From NCBI GenBank assembly GCA_023138875.1, contig JAGLOO010000015.1, positions 62,001-126,000 on the forward strand: a DNA stretch of 64,000 nt, in the 5' to 3' direction. Within the stretch, counting starts at the first letter, position 1. The number at the start of each line of letters is the position of its first letter. Source of the stretch: Bacteroidales bacterium. GTDB lineage: Bacteria > Bacteroidota > Bacteroidia > Bacteroidales > GCA-2748055. Below, in pieces: positions 1 through 64,000 of this stretch. Both the position numbers and the translations under genes were made by a program. The notes beneath the pieces were generated by a model. That model was given only the letters and a program-made list of their open reading frames with translations, was not told where the DNA came from and did not search any database.

Positions 1-1092
1 TCGGATCCTGAAGTATACCCGTTGCAAAAAAAGGGGCACTCTTTTGAGTTCTTAAGGGAAAATGCACACCTGCGCTTCAGAACCAACACGTTCGGTGCTG
101 TATTCAGGATCAGGCATGCCCTCGCATATGCCATACATAAGTATTATAACGACCGTGGGTTTTATTGCCTGCATACGCCCATCATTACTGCTTCCGATGC
201 GGAAGGAGCGGGGGCCATGTTCAAAGTAACGACGTTTGACCTGGACGGAATTCCAAGAAATAAGGAGGGTGATGTTGATTTTACCGAAGATTTTTTTGGC
301 CGGCCCACCAATCTGACCGTTTCCGGTCAACTTGAGGGGGAACTGGGAGCCCTGGCGCTTTCTTCCATCTATACCTTTGGTCCGACCTTCCGGGCAGAGA
401 ATTCAAATACTCCCAGGCATGTGGCCGAGTTCTGGATGATCGAACCCGAGATGGCGTTCTGCGATATCACTGACAACATGGACCTGGCCGAGGATTTCCT
501 GAAATACCTGATCAGGTATACACTGGACCATTGCCAGGACGATCTTGAGTTTTTGAATAAGATGGTAGATAAGGGATTACTGGAGAGGCTCAGGTTTGTG
601 ATGGAACACCCGTTCGAAAGAAAGACCTATTCGGAGGCTGTTGAAATACTGATGAAAGCTGATCGGAAATTTGAATTTCAGGTAGAATGGGGTCTAGACC
701 TGCAGGCTGAGCATGAACGTTATCTGGTAGAGCAGCATTTCAAGCGTCCGGTCATCCTTACAGATTATCCCAGGGAGATCAAAGCATTTTATATGAAGCA
801 GAATGATGACGGGAAAACTGTCAGGGCCATGGATGTACTATTTCCGCTGATTGGTGAGATTATTGGGGGTTCCCAGAGGGAAGAGGAGCTGGATAAACTG
901 CAAAACCGGATGAGAGAGATGAAAATTCCTGAAGATGAATTGTGGTGGTATCTGGAAACTCGTAAATTTGGAACAGTGGAGCATAGCGGATTTGGATTGG
1001 GATTTGAACGATTAATTATGTTTATTACAGGAATGAGCAATATCAGGGATGTAATTCCATTTCCGCGCACACCGAAAAGCGCAGAGTTTTAG
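1..1092 (+). CDS. asnS: Asparaginyl-tRNA synthetase, C-terminal part (5' end outside window)
   Basis: Charges tRNA-Asn with asparagine in the cytoplasm. The reading frame is open from base 1, so the N-terminal anticodon-binding OB fold and part of the linker lie upstream of the window. What remains is the class II catalytic core. Class II motif 2 is visible as [21 protein letters not shown] near bases 388-450, and motif 3 as [12 protein letters not shown] near 985-1025. The protein ends with the RTPKSAEF tail typical of AsnRS. The match to AsnRS rather than AspRS rests on the N-terminal stretch [19 protein letters not shown] and the length of the core. rpoN begins 10 bases downstream on the same strand, so the two are probably co-transcribed. 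Confidence 0.95.
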
Positions 1093-1102
1093 AATATAGG
1101 TT

Positions 1103-2554
1103 ATGCTTAAACAGAGGCTTCAGCACAAACTACTACAAAAACTGTCTCCGCAGCAGATCCAGATGATCAAGCTGCTGGAGATCCCTGCCATTCAGCTGGA
1201 GCAGCGAATCAAAAAGGAAATGGAAGAGAATCCTGTTCTTGAAGAAGGAAATGAGGAGAACCCGTTCGAGGAACAGGAAGAATCTGGCGAGGAACAATCC
1301 GGAGAGCAGCAGGATGAATTTTCCCTTGAGGATTATATGCAGGATGATGAAATTCCCAGTTACCGGTTGAATACCCAGAACTATTCAGCGGATGATAAGA
1401 GGGAGGAGATCCCCTTTACGCTGGGGAGTTCTTTCAGGGAGCAGTTGAAGAGCCAGCTGGGATTGAGGAAACTGACTGAAGAACAGGAAATCCTTGCTGA
1501 ATACATCCTTGGAAATATAGACGATGATGGTTACCTGAGAAGGGAGTTAGAATCCATTGCGGATGACCTGGCTTTTTCAGTAGGCATGGAAGCTTCTTAT
1601 GAGGCCCTTCATGAGGTTATGATGATTATACAGGAATTCGATCCTGCCGGGGTTGGCGCAAGAAACCTTCAGGAATGCCTGCTGCTTCAGATTTCCAGGA
1701 AAGATTTGGAGCATCCTGTAACCGGATTGGCCCACCGAATCCTGAAGAACCATTTTGAGGAGTTTACCAACAAGCATTATGACAAGATCACCCAGAGGCT
1801 TGGAATTACCGAGAAGGAGTTAAAGGAAGCCCTGGAGGAGATCCTCCGGCTTAATCCAAAGCCGGGCGGAGCCATGGGGGATTCCCAGGGGAAGTCCTTT
1901 CACCATATAGTCCCCGATTTTATGCTTGAAGAGAATGAAGGATCGCTTCAGCTCTATCTCAATTCAAACAATGTACCTGAATTGAGGGTCAGTAGAACCT
2001 ATTCAGACATGTTTAAAAGCTATAGTGCCAACAAGGCTTCAGCAACCAGGGATGAGAAAGATGCCATCACTTTTGTAAAACAGAAGCTGGATTCTGCAAA
2101 ATGGTTTATTGATGCCATCAAACAGAGGCAGAACACCATGCTGCTTACCATGAATGCTATACTTGACTACCAGGAGGGCTATTTCTATGATGGGGATGAA
2201 ACCAGGATGCGCCCAATGATCCTGAAGAATATAGCCGATATAACCAACCTGGATATTTCCACTATATCGAGGGTGGTAAACAGTAAATATATCCAGACAC
2301 ATTTTGGTATCTATCCGCTGAAATATTTCTTTTCAGAAGGGATGCAAACCGAAAGCGGTGAGGAGGTTTCCACAAGAGAGATTAAAAAGATCCTGCAGGA
2401 TTGTATTGACAATGAAGAAAAGAGGAAACCTTTAACGGATGACAGGCTTGCTGCCATTCTCAATGACAAAGGTTATCAGATAGCTAGGAGAACGGTGGCA
2501 AAATACAGGGAGCAGCTGGGGCTTCCGGTTGCCAGGCTCCGCAAAGAGCTATAA
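1103..2554 (+). CDS. rpoN: RNA polymerase sigma-54 factor
   Basis: Alternative sigma factor that directs RNA polymerase to -24/-12 promoters and needs an AAA+ enhancer-binding activator. The 483-residue protein has the expected order. A glutamine- and leucine-rich region I (residues 1-47, including LSPQQIQMIKLLEIP) is the activator-interacting domain. A very acidic region II linker covers about 48-95, followed by the core-binding domain. A helix-turn-helix lies around ADITNLDISTISRVVNSKYI. The RpoN box ARRTVAKYRE is at residues 461-470. The length is normal for the family. It lies directly behind asnS and five bases before a PAP2-like membrane gene. No activator gene is seen in this window. 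Confidence 0.97.
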   Translation: MLKQRLQHKLLQKLSPQQIQMIKLLEIPAIQLEQRIKKEMEENPVLEEGNEENPFEEQEESGEEQSGEQQDEFSLEDYMQDDEIPSYRLNTQNYSADDKREEIPFTLGSSFREQLKSQLGLRKLTEEQEILAEYILGNIDDDGYLRRELESIADDLAFSVGMEASYEALHEVMMIIQEFDPAGVGARNLQECLLLQISRKDLEHPVTGLAHRILKNHFEEFTNKHYDKITQRLGITEKELKEALEEILRLNPKPGGAMGDSQGKSFHHIVPDFMLEENEGSLQLYLNSNNVPELRVSRTYSDMFKSYSANKASATRDEKDAITFVKQKLDSAKWFIDAIKQRQNTMLLTMNAILDYQEGYFYDGDETRMRPMILKNIADITNLDISTISRVVNSKYIQTHFGIYPLKYFFSEGMQTESGEEVSTREIKKILQDCIDNEEKRKPLTDDRLAAILNDKGYQIARRTVAKYREQLGLPVARLRKEL

Positions 2555-2559
2555 ATCTG

Positions 2560-3171
2560 ATGGAAATGAAAAAGTCGGCCCTTGTTATTTCTTACCTGTT
2601 CCATCCGCTGTTCATGCCCACCCTGGGCTTGTTGCTGCTATTAAATTCCGGCACTTATATATCCCTGCTCGATCCAGCTGCAAAACGCGCCATCCTGTTT
2701 GTGATGGCCCTGGGTACTCTTTTCTTTCCCCTGATCATGGTCCCTGTGCTATATTACCGAAACCTGATCACCAAACTGCAGAACTCTGCAAGGGAAGAGA
2801 GATTGATCCTCCGGTTGATTATTCTGATCCTCTATATCATTACATTTGTATATTTCGTACGTCTGCCTTTAAGCAGAATCATACATGCCTATGTCTTATC
2901 TATAACCGCCACACTGTTCATGCTGCTTCTGCTGGGTGTAAGATTCAAACTCTGCAGTTATTCGGCCGGACTCGGGGGCTTAACCGGCCTCATCATTGCT
3001 TTGATCCTTCTCTATGACACTCCTCTGCAGGGATTTCTAATGCTTACGTTGCTGGCAGCAGGACTGACGGGGACTGCAAGACTGGTGCTCGGAATCCAGC
3101 GTCCGGGTGAGGTTTATACGGGTTACCTGCTTGGTTTCACGGTGGTACTGGTTACCCTGCTGGTATATTAG
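2560..3171 (+). CDS. PAP2-like multi-pass membrane protein
   Basis: A 203-residue, very hydrophobic protein with about six predicted membrane segments, without a signal peptide. The overall pattern and the C-terminal end (GTARLVLGIQRPGEVYTGYLLG) resemble the membrane PAP2-like proteins often found beside rpoN in Bacteroidota. The residues around RLVLGIQRP and the nearby histidine of the PAP2 signature are incomplete, so lipid phosphatase activity is uncertain. The start follows the rpoN stop by five bases, indicating co-transcription; a second ATG lies two codons on. Its last 20 bases overlap the 3' end of the convergent DUF4296 gene. Function unknown; I infer a role in lipid or envelope metabolism only from the family. 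Confidence 0.6.
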   Translation: MEMKKSALVISYLFHPLFMPTLGLLLLLNSGTYISLLDPAAKRAILFVMALGTLFFPLIMVPVLYYRNLITKLQNSAREERLILRLIILILYIITFVYFVRLPLSRIIHAYVLSITATLFMLLLLGVRFKLCSYSAGLGGLTGLIIALILLYDTPLQGFLMLTLLAAGLTGTARLVLGIQRPGEVYTGYLLGFTVVLVTLLVY

Positions 3172-3538
3172 GTTCGGCTTCGTTTTCGTTCTCATCAAGC
3201 ATTACATTAAGCTTCATGAGCACATCTTTATAGACCTGGTCCAGCAGCAGTGGGTGCTTGCTGTACTCAGTCATGGTTGCGTCAAACTGTTCATGGGTGA
3301 TCTGGTATTTATCAAAGATTGGACTCAGCAGATCAATGCTGTCCGCATCTGCATACCGCCTGTAAAACTTCCGGTCGTTGGTGATCCCGTCCACCAGATG
3401 GATATCCACAATTACATCCACCAGCACCTCATGGGGAACAAATTCATCACCTGTAATGTGCTTTTTCTTCATACATCCGGATGAAACTATCGTAAATAGA
3501 ATTAGAAGAATGCCAGGGATCCGGGAACTCATTGTCAT
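3152..3538 (-). CDS. DUF4296 family lipoprotein
   Basis: Small predicted lipoprotein of 128 residues. The N-terminal hydrophobic segment ends in a lipobox-like TIVSSGC with the lipidated cysteine near residue 22, followed by charged residues. The mature part carries the DUF4296 pattern (VPHEVLVDVIVDIHLVDGI... YQITHEQFDATMTEYSKHP). Family members are common in Bacteroidota, and their function is not established. The ATG overlaps the stop of the upstream sprF-like gene by one base (TAATG), which argues for translational coupling with the giant adhesin operon. The gene ends inside the convergent PAP2-like gene. An accessory role in the SprB/SprF unit is inferred only from position. Confidence 0.75.
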   Translation of the reverse strand: MTMSSRIPGILLILFTIVSSGCMKKKHITGDEFVPHEVLVDVIVDIHLVDGITNDRKFYRRYADADSIDLLSPIFDKYQITHEQFDATMTEYSKHPLLLDQVYKDVLMKLNVMLDENENEAEPNIPAG

Positions 3539-4434
3539 TATTTGATATCATTAAAACGATAACCGATCATGATTTCATGTGTTCCCGTGTTGTATTTTCT
3601 GAGGCTGGTAATACCTATATCATATGCATAGCCAAAAAAGAGTGTCTCTTCGTAGCTGTACCCTAACAGGATCCCGATGGCTTCATGGTAGCGGTAAGAA
3701 ACAGCACCCCACACCATCTTTTTCCACTCGGTTTTTGCAGTCAGATCAAAGCTCAACTCCTTTGGGGCAGTTCCCTTGATCATGACCGATGGTTCTATGA
3801 TCCAGTCAGCGTCCACCTGGAAGCGGTACGCCCCTGTAAGGTTGATGTGTGTCTTTAACCGGTTCAGCCCGTTCTTGTTATCAAATATCTTGATGTTATT
3901 GTTTAGGAGTTGGGCAGCTGAAAGGCCCACATAGAACTCCTCTGCATAGAGGTAAACACCAATACCGGCATCTGGGAGATAGGATGCGCTGACCACCTGC
4001 AGGATGCTCTCATCGGAGACAATTTTGGGATTAAGCTGTGTACCGTCGATGCGGAACTGCATCATGCTGGCAGATATTCCCATAGAGAGTCTGATATCGT
4101 TGTTAATCGCTATGTTATATGCGTAGGAGCCGGTGATCCCGGTCCTGCTTGTGGGGCCCGTAACATCGTTATACACATATCCACCGTAGCCCATATCCAG
4201 GTTTGCATGTGGTCCGTAAAACCCAATGGAATTGGTAAGCGGAGGATCCGCCAGGCCGACCCATTGGAAACGGTGGCTGGTCCTGATCTGGTAGAAATCA
4301 TGTACGCCTGCAATGGCGGGATTGATCACGAAATCGTTGAACATGTACTGGGTATAGTGGGGCATTTGCTGTCCAAGAAGTCCAACAGAACCAGCGAATA
4401 GGGCCAACAGAATGATGTATGTAACTCTTCTCAT
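3538..4434 (-). CDS. PorP/SprF family type IX secretion outer-membrane protein
   Basis: 298-residue outer-membrane beta-barrel protein of the PorP/SprF family. It has a signal peptide (residues 1-21, ending GLLGQ) followed directly by the family signature QMPHYTQYMFNDFVINPAIAG, and ends with a beta-strand and a terminal aromatic region (HEIMIGYRFNDIK). In Flavobacterium, SprF is needed for export and surface attachment of SprB, whose C-terminal type-B signal it serves. Here the gene lies one base downstream of the giant SprB-like gene, so it is very probably its dedicated partner. It is distinct from the second family member at 32274-33215 in the gldK-N operon. Confidence 0.92.
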   Translation of the reverse strand: MRRVTYIILLALFAGSVGLLGQQMPHYTQYMFNDFVINPAIAGVHDFYQIRTSHRFQWVGLADPPLTNSIGFYGPHANLDMGYGGYVYNDVTGPTSRTGITGSYAYNIAINNDIRLSMGISASMMQFRIDGTQLNPKIVSDESILQVVSASYLPDAGIGVYLYAEEFYVGLSAAQLLNNNIKIFDNKNGLNRLKTHINLTGAYRFQVDADWIIEPSVMIKGTAPKELSFDLTAKTEWKKMVWGAVSYRYHEAIGILLGYSYEETLFFGYAYDIGITSLRKYNTGTHEIMIGYRFNDIK

Positions 4435-4435
4435 G

Positions 4436-7400
4436 CTACCTGATTATCGTTACGTTCCCTGTGATGGGTTTAGCACCACTGTATGGAATGATAATAAAAT
4501 AATATGTGCCAACTGGTGCATCTTTTCCACGTGCGGTTCCATCCCACCTGCTTCCATCGTCATAACCCCTTGTTGAAAACAACTGATCCCCCCAGCGACT
4601 GTATACTTCGACGATCATTTCCGGGAATCGGCTGGCATTTTCAATGTCAAAGAAGTCATTAACCCCGTCCCCGTTGGGTGAGAAGACATTGTATGCCCGG
4701 ATATCCTCAATGACTTCGATAAATACGGAATCCACCTCCTCGCATCCGTTTTCATTTGTTCCGTATACATGATACCAGGTAGATACCAGTGGCGTGGCCA
4801 TCGGATTCGGTATGGTATTGTTATCAAGTCCAGTGGAGGGCTCCCACCTGTATGCGATGAATGGACCACCCGTAGCCTCCAGTTCAATAGAAGAGCCTTC
4901 AATGATAAAGGTATCCTCAGTCGCATAGATTCCGGTGAGCGGAAAGATGGATACTGTTACAGAGTCGGTATTGAAGCATCCGTACGGACTGGTCTCCTCG
5001 GTAATGGTCAATACATATATAGTGGTTTCAGTCACGCCTGTAGCTATCGGATCTGCAATATCCGGATCAGAGAGGAATGTGGCAGGGCTCCACTGGGGAA
5101 TGTGGCCTCCCTGTCCGTACAACTGGATGGATTCACCGTGGCAGATGGTGGTATCTGTACCGGCATATGCATTCACGATCACAACGCTGCTGACAACTAT
5201 CATATCAGTCCGGGTGCAGTTATCTGAATCTGTGATTTCGAGGATGTAGTCTCCTGCTACAATGTTCGACCGGTCTTCTTCCGTACTGCCGTCTGACCAG
5301 AGGTAGTTGTAGGTTCCCGAACCTCCCATTACCGTGATATCAATGGCTCCTGTTTCGCTGAATGCGTTACACTCTGCAGCAGTGATATTCCGTGACAGAC
5401 TGATTTCGGAAGGTTCTGTTATGGTGACAGAATCGGTAAATACCTTTCCAATCTCATCCTTAGCCACCAGGTAATAGGTGGAGTTCCCGGGAAGGTTTTC
5501 AAACAGGGCACCCGTAACAAAATTAAATCCGCTATCGATGGAATATTCCACTGATCCCTCGGCATCCTGGGGAACAAACTCTATGGTTCCGTCATTTGCA
5601 CCGAAACAACTCACATGGGTCACATTGACTATTACATCCAGCGGTGGCACATCCAGGATGTCGACCATCTCCTCATATGTACAACCATTCAGATCCCTTA
5701 CAATAACGTGGTAAGTGCCTTCTTCCAGCATGTCATAGGTTGTATCGGGCGAGAATGAGCCGGAAGGACCGTCAATGGTGTATTCATAGGGTGGAGTTCC
5801 ACCTGTGGTTTCCGAAATGGTAATAGAGCCCAGGTTGCCAAAGGTGGCATCTGTTTTCGTGATGGTAGCCATAACGGGATCAGGTTCATTGATGGTGACC
5901 GGCTCTGTAACCGAGCAACCACCCTCATCCAGAACGTAGACAGTATAAGAATCGGCTGGCAGATTGCTGAAAGTACCGGAAGATTGGAAGATCAGGCCAT
6001 CAAGGGAATACTCCAGATTTCCGGTTCCCCCGCTCCCGGTTGCCACGATCACACCCGTTGTATCACCCGAACAAGTAGTAATATCTGTTGTGGTAACTGA
6101 TACGGAAAGCAGGGGCGGATCAATGAAAACAAACGACCCTCCATAGACAAGGCAAAAGTTAAAGTCCCTGATGTACACCTCATAGGTATCGGGGATCAAT
6201 CCGGTAAAGAAGCTGTCCGTTGTCCAGGCACCCTGGTTGTCTATTGAATATTCATATGGAGCCACTCCACCGGAAACATAAATACTGATGCTTCCATCTC
6301 CGGCTCCGTTGCAGCTGATGTTGCGATCAATCAGTGAATCAATCAACAGAACAGGGGGATCTGTAATCGTCAAGGGGGATGAATCGACCGGGCCACAACC
6401 TTCGGCGTCGTCGACCGACACTGTATAGGTGCCGGGCATTAGTCCGCTGAATATCCCTGTTCCATTGGATACGGCACCGGGATTTAAGGTGAAATTCAAT
6501 GGTGCTGTTCCACCCGTAACAGTGACCTCAACAATGCCGTCGCCGGCACCGGCGCAGGTAATTGGGGTTACCAGTTCGGTAAGAATGGAAATGGATGCAG
6601 GTTCTGAAATGGAGACCAGGGTATCCCTGGTGCAATCGTTATCGTCTTTCAGGGTAACCGTATGGTCTCCCGCAGAAAGCCCGTTAAAGGTTCCACCGGC
6701 CTGATAGGAGCCTCCATTGAGTGAATAGGTAATGGTTCCTGTTCCTCCTGAACCTGTCACTGATAACGAACCGGTTGGATCGCCGGAACAACCTGTTACA
6801 TCGGTAATGGTAACATTGTCCACCACGATTTCGGGCGGAGTAAGGATCACCACTGAAGTATCCCTGGTACAACCGTTCTCGTCCTCCATGGTTACCTGGT
6901 AAGGTCCTCCCGGAAGGTTCTGGAAATCTCCCGGAACAACTGGAACTCCACCATTCAATGCATAGGTGATCACACCATTTCCTCCGGTTCCAACAATCAC
7001 GATCCGGCCTTCCAGTGCATCGAAACAGGTGATAATGTCTTCCTGCAGATAGGAATCGACCCTCAACATCGAGGGTTGGGTTATGACATTCAGGTTCCCG
7101 GAAGCGGTACATCCGCTGGCATCCCTTACCACTGTCTGGTAATCGCCGGCAGGTAGGTTGGTGAACAGACTGGTGGAATAGAAATCCACACCACCGTTGA
7201 TGGAATACTCGTAAGGCAAAACTCCTCCAGTTACCACATCGATGGAAATCTGGGCCGAGGAATCACCATAACAGAGATTCTGTCCGCTTTTAGTTTCTCC
7301 GAGGATCTGTATCTCTTCAGGTTCCTGGATGGTAATGGTCTCAGTGACCACACACAGGTTGGCATCCCTGACCCATATGGTATAGAACCCGGGCCCAATA

Positions 7401-10372
7401 CCGGTGAAAGAGTTGCCGGGCTGGTAGGCCGGATTGAGATCACCTAACCTGGAATATTCATAGGGCGGGGTACCTCCGGATGCAGTGACAGTGATGGAGC
7501 CATTCCCATCGCCATAGCAAACAATATCGGTCTTGGCAAGACTGACCGATATGGCTGGAGGTTCGGTGATGGTCACCAGGTCAGGGTACGACACGGAACA
7601 TCCATTGACATCTGTAATGGATAGGGAGTATGTTTCTGCCGCCAGTCCTGTCGGGTCTTCATCTGTCGACTCGGTAGTTCCCAGGCTGTTGGTCCAGTCA
7701 AATGTCAGGGGTGCCGTTCCACCGGTCACATTGATCTCAATGGATCCGCTGGCATCGCCGTTACAAAGTACATCCTGTTGTGATACATAGGTGGCTACAA
7801 TTGGGGTGGGTTCAATGATGGTTTCAAGATCAGGAAAGCTGACCACACATCCATTTCCGTCTGTAATGGTGAGGCTGTAGCTACCTGCTTCAAGCCCGGA
7901 AATATCCTCTGAAGTGGAGGTAAATCCGCCGGGTCCCGTCCAATCAAAACCATAAGGAAGGATGCCGCCAGCCACAGTAATATCAATGGATCCATCCGTT
8001 AATCCACCGCAGGAAATATCGGATTTTATCGAGCTCACCTGGATCTCGGCCGGCTCGAGTATGGTGGCAATATCTGTGAATGCAGAAGAACAGAGGTTTG
8101 CATCGGTAACGGTCACGCTGTATGCACCGGGTTCCAGGCTGGCGATATCTTCGGTAGAAGCCGTGTAACCTCCGGGACCCGTCCAGGCAAATGTATATGG
8201 CACGGTACCCCCGGAGATTGTCAGGTCAATGGATCCGTTGGCTGCGTCAAAGCAATCAATATCCACCTGGGTTGCTGATACGCTGAGTGGAGAAGGCTCG
8301 GTGAGGGTCTGGACAGGCATCACCTGTATGCATCCAAGATCGTCAGTTACTGTAAGAGAATAAAGTCCGGGCATCAATCCAGTAATGTCTTCCGTGGAAG
8401 CTGTGAATCCAAAGGGTCCCGTCCAGCTGAATACATAGGTGGGAGTTCCACCCGACACTGTTGCATCGATGGCACCGTCCGATCCGCCGTTGCAAGAGAT
8501 ATCAGTGAGTAAGAAAGTGGCATCGATGGTAGTATTTTCACTAACGGTAGCCACATCGATGAAATCTTTTATACATCCCAAGGCATCGGTGATGGTAAGG
8601 CTGTAATTTCCTGCTTCCAGGTTTGAAATGTCTTCGGAACTTGATGAGAATCCATTGGGCCCGCTCCATAAGAAGGAGTAAATGGGAGTACCTCCGGCAG
8701 GGGTGATTTCAATGGAACCGGTGGCTGCACCGTTGCAATCCACATTGGTAATGTTGTCAACTGTAACCGAAAGATCTGCAGGTTCGCTGATGGTCACCAG
8801 ATCATTAAAAGCTTCCACACAGCCACTATTATCTGTCACCGTCAGGTCATAGGTGTCAGCCACCAGATCGTTGGGATCTTCCATGCCCGAAGTGTGTCCG
8901 CTTCCATCACCGGACCAGATGAAGTTGAAGGGAGGAGTACCACCGGTGACTGTAATACTAGCCGTTCCGTCATTTCCACCAAAACAGGAAACTTCGGTTG
9001 TTCCATTTACTACTACCGAGATGGGCGCCGGTTCATTGATGGTAAGAAGACTGGAAAATAACTGGCTGCATCCACTGGCATCGGTAATGGTGAGGGAATA
9101 GACATCAGCAGGCATATTGACTGGATCTTCATCCGTCGAAGAGTAACCTGATATGGCCCCTGTCCAGAAAAAGGTATAGGGTGAAGTACCTCCGGAGGGA
9201 GTGATGCTGGCTGTACCATCGGTTCCGCCTGAACAGGTCACATCGGTGGTGCCATCTATTGCAATGGCGAATGGAGCAGGTTCGTTAATGGTGGCAAAGG
9301 AAATAAAAGTTTTTGAGCAGCCATTGGTGTCAAAGATGGTCAGGTCATAGGTGTCTGCAACAAGGATGATAGGATCTTCATCGGTAGAGATGAGACCACT
9401 GAATTGTCCATCCCAGGAGTAGGTGTAGCCCCCTGCTCCCCCGCCGGCTGTGACCTGGGCAATCCCGTCATTTCCTCCATTGCAGGTGACGTCGGTTGTG
9501 TTGTCAAGGATAGCAGTAATATCCGGTGGTTGACTGATATTGATGGGACCATCATTGGCCGAGCACATGTTTCCGTCATACACGGTAATAAAGTAATCAC
9601 CGCTTTCAAGGTTTGTGATATCTTCTGTTGTGGAAGTAAAGCCACCCGGCCCGGTCCATTCATAGGTATAGCCTGATCCAATTCCCGAAGGGGTGCCCCC
9701 CCCGGGGGTGATGGAAATGGATCCGGTATTATCGCCAAAACATGCAACATCGGTTATGTTGTCGGTGGTAATGGTAATGGGTCCGGGATTGTTGATGGTG
9801 AGTACCGGGGTTACATCCGTGGAAGGGCACCCGTCCTTATCACTCACTGTAACGGTATAATCTCCCTGGGGAAGTCCGGAAAAGAATCCGGTTTCATTGG
9901 TTTGGTTAACCGGTCCCGTCAGGTTAAAAATGAAATTGCCCCCTTCTCCTGTGGCTGTCACCGTGATGGTTCCGTCATTTGCCCCGTTGCAGGTAATATT
10001 GGTAGCTATGGAGGAGGTAATAGTAATGGGATTGGGACCATCGATGGTAGCAAAAGTGAATCCATCTGCTGTTCCGGCATCCTCGTCGGATACGATAATT
10101 ATGTAATTGGTATATTTATCATGTCCGGTAAAGGTAAAGTTCTGTGCGGCGATGGGGCCTGAACTCTCAACGGGGACTGCACCCCTCACAAGCAGGTAGG
10201 TGTATAATCCAATTCCGCCCGAAATGTTGATCGTGATGGTACCATCGGACCCTGATCCACAAGACACGTCTGTGGTTGAAACGCCGGTAATGATTATGTC
10301 CTGCGCCTGAAGGGCCATGAAAGATGAAATGAGTACAAGGATCGCAAATGTTGAACTCCTGAATATTTTCAT
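4436..10372 (-). CDS. Giant SprB-repeat adhesin with type-B T9SS sorting domain
   Basis: 1978-residue secreted surface protein. Residues 1-23 form a signal peptide (ending MALQAQ). Then come about 21 SprB-type repeats of 70-95 residues, each beginning with a pattern such as DVTCNGGNDGTASI and containing a GGTxPYxFxWTG or GGVxPYEYSI core and a DxxGC turn. The last 330 residues hold two Ig-like modules, followed by the gliding-motility-associated C-terminal domain (FSPNGDGVNDFF ... VEVYSRWGDQLF ... DAPVGTYYFIIIPY), the type-B export signal of T9SS. SprB in Flavobacterium is the mobile gliding adhesin; this one is much shorter than the roughly 6500 residues of that protein. It is followed by its SprF partner and a DUF4296 lipoprotein. 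An attachment or gliding role is inferred. Confidence 0.93.
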   Translation of the reverse strand: MKIFRSSTFAILVLISSFMALQAQDIIITGVSTTDVSCGSGSDGTITINISGGIGLYTYLLVRGAVPVESSGPIAAQNFTFTGHDKYTNYIIIVSDEDAGTADGFTFATIDGPNPITITSSIATNITCNGANDGTITVTATGEGGNFIFNLTGPVNQTNETGFFSGLPQGDYTVTVSDKDGCPSTDVTPVLTINNPGPITITTDNITDVACFGDNTGSISITPGGGTPSGIGSGYTYEWTGPGGFTSTTEDITNLESGDYFITVYDGNMCSANDGPINISQPPDITAILDNTTDVTCNGGNDGIAQVTAGGGAGGYTYSWDGQFSGLISTDEDPIILVADTYDLTIFDTNGCSKTFISFATINEPAPFAIAIDGTTDVTCSGGTDGTASITPSGGTSPYTFFWTGAISGYSSTDEDPVNMPADVYSLTITDASGCSQLFSSLLTINEPAPISVVVNGTTEVSCFGGNDGTASITVTGGTPPFNFIWSGDGSGHTSGMEDPNDLVADTYDLTVTDNSGCVEAFNDLVTISEPADLSVTVDNITNVDCNGAATGSIEITPAGGTPIYSFLWSGPNGFSSSSEDISNLEAGNYSLTITDALGCIKDFIDVATVSENTTIDATFLLTDISCNGGSDGAIDATVSGGTPTYVFSWTGPFGFTASTEDITGLMPGLYSLTVTDDLGCIQVMPVQTLTEPSPLSVSATQVDIDCFDAANGSIDLTISGGTVPYTFAWTGPGGYTASTEDIASLEPGAYSVTVTDANLCSSAFTDIATILEPAEIQVSSIKSDISCGGLTDGSIDITVAGGILPYGFDWTGPGGFTSTSEDISGLEAGSYSLTITDGNGCVVSFPDLETIIEPTPIVATYVSQQDVLCNGDASGSIEINVTGGTAPLTFDWTNSLGTTESTDEDPTGLAAETYSLSITDVNGCSVSYPDLVTITEPPAISVSLAKTDIVCYGDGNGSITVTASGGTPPYEYSRLGDLNPAYQPGNSFTGIGPGFYTIWVRDANLCVVTETITIQEPEEIQILGETKSGQNLCYGDSSAQISIDVVTGGVLPYEYSINGGVDFYSTSLFTNLPAGDYQTVVRDASGCTASGNLNVITQPSMLRVDSYLQEDIITCFDALEGRIVIVGTGGNGVITYALNGGVPVVPGDFQNLPGGPYQVTMEDENGCTRDTSVVILTPPEIVVDNVTITDVTGCSGDPTGSLSVTGSGGTGTITYSLNGGSYQAGGTFNGLSAGDHTVTLKDDNDCTRDTLVSISEPASISILTELVTPITCAGAGDGIVEVTVTGGTAPLNFTLNPGAVSNGTGIFSGLMPGTYTVSVDDAEGCGPVDSSPLTITDPPVLLIDSLIDRNISCNGAGDGSISIYVSGGVAPYEYSIDNQGAWTTDSFFTGLIPDTYEVYIRDFNFCLVYGGSFVFIDPPLLSVSVTTTDITTCSGDTTGVIVATGSGGTGNLEYSLDGLIFQSSGTFSNLPADSYTVYVLDEGGCSVTEPVTINEPDPVMATITKTDATFGNLGSITISETTGGTPPYEYTIDGPSGSFSPDTTYDMLEEGTYHVIVRDLNGCTYEEMVDILDVPPLDVIVNVTHVSCFGANDGTIEFVPQDAEGSVEYSIDSGFNFVTGALFENLPGNSTYYLVAKDEIGKVFTDSVTITEPSEISLSRNITAAECNAFSETGAIDITVMGGSGTYNYLWSDGSTEEDRSNIVAGDYILEITDSDNCTRTDMIVVSSVVIVNAYAGTDTTICHGESIQLYGQGGHIPQWSPATFLSDPDIADPIATGVTETTIYVLTITEETSPYGCFNTDSVTVSIFPLTGIYATEDTFIIEGSSIELEATGGPFIAYRWEPSTGLDNNTIPNPMATPLVSTWYHVYGTNENGCEEVDSVFIEVIEDIRAYNVFSPNGDGVNDFFDIENASRFPEMIVEVYSRWGDQLFSTRGYDDGSRWDGTARGKDAPVGTYYFIIIPYSGAKPITGNVTIIR

Positions 10373-10523
10373 AGAGACTTCCCGGTTAAAACATACCTGA
10401 TACTTATATTGAGCTAATAATTACAATACAACTTTACCCTTTGTATGGTTGCAAAAGGTGACGTTATTAATTCTCAGGTGCTCATAAAATTAGATGATCT
10501 GCAGATAGGAGATACACAAAGTT

Positions 10524-11765
10524 TTAAACAATTCCATCCCGCTCTATGCTTTTTAAATATTTCCTGTTGATCTGTTTTACAGGATACCTGGCTGCGATTA
10601 ATCCGATCAAGAGTACGGTAATCCAGATTAGAAATATGTCAACCGGCTCAATTTGAACGGGATAAGCATCGATTACAAATGTTCCGCTGCCAGATAACTT
10701 GATCAAACCAAACTGTTGTTGTATCCAGCTGATCCCGGTACCCAGTACCAGACCAAGCACACTGCCAATCACCGAGATCAACCATCCTTCTACAAGGAAA
10801 ATCCTCTCAATAAGCTTGTTGGTTGCCCCCATGTTGCGAAGGGTCATGATGTCGTTCTTCTTGTCGATGATCAACATGCTGAGGGAGCCAATAATATTAA
10901 AGGAAGCAATGATCAGGATAAAGGTCAGGATCAGGAAGATGGCCCATTTCTCTGATTTCATAACACGGTAGAAAAGTTCATTCTGTTGTTGCCTGTTTTT
11001 TACATGGAAATCCTGACCTATAATGGCGGTGATCTGTTCCTGGACCCTGTCGGCCGGGAATCCAGGGTCAAGCTTTATTTCCAGGAACGAGACTTCATCT
11101 TCATAGGATAAAAGCTCCCTGACAAATTCTACCGGAACGATGATGTACCTGGAATCGAAATCCTGTTCAATGGAAAAAATCCCTGAAGGGTAGATAAAGT
11201 CCCTTCGAATGGACTCTTCCGGCTGGGCCATATTAATTTGGGCTTTCCGGTCGATGGTATATACGAATAAAGGATCAACAAAACTCAGGCCGATCCTCAG
11301 GCTATAGGCGATTCCCTGACCCACCACGGCATAAGGCCTGTTTTGGTCTTTTAATTTCATGGTACCATCATATATCATTGAATCAAGCCCTGATACCTCT
11401 TTGAAGGCTTCATCCACTCCTTTGATGGTAGCGATGTGTTGTTTGTCGCCGTAAAGCAGCAGTACATTTTCCTCAACCACTTCAGACATTGCGGCTACTC
11501 CCGGAAGCGATTCGATTTCGCGGATTACCGATTCATCGGGTATAAAAGTCTTTCCTTGGACAGCGGATATTTTTATGTCAGGATCGAAAGAGCTGAACAG
11601 GGATTTAACCACCTGATCAAATCCATTAAAAACTGACAATACAATGACCAGTGCCATGGTTCCCACAGTAACACCAATTACAGATATGCCCGAAATGATG
11701 TTGATGGCGTTCTGGGATTTTGGTCCCAGCAGGTAACGTCTGGCTATGTAAAAAGAAAGATTCAC
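10524..11765 (-). CDS. LolC/LolE-type ABC transporter permease (FtsX domain)
   Basis: Inner-membrane permease of the lipoprotein-releasing (LolCDE) or MacB-like class. I choose the GTG at 11765, which overlaps the stop of the upstream methyltransferase as GTGA. The longer frame starting at 11840 would add 25 cysteine- and proline-rich residues unlike the family. The protein (413 aa) begins with LSFYIARRYLLGPKSQNAINIIS, the usual LolC/E start. It has an N-terminal membrane segment, a periplasmic domain of about 200 residues, three C-terminal membrane segments and the FtsX-type sequence IMTLRNMGATNKLIERIFLVEG. No LolD ATPase lies nearby, so that subunit must be encoded elsewhere. The third gene of the rbfA-methyltransferase-permease operon. 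Confidence 0.87.
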   Translation of the reverse strand: MNLSFYIARRYLLGPKSQNAINIISGISVIGVTVGTMALVIVLSVFNGFDQVVKSLFSSFDPDIKISAVQGKTFIPDESVIREIESLPGVAAMSEVVEENVLLLYGDKQHIATIKGVDEAFKEVSGLDSMIYDGTMKLKDQNRPYAVVGQGIAYSLRIGLSFVDPLFVYTIDRKAQINMAQPEESIRRDFIYPSGIFSIEQDFDSRYIIVPVEFVRELLSYEDEVSFLEIKLDPGFPADRVQEQITAIIGQDFHVKNRQQQNELFYRVMKSEKWAIFLILTFILIIASFNIIGSLSMLIIDKKNDIMTLRNMGATNKLIERIFLVEGWLISVIGSVLGLVLGTGISWIQQQFGLIKLSGSGTFVIDAYPVQIEPVDIFLIWITVLLIGLIAARYPVKQINRKYLKSIERDGIV

Positions 11766-12577
11766 TTTTTGCACCTTACGATCAGGCCGGTTCCGGTGGC
11801 ATGTTCCTGACGGACATCCAGCAGGTTCAGAACAAAACAAACAGGATAAATTACCAGGTAATATAGGGGTAATAATACCAGGAATAACTTGCTGGCACTG
11901 ACCAGCAGAATGGGGTATTTCATAGATAATTTCCAGGAGCGGTTTCCAGGTTTTCCATAGGAATACCTGATGTGGATATTTGAAAAGCCGGCATCCCTGA
12001 GTTTTTCTTCAATGTCACCGATCCCGTATCCTTCCCTGACGTGTTCATCAATAAAGGATTCTTCATGTTCGTGGTGTACATCGGATCCTCCCTGGTCAGA
12101 TGGAGTTGATATCAACAGGATTCCCCCTGGTTTCAGTCCATTGCACAAATGCTTGAAAACAGTCCGGTCATCTTCAATATGTTCCATTACATCTACGGAA
12201 AGAATGAGATCGTAAACCTCCCTGGCATTCAGTGCAGTCAGATCTGCATATTCGAATGATACATTTTCCTGTCGCCCGATGGATGCAAAAAAAGTATTGC
12301 AGTCATCTACCTGGTCCTGTTTGATATCCAGTCCTGTTATTTTGGAAGAAGGATATTTTTTTGAAAGATAATATACATATTGACCAAATCCCGAACCGGC
12401 ATCTGCGATATGGTCAGGCATGAAACCATTCTTACCCAGCATTCTCAATTCATGGCGAATATGCCATGATCGCAACAGGAGCAGATCCAGTAATCTGTAA
12501 AAAACTATTCTAAGAAACGGAGTCTTATTGAAGATTTTACCAAGGCTCTGTTTGATAGGATCATATTTCATTTTCAC
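11762..12577 (-). CDS. Class I SAM-dependent methyltransferase
   Basis: 271-residue protein with a Rossmann-type methyltransferase fold. Motif I is visible as HIADAGSGFGQYVYYLSKKYP (residues 56-76), followed by the acidic ribose-binding end of strand 2 (KITGLDIKQDQ), motif II-like SFEYADLTAL and the post-motif LILSVDVMEHIEDD. The C-terminal 60 residues carry a hydrophobic hairpin (PILLVSASKLFLVLLPLYYLVIYPVC, read as two parts) that probably anchors the enzyme to the membrane, which suggests a lipid or other membrane-associated substrate. The substrate cannot be told from the sequence. The start overlaps the rbfA stop by four bases and its stop overlaps the permease start, so the three are translationally coupled. 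Confidence 0.85.
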   Translation of the reverse strand: MKMKYDPIKQSLGKIFNKTPFLRIVFYRLLDLLLLRSWHIRHELRMLGKNGFMPDHIADAGSGFGQYVYYLSKKYPSSKITGLDIKQDQVDDCNTFFASIGRQENVSFEYADLTALNAREVYDLILSVDVMEHIEDDRTVFKHLCNGLKPGGILLISTPSDQGGSDVHHEHEESFIDEHVREGYGIGDIEEKLRDAGFSNIHIRYSYGKPGNRSWKLSMKYPILLVSASKLFLVLLPLYYLVIYPVCFVLNLLDVRQEHATGTGLIVRCKK

Positions 12578-12912
12578 TCATTTAAGAGGTTATCGATCCG
12601 ATCAATATAATCGAGCGAATCGTCGAGATAAAAAGTAAACTCGGGAATGTGCCTCAACTGGTTCTTTAACCTTTTACCCATCTCTCTCCGGATGCCACCG
12701 GCCCGGTCCCTAACGGACTGAAGGGCTTCCTCCAGCTTGTCACTCGGAAAAATGCTCACGTAAACTTTGGCAACACCAAGATCGGGGCTGATACGAACGA
12801 CAGTAACAGTAACCATCTTTCCCTTAGTTATCCCTGAACCGTTTTTTTGTAGATAATCTCCGAGCTCTTTTTGCAGTAGTCGTGATACTTTATGCTGGCG
12901 GGTGGTTGTCAT
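12574..12912 (-). CDS. rbfA: 30S ribosome-binding factor A
   Basis: Ribosome maturation factor that binds the 30S subunit and helps in late processing of 16S rRNA and cold adaptation. The 112-residue product from the ATG at 12912 begins TTTRQHKVSRLLQKELGDYL, matching the usual RbfA N-terminus, and has the KH-like fold pattern (VTVTVVRISPDLGVAKVYVSIF). The reading frame is open further upstream to 13035, but those residues overlap trpS and do not look like RbfA. A TAnnTTTG box (12919-12926) ends only seven bases before the chosen ATG, so the transcript may be nearly leaderless. First gene of an operon with a methyltransferase and a LolC/E-like permease. Confidence 0.93.
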   Translation of the reverse strand: MTTTRQHKVSRLLQKELGDYLQKNGSGITKGKMVTVTVVRISPDLGVAKVYVSIFPSDKLEEALQSVRDRAGGIRREMGKRLKNQLRHIPEFTFYLDDSLDYIDRIDNLLNE

Positions 12913-12918
12913 TGTGGC

Positions 12919-12926
12919 AAAAGTAC
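12919..12926 (-). promoter_or_regulatory. Candidate -7 box for rbfA operon
   Basis: Read on the minus strand the bases are TACTTTTG, an exact match to the Bacteroidota TAnnTTTG -7 element. It lies seven bases upstream of the rbfA ATG, so the start of transcription would fall at or next to the start codon. No good -33 TTTG is visible at the usual spacing, so this is tentative. Confidence 0.35.
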
Positions 12927-12946
12927 GTTTTTTCAATAACATTTTA

Positions 12947-12954
12947 TAGTTTTG
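12947..12954 (+). promoter_or_regulatory. Candidate -7 box for trpS
   Basis: TAGTTTTG matches the TAnnTTTG -7 element and lies 28 bases before the trpS ATG, leaving room for a short leader. It faces the rbfA promoter box across about 20 bases, so the two divergent genes share a compact promoter region. The -33 element is not clear. Confidence 0.4.
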
Positions 12955-12982
12955 CAGGTACCTTAAAAGCACAGTAGAACCT

Positions 12983-13972
12983 ATGGATACAGTATTAAGC
13001 GGGATCAGGTCGACGGGAAACCTCCACCTGGGCAATTACTTTGGAGCCGTCAAGAATTTTGTAAAGATGCAGCATGAGAACAGGTGTTTCTTTTTCGTGG
13101 CCGATTATCATTCACTTACTACGCATCCAACCCCCGAAAACCTTCATAATAACATCAGGGTCGTATTATCCGAATACCTGGCTGCAGGACTGGATCCGGA
13201 GGTGGCCACAATCTATATCCAGAGCGATGTTCCCGAAATACCTGAACTCTATCTCCTGCTCAACATGAACGCCTATGTTGGTGAGCTGGAACGAACCACC
13301 ACCTTTAAGGATAAGATCCGGAAGCAACCGGAGAACATCAATGCCGGGTTGCTGACCTATCCGGTTTTAATGTGTGCAGACATCATCATTCACAATGCTG
13401 ATAAAGTTCCAGTTGGGAAGGATCAGGAACAGAACCTGGAGATGGCCCGTAGATTTGCACGGCGATTCAACCATATGTACGGGGTAGAGTATTTTACCAT
13501 GCCTGAGCCCTACAATTTCGGGAGTGAACTGGTTAAGGTTCCCGGCCTGGATGGTACCGGAAAGATGGGAAAAAGCGAAGGAAACGGGATCTATCTTTCG
13601 GATGAGCCAAAGATGATAAGGAAAAAGGTGATGCGGGCGGTAACCGATACCGGGCCGCAGGAACCCAATTCCCCCATGTCCGAACCAGTGGCCAACCTTT
13701 TTTATCTGCTGGAATTATTATCCACACCCGATACTGTTGAACATTTCAGGGCAAGCTACAATGATTGTACCATTCGATATGGGGACCTGAAGAAACAGCT
13801 GGCCGAGGAGATGATCACCTTTACCACTCCCATCAGAGAACGCATACAGGAGATTTATAATGATACAGCATACCTCGGAAAAGTAGTAAAGATGGGTGCG
13901 GAAAAGGCCAGGGAAAGTGCATCCAAAACCGTGCGCGAAGTCCGCGAGATCATCGGGTACAAACCGTTCTAA
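12983..13972 (+). CDS. trpS: Tryptophanyl-tRNA synthetase
   Basis: Class I aminoacyl-tRNA synthetase that charges tRNA-Trp. The 329-residue protein has the usual bacterial TrpRS length. The HIGH-like signature is GNLHLGNYFGA (residues 13-23) and the KMSKS-like loop is GTGKMGKSEGN (residues 192-202). The characteristic AYVGELERTTTFKDK and LMCADIIIHNADKVPVGKDQ (around 133-152) segments, which belong to the dimer and tryptophan pocket region, are also present. It is transcribed alone and divergently from rbfA. A 9-bp inverted repeat spans its stop codon (see 13967-14003). Confidence 0.97.
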   Translation: MDTVLSGIRSTGNLHLGNYFGAVKNFVKMQHENRCFFFVADYHSLTTHPTPENLHNNIRVVLSEYLAAGLDPEVATIYIQSDVPEIPELYLLLNMNAYVGELERTTTFKDKIRKQPENINAGLLTYPVLMCADIIIHNADKVPVGKDQEQNLEMARRFARRFNHMYGVEYFTMPEPYNFGSELVKVPGLDGTGKMGKSEGNGIYLSDEPKMIRKKVMRAVTDTGPQEPNSPMSEPVANLFYLLELLSTPDTVEHFRASYNDCTIRYGDLKKQLAEEMITFTTPIRERIQEIYNDTAYLGKVVKMGAEKARESASKTVREVREIIGYKPF

Positions 13973-14003
13973 AGCCTTACATAGATGTTATACCGCTTTA
14001 GAA
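13967..14003 (+). terminator. Stem-loop at the trpS stop codon, possible terminator
   Basis: TTCTAAAGC (13967-13975) and GCTTTAGAA (13995-14003) are perfect 9-bp inverted arms around a 19-base loop. The trpS stop codon TAA is inside the first arm. No T-tract follows on either strand, so it is not a canonical intrinsic terminator. It may still protect or end the trpS message, which faces the convergent ATPase gene. Confidence 0.35.
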
Positions 14004-14060
14004 TGAATCTCAGTTTGCAATCTGATCCCTACCTGGTGGACTTATCTTCCGTCACACCGC

Positions 14061-15257
14061 CTAATATAAGAATCCGAACAGCCATAAAGGGATTATATTC
14101 CGGCTGCTGAACTCTATATTGTCAGTGGCAATAAAGGCATTGTCAATACCTGTAATCTGCTTCATTGTCTTATGCTTACCTCGAATCTCGAAGGTATATT
14201 TATTGTCAACCACAAAATCGCCTCTGTCGGAATCTCGAAGGTTGTGGTTAACCTGTAACTGATTATAGAAAAAAGTTTCCCTCATTGTCCCCACATCAAA
14301 TGAGTCAGAAGCAAGAGTGGCAACAAGATTTGAATTATTCAGATATATCTTCTCCGGCTTATTCATTTTACTAATCCCATGTGTGCCGGCCTGAAGCAAC
14401 ATAAGCAGATCAGCTCTTTCAAGCAAATAGAGATACTTGACAAGGGTTTCCCGGCTAACTCCGATCTGACCGCTTAATTTTGAAATATTGGGTTTGTAGG
14501 GTACGATCTCAGAAAGGATTGAAACCAGTTTTTTCAGTTTATAAACTGCATTGAAATCAATGTTCTCCACTGAGGGCAAATCGATGTCCAGAATATGATT
14601 AACTGTTTGTTTAAGCCTGGTATGATATTCAGGTTCCCCTTCAGTAAAAAAAGGATAATAGCCGGAGATTAAATATTTTTCAAATAGCTTAATCGGTTTA
14701 ATTCTTTTGAGGATGGCAGAAATCTCGTTCATTGGATTCCTGAGAATTTCTTCGAGCTCAAGAGCAGGGAAATAGTGTCCATGCTTCAATTCAATGAACT
14801 CCCTGAATGATAAACCATTCATTTTATAAAGAATTGCCCTTCTGCTCAGATCTGCCTGGCCTTTGTATATATCACGTGCAGAAGATCCGGTAATGATAAT
14901 TTTCAACCCGGGAAAATAGTCGTAAACATTCTTTACTTCTTGTGACCAGTTTCTATACTTATGAACCTCATCAATGAATATGTGTTTACCCCCCCTTTTT
15001 ACAAATGCATCTACAAAATCAACAAGGGTATTTCTCGAAAAATAGAGATCGTCCAGATTAACAAAAATAACTTCATCCGGTTTATGGAAAAGGTTCTCTT
15101 TTATATATTGAAGAAGCAGGGTTGTTTTTCCAACTCCACGCGCTCCTGTAATGATATTCAGTCTGTTGTCCCAGTTTACACGGGTCCATAAATAACGCTT
15201 AAACGCTGTACTGACTCCATCAATTCTTGCAATTGAATATTGAAATAACTTATCCAT
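14061..15257 (-). CDS. AAA-family ATPase, DUF4143-like ATP-binding protein
   Basis: 398-residue P-loop ATPase of the AAA_14/DUF4143 group common in bacteria and archaea and of unknown role. Walker A is ITGARGVGKTTLL. Walker B is HIFIDEVHKY, preceded by the FVNLDDLYF segment, and a sensor-like IIITGSSARDI follows. The C-terminal half holds a winged-helix-like SKLSGQIGVSRETLVKYLYLLERADLL and the end-domain pattern GTMRETFFYNQL ... RGDFVVDNKYTFEIRGKHK, which resembles a nuclease-like fold without being a clear catalytic site. I prefer the ATG at 15257 over 15311, because a TAnnTTTG box and an inverted repeat sit directly upstream of it. The gene looks A/T-richer than its neighbours, consistent with acquisition. 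A relative is at 57408-58574. Confidence 0.82.
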   Translation of the reverse strand: MDKLFQYSIARIDGVSTAFKRYLWTRVNWDNRLNIITGARGVGKTTLLLQYIKENLFHKPDEVIFVNLDDLYFSRNTLVDFVDAFVKRGGKHIFIDEVHKYRNWSQEVKNVYDYFPGLKIIITGSSARDIYKGQADLSRRAILYKMNGLSFREFIELKHGHYFPALELEEILRNPMNEISAILKRIKPIKLFEKYLISGYYPFFTEGEPEYHTRLKQTVNHILDIDLPSVENIDFNAVYKLKKLVSILSEIVPYKPNISKLSGQIGVSRETLVKYLYLLERADLLMLLQAGTHGISKMNKPEKIYLNNSNLVATLASDSFDVGTMRETFFYNQLQVNHNLRDSDRGDFVVDNKYTFEIRGKHKTMKQITGIDNAFIATDNIEFSSRNIIPLWLFGFLY

Positions 15258-15258
15258 A

Positions 15259-15311
15259 TTGTCAAATGGTTTTGACAAATGTAAGCATAATATGCAAAAC
15301 GCGTTTGACAA
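15259..15311 (-). promoter_or_regulatory. Operator-like inverted repeats and -7 box before the AAA ATPase
   Basis: TTGTCAAA (15259-15266) and TTTGACAA (15271-15278) form a perfect 8-bp inverted repeat around TGGT, ending two bases from the ATPase ATG. A third copy of TTTGACAA is at 15304-15311. Between them lie the palindromes GCATAATATGC (15285-15295) and AAACGCGTTT. Minus-strand TACATTTG (15276-15283) fits the TAnnTTTG -7 box and overlaps the inner repeat, as expected for a repressor site or an RNA hairpin covering the start. Confidence 0.45.
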
Positions 15312-15365
15312 TCCCTCCAGAATTCGGAATGAATACCCGTGGAAGGATTGTTACAGGAAGGGATG

Positions 15366-15397
15366 AAAAAATAAAAGTCCGCCTGTGAGAGACGGAC
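15366..15397 (-). terminator. Rho-independent terminator downstream of ung
   Basis: On the minus strand GTCCG (from 15397) and CGGAC (to 15377) form a GC-rich stem, with partial extra pairing in the loop, followed by TTTTATTTTTT (15376 down to 15366). It lies about 75 bases beyond the ung stop and would end the TonB receptor-ung transcript. Confidence 0.6.
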
Positions 15398-15471
15398 CTG
15401 GCCCCGAGATTGTCAGGGAATATGATTGGATGAACTGTCACTCACTTAAAAACAAAATGCGTGCCAAAAAA

Positions 15472-16149
15472 TCACAATGTCCAATCAATTCCGTTTGTAC
15501 CCCGCTGTTCAAGGAAAGCATTGGTCTTTGAAAAGTGCCGGCAACCAAAGAATCCATTATATGCAGAGAGAGGAGAAGGATGAGCTGCTTTTAACACCAG
15601 GTGTCTGTTTCCATCCACAAGGGACTCCTTGGCCTGTGCGTAACGTCCCCATAATAAAAACACCACCCTCTCCTTATGTTCGGAGATTCTTTCAATGACC
15701 CGGCTGGTAAATGTCTCCCAACCCCTGTTCTGATGTGATCCGGCCTGATTGGCACGGACCGTCAGTGTAGCATTCAGCAGGAGTACTCCCTGGTCCGCCC
15801 AGTTTTCCAGGTTGCCGTGTTGTGGAATTGGAATTCCAAGATCGTCACGCAACTCTTTAAGGATGTTGACAAGGGAAGGGGGTTGAGGAATACCGGGAGG
15901 TACAGAGAAACACAATCCATGTGCCTGGCCATTTCCATGGTAGGGATCCTGACCGAGAATCACAACTTTCACCCGGCTGAACGGAGTGTGTTGAAATGCA
16001 TTGAAGATGAGCTTCCCCGGAGGATAAACCGTATGCTGTTGTCGTTCTTCAACAAGAAACTCTTTTAATTCACTAAAATAGGGTGAATGGAACTCATCCC
16101 GGAGGATCTTTTTCCATCCCTCTTCTATGACCGGATTTATTACCTGCAT
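15472..16149 (-). CDS. ung: Uracil-DNA glycosylase, family 1
   Basis: Removes uracil from DNA to start base-excision repair. The chosen ATG (16149) gives 225 residues, the usual family length; the upstream extension to 16182 is not conserved in kind. The water-activating motif is [22 protein letters not shown] (catalytic Asp in GQDPYHG), and the DNA-intercalating loop is [19 protein letters not shown] (HPSPLS). The C-terminal [10 protein letters not shown] is typical of Bacteroidota Ung. It starts 41 bases after the TonB-dependent receptor stop on the same strand, and an intrinsic terminator follows it. Confidence 0.97.
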
Positions 16150-16190
16150 GGATAGGAAAGATACCAAAAGCGCAGCATCCATGCAACGGT

Positions 16191-18581
16191 TTAAAGGGTA
16201 AACCTGGCAGTGAGAAGGAAGTTTCTTCCCGGTGAGCTGATCCCGGAGGCATAAGGCTTGTAAAACTGATCAAACAGGTTCTCAATGGCCAGCATGAAAT
16301 CAAAATGACTTCCCACATTGAATCCCACCTTCATGTTTGCAGTCCACCAGGAAGGGAATCCATATGCCATGGCTTCTTCGTCATTGTCTTCTCCGTAAGG
16401 GGAGAAATCTTCTGATTGTTTCCATCCATGGTAAACAATGTATGTGTCCACGAAGAACGTGCTCTTCCTGTAGGTAAGGGAAGTCCGACCGAAAATGGGA
16501 GGGATATGTCCGAGCGGCACATCATCGGTAATGTTATGTCCTCTGGTATAATTGAGCGTTCCCTTCAGGATGATGTTCGGATTCAAATTGGAGGTGAAAC
16601 TCATGGATGCACCATAGATGTAGCCCTGACCGGTATTATAATTGGTGGTAACAAGATAATAATCGCCATCATAGTGAAGTGAATCCTGACCGTTAAGCTG
16701 ATATCCGGTTCTTACTATGGCATCCTTCAGATAGGTATAATAACCTACCAATTCAATCTTCATATACCCTTCCACAATCCTGCTTATACCGATTTCGGCG
16801 TTGTAAGAATACTCGGGGGCTAATTCCTCATTGGGAACAGTAACGAAACCATCCTTTGCCCTGACTTTCCCATAGTCATCCACATTGGGATTTCTGAACC
16901 CGGAGGAAAGAATGGTATTCAACTGCCACCGGTCTGTCGGGGTATAGACCAATCCCAGACTGCCTGTGAGTGCCCCATTGGAAATGTCTATCCGGTCGTA
17001 AGAAAGGATTGTATTGTTGAAAGAGGAAGTAAGACCGGCCCAGTTGTATCTTGAACCACCGCTCAAAACCAGTTGTTTACTAAGGATCCATTTGTAACTG
17101 GCGTATGCCGATGCACTCCATGTTTGACTTCCGCCTTCCGGGTACCGGGTCTGTGCAGGACGTTGTTCTCCGTTGTATATGTTCTTATACCAGGCCTGTG
17201 ATGAAACCGTGTTATGGTTGAACTCAAGGCCGTAGTTCAATTTATGGCTGGCACTCCATACTTTGAGCAGGTCCATATTCAGATTGAACACATTGACGCC
17301 TTCCCGCTGAGACAGCAATTCTTCATTCCTGAACTTTCTTGAATTCCGATCCTCGTCGATCTTCTGAAAGGCAACAATGGTAGTCATGTTCGTGAAGATC
17401 CGGTTGTCTTTTTTCAATACATTTTTCAGCGAGATGAAAAACCGGTCCTGGGGTCCATAGTAATAGGAGGCATATTTAAGGTTGTTTCCGTTATAGTCAT
17501 TCAGTTTATCCAGACGGTCAATATCCGATGAGGTGGAATACTGCATATTGAGGATCCAATCCACATACTGTGAAGGCGCATAACGAAATTTCTGGAGTAT
17601 ATCCAGCTGGCGATAGCCGGTATTTTTCTGGATAAGGGGATTTTCATTGGCGATGGTCGAATCCATCCCATCGACCTGGTCTACATAATGCATCACTTTA
17701 CCCCAGTCCCCCAGGTATGGGCTTCTTCTCTTGCCTATCCTGATATCCCCCAGGTCCTTATAGGTGATGCTGGTAAGTGTTCCCCAGTGTTTTTTTCCCA
17801 GTGAGAAATCGAGGTGTCCGGTTTTGCCATGCATTGCTGTTGCATACTGGGTATAGGCCTGAACTTCCAGGCGAGCCTGCTGGTCTTCAGAAAGACAGGG
17901 GTCCGTCGTATAATAGTGAATGACTCCTCCAAGGGCATCACTTCCATACATGATGGAAGATGGACCAAAGATGACCTCGGTCCTGTCGAGTATGGAGTGA
18001 TCTATGGTGATCGAATTCTGAAGGTGACCGCTTCGATAGATGGCATTGTTTAGCCTGACTCCATCTACCACCAGGAGGATTCTGTTGGCTTCAAAACCGC
18101 GAAGAATAGGACTGCCACCTCCACCCTGGGTTCGCTGTACTACAATGTTGCCCGTACTTTCAAGGATCTCAGCAGCGGTCAAACCGGTGGTCTCCCTGAG
18201 CGTGCTACGCTCAAGCACATCCACCATGTATGGAATAATCAGTTTGCTTTCCCTGGATTTAGATGCGGAAATGACATATTCCTCAATTAAGATCCTTTTC
18301 CTGTCCAGTACAATGGTTGTCTGACCGGAAATCTGTTTCCTGATGTACTGTACTGTGTTGTAGGAAGGATGTTGAAAGATAATGGTGTCAGAATCAGGAA
18401 ATATGGAGAGATCAATCATACCAAGTGTATCCGTAATAGCGGCCCTTTCCCTGCTCTTGTTGAATACAGCCACATGTTCTATGGGTGTATGGTCAGAGGA
18501 GCTGATCACCTTGATGCGTTGTCCTTTAAGCTGAACGACGGAAAATAGTACACTAATTATGAATATTGTACGAAAGAACAT
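16191..18581 (-). CDS. TonB-dependent outer-membrane receptor, heme/hemoglobin-receptor type
   Basis: 796-residue outer-membrane active transporter that takes up a substrate using energy from TonB-ExbBD. I choose the ATG at 18581, because a -7 box (18598-18605) lies between it and the longer start at 18623, and because the signal peptide [21 protein letters not shown] then begins the protein. A short carboxypeptidase-regulatory-like domain (about 25-95) is followed by the plug ([60 protein letters not shown]). Then comes the beta-barrel, ending in a strand with a terminal aromatic-x-aromatic-like [11 protein letters not shown]. The plug wording best matches TonB receptors for hemoglobin, transferrin or heme. 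The substrate is inferred, not shown, and no heme-handling gene is adjacent. Confidence 0.88.
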
Positions 18582-18597
18582 TGGACAGAAAAATACG

Positions 18598-18605
18598 CAA
18601 AAATA
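18598..18605 (-). promoter_or_regulatory. Candidate -7 box for the TonB receptor
   Basis: Minus-strand TATTTTTG, an exact TAnnTTTG match, 17 bases upstream of the chosen receptor ATG. It makes the alternative start at 18623 unlikely, since that start would lie upstream of transcription. No convincing -33 element was found. Confidence 0.4.
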
Positions 18606-18702
18606 GAACAAAAATTGTACCAATAAACCCTACACCTCTGGCTTTTGTCCCATATTACCTTTGGTGTTGGTAATTTTCCCAACAACCTGCCTGGGAAATT
18701 TA

Positions 18703-18710
18703 TATTTTTG
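18703..18710 (+). promoter_or_regulatory. Candidate -7 box for the DUF3352-like operon
   Basis: TATTTTTG matches TAnnTTTG and ends 16 bases before the ATG at 18727. Upstream, GTTGG and CCAAC (near 18666-18691) form a short imperfect inverted repeat that could be a regulator site, but it is weak. Confidence 0.35.
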
Positions 18711-18726
18711 ATTGAAACAGCCCGGT

Positions 18727-21486
18727 ATGTTGAAAAGGTTTTTATATGGAGGACTCTTTGCCATTGTGTGCGCAGGGCTGGTAGTGGTTATCCTATTACA
18801 GCGATTTGATAAAATCACTCCCATCGAAGTCCTGCGGGCAGTGCCTGAGGATGCAATTGTGTTTATAGAGAATATTGATTATGAGTACCTGACCGAAACA
18901 TTCCTTCCCAGAAGCAGGATCTGGATTGATTTTGTGAATACAACCGGGCAGAGTGGTCTTGATTCCATGATAAATATGGCGCTTGCACAGGTCAATTCCA
19001 GTGAACCCATTCAGGAGTTTCTTATGAAGGAAGGATTAAACCTTTCGCTGCATCTGATAGGAAAGGATCAGCTTATGCCCCTGTTTTATATTCGTTATTC
19101 TGAATTTCACAGCGACCATGATTTTGAACAGTTTATGCTTTCCCTGCTGGACGGACAGGCCATGGTCAATGACAGGAAATATGAAGCTGAAACGTTGTAT
19201 GATGTTTCCGGGAAACCAGGATTTGTTCCGGAAGTTTTTTCTTTTACCTGTATAAACGGCATTTGCCTGATTAGCTCCTCTTCCATGCTTGTTGAGGAAT
19301 CGGTCAGAACCATCCATGCTGAAGGAAATTTTTCAACAGATAAGGGATTGCAGTTAATAAGGGAGACAGCCGGCAGGTACGTACATGCTAATATCTATAT
19401 CAATTATGAAAAACTGCAACTCCTGTTTTACCCATTCATTAATCATTCCAGCTGGGAAAGGCTGAAACCACTTTCCGGGCTTGCCACATGGGGAGAACTG
19501 GATCTGGATGTAAAAGAGAATGCCATTGTTCTAAACGGTATGACCCATGCAGACCAGGAAGCTATACTTTTCCTGAATGCATTTGCGGACCAGTCGCAGG
19601 TCAAAATGGAAGTGCATGAAATCATGCCCTCAGGGACTACCTATTTCCTTCACCTGGGGATCAGTGATCAATCAAAGTTTGCGGAACAGATGATCGCTTA
19701 TTTCACCGGACTGGGAACATGGCCGGAGATTGAAACAGAGCTTGGGAGGGTAGAAAAACTATATGGAATCAATCCACTGGAGGACCTGATGGGTATACTG
19801 GATGATGAAATGGCCTGGTTTGCCATCGAAGGAGAAACTGCTAAACCGGAGGATGAGGTGCTTGTTATTGAAACAAAGAGTCAGAGTGAAACCGGGGAGG
19901 TTGTGATGCGATGGATTGAGCAGTACCTTCAGGTTCATACTTTTAACATGCGCTCTCTGTTGCATGTCTATCAACTGGATAACCAGACGAGTTTCAACAT
20001 TTATCGCCTGCCTGATCCGTTCTTCAAAGGGATGTTGCCGGGCCGGTTATTCAACAGGTATTTCACAATCTTTGAGAACTATTTAATTTTTGGACCTTCG
20101 GTAGAGGTATTATCCAGGGTGATTTACCAGAATATATTGCATAAGACCTTTTCTAGTGATCCCGTGTTCAAGGAGATGTCAGATTACCTGTCCAATCGCA
20201 GCAACATAAGCCTATTTTTCAGGCCCTATGCTTACCTGGATTATAAAAGGGCATTGTTGAACAAAAAGGGGGCTTCACAGCTTGATCTCATGGAACTGTT
20301 CCTTCGTCGGATTCCCGGTGTGGTAATCCAGTACAGTACTGAGGATCGTTTGTTTTACCATAGTATTAGCTGGAAGTATACTTCTCAGATCAAGGAAAAG
20401 GCACTCACGGTCTGGGAAAGTTTACTGGATTCTGTAGTGGTGATCAAACCGGTTCTTGTGATGAACCATATTACTTCGGAAAAGGAGATTTTCGTCCAGG
20501 ATGCAACCAGCAAAATATACCTGATCAACAGCACCGGGAGGATTCTCTGGGAACAGCGCCTGGAAGGACCCATCATGGGAGATCTGTTCCAGGTGGACTT
20601 CCATAAAAACGGAAAACTCCAGTATCTGTTTAACACCAGGGAGAAGCTCCATTTAATAGATAGGAATGGGAATTATGTAGAACGTTACCCGATTTCCCTT
20701 CGGTCCAATGCAACCAATCCCATTGCATTGTTTGACTATGATAATGGCAGGGATTACCGTGTTTTTGTGGCGGGAGAGGACCGAAAAATTTATGTGTACG
20801 ATATCGAGGGCAATGTGGTGACCGGCTGGAAATTTGGAAAAACAGAATCGACGGTTACCAGGGCGCTTCAGCATTTCAGGATCAGTGAAAATGATTATAT
20901 CGTGGTTTCCGATAACAACCGCACATATTTTCTGGATCGCAGAGGCAGGGAACGGATAAAACTAAAGGACAGGGTCGTTGTATCCTCACAGAATCCGCTT
21001 ACCCTGGATATGAATATCAGGGAGGAAAGGCCGAGGTGGATCTCCACAGACACTTCCGGGAATGTGACCTGTATTTACCTGGATGGATCTGTGTCCACAT
21101 TGTTAAAGCAAAAAGTCTCTCCGGATCATTTCTTCCGCATGCAGGATATGGATAAGGATGGCATTCCGGAATTTATCTTTGCTGACGGGAATGAATTGAA
21201 TGTATTGTACCAGGACGGGAAAAGGCTTTTTGGTTACCGGGTACGGGAAAGAATCAGTGATATGCCCGATATCTATAAATTTTCAGCCTCGGATATCAAG
21301 ATCGGGATTACGGACCGGTTGAGGAACAGGATCTATCTGATCAATTCTGACGGATCGCTATACGAAGGATTTCCGCTGGAAGGGTCCACCCGTTTCAGCC
21401 TCGGATATTTTGCAGGGTCCGACAGCAGGTTCAACCTGATTGTGGGCAGTGCAAACAACTTTTTATATAATTATTCAATCGAATAG
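18727..21486 (+). CDS. DUF3352-like envelope protein with a beta-propeller-like C-terminal region
   Basis: Large 919-residue protein anchored by one N-terminal membrane segment (residues 5-26, FLYGGLFAIVCAGLVVVILL). After it comes ITPIEVLRAVPEDAIVFIEN, the start of the DUF3352 pattern seen in Bacteroidota membrane proteins. From about residue 590 the sequence turns into short beta-repeats (FVQDATSKIYLINSTGRILW, KLHLIDRNGNYVERYP, KIYVYDIEGNVVTGWKF, TYFLDRRGRERIKL, IYLINSDGSLYEGFP), which I read as a PQQ- or VCBS-like propeller facing the periplasm. The start is the ATG at 18727; a TTG at 18712 is less likely. It leads a tight three-gene operon (gaps 3 and 7 bases). No function is known to me. 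Confidence 0.7.
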   Translation: MLKRFLYGGLFAIVCAGLVVVILLQRFDKITPIEVLRAVPEDAIVFIENIDYEYLTETFLPRSRIWIDFVNTTGQSGLDSMINMALAQVNSSEPIQEFLMKEGLNLSLHLIGKDQLMPLFYIRYSEFHSDHDFEQFMLSLLDGQAMVNDRKYEAETLYDVSGKPGFVPEVFSFTCINGICLISSSSMLVEESVRTIHAEGNFSTDKGLQLIRETAGRYVHANIYINYEKLQLLFYPFINHSSWERLKPLSGLATWGELDLDVKENAIVLNGMTHADQEAILFLNAFADQSQVKMEVHEIMPSGTTYFLHLGISDQSKFAEQMIAYFTGLGTWPEIETELGRVEKLYGINPLEDLMGILDDEMAWFAIEGETAKPEDEVLVIETKSQSETGEVVMRWIEQYLQVHTFNMRSLLHVYQLDNQTSFNIYRLPDPFFKGMLPGRLFNRYFTIFENYLIFGPSVEVLSRVIYQNILHKTFSSDPVFKEMSDYLSNRSNISLFFRPYAYLDYKRALLNKKGASQLDLMELFLRRIPGVVIQYSTEDRLFYHSISWKYTSQIKEKALTVWESLLDSVVVIKPVLVMNHITSEKEIFVQDATSKIYLINSTGRILWEQRLEGPIMGDLFQVDFHKNGKLQYLFNTREKLHLIDRNGNYVERYPISLRSNATNPIALFDYDNGRDYRVFVAGEDRKIYVYDIEGNVVTGWKFGKTESTVTRALQHFRISENDYIVVSDNNRTYFLDRRGRERIKLKDRVVVSSQNPLTLDMNIREERPRWISTDTSGNVTCIYLDGSVSTLLKQKVSPDHFFRMQDMDKDGIPEFIFADGNELNVLYQDGKRLFGYRVRERISDMPDIYKFSASDIKIGITDRLRNRIYLINSDGSLYEGFPLEGSTRFSLGYFAGSDSRFNLIVGSANNFLYNYSIE

Positions 21487-21489
21487 GCC

Positions 21490-23136
21490 ATGACACGACA
21501 AAACTTTTACGGAATCATCTTTCTACTGGCCGGTGGCCTCATGTTGACCACCTGTCACAAAGATTACTTTGATTTGAACAAGTTGTCGGATGAGATCGAA
21601 CTTCAACTCCAGCTTGTTGCTCCGTTGATCTATGGCTCCATGTCCCTGGATGATATTGTGGAAAGGGTAGATTCGCAGGGATATGCCAACGAATTCGACG
21701 ATGGTTTTATCTATCTGGTATATTCGGATACAGCTTTTTCGATGCGTGCGGATACCATGGTTGATATTCCGGACAAATTCTATACGGAGTATTACATTGA
21801 CTCGGATATAGATATCCCTATCTGGATTGGCAGTGAGATAGGTGATACGGTTTCTTTTTATAAAAGTGAACTCTTTGCTTTTGAACTGGATGGGAACGAT
21901 CGTGTAGACAGCATCCTGATCAAGGGAGGGCAGATTGTAATTGATGTCATGAGTTCATTCAGGCATGCTGGAATATTGACCATCAGCAGCGGTCAAATAT
22001 TAAACGTTGACCGGGACACATTTTCTACGATAATTGAGATCAGCGATCCAAGCGGTGGATTCACAGATCACCAAATTTTCCTTTCAGACGGGTATAGTCT
22101 GAAGACTTCAGAAGAAAATGACACCAGCTACCTTCAGATAAATTTTAAACTGGATCTGATCAATTCAGGAGATCCCATTAATCCGGAGGATGTATGTGAA
22201 ATTCAAACAAGCTTCCTGGATCTCAGTTTCTACAATGTCTTCGGGTATATTGATTCCAGGAATCTGATCGACGAAAGGGGTTCCTTTGATATTCCGCTGT
22301 ATGCGGATAATCCCGGACTTGCCAGCCTGATTTTCGCCGATCCCAGGATCAATATTTTTACCTCAAGTTCGATAGGGATCCCTATTGAGATTGAGTTGGA
22401 CAGTTTTATTGCCACATCTTCCAGGGATGGGTCTGAAATTGAATTGGACATTACAGAAGGGCATCCCTTCCAGATTGGGGCGCCTGGAGTTGATCAGATT
22501 GGAGAGTGGATCGATACGGAAATAAATATCAATAGAGAAACCAGTAACATTGATGATATATTTGCAGCAGCGCCATCCGGCATTACATACAATTTAATAG
22601 GAAGGACAGCTGCAGGGACGGAGGCTGATCAGCATTTTATTCTGGATACCAGCGGGCTTGATCTGACCCTTGAATTCTTATTGCCCCTTGATTTCAAGTC
22701 TTCAGGGTTTTCCCTGCAGGACACCATGGAATTCGAGCTGGGTGAGGATGGGATCGATACAAGCCTGGTGAAGTTTGCTCAGATCAACATGACCACCCTT
22801 AATGAACTGCCCATTGAGCTGATGCTCCAGGTATACCTGTTGGATGAAACGTACGCTGTTATCGATTCGGTTTTTAACGCAGATGCGGTCCTGCTGCAAG
22901 CCTCCCTGGTAGATACGGACGGTAAACTGAATGAGCCCATGGAGGAGACAAATACTGTAGCCTTTCCGGCAGAAAAGCTGGGCAGGTTAGAAAATGTATC
23001 ATTCATGCTGGTTGAGGCCAGGATGATTACTTCTGCAGGGGGTGAACAATTTGTGAAACTCTATTCCCAGTATTCTCTTGATTTCGAGATATCCATGCTT
23101 GCCAATTTTAGAATAAACAACCGAGAATCAAACTGA
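21490..23136 (+). CDS. Uncharacterised lipoprotein, operon partner of DUF3352- and DUF5723-like proteins
   Basis: 548-residue predicted lipoprotein. The N-terminus has a signal peptide whose hydrophobic stretch ends in LMLTTCHKDYF, with a plausible lipidated cysteine at about residue 22. The rest is soluble, rich in Asp, Ser and Ile, and built of beta-prone segments (SILIKGGQIVIDVMSSF, ILTISSGQILNVDRDTF), suggesting a multi-domain beta-sandwich exposed in the periplasm or on the cell surface. I do not recognise a named family. It starts three bases after the DUF3352-like gene and ends seven bases before the DUF5723 gene, so all three probably form one transcript and one envelope complex. Confidence 0.6.
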   Translation: MTRQNFYGIIFLLAGGLMLTTCHKDYFDLNKLSDEIELQLQLVAPLIYGSMSLDDIVERVDSQGYANEFDDGFIYLVYSDTAFSMRADTMVDIPDKFYTEYYIDSDIDIPIWIGSEIGDTVSFYKSELFAFELDGNDRVDSILIKGGQIVIDVMSSFRHAGILTISSGQILNVDRDTFSTIIEISDPSGGFTDHQIFLSDGYSLKTSEENDTSYLQINFKLDLINSGDPINPEDVCEIQTSFLDLSFYNVFGYIDSRNLIDERGSFDIPLYADNPGLASLIFADPRINIFTSSSIGIPIEIELDSFIATSSRDGSEIELDITEGHPFQIGAPGVDQIGEWIDTEININRETSNIDDIFAAAPSGITYNLIGRTAAGTEADQHFILDTSGLDLTLEFLLPLDFKSSGFSLQDTMEFELGEDGIDTSLVKFAQINMTTLNELPIELMLQVYLLDETYAVIDSVFNADAVLLQASLVDTDGKLNEPMEETNTVAFPAEKLGRLENVSFMLVEARMITSAGGEQFVKLYSQYSLDFEISMLANFRINNRESN

Positions 23137-23143
23137 TCTAAAG

Positions 23144-24610
23144 ATGAAGGTATCTATGAATGCAATCAGCAGACTGACACTTAGCCTTGGAATAACTGTG
23201 TGTTTAAGCTTATCCGGAGAGGCCCAGATCAGTAATTCGGTATATTTTATGCCCGGAGTACCACAGGCAAACAGGGTCAATCCCGCCCATCAGCCCAATT
23301 GTGGGTTTTATATAGGATTTCCCCTGCTGGCCCCAATGAGGATGGAGTTGTCGTCCAATTCACTTTCATACAAGGATATCATTTATCCACACCCTTTTCA
23401 GGATTCCCTGATCACTTTTCTACACTCGGAAGGAGACAAACAGGCATTTCTGGACAAGCTTGAACCATCGAACTTTATTGTTACGGACCTAAGGGCTTCC
23501 CTGGCATCTTTGGGATTCAGAACGGGGATCGGATTCTTCACACTTGATGTGACCACAAGAATGGATCAGGCAGTTTATTACCCGGGTGATCTGGCAAAAC
23601 TGGTATTGAATGGGGCTGTAGAGGGAGAGACCTATCAACTTGACGGTATTGGTGCAGACCTTTCCGCATTTGACGAGGTATCCCTGGGCTGGTCTGAATC
23701 GATCCTGGACAACCTGCAGGTTGGAGTCCGCGCCAATATGCTGTTCGGAATTGGGGATATCTCCACCAGGAGATCAGAACTGTCGGTTACCACTTCCCGG
23801 GAAGCATGGAACATACAGTCAGATCTGTTGGTCAGTGCTTCCCTGCCGTTTGCTGAAGTGGTTTATAACGAAGATGGAATGATTGAAGAAATAGTGATCA
23901 ATGATGACATTGAAAATCTTGATCCCTTTTCCTTTCCCAGGTACATGTTCAATACTAAGAATTTGGGATTTGGAGTGGATGTTGGGGTCAACTACCGGCC
24001 TATTGAACAGCTTCAGCTGAGTGCCAGTGCAGTGGACATTGGATTTATCTCCTGGAAGGATGAAGTGCATGATGCGGCCTATAAGATGGAATATGATTAT
24101 ATAGGTCTGGAGCTCGATCCATTAGAATTAACGGAGGACTATTCCTTTGGAGATTATCTTGACAGCACTTTTTCGCAGATGGGTGACAGCCTGTTGAGTT
24201 TTTTGGAATTTACTCCCGGCCGGGCTTACAGCAAGCGTCTGAATACAAAGTTATATGTGGGAGCGTCTTATTATGTTACTCCGAATATCAACTTTGGCCT
24301 CCTTTCCCGTACCGATTTTTTGCAGGGTAATATTTCACAACAGTTTACTGCCAGTGCCAATTTTACCACCGGCCGGTTCATCAATTTATCGTTGAGCTAC
24401 TCCTATAAGAATTCCTATTTGAAAAACTTTGGGGCAGGATTCTCCTTCAATGTGGGCCCTCTGAATCTTTATCTCATATCGGATAACTCCCTGAATGCAC
24501 TGTTCTGGCCCCAGGAGGCAAGATCTGTGAACCTCTGGTTCGGGATGAACCTGGTTTTCGGGTATCGGGCCGAGGAACGCCTAGACAAAGACAAGCCACT
24601 GATTTACTAG
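23144..24610 (+). CDS. DUF5723 family outer-membrane beta-barrel protein
   Basis: 488 residues with a signal peptide (about residues 1-28, ending LSGEAQ) and then ISNSVYFMPGVPQANRVNPA, the conserved opening of DUF5723 proteins, which are predicted outer-membrane barrels of Bacteroidota. Alternating-residue strands recur to the end (LYVGASYYVTPNINFGLLSR, FINLSLSYSYKNSYLKNFGA, LYLISDNSLNALFWP). The opening resembles the asparagine-proline motif of PorP/SprF proteins (NPAxxG), so a distant structural relation is possible. An alternative ATG lies four codons on. Third gene of the operon; an outer-membrane partner role for the preceding lipoprotein is inferred from position. Confidence 0.75.
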   Translation: MKVSMNAISRLTLSLGITVCLSLSGEAQISNSVYFMPGVPQANRVNPAHQPNCGFYIGFPLLAPMRMELSSNSLSYKDIIYPHPFQDSLITFLHSEGDKQAFLDKLEPSNFIVTDLRASLASLGFRTGIGFFTLDVTTRMDQAVYYPGDLAKLVLNGAVEGETYQLDGIGADLSAFDEVSLGWSESILDNLQVGVRANMLFGIGDISTRRSELSVTTSREAWNIQSDLLVSASLPFAEVVYNEDGMIEEIVINDDIENLDPFSFPRYMFNTKNLGFGVDVGVNYRPIEQLQLSASAVDIGFISWKDEVHDAAYKMEYDYIGLELDPLELTEDYSFGDYLDSTFSQMGDSLLSFLEFTPGRAYSKRLNTKLYVGASYYVTPNINFGLLSRTDFLQGNISQQFTASANFTTGRFINLSLSYSYKNSYLKNFGAGFSFNVGPLNLYLISDNSLNALFWPQEARSVNLWFGMNLVFGYRAEERLDKDKPLIY

Positions 24611-24633
24611 CGTCATGTCAGGCGTACGGTGTA

Positions 24634-25383
24634 TTATTTCTGTTTGATTTGCCTGGCCATGTTGGTTGCAAAAACAAAATTATTGAGGGCTTCGTTATCT
24701 GTATGCAGAATCTCCTGCCTGGTTCCTTCCCAGCATTTACATCCTTTGTAAATAAAGACCACATTGTCACCTATTTCAAGGACCGAATTCATATCGTGTG
24801 AATTCACTATGGTGGTCATATTAAACTCCTCTGTGAGTTCCCTGATCAGGTTGTCGATCACAATGCCGGTTTCAGGGTCGAGACCCGAATTGGGTTCATC
24901 ACAGAAAAGGTAACGAGGATTGAGGGCAATGGCCCTGGCAATGGCCACCCGCTTTTTCATTCCACCGCTCAACTCTGACGGATATAGTGCGTTGGAACCT
25001 GCGACCTTTACCCGTTCCAGGCAAAAATTAACCCGATCCAGTTTCTCTCCCCTGGATTGAGAAGTAAGCATATTAAGGGGGAACATCACATTCTCCTCAA
25101 CGGATAGGGAATCAAATAGTGCAGCTCCCTGGAATAGCATCCCCATTTCTTTCCGTATTTCCTGCCGGGCACTGATCCCCATGTGGCAGAAATTCAGCGT
25201 GTCATACCAGATCTCTCCTTCATCAACCTCAATTAAACCAACGATGGATTTTAGCAATACAGTTTTTCCCGATCCGCTGCGTCCAATGATCAGGTTGCAC
25301 TTCCCCTGGTCAAACCTTACACTGACATCGTTGAGTACAAAGCTCTCTTCATAACTCTTGTATATGTGTTTCACCTCGATCAT
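24634..25383 (-). CDS. Mla-type ABC transporter ATP-binding protein
   Basis: 249-residue ATPase of the MlaF/Ttg2A class, which works with an MlaE-like permease to move phospholipids between the inner and outer membranes. Walker A is GRSGSGKTVLL (residues 35-45), the ABC signature is LSGGMKKRVAIARAIA, Walker B is YLFCDEPNSGLDP, and the H-loop is IVNSHDMNSVLEIGD. The segment MGMLFQGAALFDSLSVEENV with its Q-loop is typical of MlaF. The first bases overlap the permease gene by four (ATGA). No MlaD-like substrate-binding protein is adjacent, so it must be elsewhere or absent. Confidence 0.9.
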   Translation of the reverse strand: MIEVKHIYKSYEESFVLNDVSVRFDQGKCNLIIGRSGSGKTVLLKSIVGLIEVDEGEIWYDTLNFCHMGISARQEIRKEMGMLFQGAALFDSLSVEENVMFPLNMLTSQSRGEKLDRVNFCLERVKVAGSNALYPSELSGGMKKRVAIARAIALNPRYLFCDEPNSGLDPETGIVIDNLIRELTEEFNMTTIVNSHDMNSVLEIGDNVVFIYKGCKCWEGTRQEILHTDNEALNNFVFATNMARQIKQK

Positions 25384-26120
25384 TGCAGGATAGTTCTGGT
25401 CAATATAAGGTTAGCAAGCAGGATCAGAACACTGCTTTGCACCACAGCCCTGGTACTTGATTTCCCCACTTCAACGGCTCCTCCCTGCACATAATAACCG
25501 AAATAGGAGGATACAGTGGTAATGATCAGGGCATAAAAAGCCATTTTGGTCAAGGCATAGCTGATGTAATATGGATAAAATGCGTACTGAATACCGTAAA
25601 TATATTCTGAGGGTGGTATCACATTGGCCCAGATGCAGGAAAGATACCCACCAACCAGACCTATGATAATACTCAACAGGCAAAGGATGGGGAAAAACAG
25701 GACCGCTGCAATGATCTTGGGCAGGATCAGATAGGATGCTGAATTTATCCCCATCACCTCGAGTGCATCAATCTGTTCCGTGACCCGCATCATTCCAAGC
25801 TCGGAAGCAATGCTCGATCCCACTTTTCCGGCAAGGATAAGTGCCACCATAGTGGATGAGAACTCCAGTAAAAGAGAATCCCTAACGGTTACACCCACAA
25901 TGTACCGGGGGAACAGTGGATTTTCTATGTTGAAATTTGTTTGAATGGTAATCACCGCCCCCACGAACAGGGAAACGATTACCACAATGGGAAAGGAGTT
26001 GATCCCCACCTTTTCGATCTCACGCATGGTCTGCAGATAGAGGACAGAATACTTTTCAGGCCTGCTAAAGGACCTTTTCATAAGCAGGAAATAGGTTCCT
26101 ATTTGTGTAAGGAGATGCAT
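25380..26120 (-). CDS. MlaE-type ABC transporter permease
   Basis: Inner-membrane permease of the MlaE family, 246 residues from the ATG at 26120. The frame is open to 26150, but a -7 box lies between the two candidate starts. Family features seen are TMREIEKVGINSFPIVVIVS near the start, the long first coupling segment FSSTMVALILAGKVGSSIASELGMMRVTEQIDALEVMG, read in two parts, and five membrane segments ending LANLILTRTIL. Together with the overlapping downstream ATPase gene it makes a minimal lipid-transport ABC unit. It is divergently transcribed from manC. Confidence 0.9.
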   Translation of the reverse strand: MHLLTQIGTYFLLMKRSFSRPEKYSVLYLQTMREIEKVGINSFPIVVIVSLFVGAVITIQTNFNIENPLFPRYIVGVTVRDSLLLEFSSTMVALILAGKVGSSIASELGMMRVTEQIDALEVMGINSASYLILPKIIAAVLFFPILCLLSIIIGLVGGYLSCIWANVIPPSEYIYGIQYAFYPYYISYALTKMAFYALIITTVSSYFGYYVQGGAVEVGKSSTRAVVQSSVLILLANLILTRTILQ

Positions 26121-26130
26121 AGAGCTGATA

Positions 26131-26138
26131 CAAAAATA
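26131..26138 (-). promoter_or_regulatory. Candidate -7 box for the Mla-like operon
   Basis: Minus-strand TATTTTTG, an exact TAnnTTTG match, 11 bases upstream of the permease ATG at 26120. A TTTT that could act as a -33 element lies about 21 bases further upstream. The facing manC promoter has only a near match (TATATTTA around 26200). Confidence 0.4.
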
Positions 26139-26236
26139 TGAAAATATCAATTATTGTGTAAAACATCTTGTAAGGGCCGGGTGTTAATTAAAAACCAGCT
26201 ATATTTAATGTACATGTAATCCACTCCAAAGAATTT

Positions 26237-27328
26237 ATGAATAACAATAATTATTGTGTAATTATGGCGGGCGGGATCGGTAGCCGTTTCTGGCCGCTCA
26301 GTAAAATCCATCGCCCCAAGCAATTTCTGGACATCCTGGGAATGGGAAGAACCCTTCTCCAGCAAACCTTTGATCGGTTCAGCCAGGTAATCCCTGCAGA
26401 CCAGATATTCATTGTGAGTAATCTTGAATATAAGGAAATCATTATTGAACAGTTGCCAGAAATACCCGAGGAGAATATTCTCCTGGAGCCTCTGCGCAGA
26501 AATACTGCTCCTTGCATCGATTATGCGAATTTTCGCATCAGCCGGAAAAATCCCGATGCCAGTATTGTGGTTGCCCCTTCGGATCATCTGATTACAAAGG
26601 AAGCGGAATTTCTGCGTTCGGTAAAACAGGGCCTTGAATTTGTCAGCTCAAATGAAGCATTGCTTACCATGGGGATCGTTCCCAGCAGGCCCGAGACAGG
26701 TTACGGATACATTCAATCCCGTCAGAAGAAGGTGGAAGGGTATGAATCGTCCGGTTTGAGGAAGGTGAAGACTTTCACGGAGAAACCTGACCTGGAATTG
26801 GCCAGGGTTTTTATTAACAGCGGGGATTTCTACTGGAATGCCGGGATTTTCTTCTGGTCAATGAAAAGTATCATGCGGGCATTTGAAACTTATCTTCCGG
26901 AGATCCACACACTGTTCGAAGAAGGCGAAAAGATTTATGGGACAGGACAAGAGATGGCTTTCATCGAGAAGACTTACAGCAATTGCAGGAACATCAGTAT
27001 TGATTACGGCATCATGGAAAAGGCGGAAAATGTGTTTGTACTGGTCTCGGATTTCGGCTGGTCGGACCTGGGCACATGGGGATCCCTATATGAACAGTTG
27101 GATAAGGATGAGAAACAGAATTCTATAACAGGCAAACATGTTTTCATGTATGAATCATCAGGGAACATTGTCAATGCACAGGATGATAAACTTATTGTGC
27201 TTCAGGGACTGAAAGATTACATCGTAGTTCAGAATGAAAACACCATCCTGGTGTGCAGGAGGGAAGAGGAGCAGAAGATCAAGCAGTTTGTCAATGATAT
27301 CAAGACAGAGATTGGTGATGATATTTAG
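26237..27328 (+). CDS. manC: Mannose-1-phosphate guanylyltransferase
   Basis: Makes GDP-mannose from mannose-1-phosphate and GTP, the donor for mannose and for GDP-fucose and GDP-rhamnose synthesis. The 363-residue protein has the pyrophosphorylase signature MAGGIGSRFWPLSKIHRPKQF near residue 10, VVAPSDHLI and the FTEKPDLELA and GDFYWNAGIFFW segments typical of GDP-mannose pyrophosphorylases. It is the short, single-domain form without the C-terminal mannose-6-phosphate isomerase cupin. It stands alone, divergent from the Mla-like pair. Its TAG overlaps the TAA of the convergent gldN by three bases. Confidence 0.92.
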   Translation: MNNNNYCVIMAGGIGSRFWPLSKIHRPKQFLDILGMGRTLLQQTFDRFSQVIPADQIFIVSNLEYKEIIIEQLPEIPEENILLEPLRRNTAPCIDYANFRISRKNPDASIVVAPSDHLITKEAEFLRSVKQGLEFVSSNEALLTMGIVPSRPETGYGYIQSRQKKVEGYESSGLRKVKTFTEKPDLELARVFINSGDFYWNAGIFFWSMKSIMRAFETYLPEIHTLFEEGEKIYGTGQEMAFIEKTYSNCRNISIDYGIMEKAENVFVLVSDFGWSDLGTWGSLYEQLDKDEKQNSITGKHVFMYESSGNIVNAQDDKLIVLQGLKDYIVVQNENTILVCRREEEQKIKQFVNDIKTEIGDDI

Positions 27329-28227
27329 TACTCCCAGAGATCGTGCTCCATAATGAATAGATCTTTCTTGATCAGTTCAGATTCCAGCAACACATCCTGC
27401 CCAAGTTTATAATCTGTTAGCATCCGGTTTCCAAAGACATTGGATTCAGCGATGACTGTACTGGAAAAACGACGCTGAAAAAACAGATCGTCAAATGATA
27501 TGGTTTGCGCATCGTTGTTCGGGTTGTACACAGAGTGGGTTGCAAACAACCGGCGGCACTGGGGGAAGTGTACTATGAAAGGGATTTGCTGTCGTGGTGA
27601 CGGCAATACTTCACCAAATTCATTGAAATACTCATAGAATACGGGAGCGAGTGCTACAATGCGCACTTTCATAACTGAATGCTGTTTGTCGAAAAACCAT
27701 TGTTCCTGCAATTGGATTTGCATAATAGCAGTTGATCTTTGGTCGACTCTTAAAAAGTTGCCATCATCATTATAAACGGTATCACCTCCCGACAGATTAT
27801 AGATATGTTCCAGGTTTGTAGTTTTGGAAAAGGGATCCTTCCAGGCGGTGATGGGATTATACTCATAGGGTGTGATTTCTTCGGTTTTAATACCCTCCAT
27901 CAGCAGTCCAAAGAGGCTGTATCGCTCTCCGTCACCCATCACTCCTTCCACCGGGTAACGCAGCGGCATGTTCATGCGGTGCCTGAGGTCAATGGTGCGC
28001 CATACATCCTTGGCCCACATCACATCCGATTCCCGGATATAGTCATAGGAAACCGGCTTTTTTTCAGGTATAATGGTCTCCTTGTTATATACATCTGTGG
28101 TAGGTGAATAAGTAGATATCACCGGTGTACTTCCTGGTGTGATGGAAGTATTCACATTCTGTGCGGATAAAGAAATAACAAAAACCGCCAGAACCACTGT
28201 TCCAATTAAATACCTTCTTGCCTTCAT
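27325..28227 (-). CDS. gldN: Type IX secretion system protein GldN/PorN
   Basis: 300-residue periplasmic T9SS component. GldN/PorN binds the GldK/PorK lipoprotein to form large rings under the outer membrane and contacts the GldM motor shaft. A signal peptide (residues 1-22, ending ISLSAQ) starts the protein. The mature part contains family segments such as YDYIRESDVMWAKDVWRTID, LRHRMNMPLRYP, YSLFGLLMEGIKTEEITPYE and a C-terminal LLESELIKKDLFIMEHDLWEY. It is the last gene of the operon, starting one base after gldM and overlapping convergent manC at the stop. Confidence 0.95.
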   Translation of the reverse strand: MKARRYLIGTVVLAVFVISLSAQNVNTSITPGSTPVISTYSPTTDVYNKETIIPEKKPVSYDYIRESDVMWAKDVWRTIDLRHRMNMPLRYPVEGVMGDGERYSLFGLLMEGIKTEEITPYEYNPITAWKDPFSKTTNLEHIYNLSGGDTVYNDDGNFLRVDQRSTAIMQIQLQEQWFFDKQHSVMKVRIVALAPVFYEYFNEFGEVLPSPRQQIPFIVHFPQCRRLFATHSVYNPNNDAQTISFDDLFFQRRFSSTVIAESNVFGNRMLTDYKLGQDVLLESELIKKDLFIMEHDLWEY

Positions 28228-28228
28228 C

Positions 28229-29806
28229 TTAGATAACTGTTATGGTGATGTTATTCAGGGTCCTGAGTACTCCGTCAGGACCTGTTGCTCTAATTTTCTC
28301 AATCATAATTCGCTGACCACTTCTCAGTTGGCGGAACAGGTTCTTCTGTTCGGAAGTAAAACGTTCGTTGCTGGAAGACATAGAACTCCAGATGCCTCCC
28401 GAGCCCTGGAATGCTATCTCGAAAGATTGAACCTTGTATTCAACTTCAAACACAAAATCATCTGCTTCCGCCCTTACGTTCTGTAGTTGAGACAGCTTAC
28501 CAACCGTAAGGTTCCCTTCGGATCCCCTCACACCTACAACCTTGGCATCGGGTTTGGGAAGGTTGTATACCCTGAAATCCATTCTGTTCATCAACGTCCG
28601 GGATCCATCTACATCTGCATACACACTTACCGTAGCCTTATTTCCCTGGGAACCCGGTTTAACAATATAATCGCCCGGGCGGATCTTGGAAATATTACCG
28701 GTGGATATTGTTGCCACAACAGCACTCTCAGCAACGCCGCCGGCAGAGATGGCTACCGGGTTGGAAATTCCCCGGTAAAACACATTCATTCCTGTGGCTG
28801 AAATAGTTGCATTGGCTTCGGCCACCTCAAATTCCTCCTCAAAAGAACGACTGATTACATTTCCTTCGCTTTCAAGCTGAATGGTACCGCCCCACTTGCG
28901 AATCCCGATGGTGTTGTATGTAATAGAATAGACACCTTTACCACTCTCAACCTTAAGCATGGTACCGTCAGCAAGCTTCACTTCAGGCATTTTGGTGGAG
29001 TCGTAAGCCGCAAGAAATACCCTTGCCCTGTATTCCTGTCCCTTGAAAACCAAACTTCGGTCAGGGATTACCACTGCTTCAAGGGTATTCACCGGAATAG
29101 CACCGGCATCCACTTGTCCCAGCAGGAAATTAAGCACTTCAGCTTCAACATTGCGAACATCCCCTTGCATTTTAGATAGAAGGGTAATAACAGAAGCAAG
29201 TGGCATAAATTCGAAATAGGTAGATTCCCAAGTGGGAGTTAATCCTTTTTTTGCACCAGCGTGAAGCTTCTCCTTTGCTTCAGTACTCAGGTTCCCTTCT
29301 ATTGCCTCAACGGTAGTTGCGTACTTTTCTTTATCTTCGATAAGAGAAAGCAGGAATTCTCGATGCCCTTCAATTTTGTGTCTTAGTTCTTCTCCTTTTT
29401 TACCCACAATCATGATTTCAGCTGGGGTATTTGTATTATCCTTTTGATTGACATCTGCCAGGTGGACCACTCCATCGTGAATAGCCTCGTCGTCTTTTAC
29501 CTGGACAATTTCCACTTTGCATTCATTAAGAAATTCATAAAGTTCATCGGAGCGGGTTTTGACCTCTTCAGCTCTATCTCTCCAATCCCCAACCTTTTCA
29601 GGATTCTGTTGATAGGCCATCGAGAACCGGTCATACAGACCACTATTCTTCACTGCAAAATTCTCGGTAGTTTCAACAAGACCATCATTTACAAGGATAA
29701 AAGCATCCAGCACTTCTTTCGAAACATTCATAGCCAGCATGGCAGTCAGTACCAGGTACATCATGCCAATCATTTTTTGTCTCGGTGTTTCTTTACCGTG
29801 TGCCAT
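28229..29806 (-). CDS. gldM: Type IX secretion system motor protein GldM/PorM
   Basis: 525-residue inner-membrane protein that forms the periplasmic shaft of the proton-driven T9SS and gliding motor. The N-terminal KETPRQKMIGMMYLVLTAMLAMNV holds Arg9, which matches the position of the functional arginine described for Flavobacterium GldM, and the single membrane helix. Helical domain D1 follows (to about residue 230, with TWESTYFEFMPLASVITLL near its end), then three beta-rich domains ending RTLNNITITVI. GldM is known to assemble as a dimer inside a GldL pentamer. The start follows gldL by 20 bases. Part of D1 aligns with the C-terminal end of the hybrid protein at 62633-63877. Confidence 0.97.
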   Translation of the reverse strand: MAHGKETPRQKMIGMMYLVLTAMLAMNVSKEVLDAFILVNDGLVETTENFAVKNSGLYDRFSMAYQQNPEKVGDWRDRAEEVKTRSDELYEFLNECKVEIVQVKDDEAIHDGVVHLADVNQKDNTNTPAEIMIVGKKGEELRHKIEGHREFLLSLIEDKEKYATTVEAIEGNLSTEAKEKLHAGAKKGLTPTWESTYFEFMPLASVITLLSKMQGDVRNVEAEVLNFLLGQVDAGAIPVNTLEAVVIPDRSLVFKGQEYRARVFLAAYDSTKMPEVKLADGTMLKVESGKGVYSITYNTIGIRKWGGTIQLESEGNVISRSFEEEFEVAEANATISATGMNVFYRGISNPVAISAGGVAESAVVATISTGNISKIRPGDYIVKPGSQGNKATVSVYADVDGSRTLMNRMDFRVYNLPKPDAKVVGVRGSEGNLTVGKLSQLQNVRAEADDFVFEVEYKVQSFEIAFQGSGGIWSSMSSSNERFTSEQKNLFRQLRSGQRIMIEKIRATGPDGVLRTLNNITITVI

Positions 29807-29826
29807 AGATCAGGATTAATTGTTTA

Positions 29827-30789
29827 TTACTTCTTTCTGATGCTCATCGCCGAGAGCATGTTGCCGTATACATTGTTCAGTTCAGAAAGGCTTTCGCTGA
29901 GTTTTACAATTTCGTTCTTATACTTCTGGGTCTCTTCGACGGATGCCTGGAGACTGGTGATCATCTCATTCAATCCTTTGTAAACCCCTGAAGTACCCTG
30001 AAGATGATCTTTACTTCCCTTGACCTGGTCGGAATAGGATAAATTCAAATCGCTAAGGTTTTTATTTAGAGATTCAAGCTGTTCGTTGAATTGTTTCTGA
30101 TTCTGAGAGATATTGGCATGCTCCTGTTTTACCTCACCCGACATGGCCTCATAGGTGGCAGTCAGGTTGGAGCTGGAAGCCGAGAACTTATCAGCAATGT
30201 CCTTGCCTTTTTGATCGATCAATAAGGCTGTGTTCTTGTACGATTCGGCCAGGGTATTCACCGTCTCATTAAGCTCGCCGGTATTATTACCGTATGCACT
30301 GGCTACATTGTCCATTTTCTGGGCGGCCATTCCCATTTTGTCGAAGTACCCCTTGGTGGCCAGCGATGCTGTAGTAATTTCCCCAATGGTCTCCGTGGTA
30401 GAAGAAATCGTATTCAGGTGTTTTCCAAGGCTGCGAACATCTTCCGCATTGATCTGGGATTGCTGGAACAGTTCATCGAATTTCTGCAGGCCCACATTCC
30501 TGTCAGCAATCGCCTGTTCCTTGTACTCATCAATTTCATCCGGGTCGGACATTCCAGCCAGTTCAGGATACACCAGTGTCCAATCCAGCTCCTCATGAAG
30601 TGGTTCGAACGCGGAGAAAAAGAAGATGACTGCCTCGATTAAAAGACCTGCGGTCAAAGCGGCTCCTGCACCAGGCCAGTGTTGGATTTTAAAGAGTGCT
30701 CCGATGATTACAATAGAGGCTCCGAAGCCATACAGCTTAGCCGTGAAACTTTTCCAGCCCGAACTCAGTACAATTTCTGTAATTCCCAT
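29827..30789 (-). CDS. gldL: Type IX secretion system motor protein GldL/PorL
   Basis: 320-residue inner-membrane stator-like protein that forms the pentamer around the GldM dimer and converts the proton gradient to motion. Two membrane helices (about residues 18-36 and 43-62) flank the conserved HWPGAG turn at 37-42. Glu52, in GLLIEAVIFFFSAFEP, matches the essential protonatable glutamate known from Flavobacterium GldL. A cytoplasmic region of about 250 residues with heptad-rich helices (TAEQ, LNETVNTLAESYKN, NKNLSDLNLSYSDQ) follows, longer than in Flavobacterium and like PorL of Porphyromonas. The gene is 16 bases after gldK. Confidence 0.96.
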   Translation of the reverse strand: MGITEIVLSSGWKSFTAKLYGFGASIVIIGALFKIQHWPGAGAALTAGLLIEAVIFFFSAFEPLHEELDWTLVYPELAGMSDPDEIDEYKEQAIADRNVGLQKFDELFQQSQINAEDVRSLGKHLNTISSTTETIGEITTASLATKGYFDKMGMAAQKMDNVASAYGNNTGELNETVNTLAESYKNTALLIDQKGKDIADKFSASSSNLTATYEAMSGEVKQEHANISQNQKQFNEQLESLNKNLSDLNLSYSDQVKGSKDHLQGTSGVYKGLNEMITSLQASVEETQKYKNEIVKLSESLSELNNVYGNMLSAMSIRKK

Positions 30790-30805
30790 TATGTAAAGTA
30801 TTTAA

Positions 30806-32191
30806 TTAGTTATCACCTAAATATGAACGTACACATCTGAAACCAATGTATGATTTAGCTGTGTCCTGGTATTCATAATCACGTGTACTGACCTGGAGAT
30901 AACGAGCAATGTCCTTCCAGGACCCGCCCCTTACCACCTTCCGCTTCATCACGGGTGGATCATCAGGTTTAGCATTGTAATTGTAGTAGGGATTCATATC
31001 ATGTGAAAACACATATGCAGATGGATCATATGCAGTAATGGTCCACTCAGCCACATTTCCGGCCATGTCATAAAGCCCGAATTCATTGGGAACTCCGTAG
31101 TAGCCAACCCTGGCGGGGTACATGGACCCATCGTCGGTGTAGTTACCGCGTAGTGGTTTGAAATTGGCAATAAAGCAACCCAGCTTGTTCCTCAGATATA
31201 CACCACCCCAGGGATACATGCTGTGATCAAGACCACCCCTGGCTGCATATTCCCACTCGGCTTCAATGGGAAGCCTGTAGTCCTGGACAATGGGTTGGTT
31301 ACTTCTTACCAGGGACCAGTTCAGGTAGTTTGTTCTCCAGTTACAGAAGGCCAGTGCCTGTTTCCATGTGATCCCAACCACGGGATAGTTGTCATAGGAT
31401 GGGGAGCGAAAATACATGTTGGCCATGGGTTCATTGTAAGAGTAAGTGAAGTCTGAGATCCAGACCAGCGTGTCCGGATAGACCAGAACCCAATCCTTGT
31501 TTACAAAGGAGGCCCTGCCGGTCACTTCCTCCTGCTCACCGTTTGGCCTTGTGACAGTTCCACCGTATTGTACAACAGGATCTGTAGAGCCGCCTGAATA
31601 ATCGAGGCGGAAGCTGTTGGCTGCCTTTGAGGCCTGTGTGAGATCTACCCAGTAATAATTATAGATAAGTTTGGTGACGTTGATCTCTTTTGAGATGTAT
31701 GAAAGACGGTCGGCACCACTGTAATAAATACCCAGGTCCTCTACAATCTGAGAGATGTTGCCCTCTTTGTCCTTGGATGGATCAAGAGAGGCTTCCCAGT
31801 TAATAATTGGTTCTCCATCCCTGTCTTCAAAAGGCTGCCCTTCGTTATCTTTCAGAATGAAATCTTCAATACCCTGAATAGCAAGCTCTTTGCGAATGAT
31901 GGAGTCGCGTATCCAGTTTACGTATTGGCGGTATTCATTATTGGTGATCTCAGTTTCATCCATCCAGAATGCATCTACAGCCACTGTTCTGGACATGCTA
32001 TTCTGTGTCCAGGTTACATCCTGGTCACTGGGCCCCATAACAAAAGATCCTGTAGGAATTGGAACCATGCCGAAAGGATCGGGTTCAGCATATGCCTTTC
32101 TACCCTCTACTCCTACAAGTTCTCCACTGTTGTATGTACTACAACTTCCGATGATTGCCGCGAGGACAACTGAAATAACTATTCGTTTCAT
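30806..32191 (-). CDS. gldK: Type IX secretion system lipoprotein GldK/PorK
   Basis: 461-residue outer-membrane lipoprotein that builds the T9SS periplasmic ring with GldN. I use the ATG at 32191, which gives a lipoprotein signal peptide (KRIVISVVLAAIIGSC, lipidated Cys17); the frame extends to 32215. The rest is a formylglycine-generating-enzyme (SUMF1/FGE-sulfatase) fold: PIPTGSFVMGPSDQD, DAFWMDETEITNNEYRQYV, YPVVGITWKQALAFCNWRT, RLPIEAEWEYAARGG, FGLYDMAGNVAEWT, VVRGGSWKD and GFRCVR. It is thought to be non-enzymatic in GldK. It lies 82 bases after the sprF/porP-like gene, with an AT-rich stem-loop between them. Confidence 0.95.
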   Translation of the reverse strand: MKRIVISVVLAAIIGSCSTYNSGELVGVEGRKAYAEPDPFGMVPIPTGSFVMGPSDQDVTWTQNSMSRTVAVDAFWMDETEITNNEYRQYVNWIRDSIIRKELAIQGIEDFILKDNEGQPFEDRDGEPIINWEASLDPSKDKEGNISQIVEDLGIYYSGADRLSYISKEINVTKLIYNYYWVDLTQASKAANSFRLDYSGGSTDPVVQYGGTVTRPNGEQEEVTGRASFVNKDWVLVYPDTLVWISDFTYSYNEPMANMYFRSPSYDNYPVVGITWKQALAFCNWRTNYLNWSLVRSNQPIVQDYRLPIEAEWEYAARGGLDHSMYPWGGVYLRNKLGCFIANFKPLRGNYTDDGSMYPARVGYYGVPNEFGLYDMAGNVAEWTITAYDPSAYVFSHDMNPYYNYNAKPDDPPVMKRKVVRGGSWKDIARYLQVSTRDYEYQDTAKSYIGFRCVRSYLGDN

Positions 32192-32231
32192 AGCTAAACG
32201 CTTAATAAGATACAAAAACCAACGTTTTACG

Positions 32232-32257
32232 AATTGTTTAAATTATAAAAAACAATT
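32232..32257 (-). other. AT-rich stem-loop between sprF/porP and gldK
   Basis: AATTGTTT (32232-32239) and AAACAATT (32250-32257) are perfect 8-bp arms around a 10-base loop. A second, weaker repeat, TATAAG and CTTATA (32262-32289), spans the upstream gene's stop codon. Without GC pairs it is a weak terminator. It could adjust the ratio of the barrel protein to the ring and motor genes. Confidence 0.3.
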
Positions 32258-32273
32258 TAAATATAAGTAAATT

Positions 32274-33215
32274 TTATAAAAATCTTATACTCTTATATTT
32301 TTGCGGACTCTTGTCAACACTGAGATCGAAGCAATATCGAACCGTAACTTCATGTGAGCCGCTGTTATATTTTAAAAGGGGAGAAAGTTCGAAATCATAT
32401 GAATATCCGATCTTGATCCCATTCATCAATTCTATTCCGAAAAGAGCTGTAAGTGCGCCTCCAACTGAATAAGAAACTCCTCCCCAGAACTTTTTATTGT
32501 ATCTAAGGTTTGTGTTCAGGTAAATATGGTTTGACCTTCCGTCGGTCTGAACCATCAGGGAAGGAAGGATCTCAAGCATAGGATTCGCCAGCTGGATGTT
32601 ATAACCTGCCATCAGGTAATAGTGCCTGATTAATTTCGTTTCAGCAACATCTTCCGGGTAATCAAAGGATGTCTGGTTCAAGTGGGAAGTAGATACACCT
32701 ACATAGAGGTTATCTGTGCTGTAATGCACACCAAGTCCCATGTCAAAACCAAATACACTTCCCCCGCTTTGCGGGATGGCAGGGTCCCCTTTAGGAGTGA
32801 TGACATCGGCCCCATACCAGATGGGCGTTAAAGATTGGTTGGCAAGCCCCAGGTTGGCACCAATTCCCAGGCTACCCATTCCCAGCGAGATCCTGAAGGC
32901 ATATGAAGCACTGAATAAAAAGTTATTATTGAATGCAAGATTGTCGTTCATAAGGTTCAGCCCGATTCCGTGTGTCCTTCCCAGGATATTGACAGGCATA
33001 TGTGCAGAAAAGATGGTTGTGACAGGGGCATCGGGAACTCCGGTCCACTGGTTACGAAAAGCTGCAGCAAGACAAATCTTATCACTGCTTCCAACGGCAC
33101 CAGGATTAAAATAGGATGAGAGAAACATATTCTGACTGAATTTCGGATCCTGCTGGGCCAGAAGGTTCAGTGTGGTTATTCCAAAGACGAATATGGTTAA
33201 CAGGCTCTTCATCAT
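32274..33215 (-). CDS. porP: PorP/SprF family outer-membrane protein of the T9SS operon
   Basis: 313-residue outer-membrane barrel with a signal peptide (residues 1-20, ending LNLLAQ) and the PorP/SprF signature QDPKFSQNMFLSSYFNPGAVG. Beta strands continue to HEVTVRYCFDLSV, followed by a short basic tail. It is the first gene of an operon with gldK, gldL, gldM and gldN, the same order as porP-K-L-M-N in Porphyromonas, so I call it PorP rather than a private partner of one adhesin. The last residues (SPQKYKSIRFL) are an unusual extra tail after the final strand. The 173 bases upstream contain no exact TAnnTTTG box. Confidence 0.88.
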   Translation of the reverse strand: MMKSLLTIFVFGITTLNLLAQQDPKFSQNMFLSSYFNPGAVGSSDKICLAAAFRNQWTGVPDAPVTTIFSAHMPVNILGRTHGIGLNLMNDNLAFNNNFLFSASYAFRISLGMGSLGIGANLGLANQSLTPIWYGADVITPKGDPAIPQSGGSVFGFDMGLGVHYSTDNLYVGVSTSHLNQTSFDYPEDVAETKLIRHYYLMAGYNIQLANPMLEILPSLMVQTDGRSNHIYLNTNLRYNKKFWGGVSYSVGGALTALFGIELMNGIKIGYSYDFELSPLLKYNSGSHEVTVRYCFDLSVDKSPQKYKSIRFL

Positions 33216-33388
33216 CTAGTTAACTCAAGGTTAGGCTTTTTCTGTTCTGCTTTCTAAACAGTTGTAAATTAAAGAAAAATAAAGCTTCCAGACAAATTTT
33301 ATTAACAGAAGAATGTTCATAAACCCGGGTGTCCATTCCGGCCATCCACCTGTTAAAAAATGCATCAAATCCAGATATAAAACGTTGA

Positions 33389-34564
33389 TTATTCAGTTTC
33401 ATTACCCAGTCTGTGCAAATAACGCCACCAGCGGTCCGGTATCTCCTGGTTACAGGCATGCTGGTAATCCTCATACGAACATGCCACAAAAAAGTTATAA
33501 CCTGTTACAGGATTCTTTACGGGAACTTCCATCCACCAGCGTTCAGACAGGGTACTTTTATGAAAAATAATGTCATGTCCGGCAGCATTGAGGTTGACAA
33601 TGAACTTCTTAATATGTTCGGGCGTATCCACAGGATTTTCCTTGATACGGTGTGAAATGCCGTCCAGGAAATACCATGCGGCCTGTGCTGTGAGATGGGC
33701 TGTTTGGCCGTTCATATCCGAAGAGGGATTGAATTCGAAAAACCCCATGATTTTTACCAGTTCACTGAGGCCTGCATAACGGGTGATCTGACACAGTTCG
33801 TCTCCGAAAAATCCATTGGGTGAAGGAGTGGATGCTCCCGGTGCATCAGAATGCCTGACGGCACCCATATCGACACCTATGAATTCCGAATCACGGATCA
33901 GGGGCTCTGTATTTTGGATATTTTTGCGGGCATCTCCTAACCGGATGCTTTCCAGGTAGGATTTCTCCAGCTGGTGAAGCTGGTTATCGGTAACAAAGTA
34001 GGCCTGGTACCCCAGGTTTGTAAAGCTGAAACGCTCCCTGGCGCCAGGTTTCATCAGCTGGTTCAGATAATTCCTTGAATGCACAGTATCCCCTTCCCCG
34101 GAAAAGTCAAGCATGGAGTCAATGGTGAGGACCTGGTGGATTCCTTCCAGTTTTTCAAGAGCCAGAAAGGCACCCTTGCTGATATCCTGTGAACCACCCA
34201 GAATAATGGTGACCATGTCGCGCTCCATCAGTTCCAGGAGTACATCCCTCACGGCGTAATAGGTATCATTCACAGAGCCGCTGTTCTTGATATTGCCCAG
34301 GTCATAAATCCTGAGGTTCCGGTTTATTTTCCTGAGCTGGTAGAGTTTACTTCTGACCTTATCCGGCGCATCTTTACTCCCTTTGATAAAAGCATTGCTG
34401 TCTTCCGGGACACCTATGATGGCCACCTGGTGCTTATCCAATTCACGTATGGGAAGATCCGGTGTATGGACTGAAATATGATGGCTGAAAGCTTCTTTGT
34501 CCTCCAGGTATTCAAATTCGGGTCTTTCCAGGCTTACAGGATCAAAATATCCATTGAGGTCCAT
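33389..34564 (-). CDS. Arginase/formimidoylglutamase-like protein with altered metal site
   Basis: 391-residue ureohydrolase-fold protein. The fold is recognisable from VAIIGVPEDSNAF, KDAPDKVRSKLYQL, VTIILGGSQDISKG, VLTIDSMLDFSGEGD and FIGVDMGAVRHSDAPGAS, in family order. The metal-binding motifs are changed: GGDHS is GGSQD, DAHxD is DSMLD, and SxDxDxxDP is GVDMGAVRH. At least two histidines and one aspartate that normally hold the two manganese ions are missing, so arginase-type hydrolysis is doubtful. Similar genes are found next to topA in Bacteroidota. Here it follows topA by 21 bases in one transcript and is 173 bases before porP. Its role is unknown. Confidence 0.75.
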   Translation of the reverse strand: MDLNGYFDPVSLERPEFEYLEDKEAFSHHISVHTPDLPIRELDKHQVAIIGVPEDSNAFIKGSKDAPDKVRSKLYQLRKINRNLRIYDLGNIKNSGSVNDTYYAVRDVLLELMERDMVTIILGGSQDISKGAFLALEKLEGIHQVLTIDSMLDFSGEGDTVHSRNYLNQLMKPGARERFSFTNLGYQAYFVTDNQLHQLEKSYLESIRLGDARKNIQNTEPLIRDSEFIGVDMGAVRHSDAPGASTPSPNGFFGDELCQITRYAGLSELVKIMGFFEFNPSSDMNGQTAHLTAQAAWYFLDGISHRIKENPVDTPEHIKKFIVNLNAAGHDIIFHKSTLSERWWMEVPVKNPVTGYNFFVACSYEDYQHACNQEIPDRWWRYLHRLGNETE

Positions 34565-34585
34565 GAGATTTCATTGTTTGGAGGT

Positions 34586-36892
34586 TCATTTTTTTGTCCT
34601 GGAGCCGGCTTTATCAATGATCTCACGACACTCTTCAAGGGTCAGCTCTTCAGGTTTTCTGTTTTTTGGGATCCGGTAATTCTTTTTCTTATAAGCTATA
34701 TATGGACCATACCTGCCATTAAGGATCAACAGGTCGGGTTCCTCTTCAAACTGTTTGATGTTTCTGTTTTTGTCCTGTGTACGTTTTTCCTTGATGATCC
34801 CAATGGCCCGATCAACCTGGATGGTGTAAGGATCATCGTCTTTGCCCAGGCTGTAGAACTTGGAACGGTGACGGACATATGGCCCGTATTTACCAACACC
34901 GATCACCATTTCTTCATTCTCAAACAGACCAATATCCCTTGGAAGCCTGAACAGATCCATTGCTTCCTCCAGTGTAATAGTTTCAAGGCTCTGGCCTTTG
35001 AGCAGGCTTGCAAAACGAGGTTTTTCCTCATCACTGGCTTCTCCGATCTGTGCTATGGGACCAAAGCGACCTATTTTGACGCTGACCGGTTTACCGGAAT
35101 CAGGATCCTCGCCCAGTACTTTCTCTCCTTTCGATCGTTCAGAGGTCTGAGTGGCAGAATCCACCTTTGAGTGGAACGGATTATAAAAGCGCTCGATCAT
35201 GCTGGGCCAGTCGAGTTTACCCACCGCAATCTCATCGAACTCTTTTTCCACGGAAGCGGTAAAATTGAAATTCATGATATTCTGAAAATACTGTTCCAGG
35301 AAATCGTTGACGATTGCTCCTATGTCTGTAGGAAACAACTTTCCTTTTTCAAAGCCATACTTTTCTTTTATAATCTCCTGTGAGATAGAATCACCCTTCA
35401 GCATGATCTGGACCATATCACGCTGACTGCCTTTACGGTCTTCCTTGACAACATACTCCCTTTGCTGGATGGTTGAAATGGTGGGTGCATATGTAGATGG
35501 GCGACCAATCCCGAGCTCTTCCATTTTCTTTACCAGGCTGGCTTCAGTGTACCTTGCCGGCTGCAGGGTGGATTTTTCTGTGGTTTCTATCTCTTCCCGG
35601 TTCAATTGGTCATTGATCCTTACCGGCGGTAAAAGGCCTTTTGTTTCTTCCTCCTGCTCATCATCGGTGGATTCCATGTATACTTTCAGAAAACCATCAA
35701 ACTTCAACACTTCTCCTGTGGCAATAAATTTTTCCGGTACACCGGATACCAGGATTGTAATGGTGGTTTTTTCCAGCCGGGCCTCACTCATCTGGGATGC
35801 GATGGTCCTTTTCCAGATAAGGTCGTATAACCTCTGTTCGGCCCGGCTGCCTTCCACTGTGGGTTGGTCCATGTATGTGGGCCTGATGGCTTCGTGAGCT
35901 TCCTGGGCTCCTTTGGATTTGGTGGTAAAATTCCTTGATTTCAGGTATTCCTCCCCAAAAGATGCGCGGATCTTACCTGCAGCACTACCTATGGCCAGCT
36001 TTGACAGGTTGACCGAATCGGTTCTCATATAGGTGATTCTACCCGATTCGTACAGCCGTTGAGCCACCGACATGGTCTGGTTTACTGAAAAACCGAGTTT
36101 CCGGCTGGCTTCCTGTTGCAGCGTGGAAGTGGTAAACGGAGGAGCGGGTGATTTTTTTAAAGGTTTCTTTTCAATGTTATCAATAGTAAAATCACTGTTC
36201 TGACATTTTGAAAGAAATTCCCTGACTTCATCCAGTGTATCGAAGCGCTTTGAAAGATCGGCTTTGAGCATGGTCCATCCTCCTTTCCCATCCGGAACGG
36301 AGAATTTTCCTGAAACGCGGAAGTACTTTTTAGGGACGAATTTTTGAATTTCGCGTTCTTTTTCTACAATCAGTTTAACAGCCACTGATTGAACCCTTCC
36401 TGCTGAAAGAGACGGTTTTACCTTTTTCCAGAGCAGGGGGGAGAGCTCAAATCCAACCAGCCTGTCCAGAACCCTCCGGGCCTGCTGTGCATTCACAAGG
36501 TCGGTATCGATAAAACGGAAATTCTCCAGGGCATTCAGGATGGCATCCTTTGTAATCTCATGGAATACAATCCTGCGGGTTTTCTCTTTCTCCAGGGCAA
36601 GTTCTTCATAAAGATGCCACGCAATGGCTTCACCTTCACGGTCCTCATCAGTCGCAAGCCAGACCATCTCTGATACTTTTGCTAGCTCCTTCAATTCCTT
36701 GACCACCTTTTTCTTGTCAGCCGGTACAATGTACTGGGGCGAAAATCTCTCATCAATGTTAATACCCAGGTTTTTCTTAGCAAGATCCCGGATATGTCCG
36801 AAACTTGATTTAACCGTATAGGCCTTTCCCAGGAACTTCTCGATGGTTTTTGCCTTTGCCGGTGATTCAACAATTACCAGATTCTCTATCAT
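34586..36892 (-). CDS. topA: DNA topoisomerase I
   Basis: 768-residue type IA topoisomerase that relaxes negative supercoils. The start is the ATG at 36892, giving MIENLVIVESPAKAKTIEKF, the normal TOPRIM opening; 12 extra upstream codons are discarded. The TOPRIM acidic motif is WLATDEDREGEAIAWHL. The catalytic tyrosine is in GRITYMRTDSVNLS. Instead of zinc fingers the C-terminus has repeated Toprim_C-type modules (VSVKIGRFGPIAQIG, MVIGVGKYGPYVRHRSKFY, LLILNGRYGPYIAYKKKNYR) and ends in a basic tail. It is divergent from the penicillin-binding protein gene and probably co-transcribed with the ureohydrolase-like gene. Confidence 0.97.
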   Translation of the reverse strand: MIENLVIVESPAKAKTIEKFLGKAYTVKSSFGHIRDLAKKNLGINIDERFSPQYIVPADKKKVVKELKELAKVSEMVWLATDEDREGEAIAWHLYEELALEKEKTRRIVFHEITKDAILNALENFRFIDTDLVNAQQARRVLDRLVGFELSPLLWKKVKPSLSAGRVQSVAVKLIVEKEREIQKFVPKKYFRVSGKFSVPDGKGGWTMLKADLSKRFDTLDEVREFLSKCQNSDFTIDNIEKKPLKKSPAPPFTTSTLQQEASRKLGFSVNQTMSVAQRLYESGRITYMRTDSVNLSKLAIGSAAGKIRASFGEEYLKSRNFTTKSKGAQEAHEAIRPTYMDQPTVEGSRAEQRLYDLIWKRTIASQMSEARLEKTTITILVSGVPEKFIATGEVLKFDGFLKVYMESTDDEQEEETKGLLPPVRINDQLNREEIETTEKSTLQPARYTEASLVKKMEELGIGRPSTYAPTISTIQQREYVVKEDRKGSQRDMVQIMLKGDSISQEIIKEKYGFEKGKLFPTDIGAIVNDFLEQYFQNIMNFNFTASVEKEFDEIAVGKLDWPSMIERFYNPFHSKVDSATQTSERSKGEKVLGEDPDSGKPVSVKIGRFGPIAQIGEASDEEKPRFASLLKGQSLETITLEEAMDLFRLPRDIGLFENEEMVIGVGKYGPYVRHRSKFYSLGKDDDPYTIQVDRAIGIIKEKRTQDKNRNIKQFEEEPDLLILNGRYGPYIAYKKKNYRIPKNRKPEELTLEECREIIDKAGSRTKK

Positions 36893-36977
36893 TTTTTTAT
36901 CACTCCCTCGTTTAATAATTGAATACAAAATAAATTAAATGAGTGCCTCCATCAAAAATTTTGATATAAATAATTAC

Positions 36978-36985
36978 TATTTTTG
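36978..36985 (+). promoter_or_regulatory. Candidate -7 box for the penicillin-binding protein
   Basis: TATTTTTG matches TAnnTTTG and ends 18 bases before the ATG at 37004. A TTG lies at 36961-36963, but its spacing of 14 bases is too short for the usual -33 element. The box excludes the earlier TTG start at 36983. Confidence 0.35.
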
Positions 36986-37003
36986 ACGCAAACAAGGCTT
37001 TCC

Positions 37004-39391
37004 ATGGTTCAGAAACCCGGCAAAACTACAAAATATTTGATCATCCTATGGTTTCTATACACAATACCACTTGTATTGTTCACGATCATCATGTTTTTAA
37101 TTGGAAACGGTAGAATGGGTTTCATGCCGGATTTTGACCAGCTGGAGAATCCACAGACCAACCTGGCCTCTGAACTTATTACCGAAGACGGTGAGTTACT
37201 GGGCAAGTATTTTGTAGAGAACCGAACGTTTGTCAATTTTGAAGACCTTGCACCACACCTGGTGGATGCCCTGGTTGCTACTGAAGATGTCAGGCATTAC
37301 AGGCATTCAGGGGTCGATATTCGCAGTCTTGCAAGGGTACTTGTATATTCTCTTTTACTGGGACAGAATGAGGGTGGAGGAAGTACCATTTCCCAGCAGC
37401 TTGCCAAGAACCTGTTTCCAAGGGATACCACCATACGCAGGACCAAAATCGGAAAGGCGGGTCATATGGCCATCGTTAAGTTTAAGGAGTGGAATACCGG
37501 GGTCAGACTGGAGCGAAGCTATACAAAACATGAGATCATCGTGATGTATCTCAATACCGTGCCTTTCGGGGGCGAATCGATTGTGGGGATAAAATCTGCG
37601 TCCAGGACCTTTTTTAACACAACTCCCGATTCCCTGTCCATTGACCAGGCGGCCATCCTTGTTGGAATGCTGAAGGCTCCTACCGCCTACAATCCCAGGC
37701 TCAATCCGCAACGGTCCTTTCATCGGAGGAACACTGTAATCAGCCAGATGGTGAAGTATGGTTATCTTGAACCGGAAGTGGCCGATTCAGTGAAGCAGTC
37801 TCCAATCAGTATTGATTATAACCTGGCAAGCCACCTGACAGGGTATGCCAAGCATTTTCGAATATTTCTGGCTGGATTTATGGATGAGAGCAAACCGTTC
37901 CCTCCTTCAGATGATGCAGGTATCCTGGCCTGGGAAAGATACAGGCGTGATTCTTTGCGCTGGGCCAATGACCGGCTTTATGGATGGATCAACAAGAATC
38001 TCAAATCCAACGGCTCCCAGTATAACCTTTACAGGGATGGATTAAGGATCTATATCACCCTCAATTACAAAATGCAGGAGTATGCCGAGGAAGCGGTAGA
38101 AGTACAAATGAAGGACTATTTGCAACCTGCATTTTTCAGAGAAAAAGAGGGCAGAAAAAATGCACCTTTTGAAGATCTTACCGGGGAAGAGATTGAACGG
38201 AGCCTTCATCGTTCTGTGCGGTGGACCGACAGGTATAGATATATGGCAGCAAGGGACGCTTCCTGGGATTCTATTCTATATTCATTTAATCAACCGGTAG
38301 AAATGCGGGTCTTCTCATGGAATGGTTTAATAGATACGGTGATGACACCTATGGACTCCATCAGGTATATGAAGCACTTCCTCAGGGCCGGTTTTATGGC
38401 CATGGACCCATCCAGCGGTCAGGTGAAGGCATTTGTCGGGGGACATAACTACAGGTATTTCCAATACGAACATGTCCACCAGGGCCGCAGGCAGGTGGGG
38501 TCTACCATGAAACCGTTTCTCTATTTGCTGGCCATGCTGGAGAACTATTCGCCCTGTGATATGATTCCGCTGGTCCCCATTACGTTCGAGGATGTAGCGA
38601 ATGATTCCACCTGGACACCAAGGTCCTCCGGCAGCAACAAATTTACCGGTAAAAAGGTGTCACTTAAATGGGGGCTTGCCAATTCCCACAACTGGGTTTC
38701 TGCCTGGCTCTTCAAAAACTTCAATCCTGAGAATGTCATCAGGCTCATGCGCAAAATGGGGATTACATCATACATTGACCCGGTTCCAAGCATGATCTAT
38801 GGTGTGTCAGATATTTCACTGGAAGAGATGGTAGGTGCATTCAATACCTTCTCTAACCGGGGCATCTATGTGAGCCCGAACTATGTGACGCGCATTGAAG
38901 ACCGGCTTGGCAATGTGATTTCTACCTTTCATCCCAACGAAAACGAGGCTATCAGTGAAGAAACAGCCTACCTGATGTTGAGCCTGCTCAGGAATGTGGT
39001 GGATATGACGGGAAGGTATAAAGGTGACTTTTATTCAGGGACAGCCAACCGGCTCAGGTGGTTCTACGAATTTTCCGGCGAACTGGCAGGAAAAACCGGG
39101 ACCACTCAAAACCAGAGCGATGGGTGGTATATAGGAATGGCTCCGAAGCTGACTGCTGCAGCCTGGGTTGGGGGAGAGGACCGCTCCATCCACTTTGACC
39201 GGCTGGGGATGGGACAGGGAGGAAACATGTCCCTGCCCATATATGCAGAATTTCTTAAACGGGTGTATGCCGATTCCACCCTGAATATTACACAGGAGGA
39301 TGAGTTTGAGAAACCCCTGGATTTCTTCCTGGACCTGGATTGCCCTGATATCATGGAAGCCAGTGGTAACAGTGGTTATGATGAATTCTAG
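37004..39391 (+). CDS. Class A penicillin-binding protein (PBP1A-like)
   Basis: 795-residue bifunctional peptidoglycan synthase. One N-terminal membrane helix (LIILWFLYTIPLVLFTIIMFL, residues about 12-32) is followed by the GT51 glycosyltransferase: ATEDVRHYRHSGVDIRSLAR with the catalytic Glu, GGGSTISQQLAKNLF, and MYLNTVPFGGESIVGIKSAS. The transpeptidase has the SxxK motif in GSTMKPFLYLL, SxN as SHN in LANSHNWVSAW, and KTG in LAGKTGTTQNQSDGW. It lacks a long C-terminal extension. I use the ATG at 37004, downstream of a -7 box. It is divergent from topA, and its TAG overlaps the stop of the convergent small gene. Confidence 0.95.
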   Translation: MVQKPGKTTKYLIILWFLYTIPLVLFTIIMFLIGNGRMGFMPDFDQLENPQTNLASELITEDGELLGKYFVENRTFVNFEDLAPHLVDALVATEDVRHYRHSGVDIRSLARVLVYSLLLGQNEGGGSTISQQLAKNLFPRDTTIRRTKIGKAGHMAIVKFKEWNTGVRLERSYTKHEIIVMYLNTVPFGGESIVGIKSASRTFFNTTPDSLSIDQAAILVGMLKAPTAYNPRLNPQRSFHRRNTVISQMVKYGYLEPEVADSVKQSPISIDYNLASHLTGYAKHFRIFLAGFMDESKPFPPSDDAGILAWERYRRDSLRWANDRLYGWINKNLKSNGSQYNLYRDGLRIYITLNYKMQEYAEEAVEVQMKDYLQPAFFREKEGRKNAPFEDLTGEEIERSLHRSVRWTDRYRYMAARDASWDSILYSFNQPVEMRVFSWNGLIDTVMTPMDSIRYMKHFLRAGFMAMDPSSGQVKAFVGGHNYRYFQYEHVHQGRRQVGSTMKPFLYLLAMLENYSPCDMIPLVPITFEDVANDSTWTPRSSGSNKFTGKKVSLKWGLANSHNWVSAWLFKNFNPENVIRLMRKMGITSYIDPVPSMIYGVSDISLEEMVGAFNTFSNRGIYVSPNYVTRIEDRLGNVISTFHPNENEAISEETAYLMLSLLRNVVDMTGRYKGDFYSGTANRLRWFYEFSGELAGKTGTTQNQSDGWYIGMAPKLTAAAWVGGEDRSIHFDRLGMGQGGNMSLPIYAEFLKRVYADSTLNITQEDEFEKPLDFFLDLDCPDIMEASGNSGYDEF

Positions 39392-39867
39392 CGTTTTCTT
39401 TTTTTTTGGTGCACAATAACCCTGTTCCCTTCCATCTCTATTTCCCAGCTGGGGTGCATTATTTCCCTTGCCTTGCGGAGATACAACAGGGTGCGGATGC
39501 TGGTTTTTCGGTTCTCGTTGCCTTTTTTGAATTCTCCACTGAATTCATAACTGGTGGAATAGGCATGGTTTTTATGATAGATACGGATGATTTCCACCAC
39601 AGTAGCGATTACCCTGTATATCTCGCCCCTGTTTGTTTCGCTGTATTCATCTTCGAACTCTTCATTGAGTACACTGAAGTTCACAATATTTTCCAGGTAA
39701 CTGTTCTTCTTTTTGGCAAACAGGACCTGGTATCTTAATCCGCTGTCGGTTTCAAAGTAATAGGCTGCACCCGATTTAATATCCGGAATCCGAACCGGGT
39801 AAGGTTTAAACTCCGGATTAAAGTCGTCCCTGAAGAGGGGAAGATCCATGTGAAAAAAAGCGGTCAT
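39388..39867 (-). CDS. Small uncharacterised protein, possibly DUF6934-like
   Basis: 159-residue soluble protein with no signal peptide or membrane segment and a basic tail (VHQKKRKR). It has a pattern of beta strands around an SGAAYYFETDSGLRYQVLFAKK and a conserved-looking TNRGEIYRVIATVVEIIRIYH, followed by the SGEFKKGNENRKTSIRTLLY region. This resembles small Bacteroidota proteins labelled DUF6934, but I am not sure. Alternative starts are the ATG at 39867, overlapping the radA stop by one base (TGATG), and an ATG at 39849; the first is favoured by coupling. It is the last gene of the panC-to-radA transcript and ends over the PBP gene's stop. Function unknown. Confidence 0.6.
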   Translation of the reverse strand: MTAFFHMDLPLFRDDFNPEFKPYPVRIPDIKSGAAYYFETDSGLRYQVLFAKKKNSYLENIVNFSVLNEEFEDEYSETNRGEIYRVIATVVEIIRIYHKNHAYSTSYEFSGEFKKGNENRKTSIRTLLYLRKAREIMHPSWEIEMEGNRVIVHQKKRKR

Positions 39868-41225
39868 CAGCCAAATAGATATTTGGGGATATCCTGAACC
39901 CTGGTAACTTCAACAATTTCCAGGTTGAACCTGGAAGGGTCAATTCTTTTCCTGTTGAAGGCCGACATAAGGATTCGCTTCATTCCAAGTTTATCAGCCT
40001 CACCCAGGCGTTGTTCAATTCTGTTTACCGGCCGGATTTCTCCTGATAGACCTACTTCCCCGGCAAAACAGGTATGCTGGTCAACGGGAATATCAACGGT
40101 GGAGGAAAGTATGGCTGAAATCACAGACAGGTCAATGGCCGGATCATCTACACGGAGCCCCCCCGCAATGTTAATAAAGACATCCTTGCTTGCCAGCTTG
40201 AAATTTGCTCGCTTTTCAAGTACAGCCAGCAACATGCTCAATCTGCGGGTATCAAAGCCTGTTGAAGTTCGCTGGGGGGTTCCATAAACTGCTGTGCTGA
40301 CAAGGGCCTGGACCTCGATCAGAATGGGCCGGATTCCCTCCACATTTGCGGCAATGGCAGATCCGCTCAGATCGGGAGGTTGTTGGTTGATCAGTAACTC
40401 CGATGGATTACTGATCTCACGGAGGCCTTCGCCGGTCATCTCAAATACCCCGATCTCGGATGTGGACCCAAACCGGTTTTTCATGGAACGCAGGATCCGG
40501 TAGAGGTGGTGCGAATCCCCTTCGAATTGGAGCACCGTATCCACAATATGTTCCAGTACTTTGGGTCCGGCAATGCTGCCATCTTTGGTAATATGTCCGA
40601 TCAGGATTACCGGTATGTGGGTTTCCTTGGCCAATTTTAAAAGCTGAGCTGCACAATCCCTGACCTGGGAAATGGTGCCCGGTGCCGACTCTATCTCCTC
40701 CGAAAAAAGAGTTTGGATAGAATCGATGATCAGCAATTGTGGTTTTGCATGCTGTACCTGGGTAATGATGGCCTGCAGGCTGGTTTCGGCCAGCACATGG
40801 CATGCTCCGTTACCACCACCCAGTCTTTCTGCACGCATTTTGAGTTGCTGGGGACTCTCCTCGCCCGAGATATAAAGGGTGTTTTTATTGATTTTGAGCG
40901 CCACCTGGAGGGCGAGCGTTGATTTTCCGATACCCGGTTCACCACCGATCAGGATCACGGATCCCGGCACGATACCTCCTCCAAGAACGCGGTTAAATTC
41001 CTCATTCATCAGGTCGATCCTGGTGACCTGGTCTGACTGCACGTCTTTCAGTGGCTTCGGAATGGCGTAAGCTCCCCTTTCCAGTGTGGAGGAGCGGACC
41101 GGTCCCTTTGGAATCCGTTGTTCCACGTAAGTATTCCACTCCCCGCATGAATTACACCGGCCGATCCATTTGGTTGATTCAGCACCACAATTCTGACAGA
41201 CGTAAACCGATTTAGATTTTGCCAT
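39867..41225 (-). CDS. radA: DNA repair protein RadA/Sms
   Basis: RecA-like ATPase that helps branch migration and processing of recombination intermediates. 452 residues. A four-cysteine zinc finger begins it (YVCQNCGAESTKWIGRCNSC). Walker A is LIGGEPGIGKSTLALQV (about 92-108), the RadA-specific KNRFG motif is in SMKNRFGSTSEIGVFEM, and the C-terminal Lon-protease-like domain carries FINIAGGLRVDDPAIDLSV and CFAGEVGLSGEIRPV. Length and order are normal. It lies in the long minus-strand group that begins with panC, 47 bases after the RfaE2-like gene. Confidence 0.97.
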   Translation of the reverse strand: MAKSKSVYVCQNCGAESTKWIGRCNSCGEWNTYVEQRIPKGPVRSSTLERGAYAIPKPLKDVQSDQVTRIDLMNEEFNRVLGGGIVPGSVILIGGEPGIGKSTLALQVALKINKNTLYISGEESPQQLKMRAERLGGGNGACHVLAETSLQAIITQVQHAKPQLLIIDSIQTLFSEEIESAPGTISQVRDCAAQLLKLAKETHIPVILIGHITKDGSIAGPKVLEHIVDTVLQFEGDSHHLYRILRSMKNRFGSTSEIGVFEMTGEGLREISNPSELLINQQPPDLSGSAIAANVEGIRPILIEVQALVSTAVYGTPQRTSTGFDTRRLSMLLAVLEKRANFKLASKDVFINIAGGLRVDDPAIDLSVISAILSSTVDIPVDQHTCFAGEVGLSGEIRPVNRIEQRLGEADKLGMKRILMSAFNRKRIDPSRFNLEIVEVTRVQDIPKYLFG

Positions 41226-41272
41226 ATCCGGAGAGTTCCGGTATAAAGTTAATCAATAGAATGGAACGCAGT

Positions 41273-41758
41273 TCAGGAAGACCTGTCAATCATGGAGCTG
41301 GTGGAATACCCTTCAAGCAGGGGAATGATTTCGACCCTGCCCCCCCACGAGGTTACTTCCCTGTATCCAACGACTTCTTCCACTTTATAGTCACCTCCTT
41401 TTACCAGGATATGGGGTTTGACAGTGCTGATCAGATTCAGCGGTTTATCTTCGTGAAAGATGATTACAAAATCAACGAAAGCCATTGCAGCAAGCACTTC
41501 TGCCCTGGCCTGCTGTGGGTTTACCGGCCTCCCCGGTCCTTTGAGCCTTGATACCGAGGCATCGCTGTTAAGCCCCACCACCAGTATATCCCCTATTTCT
41601 CTTGCCCGGGATAAATTATACACATGTCCCCGGTGAAGCAGGTCAAAACAACCATTGGTGAAGACGATCCTGTTCCGCTTCCTGAATGCTGAAGTGAATA
41701 GCTTCATTGCTTTGTCAGCGGTGATTATTTTCCCGGTTATATTTTCGTAGGTCAGCAT
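41273..41758 (-). CDS. rfaE2: RfaE2-like D-glycero-beta-D-manno-heptose 1-phosphate adenylyltransferase
   Basis: 161-residue nucleotidyltransferase of the cytidylyltransferase superfamily. The HxGH signature is FTNGCFDLLHRGHVYNLSRA (residues 35-54), followed by LVVGLNSDASVSRLKGPGRPV and the C-terminal ILVKGGDYKVEEVVG, all typical of the RfaE domain II enzyme that makes ADP-heptose for lipopolysaccharide. It is the separate single-domain form, without the fused RfaE1 kinase. The downstream enzymes of the heptose pathway are not in the window. It begins one base after the flippase-like gene. Confidence 0.88.
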   Translation of the reverse strand: MLTYENITGKIITADKAMKLFTSAFRKRNRIVFTNGCFDLLHRGHVYNLSRAREIGDILVVGLNSDASVSRLKGPGRPVNPQQARAEVLAAMAFVDFVIIFHEDKPLNLISTVKPHILVKGGDYKVEEVVGYREVTSWGGRVEIIPLLEGYSTSSMIDRSS

Positions 41759-41759
41759 T

Positions 41760-42785
41760 TTAATCTGCCGGTTGTGGATGGGTATTTTTTTTTCGTGTCA
41801 GAGTCAGCAACAGGTAGGAGATTATTCCCAGCAATATGGTAAAGATTGAATTGGACTCATGGGCGAGGATCGCATAGGCGCCCCCTTGCTCGAGCGAAAG
41901 GCCATATACGAAAACAAGTCCCCTTGAAGTGATCCAGTGAAACGCTCCGAATCCGGCAGTCACCGGTGCAGACATCCCAAGTGCGCCGATCACCAGTAAA
42001 AACATTCCATCAATAAAAGTCAGATTGGAGGTTTCCTTCAGGGAAAAAACAATCACCCAGGTCATCAAAATATAGAATAACCATATTAAAAAGGAAAGTA
42101 GCACAAATTCCCATTTCCTTTTAATTTTGTAAAAGGTCTTCAAACCATCAGAGATTCCCTTAAGGATATCGCTGATCTTGCGGATAAGTACAAACCGGCC
42201 CAATTGTTTCCGGAAAAGGTAAAGCAGCAGGATGATAACTGCCATGGAACCCGCGATCAACAACCAAAAAACAATCGTGCCTCCAAAGGAATCCATCATT
42301 TTTTGCCTCAGAGGATCAAGTACTTGCTCACTGAAAAATGCACCGAATTTCTCCATCCAGCTGACCAGAAGGATCAGCATAATCAGGAACAGCATGATCA
42401 GGTCAAATACCCGTTCAATGATTACCGTGCCGATAAGGGAATCTACCGGGATTTTTTCTCTTTTGCCAAGGGTTACACAACGGGTCACTTCACCCATCCG
42501 GGGAAGAGCAAAATTAAAAAGATAGCCTACCATCACGGAATGGTATGTGTTTTTGAATGACGGCTTGAATCCAAGGGGTTCAATGAGCAGTACCCAGCGA
42601 CGGGCCCGAAAGAAAAAACTGATAAATGCGAAAAACAATGAAAGGCCGATCCACCAAAAATTGGCCTCCCTGAGGGTGCTGGCCAGTTCATCCATGGCAA
42701 TACCCCTGAATGCAAAATAGAGCAGAAGAACACCCAGCGCCAGGAAACCGGCGATTTTAAGAATCTGAAATATGATTTTTTTCAA
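41760..42785 (-). CDS. Lysylphosphatidylglycerol synthase-like transmembrane (flippase-like) protein
   Basis: 341-residue integral membrane protein of the UPF0104 / LPG_synthase_TM group, with about eight membrane segments. Family features are AMDELASTLREANFWWIGLSLF, FFFRARRWVLLIEPLGFKPS, VGYLFNFALPRMGEVTRCVTLG and GTVIIERVFDLIMLF near the N-terminal half, and GMSAPVTAGFGAFHWITSRGL near the end. It lacks the soluble GNAT-type domain of MprF, so it is unlikely to make aminoacylated lipids and may move a lipid across the membrane. It starts eight bases after panD and belongs to the pan-radA transcript. The role is inferred. Confidence 0.8.
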   Translation of the reverse strand: MKKIIFQILKIAGFLALGVLLLYFAFRGIAMDELASTLREANFWWIGLSLFFAFISFFFRARRWVLLIEPLGFKPSFKNTYHSVMVGYLFNFALPRMGEVTRCVTLGKREKIPVDSLIGTVIIERVFDLIMLFLIMLILLVSWMEKFGAFFSEQVLDPLRQKMMDSFGGTIVFWLLIAGSMAVIILLLYLFRKQLGRFVLIRKISDILKGISDGLKTFYKIKRKWEFVLLSFLIWLFYILMTWVIVFSLKETSNLTFIDGMFLLVIGALGMSAPVTAGFGAFHWITSRGLVFVYGLSLEQGGAYAILAHESNSIFTILLGIISYLLLTLTRKKNTHPQPAD

Positions 42786-42793
42786 TGCGGGAT

Positions 42794-43144
42794 TCAGATT
42801 ACTTTGTTGGAGTCAGTATCGGGGAAAATGATGGCCGGTTTGAACGTTTTTGCTTCTTCAAAATCCATAGAAGCGTAGGAGATAATGATGATGATATCCC
42901 CAACGGCCACTTTGCGGGCAGCCGGTCCGTTCATGCAGATCACACCGGTTCCTCTCTCTCCGGTAAGAACGTATGTCTCAAGGCGTTCACCATTGTTGAT
43001 GTTGACGACCTGAACCTTCTCATTTTCGATAAAGTTGGCAGCATCCATCAGATCCTGGTCAATGGTGATACTGCCAACGTAGTTCAGGTCAGCTTCGGTA
43101 ATGGTAACCCTGTGAATTTTTGATTTTACAATTTCAATATGCAT
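42794..43144 (-). CDS. panD: Aspartate 1-decarboxylase
   Basis: Makes beta-alanine from aspartate for pantothenate and coenzyme A. The 116-residue proenzyme carries the self-cleavage site Gly24-Ser25 in [10 protein letters not shown], from which the pyruvoyl group forms. It also has the family segments [34 protein letters not shown] and [22 protein letters not shown]. Length matches the family. It lies 23 bases after panC on the same strand, so the two enzymes of the beta-alanine branch are made together. Confidence 0.97.
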
Positions 43145-43167
43145 CAGATAATATTTATCTTACAAAG

Positions 43168-44010
43168 TTAATCAAAAATCAGATTATCAATGATCCTTAC
43201 TTCACCAAATTGAACAGCTATACAAAATACTATGTTCACTTTATCCCCCCATTCGGCTACCGGTTTAAGATCTTTATCTTCAACAATTTCAAAGTATTCC
43301 AGATTCATAAGGGGCTGATTTTCAAACTGTGATGTAACCCAGGATTTTATTTCAGCGGGTGAAAGGGTTCCGCTTTTCTCCCTGGCCAGTTTCAGGGTAA
43401 TATGAATAAAGGGAGCCAGATTCCTCTCCTCCTTGCTGAGCCGTACGTTCCTTGAACTCATGGCCAGTCCGTCTTCTTCACGGATAATGGGACAGGCAAC
43501 AATGGTGAGGCCCAGGTTCAGCAGTTTCACGAGACGACGTATGATGACCAGCTGCTGGAAATCCTTCTGACCGAAGTAGGCCCTGGTAGGTTTTACTGCT
43601 TCAAAAAGTTTACTAACAATCTGGGCTACTCCGTTAAAATGGCCCGTTCTCTGTTCGCCTTCCAAGACTTTATCCAGGTTTCCCAGGTCGAATGTTCTGT
43701 TGTCCTCCTCCGGGTACATCTCCTTCACAGAAGGAACAAAAACTATATCCACATTCATGGATTGCAGCATTTCCAGGTCCAGGTCCAGTGTCCTTGGATA
43801 CTTTTCAAGATCCACAGGATCGTTAAATTGGGTTGGATTCACAAATATGCTCACCACAAGTGCTTCATTTTCACCGGCAGCTTTTTCAACAAGTGAAGTA
43901 TGGCCCCTGTGCAGCGCTCCCATGGTGGGTACCAGTCCGATGCTTTTACCGCTGTCGCGAATGGCATCCAGGTGCAGAGCGAGATCGTTTTTGGTCCGGT
44001 AAACTATCAT
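43168..44010 (-). CDS. panC: Pantoate--beta-alanine ligase
   Basis: Joins pantoate and beta-alanine with ATP to form pantothenate. 280 residues, with the HIGH-type signature GLVPTMGALHRGHTSLVEKA (residues 25-44), the SIFVNPTQFNDPVDLEKYPR substrate loop, TGHFNGVAQIVSKLF, AYFGQKDFQQLVIIRRLV and the KMSKS-like LAMSSRNVRLS. First gene of a minus-strand transcript panC-panD-flippase-rfaE2-radA-small gene. Its promoter box is at 44027-44034, back to back with that of the opposite GT5-like gene. Confidence 0.97.
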   Translation of the reverse strand: MIVYRTKNDLALHLDAIRDSGKSIGLVPTMGALHRGHTSLVEKAAGENEALVVSIFVNPTQFNDPVDLEKYPRTLDLDLEMLQSMNVDIVFVPSVKEMYPEEDNRTFDLGNLDKVLEGEQRTGHFNGVAQIVSKLFEAVKPTRAYFGQKDFQQLVIIRRLVKLLNLGLTIVACPIIREEDGLAMSSRNVRLSKEERNLAPFIHITLKLAREKSGTLSPAEIKSWVTSQFENQPLMNLEYFEIVEDKDLKPVAEWGDKVNIVFCIAVQFGEVRIIDNLIFD

Positions 44011-44026
44011 TCAAAAAAGGTGTGGT

Positions 44027-44034
44027 CAAATATA
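44027..44034 (-). promoter_or_regulatory. Candidate -7 box for panC
   Basis: Minus-strand TATATTTG, an exact TAnnTTTG match, 16 bases upstream of the panC ATG. No clear -33 TTTG. Confidence 0.45.
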
Positions 44035-44060
44035 GATAAAATGGAATCAATTATTTTTAG

Positions 44061-44068
44061 TAAATTTG
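44061..44068 (+). promoter_or_regulatory. Candidate -7 box for the GT5-like/DUF4270/glmS operon
   Basis: TAAATTTG, an exact TAnnTTTG match, about 25 bases upstream of the start at 44092/44095. It stands only 26 bases from the opposite panC box, so the two promoters are closely paired. Confidence 0.45.
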
Positions 44069-44091
44069 CATGATTTCTAATCCAGGCTTGA

Positions 44092-44904
44092 ATGATGGAA
44101 AGTAAAAAGGTATTATTTGTTTCTCAGGAGATTACACCCTATTTACCCGAAACGGAACTTTCCCTTATTAGCAGATCACTCCCACAGGCTATCCAGGAGA
44201 CCGGAAAAGAGATTCGCACATTTATGCCTAAGTACGGGAATATCAATGAGAGAAGGAACCAGTTGCATGAAGTGATCCGGCTATCAGGTATGAACCTGAT
44301 TATCGATGATACAGACCATCCGCTGATCATCAAAGTGGCTTCCATACAGGCCGCAAGAATGCAGGTTTATTTCATTGATAATGAAGACTATTTTCATCAC
44401 AGGCACACCGTGGTTGATGCCAAAGGGGATTTTTTCAAGGATAACGATGAAAGGATGATCTTTTTTGCCCGAGGTGTGTTAGAAACGGTTCGAAAGTTAC
44501 GCTGGTCGCCCGACTTGGTGCACTGCCATGGCTGGTTCACCTCGCTTGTACCTTTATATATTAAGAAAGCCTACCGTGAAGATCCGTTGTTTGCTGACTC
44601 CAAAGTGGCCTTCTCCTTTTACGATAACGGTTTCGATCTTCCGCTGGATCACTCCTTTGCAGAAAAAATCCTGGTGGACGGGGTATCTTCAGACCATGTT
44701 TCCATGGTGAAGGACCCTGGTTACGAGAACCTGATAAGTCTGGCCGCCACCTATTCGGATGGATTGATCCAGGGAAGCCCCAGTCTCCCTGAAACTGTCA
44801 CACAGGTTTTGAAAAAAACCGGTAAGCCATATCTGGATTATGTGAGCAGTGAAAAATATGTGGAGGAGTTTGCCGTTTTCTATGATAGTATCCTCAGTAA
44901 TTAA
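44092..44904 (+). CDS. Glycogen/starch synthase N-terminal domain protein (short GT5-like)
   Basis: 270-residue protein that matches only the N-terminal Rossmann domain of glycogen synthase (GT5). It opens with KVLFVSQEITPYLPETELS (normally the site of the KxGG ADP-glucose loop, here without GG) and has TGKEIRTFMPKYGNINERR, RMQVYFIDNEDYFHHRH, DNDERMIFFARGVLETVRKL and PDLVHCHGWFTSLVPLYIKK. The whole C-terminal GT-B domain, which binds the nucleotide sugar and carries the EX7E motif, is missing. So a synthase activity is unlikely; a binding or regulatory role is possible. Such short forms occur between panC and glmS in related genomes. There are two adjacent ATGs, and I cannot tell which is used. 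Confidence 0.8.
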   Translation: MMESKKVLFVSQEITPYLPETELSLISRSLPQAIQETGKEIRTFMPKYGNINERRNQLHEVIRLSGMNLIIDDTDHPLIIKVASIQAARMQVYFIDNEDYFHHRHTVVDAKGDFFKDNDERMIFFARGVLETVRKLRWSPDLVHCHGWFTSLVPLYIKKAYREDPLFADSKVAFSFYDNGFDLPLDHSFAEKILVDGVSSDHVSMVKDPGYENLISLAATYSDGLIQGSPSLPETVTQVLKKTGKPYLDYVSSEKYVEEFAVFYDSILSN

Positions 44905-44919
44905 CCAGTTATTTTTTCG

Positions 44920-46290
44920 ATGAAGAAGAAGGATTTGTGGGTTTATGTGATTATCATGGTGATGGTTGGTTTTATTTCATCCTGCCAGTTGAGTGACCAG
45001 AAGCTTGGTAAAGATCTGTTGCCTCCCGGCGACAATGTATTCCTTTACCATGACACCATTTTTGAGATTCATGCATACCCTGTATCAGGTAAGCCATTTA
45101 TAAGTTCAGAAAACAGTCTCAATGCCGACGATTCCAGGGTGTTCCTGCTTGGGAATATTCAGGACACCATTGTTGGAAGCTCAGTAGCCACGCTTATCAC
45201 CGATTTCAGTACCAACTCCGCATTCAAGAACGGACCCAATATGGAGATCGATTCCCTTCTGCTTTTCCTTCATATGAAGGATTATGTGGGTGACATGTCT
45301 GAAGAGATCACTATCCGCATCCATGAACTGACAGAAAGGATCTATATGGATTCGGCCTACTATTCGGATTTTAATGCAGAAGGTTTATTCAATCCGGTTC
45401 CGCTGGCCGAAAAGAGTATCTTGCCTGAAGATGCGACCACTGTTGAATTTCTGATAGAGGATGAGGATTATCTTAATAAATTCTTAAGCATTGAATCAGA
45501 CACGTCGTTTTTCAGGAATGATTCTATCTTCAAAGATCTTTTTAATGGGTTTTACATCACAGCCGAGTCCCAATCTTCAGAAGGTGTTATGGCCAGGGTC
45601 CACTTATCCAATCAATTGTCCAGGGTATCGATGAAATATGCCAACGACAGCACTGAAGTTGATACCACTGCAGGAAGGGATTATATCTGGACCCACTTTT
45701 CAATCAATGAATACTACTGTCAGAAAATCAACATTTTTGAACACGACTTTAGCGGGACCTACCTGTCCGGTATCATTGACAATGAAAATGTAAGTACGCC
45801 ATACAGTTACGTTCAGGGCATGGCCGGGGTTAATACAAGGCTTTCCTTTACTTCCCTGGAGGAATGGATCAACGAGGGTCCCATTGCCATCAACTCGGCC
45901 ACCCTGATCTTTGGTGTGGTCCCTGAGTCTGAGAGTGGGATACTCTACGATGATCTTCCAAATCGGCTCATGATTCACACTTTCCTTGAGAGTGGGGAGT
46001 ATGAACCGCTGTATGATCCGGCCGTGTTGTATGCAAATCTGCAACACTATAACCAGTTTGGAGGATTCCTGAAGGGAGAATCGGATGGCATGTTTTTCGA
46101 TACGACCTATACTTACAGGTTTAATATGCCACTGCATTTCCAGGCCATGGTCAGCGGGGAAAAGCCAGACTATGATTTCATCCTTCGACTGAATGATTTG
46201 AAAAAGAATCCAAAAATTTCCAAGCTCTGGAGTAACCTTCCTGCCAATAGGAAACGAATAAGGTTAGAAGTTGTTTACCTTAAATTGTAA
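44920..46290 (+). CDS. DUF4270 family lipoprotein
   Basis: 456-residue predicted lipoprotein. The signal peptide ends in VGFISSC with the lipidated cysteine at about residue 22, then the DUF4270 opening LSDQKLGKDLLPPGDNV. The rest is beta-rich with repeated patterns such as EIDSLLLFLHMKDYVGD and INSATLIFGVVPES. The family is confined mainly to Bacteroidota and has no settled function; a surface-exposed or periplasmic role is likely. It sits 15 bases after the GT5-like gene and six bases before glmS, and this neighbourhood is recurrent, which suggests an envelope-glycan connection. Confidence 0.82.
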   Translation: MKKKDLWVYVIIMVMVGFISSCQLSDQKLGKDLLPPGDNVFLYHDTIFEIHAYPVSGKPFISSENSLNADDSRVFLLGNIQDTIVGSSVATLITDFSTNSAFKNGPNMEIDSLLLFLHMKDYVGDMSEEITIRIHELTERIYMDSAYYSDFNAEGLFNPVPLAEKSILPEDATTVEFLIEDEDYLNKFLSIESDTSFFRNDSIFKDLFNGFYITAESQSSEGVMARVHLSNQLSRVSMKYANDSTEVDTTAGRDYIWTHFSINEYYCQKINIFEHDFSGTYLSGIIDNENVSTPYSYVQGMAGVNTRLSFTSLEEWINEGPIAINSATLIFGVVPESESGILYDDLPNRLMIHTFLESGEYEPLYDPAVLYANLQHYNQFGGFLKGESDGMFFDTTYTYRFNMPLHFQAMVSGEKPDYDFILRLNDLKKNPKISKLWSNLPANRKRIRLEVVYLKL

Positions 46291-46296
46291 TACCCT

Positions 46297-48132
46297 ATGT
46301 GTGGAATTGTCGGTTATATCGGTAGCAGGGACGCTTACCCGATACTTATCAAAGGCCTTAAAAGACTTGAATACCGCGGGTATGATTCAGCTGGTGTAGC
46401 CTTGCTTAATGGTAAAACTTCCATCTATAAAAAGAAAGGAAAGGTTTCAGAGCTGGAGAATCATGTACGGGGAAAAGATACGAGCAGCAACCTTGGGATC
46501 GGGCACACACGGTGGGCAACCCATGGGGAACCCAATGACCTGAATGCCCATCCGCATCACTCGGAAAAGGGACTGTTTACCATCATTCACAACGGCATCA
46601 TTGAAAATTATGCAGAACTGAAGAAGAGTCTGACAGAGCAGGGAATAACCTTCTACAGTGAGACTGATACTGAGGTACTGGCCAACCTGATTGAATATAT
46701 CTATACTTCGCAGAAGGTGAGCGTAGAAATTGCCGTCGGACTCGCATTACAAAAGGTGATTGGTGCGTATGGACTGGTGGTGATTTCCGATGAGGATCCC
46801 AATTTGATGATCGCTGCCCGCCGAAGCAGTCCCCTGGTGATCGGACTGGGGGATAATGAGTATTTTATCGCCTCCGATGCCACTCCCATCGTGGAGTATA
46901 CCGACAGGGTAATCTACCTGAACAATGATGATATTGCCCTCATCAGAAGGGATGAACTGGTACTGAAGAACCTGACCAGTGATGCTACGAAGGTCAATAT
47001 CCAGACCGTGGACCTGGGAATTTCAGAGATTGAGAAGCATGGATATGACCATTTCATGTTGAAGGAGATCTTTGAGCAGCCGCGGTCCATCATGGATACC
47101 TTCAGGGGCAGGATCAGGCCCGACACCAATGAAATCAGGCTTGGAGGACTGCATGAGGTAAAGGACCGTCTCGTGAATGCCAATCGCATTGTTGTGATTG
47201 CCTGTGGAACGTCCTGGCATGCAGGCCTGGTAGGAGAGTATTTAATTGAAGATTTGGCAAGGATCCCGGTGGAGGTTGAGTATGCATCGGAGTTCCGTTA
47301 CCGGAATCCCATGATCGGTCCCGATGATGTGGTATTGGCCATTAGTCAGAGCGGGGAGACAGCGGATACACTGGCGGCGATTCATCTTGCAAAGGAGGCC
47401 GGAGCACTGGTACTTGGGATCTGTAATGTGGCAGGTTCCAGTATATCCCGTGAAACCGATGCGGGTGTGTATACCCATGCCGGACCCGAGATCGGTGTGG
47501 CATCCACCAAGGCATTTACAGCTCAGGTGACTGTGCTTACCATGATGGCCATCATGATCGGAAGAGAGAAAGGATTGCTTTCAGATGAACGTTTTGCGGA
47601 ATTGATTAGTGAATTAAATGATATTCCCGGAAAAATTGAGAAGATCCTGGAACAGAATGATGAATTCCAACGGATCGCTAAAATCTATAAGGATGCAACC
47701 AACGCGCTTTATCTTGGCAGGGGGGTATCATTCCCGGTTGCACTGGAAGGGGCGCTGAAACTGAAGGAGATCTCTTACATTCATGCCGAAGGCTACCCTG
47801 CTGCCGAGATGAAACATGGTCCCATTGCACTGATTGACCAGAAGATGCCAGTTGTTTTTATTGCTACGCGTGATAAATCCTATGAAAAGATCGTCAGCAA
47901 CATCCAGGAGGTAAAAGCAAGAAACGGAAATGTTATTGCTATAGTTACAGAGGGAGACACCTCCATTAAGGGTATGGCCGACCATGTCATTGAAATCCCG
48001 GAGACGGACGAAGCCATGGTTTCCATTCCTTCTGTAGTACCACTTCAGTTGATTGCCTATCACATTGCGGTCATGCGTGGTTGTGATGTGGATCAGCCCA
48101 GGAACCTTGCTAAGTCGGTCACTGTAGAGTAG
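46297..48132 (+). CDS. glmS: Glutamine--fructose-6-phosphate aminotransferase (isomerizing)
   Basis: Makes glucosamine-6-phosphate, the entry to peptidoglycan and lipopolysaccharide amino sugars. 611 residues. After removal of Met1, Cys2 of CGIVGYIGSRDA is the glutaminase nucleophile. RWATHGEPNDLNAHPH and HNGIIENYAELKKSL belong to the glutaminase domain. Two SIS domains follow (VVIACGTSWHAGLVGEYLIE and LYLGRGVSFPVALEGALKLK) and the end LAKSVTVE is the usual C-terminus. No glmS ribozyme-like sequence is visible, as only six bases separate it from the DUF4270 gene. Its stop directly abuts the stop of convergent rfbB. Confidence 0.98.
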   Translation: MCGIVGYIGSRDAYPILIKGLKRLEYRGYDSAGVALLNGKTSIYKKKGKVSELENHVRGKDTSSNLGIGHTRWATHGEPNDLNAHPHHSEKGLFTIIHNGIIENYAELKKSLTEQGITFYSETDTEVLANLIEYIYTSQKVSVEIAVGLALQKVIGAYGLVVISDEDPNLMIAARRSSPLVIGLGDNEYFIASDATPIVEYTDRVIYLNNDDIALIRRDELVLKNLTSDATKVNIQTVDLGISEIEKHGYDHFMLKEIFEQPRSIMDTFRGRIRPDTNEIRLGGLHEVKDRLVNANRIVVIACGTSWHAGLVGEYLIEDLARIPVEVEYASEFRYRNPMIGPDDVVLAISQSGETADTLAAIHLAKEAGALVLGICNVAGSSISRETDAGVYTHAGPEIGVASTKAFTAQVTVLTMMAIMIGREKGLLSDERFAELISELNDIPGKIEKILEQNDEFQRIAKIYKDATNALYLGRGVSFPVALEGALKLKEISYIHAEGYPAAEMKHGPIALIDQKMPVVFIATRDKSYEKIVSNIQEVKARNGNVIAIVTEGDTSIKGMADHVIEIPETDEAMVSIPSVVPLQLIAYHIAVMRGCDVDQPRNLAKSVTVE

Positions 48133-49182
48133 TTAACGGTTGCCGTATTGCTGGTCGTAGTAAGATTGATAAGCACCCGAAGTGATCCGGCGCATCCATT
48201 CTTCATTTTCCAGGTACCAGTCGACCGTCCTGGTCAATCCCTGTTCAAACGTCAGAAGAGGCTTCCAGCCAAGTTCGTTCTGGATCCTTGTACTGTCGAT
48301 GGCATACCTCAGGTCATGCCCGGCCCTGTCTTTCACAAAGGTTATCAAGCCTTCAGATATCCCCGGTTCCCTATTTAGCTTCTGGTCCATAATGCGGCAA
48401 AGCAACCGGATCAGATCAATGTTTTTCCATTCATTCAATCCCCCGATGTTGTAAGTCCGGCCCTGGGTCCCCTGATGAAAAATCAGGTCAATGGCTGTCG
48501 CGTGGTCTTTCACGTAAAGCCAGTCCCTCACATTTTCTCCTTTTCCGTAGATGGGGATCGGTTTCATATGGAGGATGTTGTTGATGGCCAGAGGAATCAG
48601 CTTCTCGGGGAACTGGTTGGGCCCATAATTGTTGGAACAGTTTGAGATCACAATTGGCAATCCGTATGTATGGTGATACGCCCTCACCAGGTGGTCGGAG
48701 CTGGCTTTTGAAGCAGAATAGGGACTTCGGGGATCATATGGGGTTTCTTCCCTGAACAATCCTTCACTGCCCAGACTCCCATATACTTCATCGGTGGAAA
48801 TATGATGAAATAATTTCCCCTTCTTACCATCCCATGATTGACGGCATGCATTAAGCAGATTGACGGTCCCCACGATATTGGTGTTTATAAAAGCGGTGGG
48901 ATTCGCAATGGAACGGTCCACATGGGATTCAGCCGCCAGGTGGATTACGCTGTCGATCTGGTGGCGTCCGAACAATTCTTCTAAAAATGGTTCGTTCACA
49001 ATATCTCCCCTGATGAACTGATAATTGGGACGGTCTTCAATGTCTTTCAGGTTTTCCAGGTTTCCCGCATAGGTGAGTTGATCCAGGTTGAGTACCCGAT
49101 AATCCGGGTGGTCCATCACCATTTTTCTAACAACATGGGATCCGATGAATCCTGCTCCGCCGGTAATCAGCAGGGTGGTCAT
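48133..49182 (-). CDS. rfbB: dTDP-glucose 4,6-dehydratase
   Basis: Converts dTDP-glucose to dTDP-4-keto-6-deoxyglucose, the branch point to dTDP-rhamnose and other deoxysugars. 349 residues of the extended short-chain dehydrogenase class. The NAD loop is ITGGAGFIGSHVVRKMV, the catalytic triad lies in HISTDEVYGSL and PYSASKASSDHLVRAYHH (YxxxK), and SNCSNNYGPNQFPEKLIPL is the family-specific substrate loop. RfbA, RfbC and RfbD are not in the window, so the sugar made cannot be told. Its first bases overlap the galE stop by four. Last gene of a four-gene nucleotide-sugar operon. Confidence 0.95.
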   Translation of the reverse strand: MTTLLITGGAGFIGSHVVRKMVMDHPDYRVLNLDQLTYAGNLENLKDIEDRPNYQFIRGDIVNEPFLEELFGRHQIDSVIHLAAESHVDRSIANPTAFINTNIVGTVNLLNACRQSWDGKKGKLFHHISTDEVYGSLGSEGLFREETPYDPRSPYSASKASSDHLVRAYHHTYGLPIVISNCSNNYGPNQFPEKLIPLAINNILHMKPIPIYGKGENVRDWLYVKDHATAIDLIFHQGTQGRTYNIGGLNEWKNIDLIRLLCRIMDQKLNREPGISEGLITFVKDRAGHDLRYAIDSTRIQNELGWKPLLTFEQGLTRTVDWYLENEEWMRRITSGAYQSYYDQQYGNR

Positions 49183-50213
49183 AATGCTGACTTTTTAGAA
49201 TGAATAAACTTTTCCCAGTTCCAGGCTGACAGAAGGGTTTCTTCAATCCCTTTTTCTGCCTTCCACCCCAGTTCACTATTGGCATAGCTGGTATCGGCAT
49301 ACACCTGTTCCACATCTCCCTCCCGGCGTTTCACCACCCGGTAATCGAGTTTTTCACCGGTGGCATTTTCGAAGGTCTGGATAATTTCAAGGACGGAAAG
49401 GCCTTTTCCAGTACCCAGGTTAAACACTTCGAAGGAAGCTTTTTGCCTGTTATCGAGTAACCGTCTGATGGCTACCACATGGGCTTTTGCCAGATCAACC
49501 ACATTGATATAGTCACGGATGGCCGAACCGTCAGGGGTATTGTAATCAGTACCGAATACCTTGAGGTAATCCCTGATCCCTATAGCTGTCTGGGTAATGA
49601 AGGGAACAAGGTTGTTGGGTATCCCGAGGGGTAATTCTCCGATTCTTGCTGAAGGATGGGCTCCGATGGGATTGAAATAACGCAATGAGATCACCCTGTT
49701 TTCCGGGGTTGACTCCTGAGTATCCAGCAGGATCTCTTCACAGATTTGCTTGGTATTGCCGTAGGGGGAATTGGCTTTTTTAATGGGGGCGTCCTCGGCA
49801 ACAGGCAGGCTGTCGGGTTCGCCGTAAACGGTACATGACGATGAGAAGACAAAATTTGCTACACCATACCGTTTCATGGCTTCCAGCAGGTGAATCAGGG
49901 AGAGCAGGTTATTTTCATAATAAGAAAGGGGTTTCTCCACACTCTCACCCACCGCCTTGAAAGCGGCAAAATGGATAATGGCTTCAATCTCCGGATATTT
50001 CTTAAAGACTGCATATGTAGATTGCCGGTCCCTCAGGTCCACTTCCTCAAATAGGGGGTATTTCCCTGTGATTTCGGCAATGCCGTCAAGCACCTTTCGG
50101 TCGGAGTTCGAAAAGTTATCGATAATCACTACTTCCATCCCCTCCTCAAGCAGTTCAACCACTGTATGAGATCCAATGTATCCCGTTCCTCCTGTGACTA
50201 GTATTGTTGGCAT
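49179..50213 (-). CDS. galE: UDP-glucose 4-epimerase
   Basis: Interconverts UDP-glucose and UDP-galactose (and perhaps the N-acetyl forms). 344 residues. The NAD-binding loop is VTGGTGYIGSHTVVELLE, the catalytic Ser/Tyr/Lys lie in FSSSCTVYGEPD and PYGNTKQICEEIL, and GTDYNTPDGSAIRDYINVVD and FNLGTGKGLSVLEII are typical of GalE. A position that decides N-acetyl-sugar use cannot be read with confidence. It lies 12 bases after the UDP-sugar dehydrogenase gene and overlaps rfbB by four bases. Confidence 0.95.
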   Translation of the reverse strand: MPTILVTGGTGYIGSHTVVELLEEGMEVVIIDNFSNSDRKVLDGIAEITGKYPLFEEVDLRDRQSTYAVFKKYPEIEAIIHFAAFKAVGESVEKPLSYYENNLLSLIHLLEAMKRYGVANFVFSSSCTVYGEPDSLPVAEDAPIKKANSPYGNTKQICEEILLDTQESTPENRVISLRYFNPIGAHPSARIGELPLGIPNNLVPFITQTAIGIRDYLKVFGTDYNTPDGSAIRDYINVVDLAKAHVVAIRRLLDNRQKASFEVFNLGTGKGLSVLEIIQTFENATGEKLDYRVVKRREGDVEQVYADTSYANSELGWKAEKGIEETLLSAWNWEKFIHSKKSAL

Positions 50214-50225
50214 GATTGCGTTCCG

Positions 50226-51518
50226 TTAAAGGCTCCAGTAATTGAGTGTGGATATCTTCCCCTTGAAGATCCCCTTCAGATCGGCAAATATCGCTTCCGG
50301 ATGGGTAATAGATTGAAAATAAGCCTCATCCAGCTGAGCGTATTCTTTATGATTTACGGCTATAACAATACCGTGATAGGGTCCCCGGATGGAATCGGCC
50401 AGCTCAAAATCATACTCTTCGCGAATCTCATCAGGAGAGGCATAGGGGTCCACCACATCTACCTGTACCCCAAACTCTTTCAGTTCAGCGATCACATCAG
50501 CCACCTTGGAATTCCTGATGTCACTCACATTTTCTTTGAATGTAGCGCCCATCACCAGCACCCGGCAATCTTTCAGGTTGGGAAAGTTGGCGGAGAGTTT
50601 CAGGGTCACCTGGCGGGCCACATATGCACCCATACCATCGTTGATTCCCCGGCCTGAATTGATAATCTGGGCATGATGTCCGAATTTGGCTGATTTATAG
50701 GTAAGATAATAAGGATCCACGCCAATGCAGTGACCACCCACCAGTCCGGGATAGAACCGTAGAAAGTTCCATTTGGTGCCAGCTGCTTCAAGCACTTCGT
50801 ATGTATCAATCCCCATTTTATTGAAGATCATAGAAAGCTCGTTCATAAATGCGATGTTGATGTCGCGCTGGGCATTTTCAATAATCTTGGCAGCTTCTGC
50901 TACTTTGATGCTATCGGCCCTGTGAACACCTGCTTCTATGACAAGTTCATAGGTTTTTGCAATCTCTTCGGCGGATACTGGATCACATCCCGAAGTAACT
51001 TTGGTAATTTTTGTAAGGGTATGTTCCCGGTCGCCAGGGTTGATGCGTTCAGGCGAAAAACCAACCTTGAACTGGTCCATATATTTTAATCCGGAAATTT
51101 TGCTCAGTAGCGGAATGCAATCCTCTTCAGTACACCCTGGATAAACGGTCGATTCGTACACTACGTAATTTCCTTCCGATAAAACCTTTCCGACTGTTTC
51201 AGTAGCCGATAACAGGGGAGTAAGGTCAGGATTCTTGTGCACATCGATGGGGGTTGGAACGGCAACCACAAAGAAGGCAGCTTCCCTGAGGTCCTCAATG
51301 TCTGAAGTGAAAACAATGTCGCATCCTTCAAAGTCTTCCGATAAGAGTTCATTGCTTGGATCAATCTTCTGCTTCATCATATCAATCCGGTCGGCTTTAA
51401 TATCAAAGCCAATGACTGAAATTTTTTTGGCAAACTCAAGGGCAATGGGCAACCCGACATAACCCAGGCCGATAACGGCCATCTTCTTCTTTTTGTTCAG
51501 TAGATCGTTATAAATCAT
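50226..51518 (-). CDS. Nucleotide-sugar (UDP-HexNAc) dehydrogenase, WbpA/TviB-like
   Basis: 430-residue enzyme that oxidises a UDP-hexose or UDP-N-acetylhexosamine at C6 to the uronic acid in two NAD-dependent steps. The N-terminal dinucleotide-binding loop is AVIGLGYVGLPIALEF. The catalytic cysteine is in the conserved GGHCIGVDPYYLTYKS, and YESTVYPGCTEEDCIPLL and AKIIENAQRDINIAFMNEL are typical of the TviB/WbpA/WbpO branch, which uses UDP-GlcNAc or UDP-GalNAc rather than UDP-glucose. The start overlaps the wbpB-like gene by four bases, consistent with the two being consecutive pathway steps. Confidence 0.88.
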   Translation of the reverse strand: MIYNDLLNKKKKMAVIGLGYVGLPIALEFAKKISVIGFDIKADRIDMMKQKIDPSNELLSEDFEGCDIVFTSDIEDLREAAFFVVAVPTPIDVHKNPDLTPLLSATETVGKVLSEGNYVVYESTVYPGCTEEDCIPLLSKISGLKYMDQFKVGFSPERINPGDREHTLTKITKVTSGCDPVSAEEIAKTYELVIEAGVHRADSIKVAEAAKIIENAQRDINIAFMNELSMIFNKMGIDTYEVLEAAGTKWNFLRFYPGLVGGHCIGVDPYYLTYKSAKFGHHAQIINSGRGINDGMGAYVARQVTLKLSANFPNLKDCRVLVMGATFKENVSDIRNSKVADVIAELKEFGVQVDVVDPYASPDEIREEYDFELADSIRGPYHGIVIAVNHKEYAQLDEAYFQSITHPEAIFADLKGIFKGKISTLNYWSL

Positions 51519-52474
51519 TTCCGAATAATTTTAATGATGGGATGAAAATCACCCTTTATTCCAACGGGTTCTGTATTGCGAATGGTATATACAGTCTGAA
51601 TTGACTTGCGGGCAGCCTCAAGGCCATATCCGTTTCCCTGAAGGATTTTCTCATAAGAGACCATATGAAGGTCGGTGAATCCACCGCTGAATTCGATCTC
51701 CTCTCCGTCCATGGTGATGGAACGGTAGGTGCGCTGGCCGGCCTGTTTGATCGCGGAGGGGATATCCTCGTAATCGATGCTGAGAAACCAGCGAACACGG
51801 GCCCGCTCCAGTTCAAGGAATCCGGCGGCCTTATTACCTTTCAGAAAATGGACCCTGTTCTCTTTCACATCCCCGAAGATCCAGGTAAGCATGTCAAAAA
51901 AGTGGACACCAATGTTGGTGGCAATCCCCCCGGACTTCTCCACATCTCCCTTCCATGAATAGTGGTACCAATTGCCCCGGCTGGTGATATAGGAGAGGTC
52001 GATATCGTATATTTTGTCGGGCGGACCACTGTTTACCTTCTCCCTGAGATTAACAATGGTCTGGTGGTGCCGGAGCTGGAGGATGTTCCAGACCTTTTTT
52101 CCAGTCTCCCGTTCATAATCCTGCAGGGCGTCGATGTTCCACGGATTCAACACAATGGGTTTTTCGCAGATGGCATCCGCACCATTCCTGAGGGCAAAAC
52201 GGATGTGTGAATCGTGCAGGTAATTGGGCGAACAGATGCTCACGTAATCCACCTTTGTTCCCTGGCGGTTCAGCTTGGCAATGTGCCGGTCGAAACGCTC
52301 AAATTCAATAAAGAAATCCGCTTCCGGGAAATAGCTGTCGATGAAACCCACACTATCGAACCGGTCCAGTGATGCTGCCAGAGTATTCCCTGTATCCTTA
52401 ATGGCTCTCACATGCCTGACGGCAATGTAGCCGGCCACGCCTATCAGTGCAAAATTCTTTCTTTCTTGATTCAT
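51515..52474 (-). CDS. Gfo/Idh/MocA oxidoreductase, WbpB-like UDP-GlcNAc-uronate 3-dehydrogenase
   Basis: 319-residue NAD-dependent dehydrogenase. N-terminal Rossmann loop FALIGVAGYIAVRHVRAI, then VDYVSICSPNYLHDSHIRFA and GADAICEKPIVLNPWNIDAL (the EKP motif of the Gfo/Idh/MocA family), and a C-terminal alpha/beta domain. The CSPNYLH/NGADAICEKP/NPWN wording matches WbpB/WlbA, which oxidises UDP-N-acetylglucosaminuronate at C3 on the way to UDP-2,3-diacetamido sugars. The next steps (aminotransferase WbpE, acetyltransferase WbpD, epimerase WbpI) are absent here. First gene of the minus-strand sugar operon, divergent from the SPOR gene. Confidence 0.85.
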   Translation of the reverse strand: MNQERKNFALIGVAGYIAVRHVRAIKDTGNTLAASLDRFDSVGFIDSYFPEADFFIEFERFDRHIAKLNRQGTKVDYVSICSPNYLHDSHIRFALRNGADAICEKPIVLNPWNIDALQDYERETGKKVWNILQLRHHQTIVNLREKVNSGPPDKIYDIDLSYITSRGNWYHYSWKGDVEKSGGIATNIGVHFFDMLTWIFGDVKENRVHFLKGNKAAGFLELERARVRWFLSIDYEDIPSAIKQAGQRTYRSITMDGEEIEFSGGFTDLHMVSYEKILQGNGYGLEAARKSIQTVYTIRNTEPVGIKGDFHPIIKIIRK

Positions 52475-52585
52475 ATGTGGTTGTATGCAGGAACAGTTTA
52501 CGAAGATAATAAAAAATCAGGTTGATAACTTCGTTTTGAATTCCTTCACTGTCTGATTATTTTTACCTGATAATTTGGATAATAA

Positions 52586-53623
52586 GTGATCACCGGAAAA
52601 TATATCAAACAGCTACTGGAAGAGCGGAAACGTGTCATTCTGCCGGGATTTGGAAACCTGGAAATTAAAGAAACAGGCGGTGGTGTACCGCCTTCCGGAA
52701 GCAGGATCGATCCCCCTGGATTATCGGTCAGGTTTAACACAGGATTCAGTAAAGATGATGGGTTGCTTGCATCGGTCTTTGCCACCGGAGAACAGCTTGA
52801 TGCGGAAGAGGCCGGGCAACGTGTTCTGGAGCTGGTTGATTCCATCAAATTTGCACTGGATAAGGGAGAATCTTTTACAATTCCGGAGACCGGAACGTTT
52901 CACAGGGATGATGATGGGAAGGTGCGTTTTCAATTGGATCCTGTCTGGATGCTGGAACAGGACCAGTACGGACTGGAATCCATGGACCTGCTGGAATTGG
53001 AAGAGTTACCTGTCAAAGAAGAGAAAGAACCTGTGCCGGCTGAGTCCGTCAAACAACCTCCTGCACGTTCAGCCAATGAAAAAGCCCCACCCCCACCTCC
53101 CGTTAAGCCTTCTGTAAAAACACCTGCCAAAGTAACCGAACTCCACCCCCCGGTAAAAACCCCACGCCGCATCAATAAATGGAGGGTGATCTGGATCATT
53201 GCCGGAGCACTGATCGTTATCCTTATAGCGTTGATCTTCATACCGGAGGAACTGATGAAGAGTCAGAAGTCAAAAACTGAAAGGGAAGAAGTTGAGAGTC
53301 CACAGCCGGAAACAGAGAGTCCACAGCCGGAAACAGAGAGTCCACAGCCGGAAGCTGAAAGTAGGGAAGTTGAAACTGAAACAGTAGTCGAAGAACCTCA
53401 TAACTTCTTCATCATTGCAGGGAGTTTTCAGCATTTGAAATACGCCAGTGAGTTGCAGGACCAGCTGAAAGGAAAGGGCTACCCGGCTGAAGTACTGATT
53501 ACCGAGAATCGCATGTACCGTGTCAGTGTCGTCTCATATGCTACAAAGGAAGAAGCCATAAAAGGCCTGGCTGGCGTTAAAGCGGTGCCCGGACTTGAAT
53601 CCTGCTGGTTGTTGTCCAATTAG
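52586..53623 (+). CDS. HU-CCDC81 and SPOR domain-containing envelope protein
   Basis: 345 residues, starting with GTG. The N-terminal region has two small HU-related repeats of the prokaryotic CCDC81-like type (about 1-42, MITGKYIKQLLEERKRVILP, and 60-118, GQRVLELVDSIKFALDKGES). A proline-rich linker, then one membrane segment (WRVIWIIAGALIVILIALIFI, about 198-218), an acidic linker of three 7-residue repeats (ESPQPET), and a C-terminal SPOR domain (NFFIIAGSFQHLKYASELQD ... MYRVSVVSYATKEEA) that binds denuded peptidoglycan at division sites. The topology puts the HU part in the cytoplasm and SPOR in the periplasm, linking DNA or partner proteins to septal cell wall. Divergent from the sugar operon; ends two bases from metG. 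Confidence 0.88.
   Translation: MITGKYIKQLLEERKRVILPGFGNLEIKETGGGVPPSGSRIDPPGLSVRFNTGFSKDDGLLASVFATGEQLDAEEAGQRVLELVDSIKFALDKGESFTIPETGTFHRDDDGKVRFQLDPVWMLEQDQYGLESMDLLELEELPVKEEKEPVPAESVKQPPARSANEKAPPPPPVKPSVKTPAKVTELHPPVKTPRRINKWRVIWIIAGALIVILIALIFIPEELMKSQKSKTEREEVESPQPETESPQPETESPQPEAESREVETETVVEEPHNFFIIAGSFQHLKYASELQDQLKGKGYPAEVLITENRMYRVSVVSYATKEEAIKGLAGVKAVPGLESCWLLSN
53294..53356 (+). repeat. Three tandem 21-bp repeats coding ESPQPET
   Basis: Three consecutive in-frame 21-base units starting GAGAGTCCACAGCCGGAAAC (53294, 53315, 53336). The first two are identical in sequence and the third differs near the end. They lie in the periplasmic linker of the SPOR protein, keep the frame, and are a likely place for copy-number change between strains. 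Confidence 0.9.
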
Positions 53624-53625
53624 TT

Positions 53626-55662
53626 TCAGTTTACTTCGGATCCGTTGACAGCTTCTTCCGACGGTTCTACAAAATGTAATGAACCATCCGGATTCTCTGA
53701 AAGCAGGATCATTCCCCTGGATTCTATTCCTTTGATCTTCCTGGGTGCCAGGTTTGCCAGAACGCATACTTTTTTTCCGGCCAATGATTCAGGTTCGTAA
53801 TATTCCGCAATCCCGGAAACAATGGTTCGATGTTCAAAACCGAGATCAACCCGCAACCGGATCAGTTTTTTGGTTTTGGGGACCTTTTCAGCCTCCATGA
53901 TTGTTCCTGTCCTCAGATCCATTCGGGTAAAATCTTCGAATGTGATCTCTTCCTTCTGGGGGGCGATTGAAGCAGGTTCTTCATTTTCTTCCCTGGTATT
54001 CATCAATTTGTCAAGCTGGGCCTGGATCTGATCATCCTCGATCTTATCAAAAAGGAGGGAAGCCTTTCCGATGGTGTGTCCGGTTTTCAGCAGATCAGGT
54101 GATCCTATCAGATCCCAGGATGTTTCAGAGAAAAGGAGAAAATCCCGTAATTTCTCCATGGTGAACGGAAGAAACGGATCCAGTAGAAGTGTGAGGTTGG
54201 CAGTGATCTGAAGGGAGATATTCAAAATTGTTTTTACCCTTTCAGGATCTGTCTTGATAACCTTCCATGGTTCTGTATCGGCCAGGTATTTATTACCCAG
54301 CCGGGCCAGGTCCATACCCGTTTTGATGGCCTCCCTGAACCGGAAATTTTCGAGGCTTTTTTCCACATTGCCACCAATGGTTTTTATCTCTTCCAGCACT
54401 GACCTGTCTGAATCCAGCAGGTTGGTAATCTTCGGCACTTCTCCGTCAAAATACTTATGGGTCAGTACAAAAGTGCGGTTCACGAAATTACCCAGGATCG
54501 CCACCAGTTCGTTGTTGTTTCGGTTCTGAAAATCTTTCCAGGTGAAGTCATTGTCTTTGTTCTCCGGAGCATTGGCGCACAAAACATACCGCAGGACATC
54601 CTGTTTTCCCGGGAAGTCCTCCAGGTATTCATGCAACCAGACGGCCCAGTTCCTTGAGGTGGAAATCTTATCATTCTCCAGGTTGAGAAATTCGTTGGCC
54701 GGGACATTGTCAGGCAGGATATAACTGCCTTCCGCCTTCAGCATGGTGGGGAAGATGATGCAATGAAAAACGATGTTGTCCTTTCCAATGAAGTGAACCA
54801 GGCGGGTTTCTTCATCTTTCCAGTACTTCTCCCAGTCAGGAGTCAGTTCTTTGGTGGCAGAGATATAACCGATGGGAGCATCAAACCAGACATACAATAC
54901 CTTCCCGTCTGCACCCTCCACCGGCACGGGAATACCCCAGTCCAGATCGCGGCTCACTGCTCTGGGATGCAGGCCCTGGTCCAACCATGACTTGCACTGC
55001 CCGTATACATTGGGTTTCCACTCTTTATGTTCCTCCAGGATCCATTTTTGCAGCCACTCTTCATACCGGTCGAGGGGTAAATACCAGTGCTTTGTCTCTT
55101 TCAGAACGGGCTGGTTCCCACTGATGGTCGAAACCGGATTGATCAGGTCGGACGGACTGAGTGATGTACCACATTGTTCACACTGGTCACCATAGGCCGA
55201 AGTGTTTCCGCAATGTGGACACGTCCCTGTAATGTAACGGTCGGCCAGGAATGCGGATGCTTCCTCGTCATAGTATTGTTCAGCGGTTTTTTCAATAAAT
55301 ACTCCTTTTTTATAGAGGGTCTCAAAAATCCCGGAAGCGGTTTCATAGTGCACCTTGTTGGAGGTACGGGAATAAATATCGAAAGAAATCCCAAAATCTT
55401 TGAATGCTTTTTTGTTCAATTCATGATACCGGTCCACCACGGCCTGGGGAGTGGTTCCCTCGTTGCGGGCTTTCAGTGTGATGGGCACACCATGTTCGTC
55501 AGATCCGCAGATGGAGATCACATCCCGATCCCTCTGGCGGAGATACCGGACATATATATCAGAAGGTACGTACACACCTGCCAGGTGACCCAGGTGGAGG
55601 GGGCCGTTTGCATAGGGTAAAGCTGAGGTAATCAGGTATCGTTTAAATGCTTTTGTTGTCAT
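53626..55662 (-). CDS. metG: Methionyl-tRNA synthetase with C-terminal tRNA-binding domain
   Basis: Charges initiator and elongator tRNA-Met. From the ATG at 55662 the protein has 678 residues. The class I HIGH motif is in [19 protein letters not shown] zinc knuckle is [17 protein letters not shown]. The KMSKS-like loop is [17 protein letters not shown]-terminal OB-fold tRNA-binding (EMAP/Trbp111-like) domain begins at [19 protein letters not shown]. The frame continues upstream to 55734, but the extra 24 residues are not family-like. It converges on the SPOR gene with two bases between the stops. Confidence 0.97.
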
Positions 55663-55784
55663 TGCGGGTTCATTTGGGATCGCACAAAGATAGTGATTAA
55701 ATGGTCGGGAGCGCGACCTGTCTGATGGATTCATTGGCTGATCCGGGAAGGTCCTGCCACATGAATGGATAAATCACATATTGT

Positions 55785-56147
55785 ATGAACAACTGTGAAA
55801 AAGGAAGGGGCGCCGAGCAGCTGGCAGCCCGGTTTTTAATGGTCAGGGGATACCGCATCTGGAAGACCAACTGGAGGTGGGGTAAAAAGGAGTTGGACAT
55901 CGTTGCGCTGCATGCAGGGGAACTTGTGATCGTAGAGGTGAAATCCCGGGTTGGGAATGCGGTGAACCATCCTTCGGAGGTTGTGCACCTAAAAAAACAA
56001 CGGAACATTATTCTGGCTGCCGATGCCTTTATCAGGTTCTACAATAGCCGGAGGCCTACCCGGTTTGATGTGATTGCAGTCATCTATAACTCTGGAGGAG
56101 TGGAGATTGAACACATCAAAAATGCCTTTTTCCCGGAGGTTGAATAA
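55785..56147 (+). CDS. YraN-like UPF0102 family protein
   Basis: 120-residue protein of the UPF0102/YraN family, a small nuclease-fold group related to Holliday-junction resolvases in structure. The PD-(D/E)XK-like core is seen as KGRGAEQLAARFLMVRGYRI, TNWRWGKKELDIVALHAGEL and VIVEVKSRVG (ELDIV then EVK), and TRFDVIAVIY follows. Its biochemical role is not settled, although a DNA-processing role is often assumed. It is divergent from metG with about 120 bases between the starts. Confidence 0.92.
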   Translation: MNNCEKGRGAEQLAARFLMVRGYRIWKTNWRWGKKELDIVALHAGELVIVEVKSRVGNAVNHPSEVVHLKKQRNIILAADAFIRFYNSRRPTRFDVIAVIYNSGGVEIEHIKNAFFPEVE

Positions 56148-56161
56148 AAAAAGAAGTTTTG

Positions 56162-56183
56162 AAAAAAGTACCTAATCAGGTAC
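56162..56183 (-). terminator. Intrinsic terminator after the small membrane gene
   Basis: On the minus strand GTACCT-GATT-AGGTAC (56183-56168) forms a perfect 6-bp hairpin followed by TTTTTTC (56167-56162). It lies about 65 bases past the stop of the gene at 56248-56727. Confidence 0.7.
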
Positions 56184-56247
56184 ATTTGAGAAGATCAGAC
56201 TTTGTATTAAAGATTAACTGGATCAAAGGGTAGCATCCACCAGTTGT

Positions 56248-56727
56248 TCAATCGGTCGGGTAGCCTCTAATAAACTTGAAGCTCCCTATGGCAAGTAAAA
56301 GTATAAGCAGGGTCCCGATAACATCTACTGTGATGGTACCATGCACCTTTATTTTCCGATTCATGATCTCGTATTCGCCGATCTCCTGAGCTGTCTCATT
56401 GATTAGCGATTCCACCTTAGTAATCAGATCAAATATCTGGTGGGAGATAATATGCTGCAATACACCGTTTTCGGGCTGAGAGTTAACCAGGAGGTTAACA
56501 TTCTCTTTCATAGACCTGAACATGAACTCAATTTTTTCCCATACATCCTTTTTGTGTACCAGGGATAAAACCTCTCTGCAGTCATCAAGCTTTCTGTCGG
56601 CGTTGTCAATGGAAGCCCTTATATCCTCATGATTTTCCAGAATTAGTTTATCTGAAAATCTGCTGAACAGACCAATAATCACCTGATTCCCTCCAAGCAC
56701 AACCAGTACCAGAATGATCATTACCAC
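56248..56727 (-). CDS. Uncharacterised two-helix membrane protein
   Basis: 159 residues from a GTG start, with a membrane segment at each end (about 1-20, IILVLVVLGGNQVIIGLFS, and 133-151, VDVIGTLLILLLAIGSFKF) and a 110-residue helical region between them (RASIDNADRKLDDCREVLSL, LQHIISHQIFDLITKVESLI). It looks like the membrane-anchored helical sensor or four-helix-bundle type, but I recognise no family. The frame is open for about 18 more codons upstream (including DNEKKLSKGAVVM) with no ATG, GTG or TTG, so the true start may be a rarer codon and the first helix slightly longer. An intrinsic terminator follows. Probably a single-gene transcript. Confidence 0.55.
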   Translation of the reverse strand: MVMIILVLVVLGGNQVIIGLFSRFSDKLILENHEDIRASIDNADRKLDDCREVLSLVHKKDVWEKIEFMFRSMKENVNLLVNSQPENGVLQHIISHQIFDLITKVESLINETAQEIGEYEIMNRKIKVHGTITVDVIGTLLILLLAIGSFKFIRGYPTD

Positions 56728-56937
56728 TGCACCTTTCGATAATTTCTTCTCATTATCAGATGGGAAAATAAGAATAAAATCGGAAAGTTAGCTAAGCATC
56801 AGTATTTAACTGTCTGAAGATTTGTTTCAGCCTATTGGCCTTCATGATACTGGAACGAGTGGGTAAAGGAAGCTGTGATTCCCTCGAGTTAAAATCAGCA
56901 GTTCAGTTCAATTATCGTATATTGATCAGTCGAAGAT

Positions 56938-57303
56938 ATGAACATCGAAGAGATCAGAGAATACTGCCTTGGCATACCCGGCGTGACCGAAGGCTTCCCC
57001 TTCGATGAAACTACTCTGGTATTCAAGGTAATGAATAAGATGTTTGCCTTGACCGGCCTGGACGGAGATCCACCCTTTGTGAACCTGAAGTGTGATCCCG
57101 AACGGGCTATTGAGCTGCGTAGCCAGTATAAGGATATTATGGCCGGCTGGCACATGAACAAGCAGCAATGGAATTCGGTATATTTTACAGGAGGCATTCC
57201 TGCTAGCCTGATCCGTGAACTCTTCGACCACTCCTATGAGTTGGTGGTGGAAGGACTTAAGAAGACAGATCGGGAAGCACTCGAATCGGGGGATTATTTA
57301 TAA
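56938..57303 (+). CDS. MmcQ/YjbR-like protein, full length (copy A)
   Basis: 121 residues of the MmcQ/YjbR family, small proteins with a CyaY-like double-wing fold; some bind DNA, but the role in most is unknown. It opens with MNIEEIREYCLGIPGVTEGF and has FDETTLVFKVMNKMFALTGL, VNLKCDPERAIELRSQY, GWHMNKQQWNSVYFTGG and the C-terminal helix LIRELFDHSYELVVEGLKK. This is the only complete copy in the window; three related but incomplete copies lie at 58603, 61776 and 63874. It is more diverged from them than they are from each other. Followed after 104 bases by the AAA/DUF4143 gene. Confidence 0.9.
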   Translation: MNIEEIREYCLGIPGVTEGFPFDETTLVFKVMNKMFALTGLDGDPPFVNLKCDPERAIELRSQYKDIMAGWHMNKQQWNSVYFTGGIPASLIRELFDHSYELVVEGLKKTDREALESGDYL

Positions 57304-57374
57304 GTATTATATGTAATTATGAAGTTGCAGTTCATTTTTGCATTACATTTCGGCTTTTGGATGAGATTTTCATG

Positions 57375-57382
57375 TAAATTTG
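57375..57382 (+). promoter_or_regulatory. Candidate -7 box for the AAA/DUF4143 gene
   Basis: TAAATTTG, an exact TAnnTTTG match, 25 bases upstream of the ATG at 57408. The region before it also holds TTACAT and ATGTAA as widely spaced inverted copies. No good -33 spacing is seen. Confidence 0.4.
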
Positions 57383-57407
57383 AATTGGAATTTCAGATTA
57401 GCATAAT

Positions 57408-58574
57408 ATGTACATAGATAGAGAAATCGAAGGTGAAGTTTTGAGGGGTGCAGCTGGTTTGCCGGTCGTCACTATTACCGGACCCCGTCAATCAGGGAAA
57501 ACGACCATGATAAAGCACCTTTTCCCGGACAAGAATTACATTTCTCTCGAGAACCCCGACAATTACGAGATTGCTAAAACCGATCCACGAGGGTTTTTAA
57601 ACAAGCATCTAAATGGGGTCATCCTTGACGAAGTTCAGCGCGTTCCAGAATTGCTCTCGTATATTCAGGGAATTGTAGATGAGTATAATGTTCCAGGGAT
57701 GTTCATCTTGTCTGGTAGTCAGCAATTCAATTTAATGAGCGGTGTAAGCCAGTCGTTAGCCGGAAGAACAGCTATTTTTAAACTGTTTCCTTTCAACATG
57801 TCGGAGTTGGGTTCACTCAATCTATCTACCATCAATGAGATATTATATAAAGGTTATTACCCAAGAATATGGAATTCTGATTTGTTTCCAACAAAGGTCT
57901 ATTCCGACTATATTGAATCCTATATTGAACGCGACTTAAGACAAATTGTAAATATTAAGGATTTAGATAAGTTCAGAACCTTTGTAAGGTTATGCGCAGG
58001 AAGGGTTGGACAGGTATTTATTGCCAGTCACCTGGCGAATGAAATCGGGGTATCGGTTCATACTATTAACTCATGGCTTTCCATATTAGAGAATTCCTAT
58101 ATCATTTTTCAATTACCTCCTTTTCATGCAAATATCAATAAGCGATTGATCAAGTCGACCAAGCTATATTTCTACGATGTTGGCCTGGCCTGTAATTTAT
58201 TAAGAATTCAGCAGCCTGATCAACTTGATAGTCATCCCTTGCGTGGGGCATTGTTTGAAAATCTTATTGTTGCAGATATTATAAAATCTAGAAGGAATAA
58301 GGGGTTAATGGATAATTTCTTCTTCTACCGTGATAGCAACCAAAACGAAGTGGATTTGATTATTGATAACCTGTTAACCGTTGATGCAGTTGAGATCAAG
58401 TCCTCTGAAACCTTCAACAACAACCTTTTAAAAGGATTGAAATATATCCGAAAGGTTTTCCAGGAGAAGACTCGTAAAACTTATTTATGCTACGCAGGCC
58501 TGCAGGAGATGCACTACCAGGATCATCAACTCGTCAATTTTAGAAATATTTCGGGTGTTCTAAACTCCGGTTGA
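57408..58574 (+). CDS. AAA-family ATPase with DUF4143 domain
   Basis: 388-residue ATP-binding protein of the AAA_14/DUF4143 group. Walker A is ITGPRQSGKTTMIKHLFP (about 25-42), Walker B is GVILDEVQRVPELLSYIQGI, the sensor region is MFILSGSQQFNLMSGVSQSL, with AGRTAIFKLFPFNMSEL after it. The C-terminal DUF4143 part has YIESYIERDLRQIVNIKDLD, VSVHTINSWLSILENSYIIF, KLYFYDVGLACNLLRIQ and a RDSNQNEVDLIIDN segment with the nuclease-like ExDxx pattern. The family is frequent on accessory DNA and its function is unknown. The gene is A/T-rich compared with its surroundings. It lies between MmcQ copies A and B. Confidence 0.9.
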   Translation: MYIDREIEGEVLRGAAGLPVVTITGPRQSGKTTMIKHLFPDKNYISLENPDNYEIAKTDPRGFLNKHLNGVILDEVQRVPELLSYIQGIVDEYNVPGMFILSGSQQFNLMSGVSQSLAGRTAIFKLFPFNMSELGSLNLSTINEILYKGYYPRIWNSDLFPTKVYSDYIESYIERDLRQIVNIKDLDKFRTFVRLCAGRVGQVFIASHLANEIGVSVHTINSWLSILENSYIIFQLPPFHANINKRLIKSTKLYFYDVGLACNLLRIQQPDQLDSHPLRGALFENLIVADIIKSRRNKGLMDNFFFYRDSNQNEVDLIIDNLLTVDAVEIKSSETFNNNLLKGLKYIRKVFQEKTRKTYLCYAGLQEMHYQDHQLVNFRNISGVLNSG

Positions 58575-58602
58575 AAAAACCTTGTAAAAACCTTTTAAGT
58601 AT

Positions 58603-58878
58603 ATGAATATCGAAGAGATCCGTGAATACTGCATCGCCAAATCCGGAGCCACCGAAGACTTCCCTTTCAATGACACCGCACTGGTCTTCAAAGTGGCCGG
58701 GAAGATGTTTGCCTTGCTTGATCTGTCTGAGGAAGCCAGGGGCCTCACTCTGAAATGTGATCCGGAGCTGGCCATTGAGCTACGCGAACAACATCATGAG
58801 GTTACGCCCGCCTGGCACTTTAATAAGATCATTATTATGTTGAATTATACTGTAAAAAATATCCTTATTACAGGTTGA
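58603..58878 (+). CDS. MmcQ/YjbR-like protein, C-terminally truncated (copy B)
   Basis: 91 residues. The first 75 match the family (MNIEEIREYCIAKSGATEDF, PFNDTALVFKVAGKMFALLD, LKCDPELAIELREQH, AWHFNK) and align with the complete copy A as far as WHFNK. Then the sequence leaves the family (IIIMLNYTVKNILITG) and stops, so the last third of the domain, with its final helix, is missing. It begins 28 bases after the AAA/DUF4143 gene and may be co-transcribed. Probably a gene remnant, though the frame is intact and the protein could still be made. Confidence 0.7.
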   Translation: MNIEEIREYCIAKSGATEDFPFNDTALVFKVAGKMFALLDLSEEARGLTLKCDPELAIELREQHHEVTPAWHFNKIIIMLNYTVKNILITG

Positions 58879-58977
58879 GGTTGTCTTGCGTGAATCCAAT
58901 ACTCTTTCGATTCTTGTACTCTGTAATACCTTTATCCTGTTCCGTGAAAGCTTATCACAAGTTGAGATAAGCTTCGT

Positions 58978-59166
58978 TCATTCCTCCTTTGAAAGCGCTA
59001 TCAGAAATTCCTTTGGAAATCGGTGAATATTCCTTCTCACAGCTTGTTTCAGGATTCTCGTTTCGACATCATACAATTCAGACAGGTCAAAATCAAACAT
59101 GATTTTATGACCTTGGAAATTATAAATCTTACTATGAATGAAGTCTTTTATGACCATGAGATTCAA
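58978..59166 (-). pseudogene. ORF6N-domain gene, truncated by a nonsense codon
   Basis: The 62-residue frame carries the N-terminal half of an ORF6N domain ([49 protein letters not shown]), the phage and plasmid DNA-binding module of KilA-N/Bro type. Complete proteins continue after EE with a tryptophan or similar and more than 80 residues. Here the codon is TGA, one base from TGG. The downstream translated stretch (down to about 58870) is only faintly family-like, so the gene has decayed. The 215 bases between 59167 and 59381 contain no recognisable gene or signal. Confidence 0.65.
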
Positions 59167-59381
59167 ATATAAAAGGAGACCGTAATGAATAGCGAGGCCT
59201 ACTTGTTAATGAAATCTAAGGTGTTTATATCAGCGTGTTGGACCTTATTTACTGGGATGTAATGATCTCCCAAAATGGCTCATTTCATTCAAGTGCAGGC
59301 CCAATTAAGACTCATTGATTCGAACTATCAACCACTCCTATAATCTTGTTATATAGGGTTTGAAAAGGGCGGACCGGGAGG

Positions 59382-60110
59382 CTATTCGACCACAAAACTG
59401 ATAACATTGGAAGCTTTCCCCAGTGATTCAGGATAAGAGTCATAATAACCCTGTCCCAAGGCCTGGGGATACACACAGAGGTAAATGGTATCGGATTCCA
59501 ATTGATCGAATCGGTTGTCCCATATTTCTACGCTGATTTCTGTCAGCAGGCCATCTATCTCTGGAGACCAAATCCACCCACTATTTTTTGCGACAAACTG
59601 ATCATTTGACACATCTGGTGTATTGCTGAAGAAACACCAGAATAAATAAGAAATCCTTGGTAAGCCGGAAAGCCCCTGGAGATTCACATAAATATAGGAT
59701 ATAAAATTATTCCCATTAAACCTTATACTGTCAATACACGTTTCAAATTTTGGAATTTCATGTAGACCGTATTCGACCATGGTGGGACTGTAGCCACCCA
59801 GGTGGTGAAGGGTGTAATCCCTGTATGATTTGATATACCCTTCCATTTCCAGGTCAATCTGGTAATTCCCATAAATTATATCCTGGAAATGGAATTTGCC
59901 AAAGGGATCGGTGATGGATTGACTTGCGAAGGTTCCGTCGGTCAAACTGACCTGAACGCCGGCCATATTCTCCTGGAGATAATAGTTTTCATCAAATACT
60001 TTTACCATCCCCGCGATATCTCCGCTTAGAAGAACCGGTTCTGTTTTTTCACAACCCGCAGCTATCCAGCAAAGGCTTAAGATGATCCATATAATAGGAG
60101 CTTTCATCAT
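59382..60110 (-). CDS. Lipoprotein with carboxypeptidase-like regulatory domain (third of three paralogues)
   Basis: 242 residues. The N-terminal signal ends in CWIAAGC with the lipidated cysteine at about residue 20. The mature part starts with a CarboxypepD_reg-like beta-sandwich: GDIAGMVKVFDENYYLQENM, GVQVSLTDG, ITDPFGKFHFQDIIYGNYQI, DLEMEGYIKSYRDYTLHHLG. This matches the corresponding part of its two upstream neighbours. The rest is a second beta-rich domain of unknown type. The start overlaps the previous gene's stop by four bases. Such lipoproteins usually sit on the outer membrane; a specific role cannot be inferred. Confidence 0.7.
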   Translation of the reverse strand: MMKAPIIWIILSLCWIAAGCEKTEPVLLSGDIAGMVKVFDENYYLQENMAGVQVSLTDGTFASQSITDPFGKFHFQDIIYGNYQIDLEMEGYIKSYRDYTLHHLGGYSPTMVEYGLHEIPKFETCIDSIRFNGNNFISYIYVNLQGLSGLPRISYLFWCFFSNTPDVSNDQFVAKNSGWIWSPEIDGLLTEISVEIWDNRFDQLESDTIYLCVYPQALGQGYYDSYPESLGKASNVISFVVE

Positions 60111-60874
60111 GGTGAGGGCATTGTAAAACTCATCACCGATGAATGCTCGTCCTTTTCCAGGGTTGAAAAGGTCAGCATTCCCGTATTTTTGTTAAAATAG
60201 CCATATTCATCAGGGTTGCATATATAAAGCCTCAGAAAAACCTTCTTTCCGCTTTCGAAAGGTATGTTATCTATGAACAACAATATCTTATCAAAGCCGT
60301 TTCGTTTTACTGAACGTGCCTGGCTGGTCCACTGAAAATTTTTGTAGCTAACATCATTATCCTCTGACATAAATACCCGGGCAGGTATCTCACCCTGACT
60401 CCGGCTGGTGGTTATAACGATCTTTTTTTCACTCAACCAAGAATAGGTATCCTGGGTATGTATTTCGTAAAGGGTGGGCAGCTTTAACCCGGTCATGCTT
60501 TTGTATAGTTCGTCCCTCACTCTGACAGTATCACTACCGAAGAGCTGGATTCCATATTGATACTTGGTTCCGTATCCCTCCTTGCTGATCTCCAGTTTGT
60601 AGGTGCCGTTCCCCAGTCCGTTGATTTGGAAATCTCCGGCGCTGTTGGTAAGCGCTGTTTCTTCCTGGTAGGGGCCCAGGGCAGTAACGGTGATATTTTC
60701 AGGAGTTTCATCATAGGAATAGTAGAAATCAATATTCCCATAGATCACACTGTTGGTGAACAAAGGTTCCGGGAAATCTTCTGAACAGGAGCATGTAAGA
60801 GCCCATAAGGCGATCCCTGTCAGAAGGCAAAGTCTATTCCGGAAAAATAAAAGAATACTCATCGGATTCATCAC
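60107..60874 (-). CDS. Lipoprotein with carboxypeptidase-like regulatory domain (second of three paralogues)
   Basis: 255 residues, or 251 if the ATG at 60862 is used, which gives a shorter overlap with the previous gene. The signal region (LCLLTGIALWALTCSCSEDF) has a weak lipobox, with cysteines at about 28 and 30. The regulatory-like beta-sandwich includes SVIYGNIDFYYSYDETPENI, VTALGPYQEETALTNSAGDF, NGLGNGTYKLEISKEGYGTK and YQYGIQLFGSDTVRV. A 130-residue C-terminal beta domain follows. The gene overlaps its upstream paralogue by up to 41 bases and its downstream paralogue by four, so the three are made from one message. Confidence 0.7.
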   Translation of the reverse strand: MMNPMSILLFFRNRLCLLTGIALWALTCSCSEDFPEPLFTNSVIYGNIDFYYSYDETPENITVTALGPYQEETALTNSAGDFQINGLGNGTYKLEISKEGYGTKYQYGIQLFGSDTVRVRDELYKSMTGLKLPTLYEIHTQDTYSWLSEKKIVITTSRSQGEIPARVFMSEDNDVSYKNFQWTSQARSVKRNGFDKILLFIDNIPFESGKKVFLRLYICNPDEYGYFNKNTGMLTFSTLEKDEHSSVMSFTMPSP

Positions 60875-61619
60875 CTAAGTTAGGATATATGGTTTCATTG
60901 AGTTCATAATCGAAATAAGTGTCCACGCCAACTACGTTCCAATTTTGCATGGGTGGCCGGAAAACACTATTAGCTGTAAAGCGGCAGGCTTTATAGTAGA
61001 CTGTTTCACCTGGACTGAAAGGGGTTTCATTAAAATAGAACTTTCCCCAATACTTCCCGTCCGTTTGCCAGATTCTAACATTTTCAATATACGCAGCATT
61101 TTGCCTTGTGAAATTGTCCGAGCTTGAAAAATAGGCTTTCAGGAGAAAGGAAGAGGGAGGATTCGCAATGGCAAAGGTAAATTCACAGGAAATGCTATCA
61201 TTCACGATGTTGAGATGGTCAATGATGGTTGCTGGCATTTCATAAAGAATATAGGCCTGCTCTTCACTTCGGTTGTTTAACAGAATGGTAGGCTTTCCCC
61301 CCAGGTGCTGAACCCCAAACTGTTTCAGCACCCCGAATCCCTCTTTTTCAAAATGCAATTCATAGGTCCCAGTAGGGATATCTTCCAGTACAAATCTTCC
61401 TTTGGAATTCGAATGTGTACTATAGCTTTCATCCATCCCCAGGGCGGTAATTTTGACATGGCTGCGGTCCCCCAGCAAAGACCCAAACTCGTCGAAGGTA
61501 TAGATGTATCCGATCATATTGCCCGTCAACCCGGGAAGGTAGTCATCCTTACTACAACCAAGGTATATGGCTGGAAGTAACAGAATTAAAACGGATAATG
61601 ATAACAGGTGGGACCTCAT
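60834..61619 (-). CDS. Lipoprotein with carboxypeptidase-like regulatory domain (first of three paralogues)
   Basis: 261 residues with a clear lipoprotein signal (LILLLPAIYLGC, lipidated cysteine at about residue 22). The conserved domain reads NMIGYIYTFDEFGSLLGDRS, VKITALGMDESYSTHSNSKG, RFVLEDIPTGTYELHFEKEG, FGVLKQFGVQHLGGKPTILL, the best-preserved version of the shared module. The C-terminal half holds further beta strands (FKVAAFSSSD-like segments, YYKACRFTANSVFRPPMQN). It leads the three-gene operon. The 150 bases upstream contain only a near match to a -7 box (TAAGTTCG on the minus strand). Confidence 0.72.
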   Translation of the reverse strand: MRSHLLSLSVLILLLPAIYLGCSKDDYLPGLTGNMIGYIYTFDEFGSLLGDRSHVKITALGMDESYSTHSNSKGRFVLEDIPTGTYELHFEKEGFGVLKQFGVQHLGGKPTILLNNRSEEQAYILYEMPATIIDHLNIVNDSISCEFTFAIANPPSSFLLKAYFSSSDNFTRQNAAYIENVRIWQTDGKYWGKFYFNETPFSPGETVYYKACRFTANSVFRPPMQNWNVVGVDTYFDYELNETIYPNLGDESDEYSFIFPE

Positions 61620-61775
61620 CTAATAAAGTTATGAAAAACGAACTTACTTTCAAAACTTTCGATACAAACCAACATCAACAATCAGAGCTAATTGCCACTA
61701 TATCAGCGTAATAAAATTATGCAGCAAAGTTTGATTGCTTGGAATGATTTTTATATTTTGGGGCAAAATTGATTG

Positions 61776-62018
61776 ATGAATGTAGAAGATATCCGAGAAT
61801 ACTGCATTAGCAAACCTGGGGTTACCGAAGGATTCCCTTTCAATGACACCGCACTGGTCTTCAAAGTGGCCGGGAAGATGTTTGTACTGCTTGACCTGTC
61901 TGAGGAAGCCAGGGGCCTCACTCTGAAATGTGATCCGGAGCTGGCCATTGAACTGCGGGAGCAGCACCCTGAGGTTACGCACGCCTGGCACTTTAATAAG
62001 ATCATTCTCTCTTTTTAA
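61776..62018 (+). CDS. MmcQ/YjbR-like protein, C-terminally truncated (copy C)
   Basis: 80 residues starting MNVEDIREYCISKPGVTEGF. It matches the family to AWHFNK, then ends with IILSF and a stop, losing the last third of the domain at the same codon as copy B. Two stretches of 52 and 56 bases (61833-61884, 61896-61951) are identical to copy B, while the first 57 bases of the genes differ at many positions. After the break the two copies share only short pieces (ATACTGTAAA). It is alone on the plus strand between the lipoprotein operon and the PadR gene. Confidence 0.7.
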   Translation: MNVEDIREYCISKPGVTEGFPFNDTALVFKVAGKMFVLLDLSEEARGLTLKCDPELAIELREQHPEVTHAWHFNKIILSF

Positions 62019-62233
62019 TATACTGTAAACGAAAAGGGAATGCATTTTCTACTTTCACTTATTCTTTACCAGCTGATTCGGGCTAATACCATCTACCGCT
62101 AATTACCATAAGCTCTCTCCGGCAATAAAGCAGTGATACCCGTCATACAATGTAATCCGGGTCTGTCTGAAGGTTGAACAAGACAGGACCGGAACAGAGC
62201 AGCAATGAGGGCTATGATTGAGAATTCATAATG

Positions 62234-62279
62234 CGTATATATAAGACTTGGATATATCGGATATTTATACGTATATTTG
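62234..62279 (+). promoter_or_regulatory. Promoter and PadR-operator candidate for the PadR operon
   Basis: TATATTTG (62272-62279) matches TAnnTTTG, with CTTG (62247-62250) as a -33 element 21 bases upstream, the best promoter in the window. The palindrome TATACGTATA (62266-62275) overlaps the -7 box. CGTATAT occurs at 62234-62240 and again at 62270-62276. Such a site is where a PadR repressor could block its own operon. The rest of 62019-62233 has no recognisable gene. Confidence 0.55.
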
Positions 62280-62283
62280 TGTC

Positions 62284-62628
62284 ATGATATCAAAAGACTT
62301 ACTCAAAGGCACGTTAAAAACCATTGTTCTTAAACTTCTCGAGGAGAACGGACGGATGTATGGCTACGAGATTACCCGGGAGGTAGAAAGACTAACTGAA
62401 GGCAAGGTGCAGCTCTCATGGGGAGCTTTATATCCTGCGCTTCATAAACTGGAATCGGACCGGCTGATTACATCCGAAGAGGAGAGTATCGGGAAAAGGG
62501 TACGTAAATATTATCACCTGACCGAGTCGGGCACCAGCGCAGCCAAAGAAAAGATCCAGGAATTCATCGATTTTGTGACCATCATGGGGCGGGTCCTGGA
62601 CACAGGCCCCAGCCTGAACCTGGCTTAA
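62284..62628 (+). CDS. PadR family transcriptional regulator
   Basis: 114 residues from the ATG at 62284, the PadR subfamily-2 size. The winged helix-turn-helix reads LKGTLKTIVLKLLEENGRMY, GYEITREVERLTEGKVQLSW, GALYPALHKLESDRLITSEE and a C-terminal helix (AAKEKIQEFIDFVTIMGRVL) for dimerisation. The frame is open 12 codons upstream, but the promoter lies within them. PadR proteins of this kind are usually repressors encoded beside a membrane protein that they control. The next gene begins four bases after its stop. Confidence 0.93.
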   Translation: MISKDLLKGTLKTIVLKLLEENGRMYGYEITREVERLTEGKVQLSWGALYPALHKLESDRLITSEEESIGKRVRKYYHLTESGTSAAKEKIQEFIDFVTIMGRVLDTGPSLNLA

Positions 62629-62632
62629 GGGT

Positions 62633-63877
62633 ATGGCCGAATTGACCGACAGGGAACTTGAGATCCTCAGCAAGGAGATCGACAAGCAGGGATTAACCTA
62701 TACCCAGCTTCAGAAAGAGCTCCTTGACCATCTCTGCTGCGACATTGAAGTAAAGATGGATGAAGGGATCGAATTCCTCATAGCCTTAGAGGAGGTCAGG
62801 AAACAACTTGAAAATGACAGGATCCAGAAGATCCAGGAAGAGACACTGTTACTTATAAACCAAAAATACCGAATGATGAAAAAATTCATGTATATCCTCG
62901 GAACCATCGCCCCTTCTCTCCTGATTGTGGGAGCAGTATGTAAACTTCAGCACTGGCCCGGGGCCGGTGTACTCATTACCCTGGGCACCTTTCTGCTGGC
63001 AGCCGTCTACCTGCCGGTCTTTGCCATGGTGAGCATCCGCGATACCCGGAAAAAAGGGAAACGGGTCAATAAGCCACTATACATTGCAGGGGTTGCTACT
63101 GGCTTTATTTTCCTGACCGGTGTCCTCTTTAAGGTCATGCACTGGCCGGGTGCCGGTATAGCATTAACCTTCAGCGTTCTTCTTACCGTTGCAGTCTTCA
63201 TCCCCATCCTGGTCACCCAGGCGTTAAAGGACAAAGAGAACCAGGTCCACAATTTCTCCATCCTGATTTTCATCCTGGCCTTTATGGCAGTGAACATTAT
63301 GGTATTTGCCCTGAAGGTTTCTAAAAATGTATTGACCTCCATGATGGTGACTACCGAAGCCTCCATGGTGACCAGCCGGACCCTGGAAGCAAATAATGCC
63401 CTGCTCCTGAAACAGGCCACACAACCGGAACAGGCGGGAACTATCAGTGAAAAGAGCAATGCCCTGGATACATACATCCAGGGAATCATGGCCGAGATCG
63501 TACTGCTTACACATGAGAAAAACCACGCTGCTGTGGGAATAGATAATTCCATCGATCTGCAGAAAGCCGGCTATTTTGATGTTCACAACAGCGTATCCCA
63601 GGTTATTTTTGGTGACGAAAAAACTACGGGAAAAGGAGAAACCCTGGTGGCTTCCCTGGATTCATACAGGGAAATGTTGCTGGAAAATGCAGGACCGGAG
63701 CTTGATGAGTCCATTGACCAGTTGCTTAACACCGGTCCGATGGGAGAATACCAGGAATCTTGGCTGTCTTATAATTTCAACCAGGCTCCCATGATAGGCG
63801 CCGTACATGTCCTATCCAACCTGCAGGTCAGCCTCCGGTTTCTTGAGGGAGAGGTGCTGAGGGATGTATTTAAATGA
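62633..63877 (+). CDS. PadR-linked membrane protein combining GldL-like hairpins and a GldM-like region
   Basis: 414 residues, unusual. Residues 1-60 are helical and resemble the HAAS/DUF1700-type domain found next to PadR regulators (TDRELEILSKEIDKQGLTYT, LLDHLCCDIEVKMDEGIEFL). Two GldL-like transmembrane hairpins follow, each with HWPGAG (107-112 and 170-175). A fifth membrane segment (207-228) runs into KVSKNVLTSM, similar to NVSKEVLDAF of GldM. Residues 377-409 align without gaps with GldM 193-225 (W, S, F, P, L, S, Q, R, E, E, V, L conserved). In both hairpins the GldL glutamate position is Leu122 and Thr185, so no proton carrier is evident. Function unknown; a PadR-controlled envelope sensor is one reading. 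Confidence 0.75.
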   Translation: MAELTDRELEILSKEIDKQGLTYTQLQKELLDHLCCDIEVKMDEGIEFLIALEEVRKQLENDRIQKIQEETLLLINQKYRMMKKFMYILGTIAPSLLIVGAVCKLQHWPGAGVLITLGTFLLAAVYLPVFAMVSIRDTRKKGKRVNKPLYIAGVATGFIFLTGVLFKVMHWPGAGIALTFSVLLTVAVFIPILVTQALKDKENQVHNFSILIFILAFMAVNIMVFALKVSKNVLTSMMVTTEASMVTSRTLEANNALLLKQATQPEQAGTISEKSNALDTYIQGIMAEIVLLTHEKNHAAVGIDNSIDLQKAGYFDVHNSVSQVIFGDEKTTGKGETLVASLDSYREMLLENAGPELDESIDQLLNTGPMGEYQESWLSYNFNQAPMIGAVHVLSNLQVSLRFLEGEVLRDVFK

Positions 63878-64000
63878 AAGCACTCCCTTTCAATGATACA
63901 GCACTGGTCTTTAAGGTGGCCGGGAAGATGTTTGCCTTGCTGGACCTGTCTGAAGATAGCAGGGGATTAAGCCTCAAATGTGACCCGGAACTGGCCATAG
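63874..64000 (+). CDS. MmcQ/YjbR-like protein lacking its N-terminus (copy D, cut by window end)
   Basis: The frame starts with an ATG that overlaps the TGA of the previous gene (ATGA) and reads MKALPFNDTALVFKVAGKMF, ALLDLSEDSRGLSLKCDPEL, AI. It matches the family from PFNDTALVFKV on, but the first 16-18 residues (the MNxEEIREYC helix) of the other copies are replaced by MKAL. The 3' end is outside the window, so whether the C-terminus is present cannot be seen. Either a fragment joined to the upstream gene or a translationally coupled short protein. Confidence 0.65.
   Translation, partial: MKALPFNDTALVFKVAGKMFALLDLSEDSRGLSLKCDPELAI

Follow-up and report, generated by a model that had tools for sequence, protein, structure and literature searches.

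Gene content of the PadR–hybrid locus

The window (the whole 64,000-nucleotide stretch of DNA that was analysed) encodes a GldL/GldM-derived membrane protein of 414 amino acids directly behind a gene for a PadR-family regulator, in addition to complete genes for the true GldL and GldM. The genes and promoter features are as follows.

62237–62257 (+): operator-like inverted repeat ATATATAAGACTTGGATATAT with 6-base arms, upstream of the PadR gene
62266–62275 (+): second palindrome TATACGTATA, overlapping the -7 element, read from the sequence
62272–62279 (+): -7 promoter-like element TATATTTG (TAnnTTTG), beginning 12 nt before the PadR ATG, supported by a family-wide motif count
62284–62628 (+): PadR-family transcriptional regulator, 114 aa (PF03551, 7.6e-21, translation of 62290–62625)
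62633–63877 (+): GldL/GldM-derived membrane protein, 414 aa, ATG start (Pfam, profile and fold matches)
28229–29806 (-): true gldM, complete (TIGR03517, 405.8 bits, 3e-121)
29827–30789 (-): true gldL, complete (TIGR03513, 182.2 bits, 1.6e-53)

Truncated copies of an ORF that we take to be MmcQ/YjbR-like flank the PadR–hybrid operon at 61773–62018 and 63874–64000 (on to L001 2930). The two copies are 82.5% identical over 166 nt, and no such ORF was found by phmmer in the remaining loci of the family. They may mark an insertion or duplication. Also near the hybrid gene, three successive ORFs of 242, 255 and 261 aa (59382–61619, -) are alike and lipoprotein-like as judged by eye.

The 62633–63877 product is a GldL–GldM hybrid

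Several independent comparisons identify the product of 62633–63877 as a genuine GldL–GldM hybrid. In Pfam searches it matched GldL_N with 43.6 bits (cut-off 24, 3.4e-11) in two stretches and GldM_1st with 62.5 bits (cut-off 25, 6.9e-17) over residues 264–412, and the next families scored far under their cut-offs. BLASTP against the organism's own GldL gave one match per hairpin (9e-10 and 4e-9), and against its own GldM a match of 2e-6 in which VSKNVL is paired with VSKEVL. Among PDB sequences, the single hybrid sequence matched PorM/GldM (6.5e-8) and GldL (0.039) by phmmer; a profile of 59 relatives matched structures of GldM with 2.3e-26 and of GldL with 6.1e-6, the GldM alignment starting inside the membrane helix and covering D1 to its end. 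An AlphaFold model built on the alignment of the 59 relatives had a mean pLDDT of 91.5 and a pTM of 0.72. All 18 of its Foldseek matches at E ≤ 0.001 are GldM/PorM, and its C-terminal part has a target-normalised TM-score of 0.80 to the N-terminal part of PorM (6ey0_A). The hybrid does not reach the equivalog models of GldL (TIGR03513, 20.1 bits versus at least 68.3 required) or GldM (TIGR03517, 59.8 bits versus at least 180 required).

An earlier note, made from the sequence alone, had read the ORF 62633–63877 (+) as a protein with two HWPGAG hairpins, a fifth membrane segment followed by VSKNVL, and an ungapped match of residues 377–409 to GldM 193–225 with 12 of 33 identities. The ORF and all residue readings held: HWPGAG lies at residues 107 and 170 (residue 37 in the organism's own GldL), VSKNVL at residue 229 (VSKEVL at residue 28 in its own GldM), and the count of 12 identities is exact. 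This stretch is the best ungapped 33-mer between both proteins, but because 2 of 300 shuffles of the 414-aa protein reach 12 identities somewhere, it is by itself only moderate evidence, and the whole-protein tests are stronger. The claims that modules of GldL and GldM are fused in one polypeptide, and that the hybrid is additional to a complete gldL and gldM at 28229–30789, were likewise supported; these are separate genes. Of the checks that the note had proposed, the profile search placed the hairpins in GldL_N and the C-terminal part in GldM_1st with no rival family, and the structure comparison returned the GldM/PorM fold for the C-terminal part, so that neither of the two outcomes named as refuting occurred. 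The note had missed the N-terminal domain (about 80 residues, linked to PadR), the loss of the essential charged residues of the motor and the absence of GldM D2–D4. It had also not seen that the gene belongs to a large modular family and is no unique fusion.

Domain anatomy

The hybrid is composed of five parts.

62633–62872 (+): N-terminal helical domain, residues 1–80, with DHxCCxxE, PadR-linked (65-row alignment)
62879–63025 (+): GldL-like hairpin 1, residues 83–131, HWPGAG at 107 (GldL_N; BLASTP to own GldL, 9e-10)
63071–63220 (+): GldL-like hairpin 2, residues 147–196, HWPGAG at 170 (GldL_N; BLASTP to own GldL, 4e-9)
63251–63334 (+): GldM-like transmembrane helix with VSKNVL, residues 207–234 (family profile; BLASTP)
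63335–63874 (+): GldM D1-like periplasmic domain, residues 235–414 (GldM_1st at 264–412; Foldseek)

In the N-terminal domain, D32, H33, C35, E39 and F48 are invariant and C36 is conserved in at least 90% of the 65-row alignment. Helices comprise residues 6–18, 24–43 and 48–58, followed by 63–105, in the full AlphaFold model, and the invariant D32, H33, C35 and E39 of the DHxCCxxE motif (query residues 32–39) share one helix. The motif could be a metal site or a contact to PadR. The chain stops after D1; GldM_2nd, GldM_3rd and GldM_4th (D2–D4) and the GldL cytoplasmic domain were absent from the hybrid according to Pfam.

Loss of motor residues

In GldL of Flavobacterium johnsoniae, two glutamates are essential: E49, which is strictly conserved, for both secretion and gliding, and E59 for gliding (PMC8986121); the GldM substitution Y17A lowers secretion (PMC9127263). 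GldM Arg9, where the membrane helix begins, likewise has a role in the motor. True GldLs of the taxonomic family, which were not selected by their Glu, carry Glu at the E49 equivalent, 15 residues after the His of HWPG, in 22 of 22 sequences (24 loci). The 114 proteins of the hybrid family contain 249 hairpins, for which the reference profile was made from 203 HWPG[AS] hairpins of the family itself, and not one of the 249 has an acidic residue at this position. The query has Leu122 and Thr185 there. Asp or Glu anywhere from +6 to +23 is found in only 8 of 249 hairpins, and the E59 position is acidic in two. Retained are Lys(-3) in 234 and His(0) in 243 hairpins, which we take to be GldL K27 and H30.

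The GldM-like helix has a similar record. Among 59 members, the column of GldM R9 (210, counted back ungapped from VSK) contains no Arg and two Lys, columns 207–209 and 211–215 contain neither Arg nor Lys, and the Y17 column contains no Tyr. For GldM, the control set (22 of 24 loci) was chosen by an Arg-containing motif and is thus circular for Arg. Because the E49 position is never acidic in 249 hairpins and the Arg position is without Arg, it is very unlikely that the hybrid is a working motor. Stator and shaft in one chain would, by inference, also be hard to reconcile with rotation of the GldLM type.

A large modular family linked to PadR

A scan of named genomes yielded 79 loci, and 27 of 28 genomes of the organism's own taxonomic family were matched, true GldL/GldM matches included. 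Of 138 ORF matches, 114 proteins were kept; those left out were incomplete, duplicated, true GldL/GldM, or neighbours that were unrelated or had only the domain. GldL_N was detected in 111 members, GldM_1st in 59 and SpoIIE in four (E ≤ 0.01, some under curated cut-offs), which leaves 55 of 114 without a GldM_1st match at this threshold. Four types of architecture were recognised: two hairpins and a fifth helix, with D1 recognisable or not; three hairpins and a seventh helix, with D1 in most; partner proteins without the N-terminal domain; and hairpins–TM–GldM_1st–TM–SpoIIE. In five short members of 239–243 aa (L047, L060, L063, L066, L071) the chain stops after the fifth helix; these are without a periplasmic domain, yet still stand behind PadR.

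There are 121 distinct genes with the N-terminal domain. For 113 of them the upstream sequence spans at least 450 nt; 105 of these lie behind PadR, five behind a gene with the same domain and three behind neither. The domain is found behind PadR also without GldL/GldM parts (L046 3488–4363, L051 3537–4397). In addition to the N-terminal domain, these two proteins, of 291 and 286 aa, have one membrane helix and a C-terminal part that is unidentified, and their genes are positioned between PadR and a hairpin gene. The next gene downstream of the hybrid is on the opposite strand in L004 and L007, so the operon is PadR and hybrid only. The organism's own genome has a second copy of the family with its own PadR (L002). 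In four of the 114 members (L075 4944–7103, L078 4752–7154, L079 5040–7187, L080 4986–7052), SpoIIE forms the C-terminus of a protein with hairpins and GldM_1st in one chain. GldM_1st and SpoIIE exceed their cut-offs in all four, GldL_N only in L075, and no PadR match was found near the four genes.

The loci derive from Bacteroidales, Flavobacteriales, Chitinophaga, Sphingobacteriaceae and others. The family profile gave no match at 1e-8 in the 75 genomes of other classes that a phylum sample contained, and no family match was obtained on plasmids; the family is demonstrated within its class only. GldM was above cut-off in 43 of 44 tested genomes carrying the family, G175 being the exception; these were picked by eye for strong family matches from part of a 197-genome class sample, in which at most nine candidates per genome were scored. 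As 23 of 24 class genomes in the phylum sample have a GldM-type match anyway, this co-occurrence says little. Its use to argue for independence from T9SS was rejected as uninformative, since it cannot separate the hypotheses.

The two-gene variant

Where a three-hairpin gene has 500 nt or more of downstream sequence, a two-hairpin partner follows in 17 of 21 cases, as compared with none of 85 for two-hairpin genes (partner meaning, for the latter count, a protein without the N-terminal domain). With one GldM helix each, such a pair combines five hairpins with two GldM helices, the ratio of GldL5GldM2. The query type is without a partner, and a homodimer would give four hairpins to two. A strict 5:2 rule was rejected as a generality. 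No partner was found for the three-hairpin genes of L068 and of L091, L092 and L093 (only 537–606 nt downstream examined), L227 has two two-hairpin genes in tandem, both with the N-terminal domain, and in L101 and L102 the hairpins of the first gene are degenerate and the partner has two.

In a D1 tree of 74 rows, which included no true GldMs and did not address the direction of evolution, 14 three-hairpin proteins group apart from 14 partners, and both groups have a well-supported core of 13 members. The inner order of both groups agrees partly as judged by eye, which would fit a co-inherited pair. The 17 pairs are not 17 independent events, because 14 of their first genes share one D1 clade; of the other three, L013 sits on a long branch in another part of the tree, which does not include the remaining two.

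PadR gene and promoter region

The PadR gene, which the earlier note had correctly placed upstream of the hybrid (PF03551, 7.6e-21), ends 4 nt ahead of it. Elements similar to ATATATAAGACTTGGATATAT are also found upstream of PadR in the closest relatives. Motifs were counted in the 60 nt upstream of PadR, for 104 distinct sequences from the family, and in 20 rounds of dinucleotide shuffles, without correction for kinship of loci. TAnnTTTG, which we take to be the Bacteroidota -7 element, occurs in 85 of the 104 regions (shuffles: mean 5.5, maximum 10), 41 times exactly at -12. The repeat ATAYVT-N7-11-ATRTAT, a form chosen after inspection of the sequences, occurs in 65 (mean 3.1, maximum 7); 52 regions contain inverted repeats with arms of 7 bases (mean 14.7, maximum 19). 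The -7 element and the palindromic repeat overlap by eye in many regions. The promoter has the appearance of a self-repressed one, binding of PadR to this DNA being inferred.

At up to three mismatches, ATATATAAGACTTGGATATAT has a single occurrence in the window, and a 23-base degenerate version of it has one match in the organism's genome, at the PadR promoter; the same pattern written backwards, used as a control, likewise has one. Because the operator-like site was found just once in the genome, no regulon beyond the own operon is visible, and the membrane protein may be the output of PadR rather than a sensor.

Proposed function and alternatives

We propose that the hybrid is a non-rotating, GldLM-derived sensor or regulator coupled to a self-repressing PadR, a reading that in our judgement could as readily prove wrong as right. 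The hybrid would be the second gene of a short, seemingly self-repressed PadR operon and would comprise a cytoplasmic N-terminal domain, two hairpins, a GldM helix and periplasmic D1, probably dimerising through its GldM part. The membrane and D1 parts would register the state of the envelope, be it membrane energy, tension or T9SS itself; their rearrangement would pass to the N-terminal domain, which would bind or release PadR and so set expression of the operon. The evidence shows the domain composition with its homologies, the loss of motor residues, the linkage to PadR, the palindromes in the promoter and the SpoIIE-fused relatives. The dimer, the topology, the signal, binding of PadR to DNA and to the N-terminal domain, and the direction of control are all inferred, and no complex was modelled. 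In the four relatives a SpoIIE phosphatase stands in the place of the PadR-linked domain, and these relatives give the best independent indication of signal transmission by the motor-derived part. Against the sensor reading stand the missing match to HAAS, the single operator-like site in the genome and the 55 of 114 members without GldM_1st.

The alternative that survives best, and remains possible, is an effector: PadR itself would take up the signal and derepress a GldLM-like protein whose target is the envelope or the true GldLM motor, against whose helices it might, for example, pack as a poison subunit or brake. This is favoured by the operon consisting of PadR and hybrid alone in L004 and L007, by the single operator-like site, by the resemblance of hairpins and D1 to those of the motor, by the presence of GldM above cut-off in 43 of 44 family-carrying genomes and by a PadR-controlled membrane gene of Listeria that is treated as an effector (PMC6624303). 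However, the N-terminal domain stands behind PadR even without motor parts and, like the SpoIIE-fused relatives, speaks for signal transfer, and co-occurrence with GldM is weak support given how common GldM is in the class (23 of 24 genomes).

Less likely is that the hybrid serves the envelope as a scaffold or stress protein without any relation to T9SS and has merely borrowed the GldL and GldM folds. D2–D4 of GldM reach the ring in the outer membrane, and they are missing here; some members (239–244 aa) do not extend beyond the fifth helix, and GldM_1st is not matched at E ≤ 0.01 by 55 of 114. On the other hand, D1 is recognisable in 59 of 114 very diverse members, so the periplasmic part has been kept in about half. 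A second, self-contained ion-driven rotary motor is very unlikely: every membrane part of GldLM is present, with Lys(-3) in 234 and His(0) in 243 of 249 hairpins, but the essential Glu is gone from 249 of 249 hairpins and the Arg from 59 of 59 rows, and stator and shaft in one chain should, by inference, forbid free rotation.

The sensor reading can be taken further. In a bolder version, fusion of stator hairpins and shaft helix would have abolished rotation, the proton-carrying residues would have been lost, and the remaining helix bundle, a locked motor turned sensor of membrane energy, tension or T9SS, would drive either PadR or a SpoIIE phosphatase. The two-gene variant would then be a heterodimer of a three- and a two-hairpin protein, with five hairpins around two GldM helices as a locked copy of GldL5GldM2. 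Taken jointly, these steps are possible but in our judgement less likely than not.

A GldL–GldM hybrid with PadR or SpoIIE was not described in the full-text literature searched, which did not cover most subscription journals or any preprints. GldLM is one of few known rotary motors. If the sensor reading is true, parts of such a motor would in many Bacteroidota serve a second time, as a fixed signalling module whose output alternates between a transcription factor and a phosphatase. The hybrid would provide a natural motionless GldLM membrane core for structural work and a handle on how these bacteria sense membrane energy or secretion load, and the two-gene variant would exemplify a 5:2 count retained despite lost motor function.

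Comparison with known systems

The hybrid shares with GldLM/PorLM (GldL5GldM2) the GldL_N hairpins with HWPGA, a helix end like VSK.VL and the D1 fold. It differs in being one chain with tandem hairpins, encoded outside the T9SS operon, in lacking equivalents of E49, E59, R9 and Y17 as well as the GldL cytoplasmic domain and D2–D4, and in having the additional PadR-linked domain.

HAAS–PadR dyads, in which a helical domain is fused to membrane sensors, have been proposed as an alternative to two-component systems, and HAAS fusions to uncharacterised 6TM, 4TM and 2TM domains are reported (PMC11237479). GldL and GldM are not named in the main-text sections of that paper bearing on HAAS fusions, and it is possible that the uncharacterised fusions include GldL/GldM-like proteins. 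The likeness lies in a stand-alone PadR directly before a membrane protein that starts with a short helical domain; unlike HAAS, the N-terminal domain has no sequence match and no GxP motif. HAAS (PF22564) gave no Pfam match in the query at E up to 10, and was absent among the 25 of 40 families listed for 65 members at E up to 1. Comparison by hhalign with eight PspC-type HAAS domains of Bacteroidota, those of other phyla being excluded, gave a probability of 1.1%, and searches of PDB with the domain profile were negative or too weak. A separate model of the domain (pLDDT 64.2, one long third helix) was too poor for a Foldseek search, and residues 1–80 of the query contain no Pro, hence no GxP in the third helix. 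All tests of HAAS membership being negative or too weak, we reject it and retain HAAS only as an analogy, by which the N-terminal domain may function similarly, its contact with PadR being inferred.

In Listeria, the PadR repressors of LstR–Lmo0421 and LltR–Lmo0600 mainly control their own operons, and the PadR-controlled membrane gene is regarded as an effector; Lmo0421 is a homologue of FtsW/RodA that could not replace that function in tests (PMC6624303). Common to both cases are a PadR with control of its own operon, inferred for the hybrid, and, for Lmo0421, the resemblance to an envelope machine, whereas the Listeria proteins are of FtsW/RodA and DUF1700 type instead of GldLM and belong to a Gram-positive organism. 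The SpoIIE-type membrane phosphatases, finally, differ from the query, which has no SpoIIE domain, and resemble the four relatives that end in such a domain, in which the membrane part is made up of the hairpins and GldM_1st.
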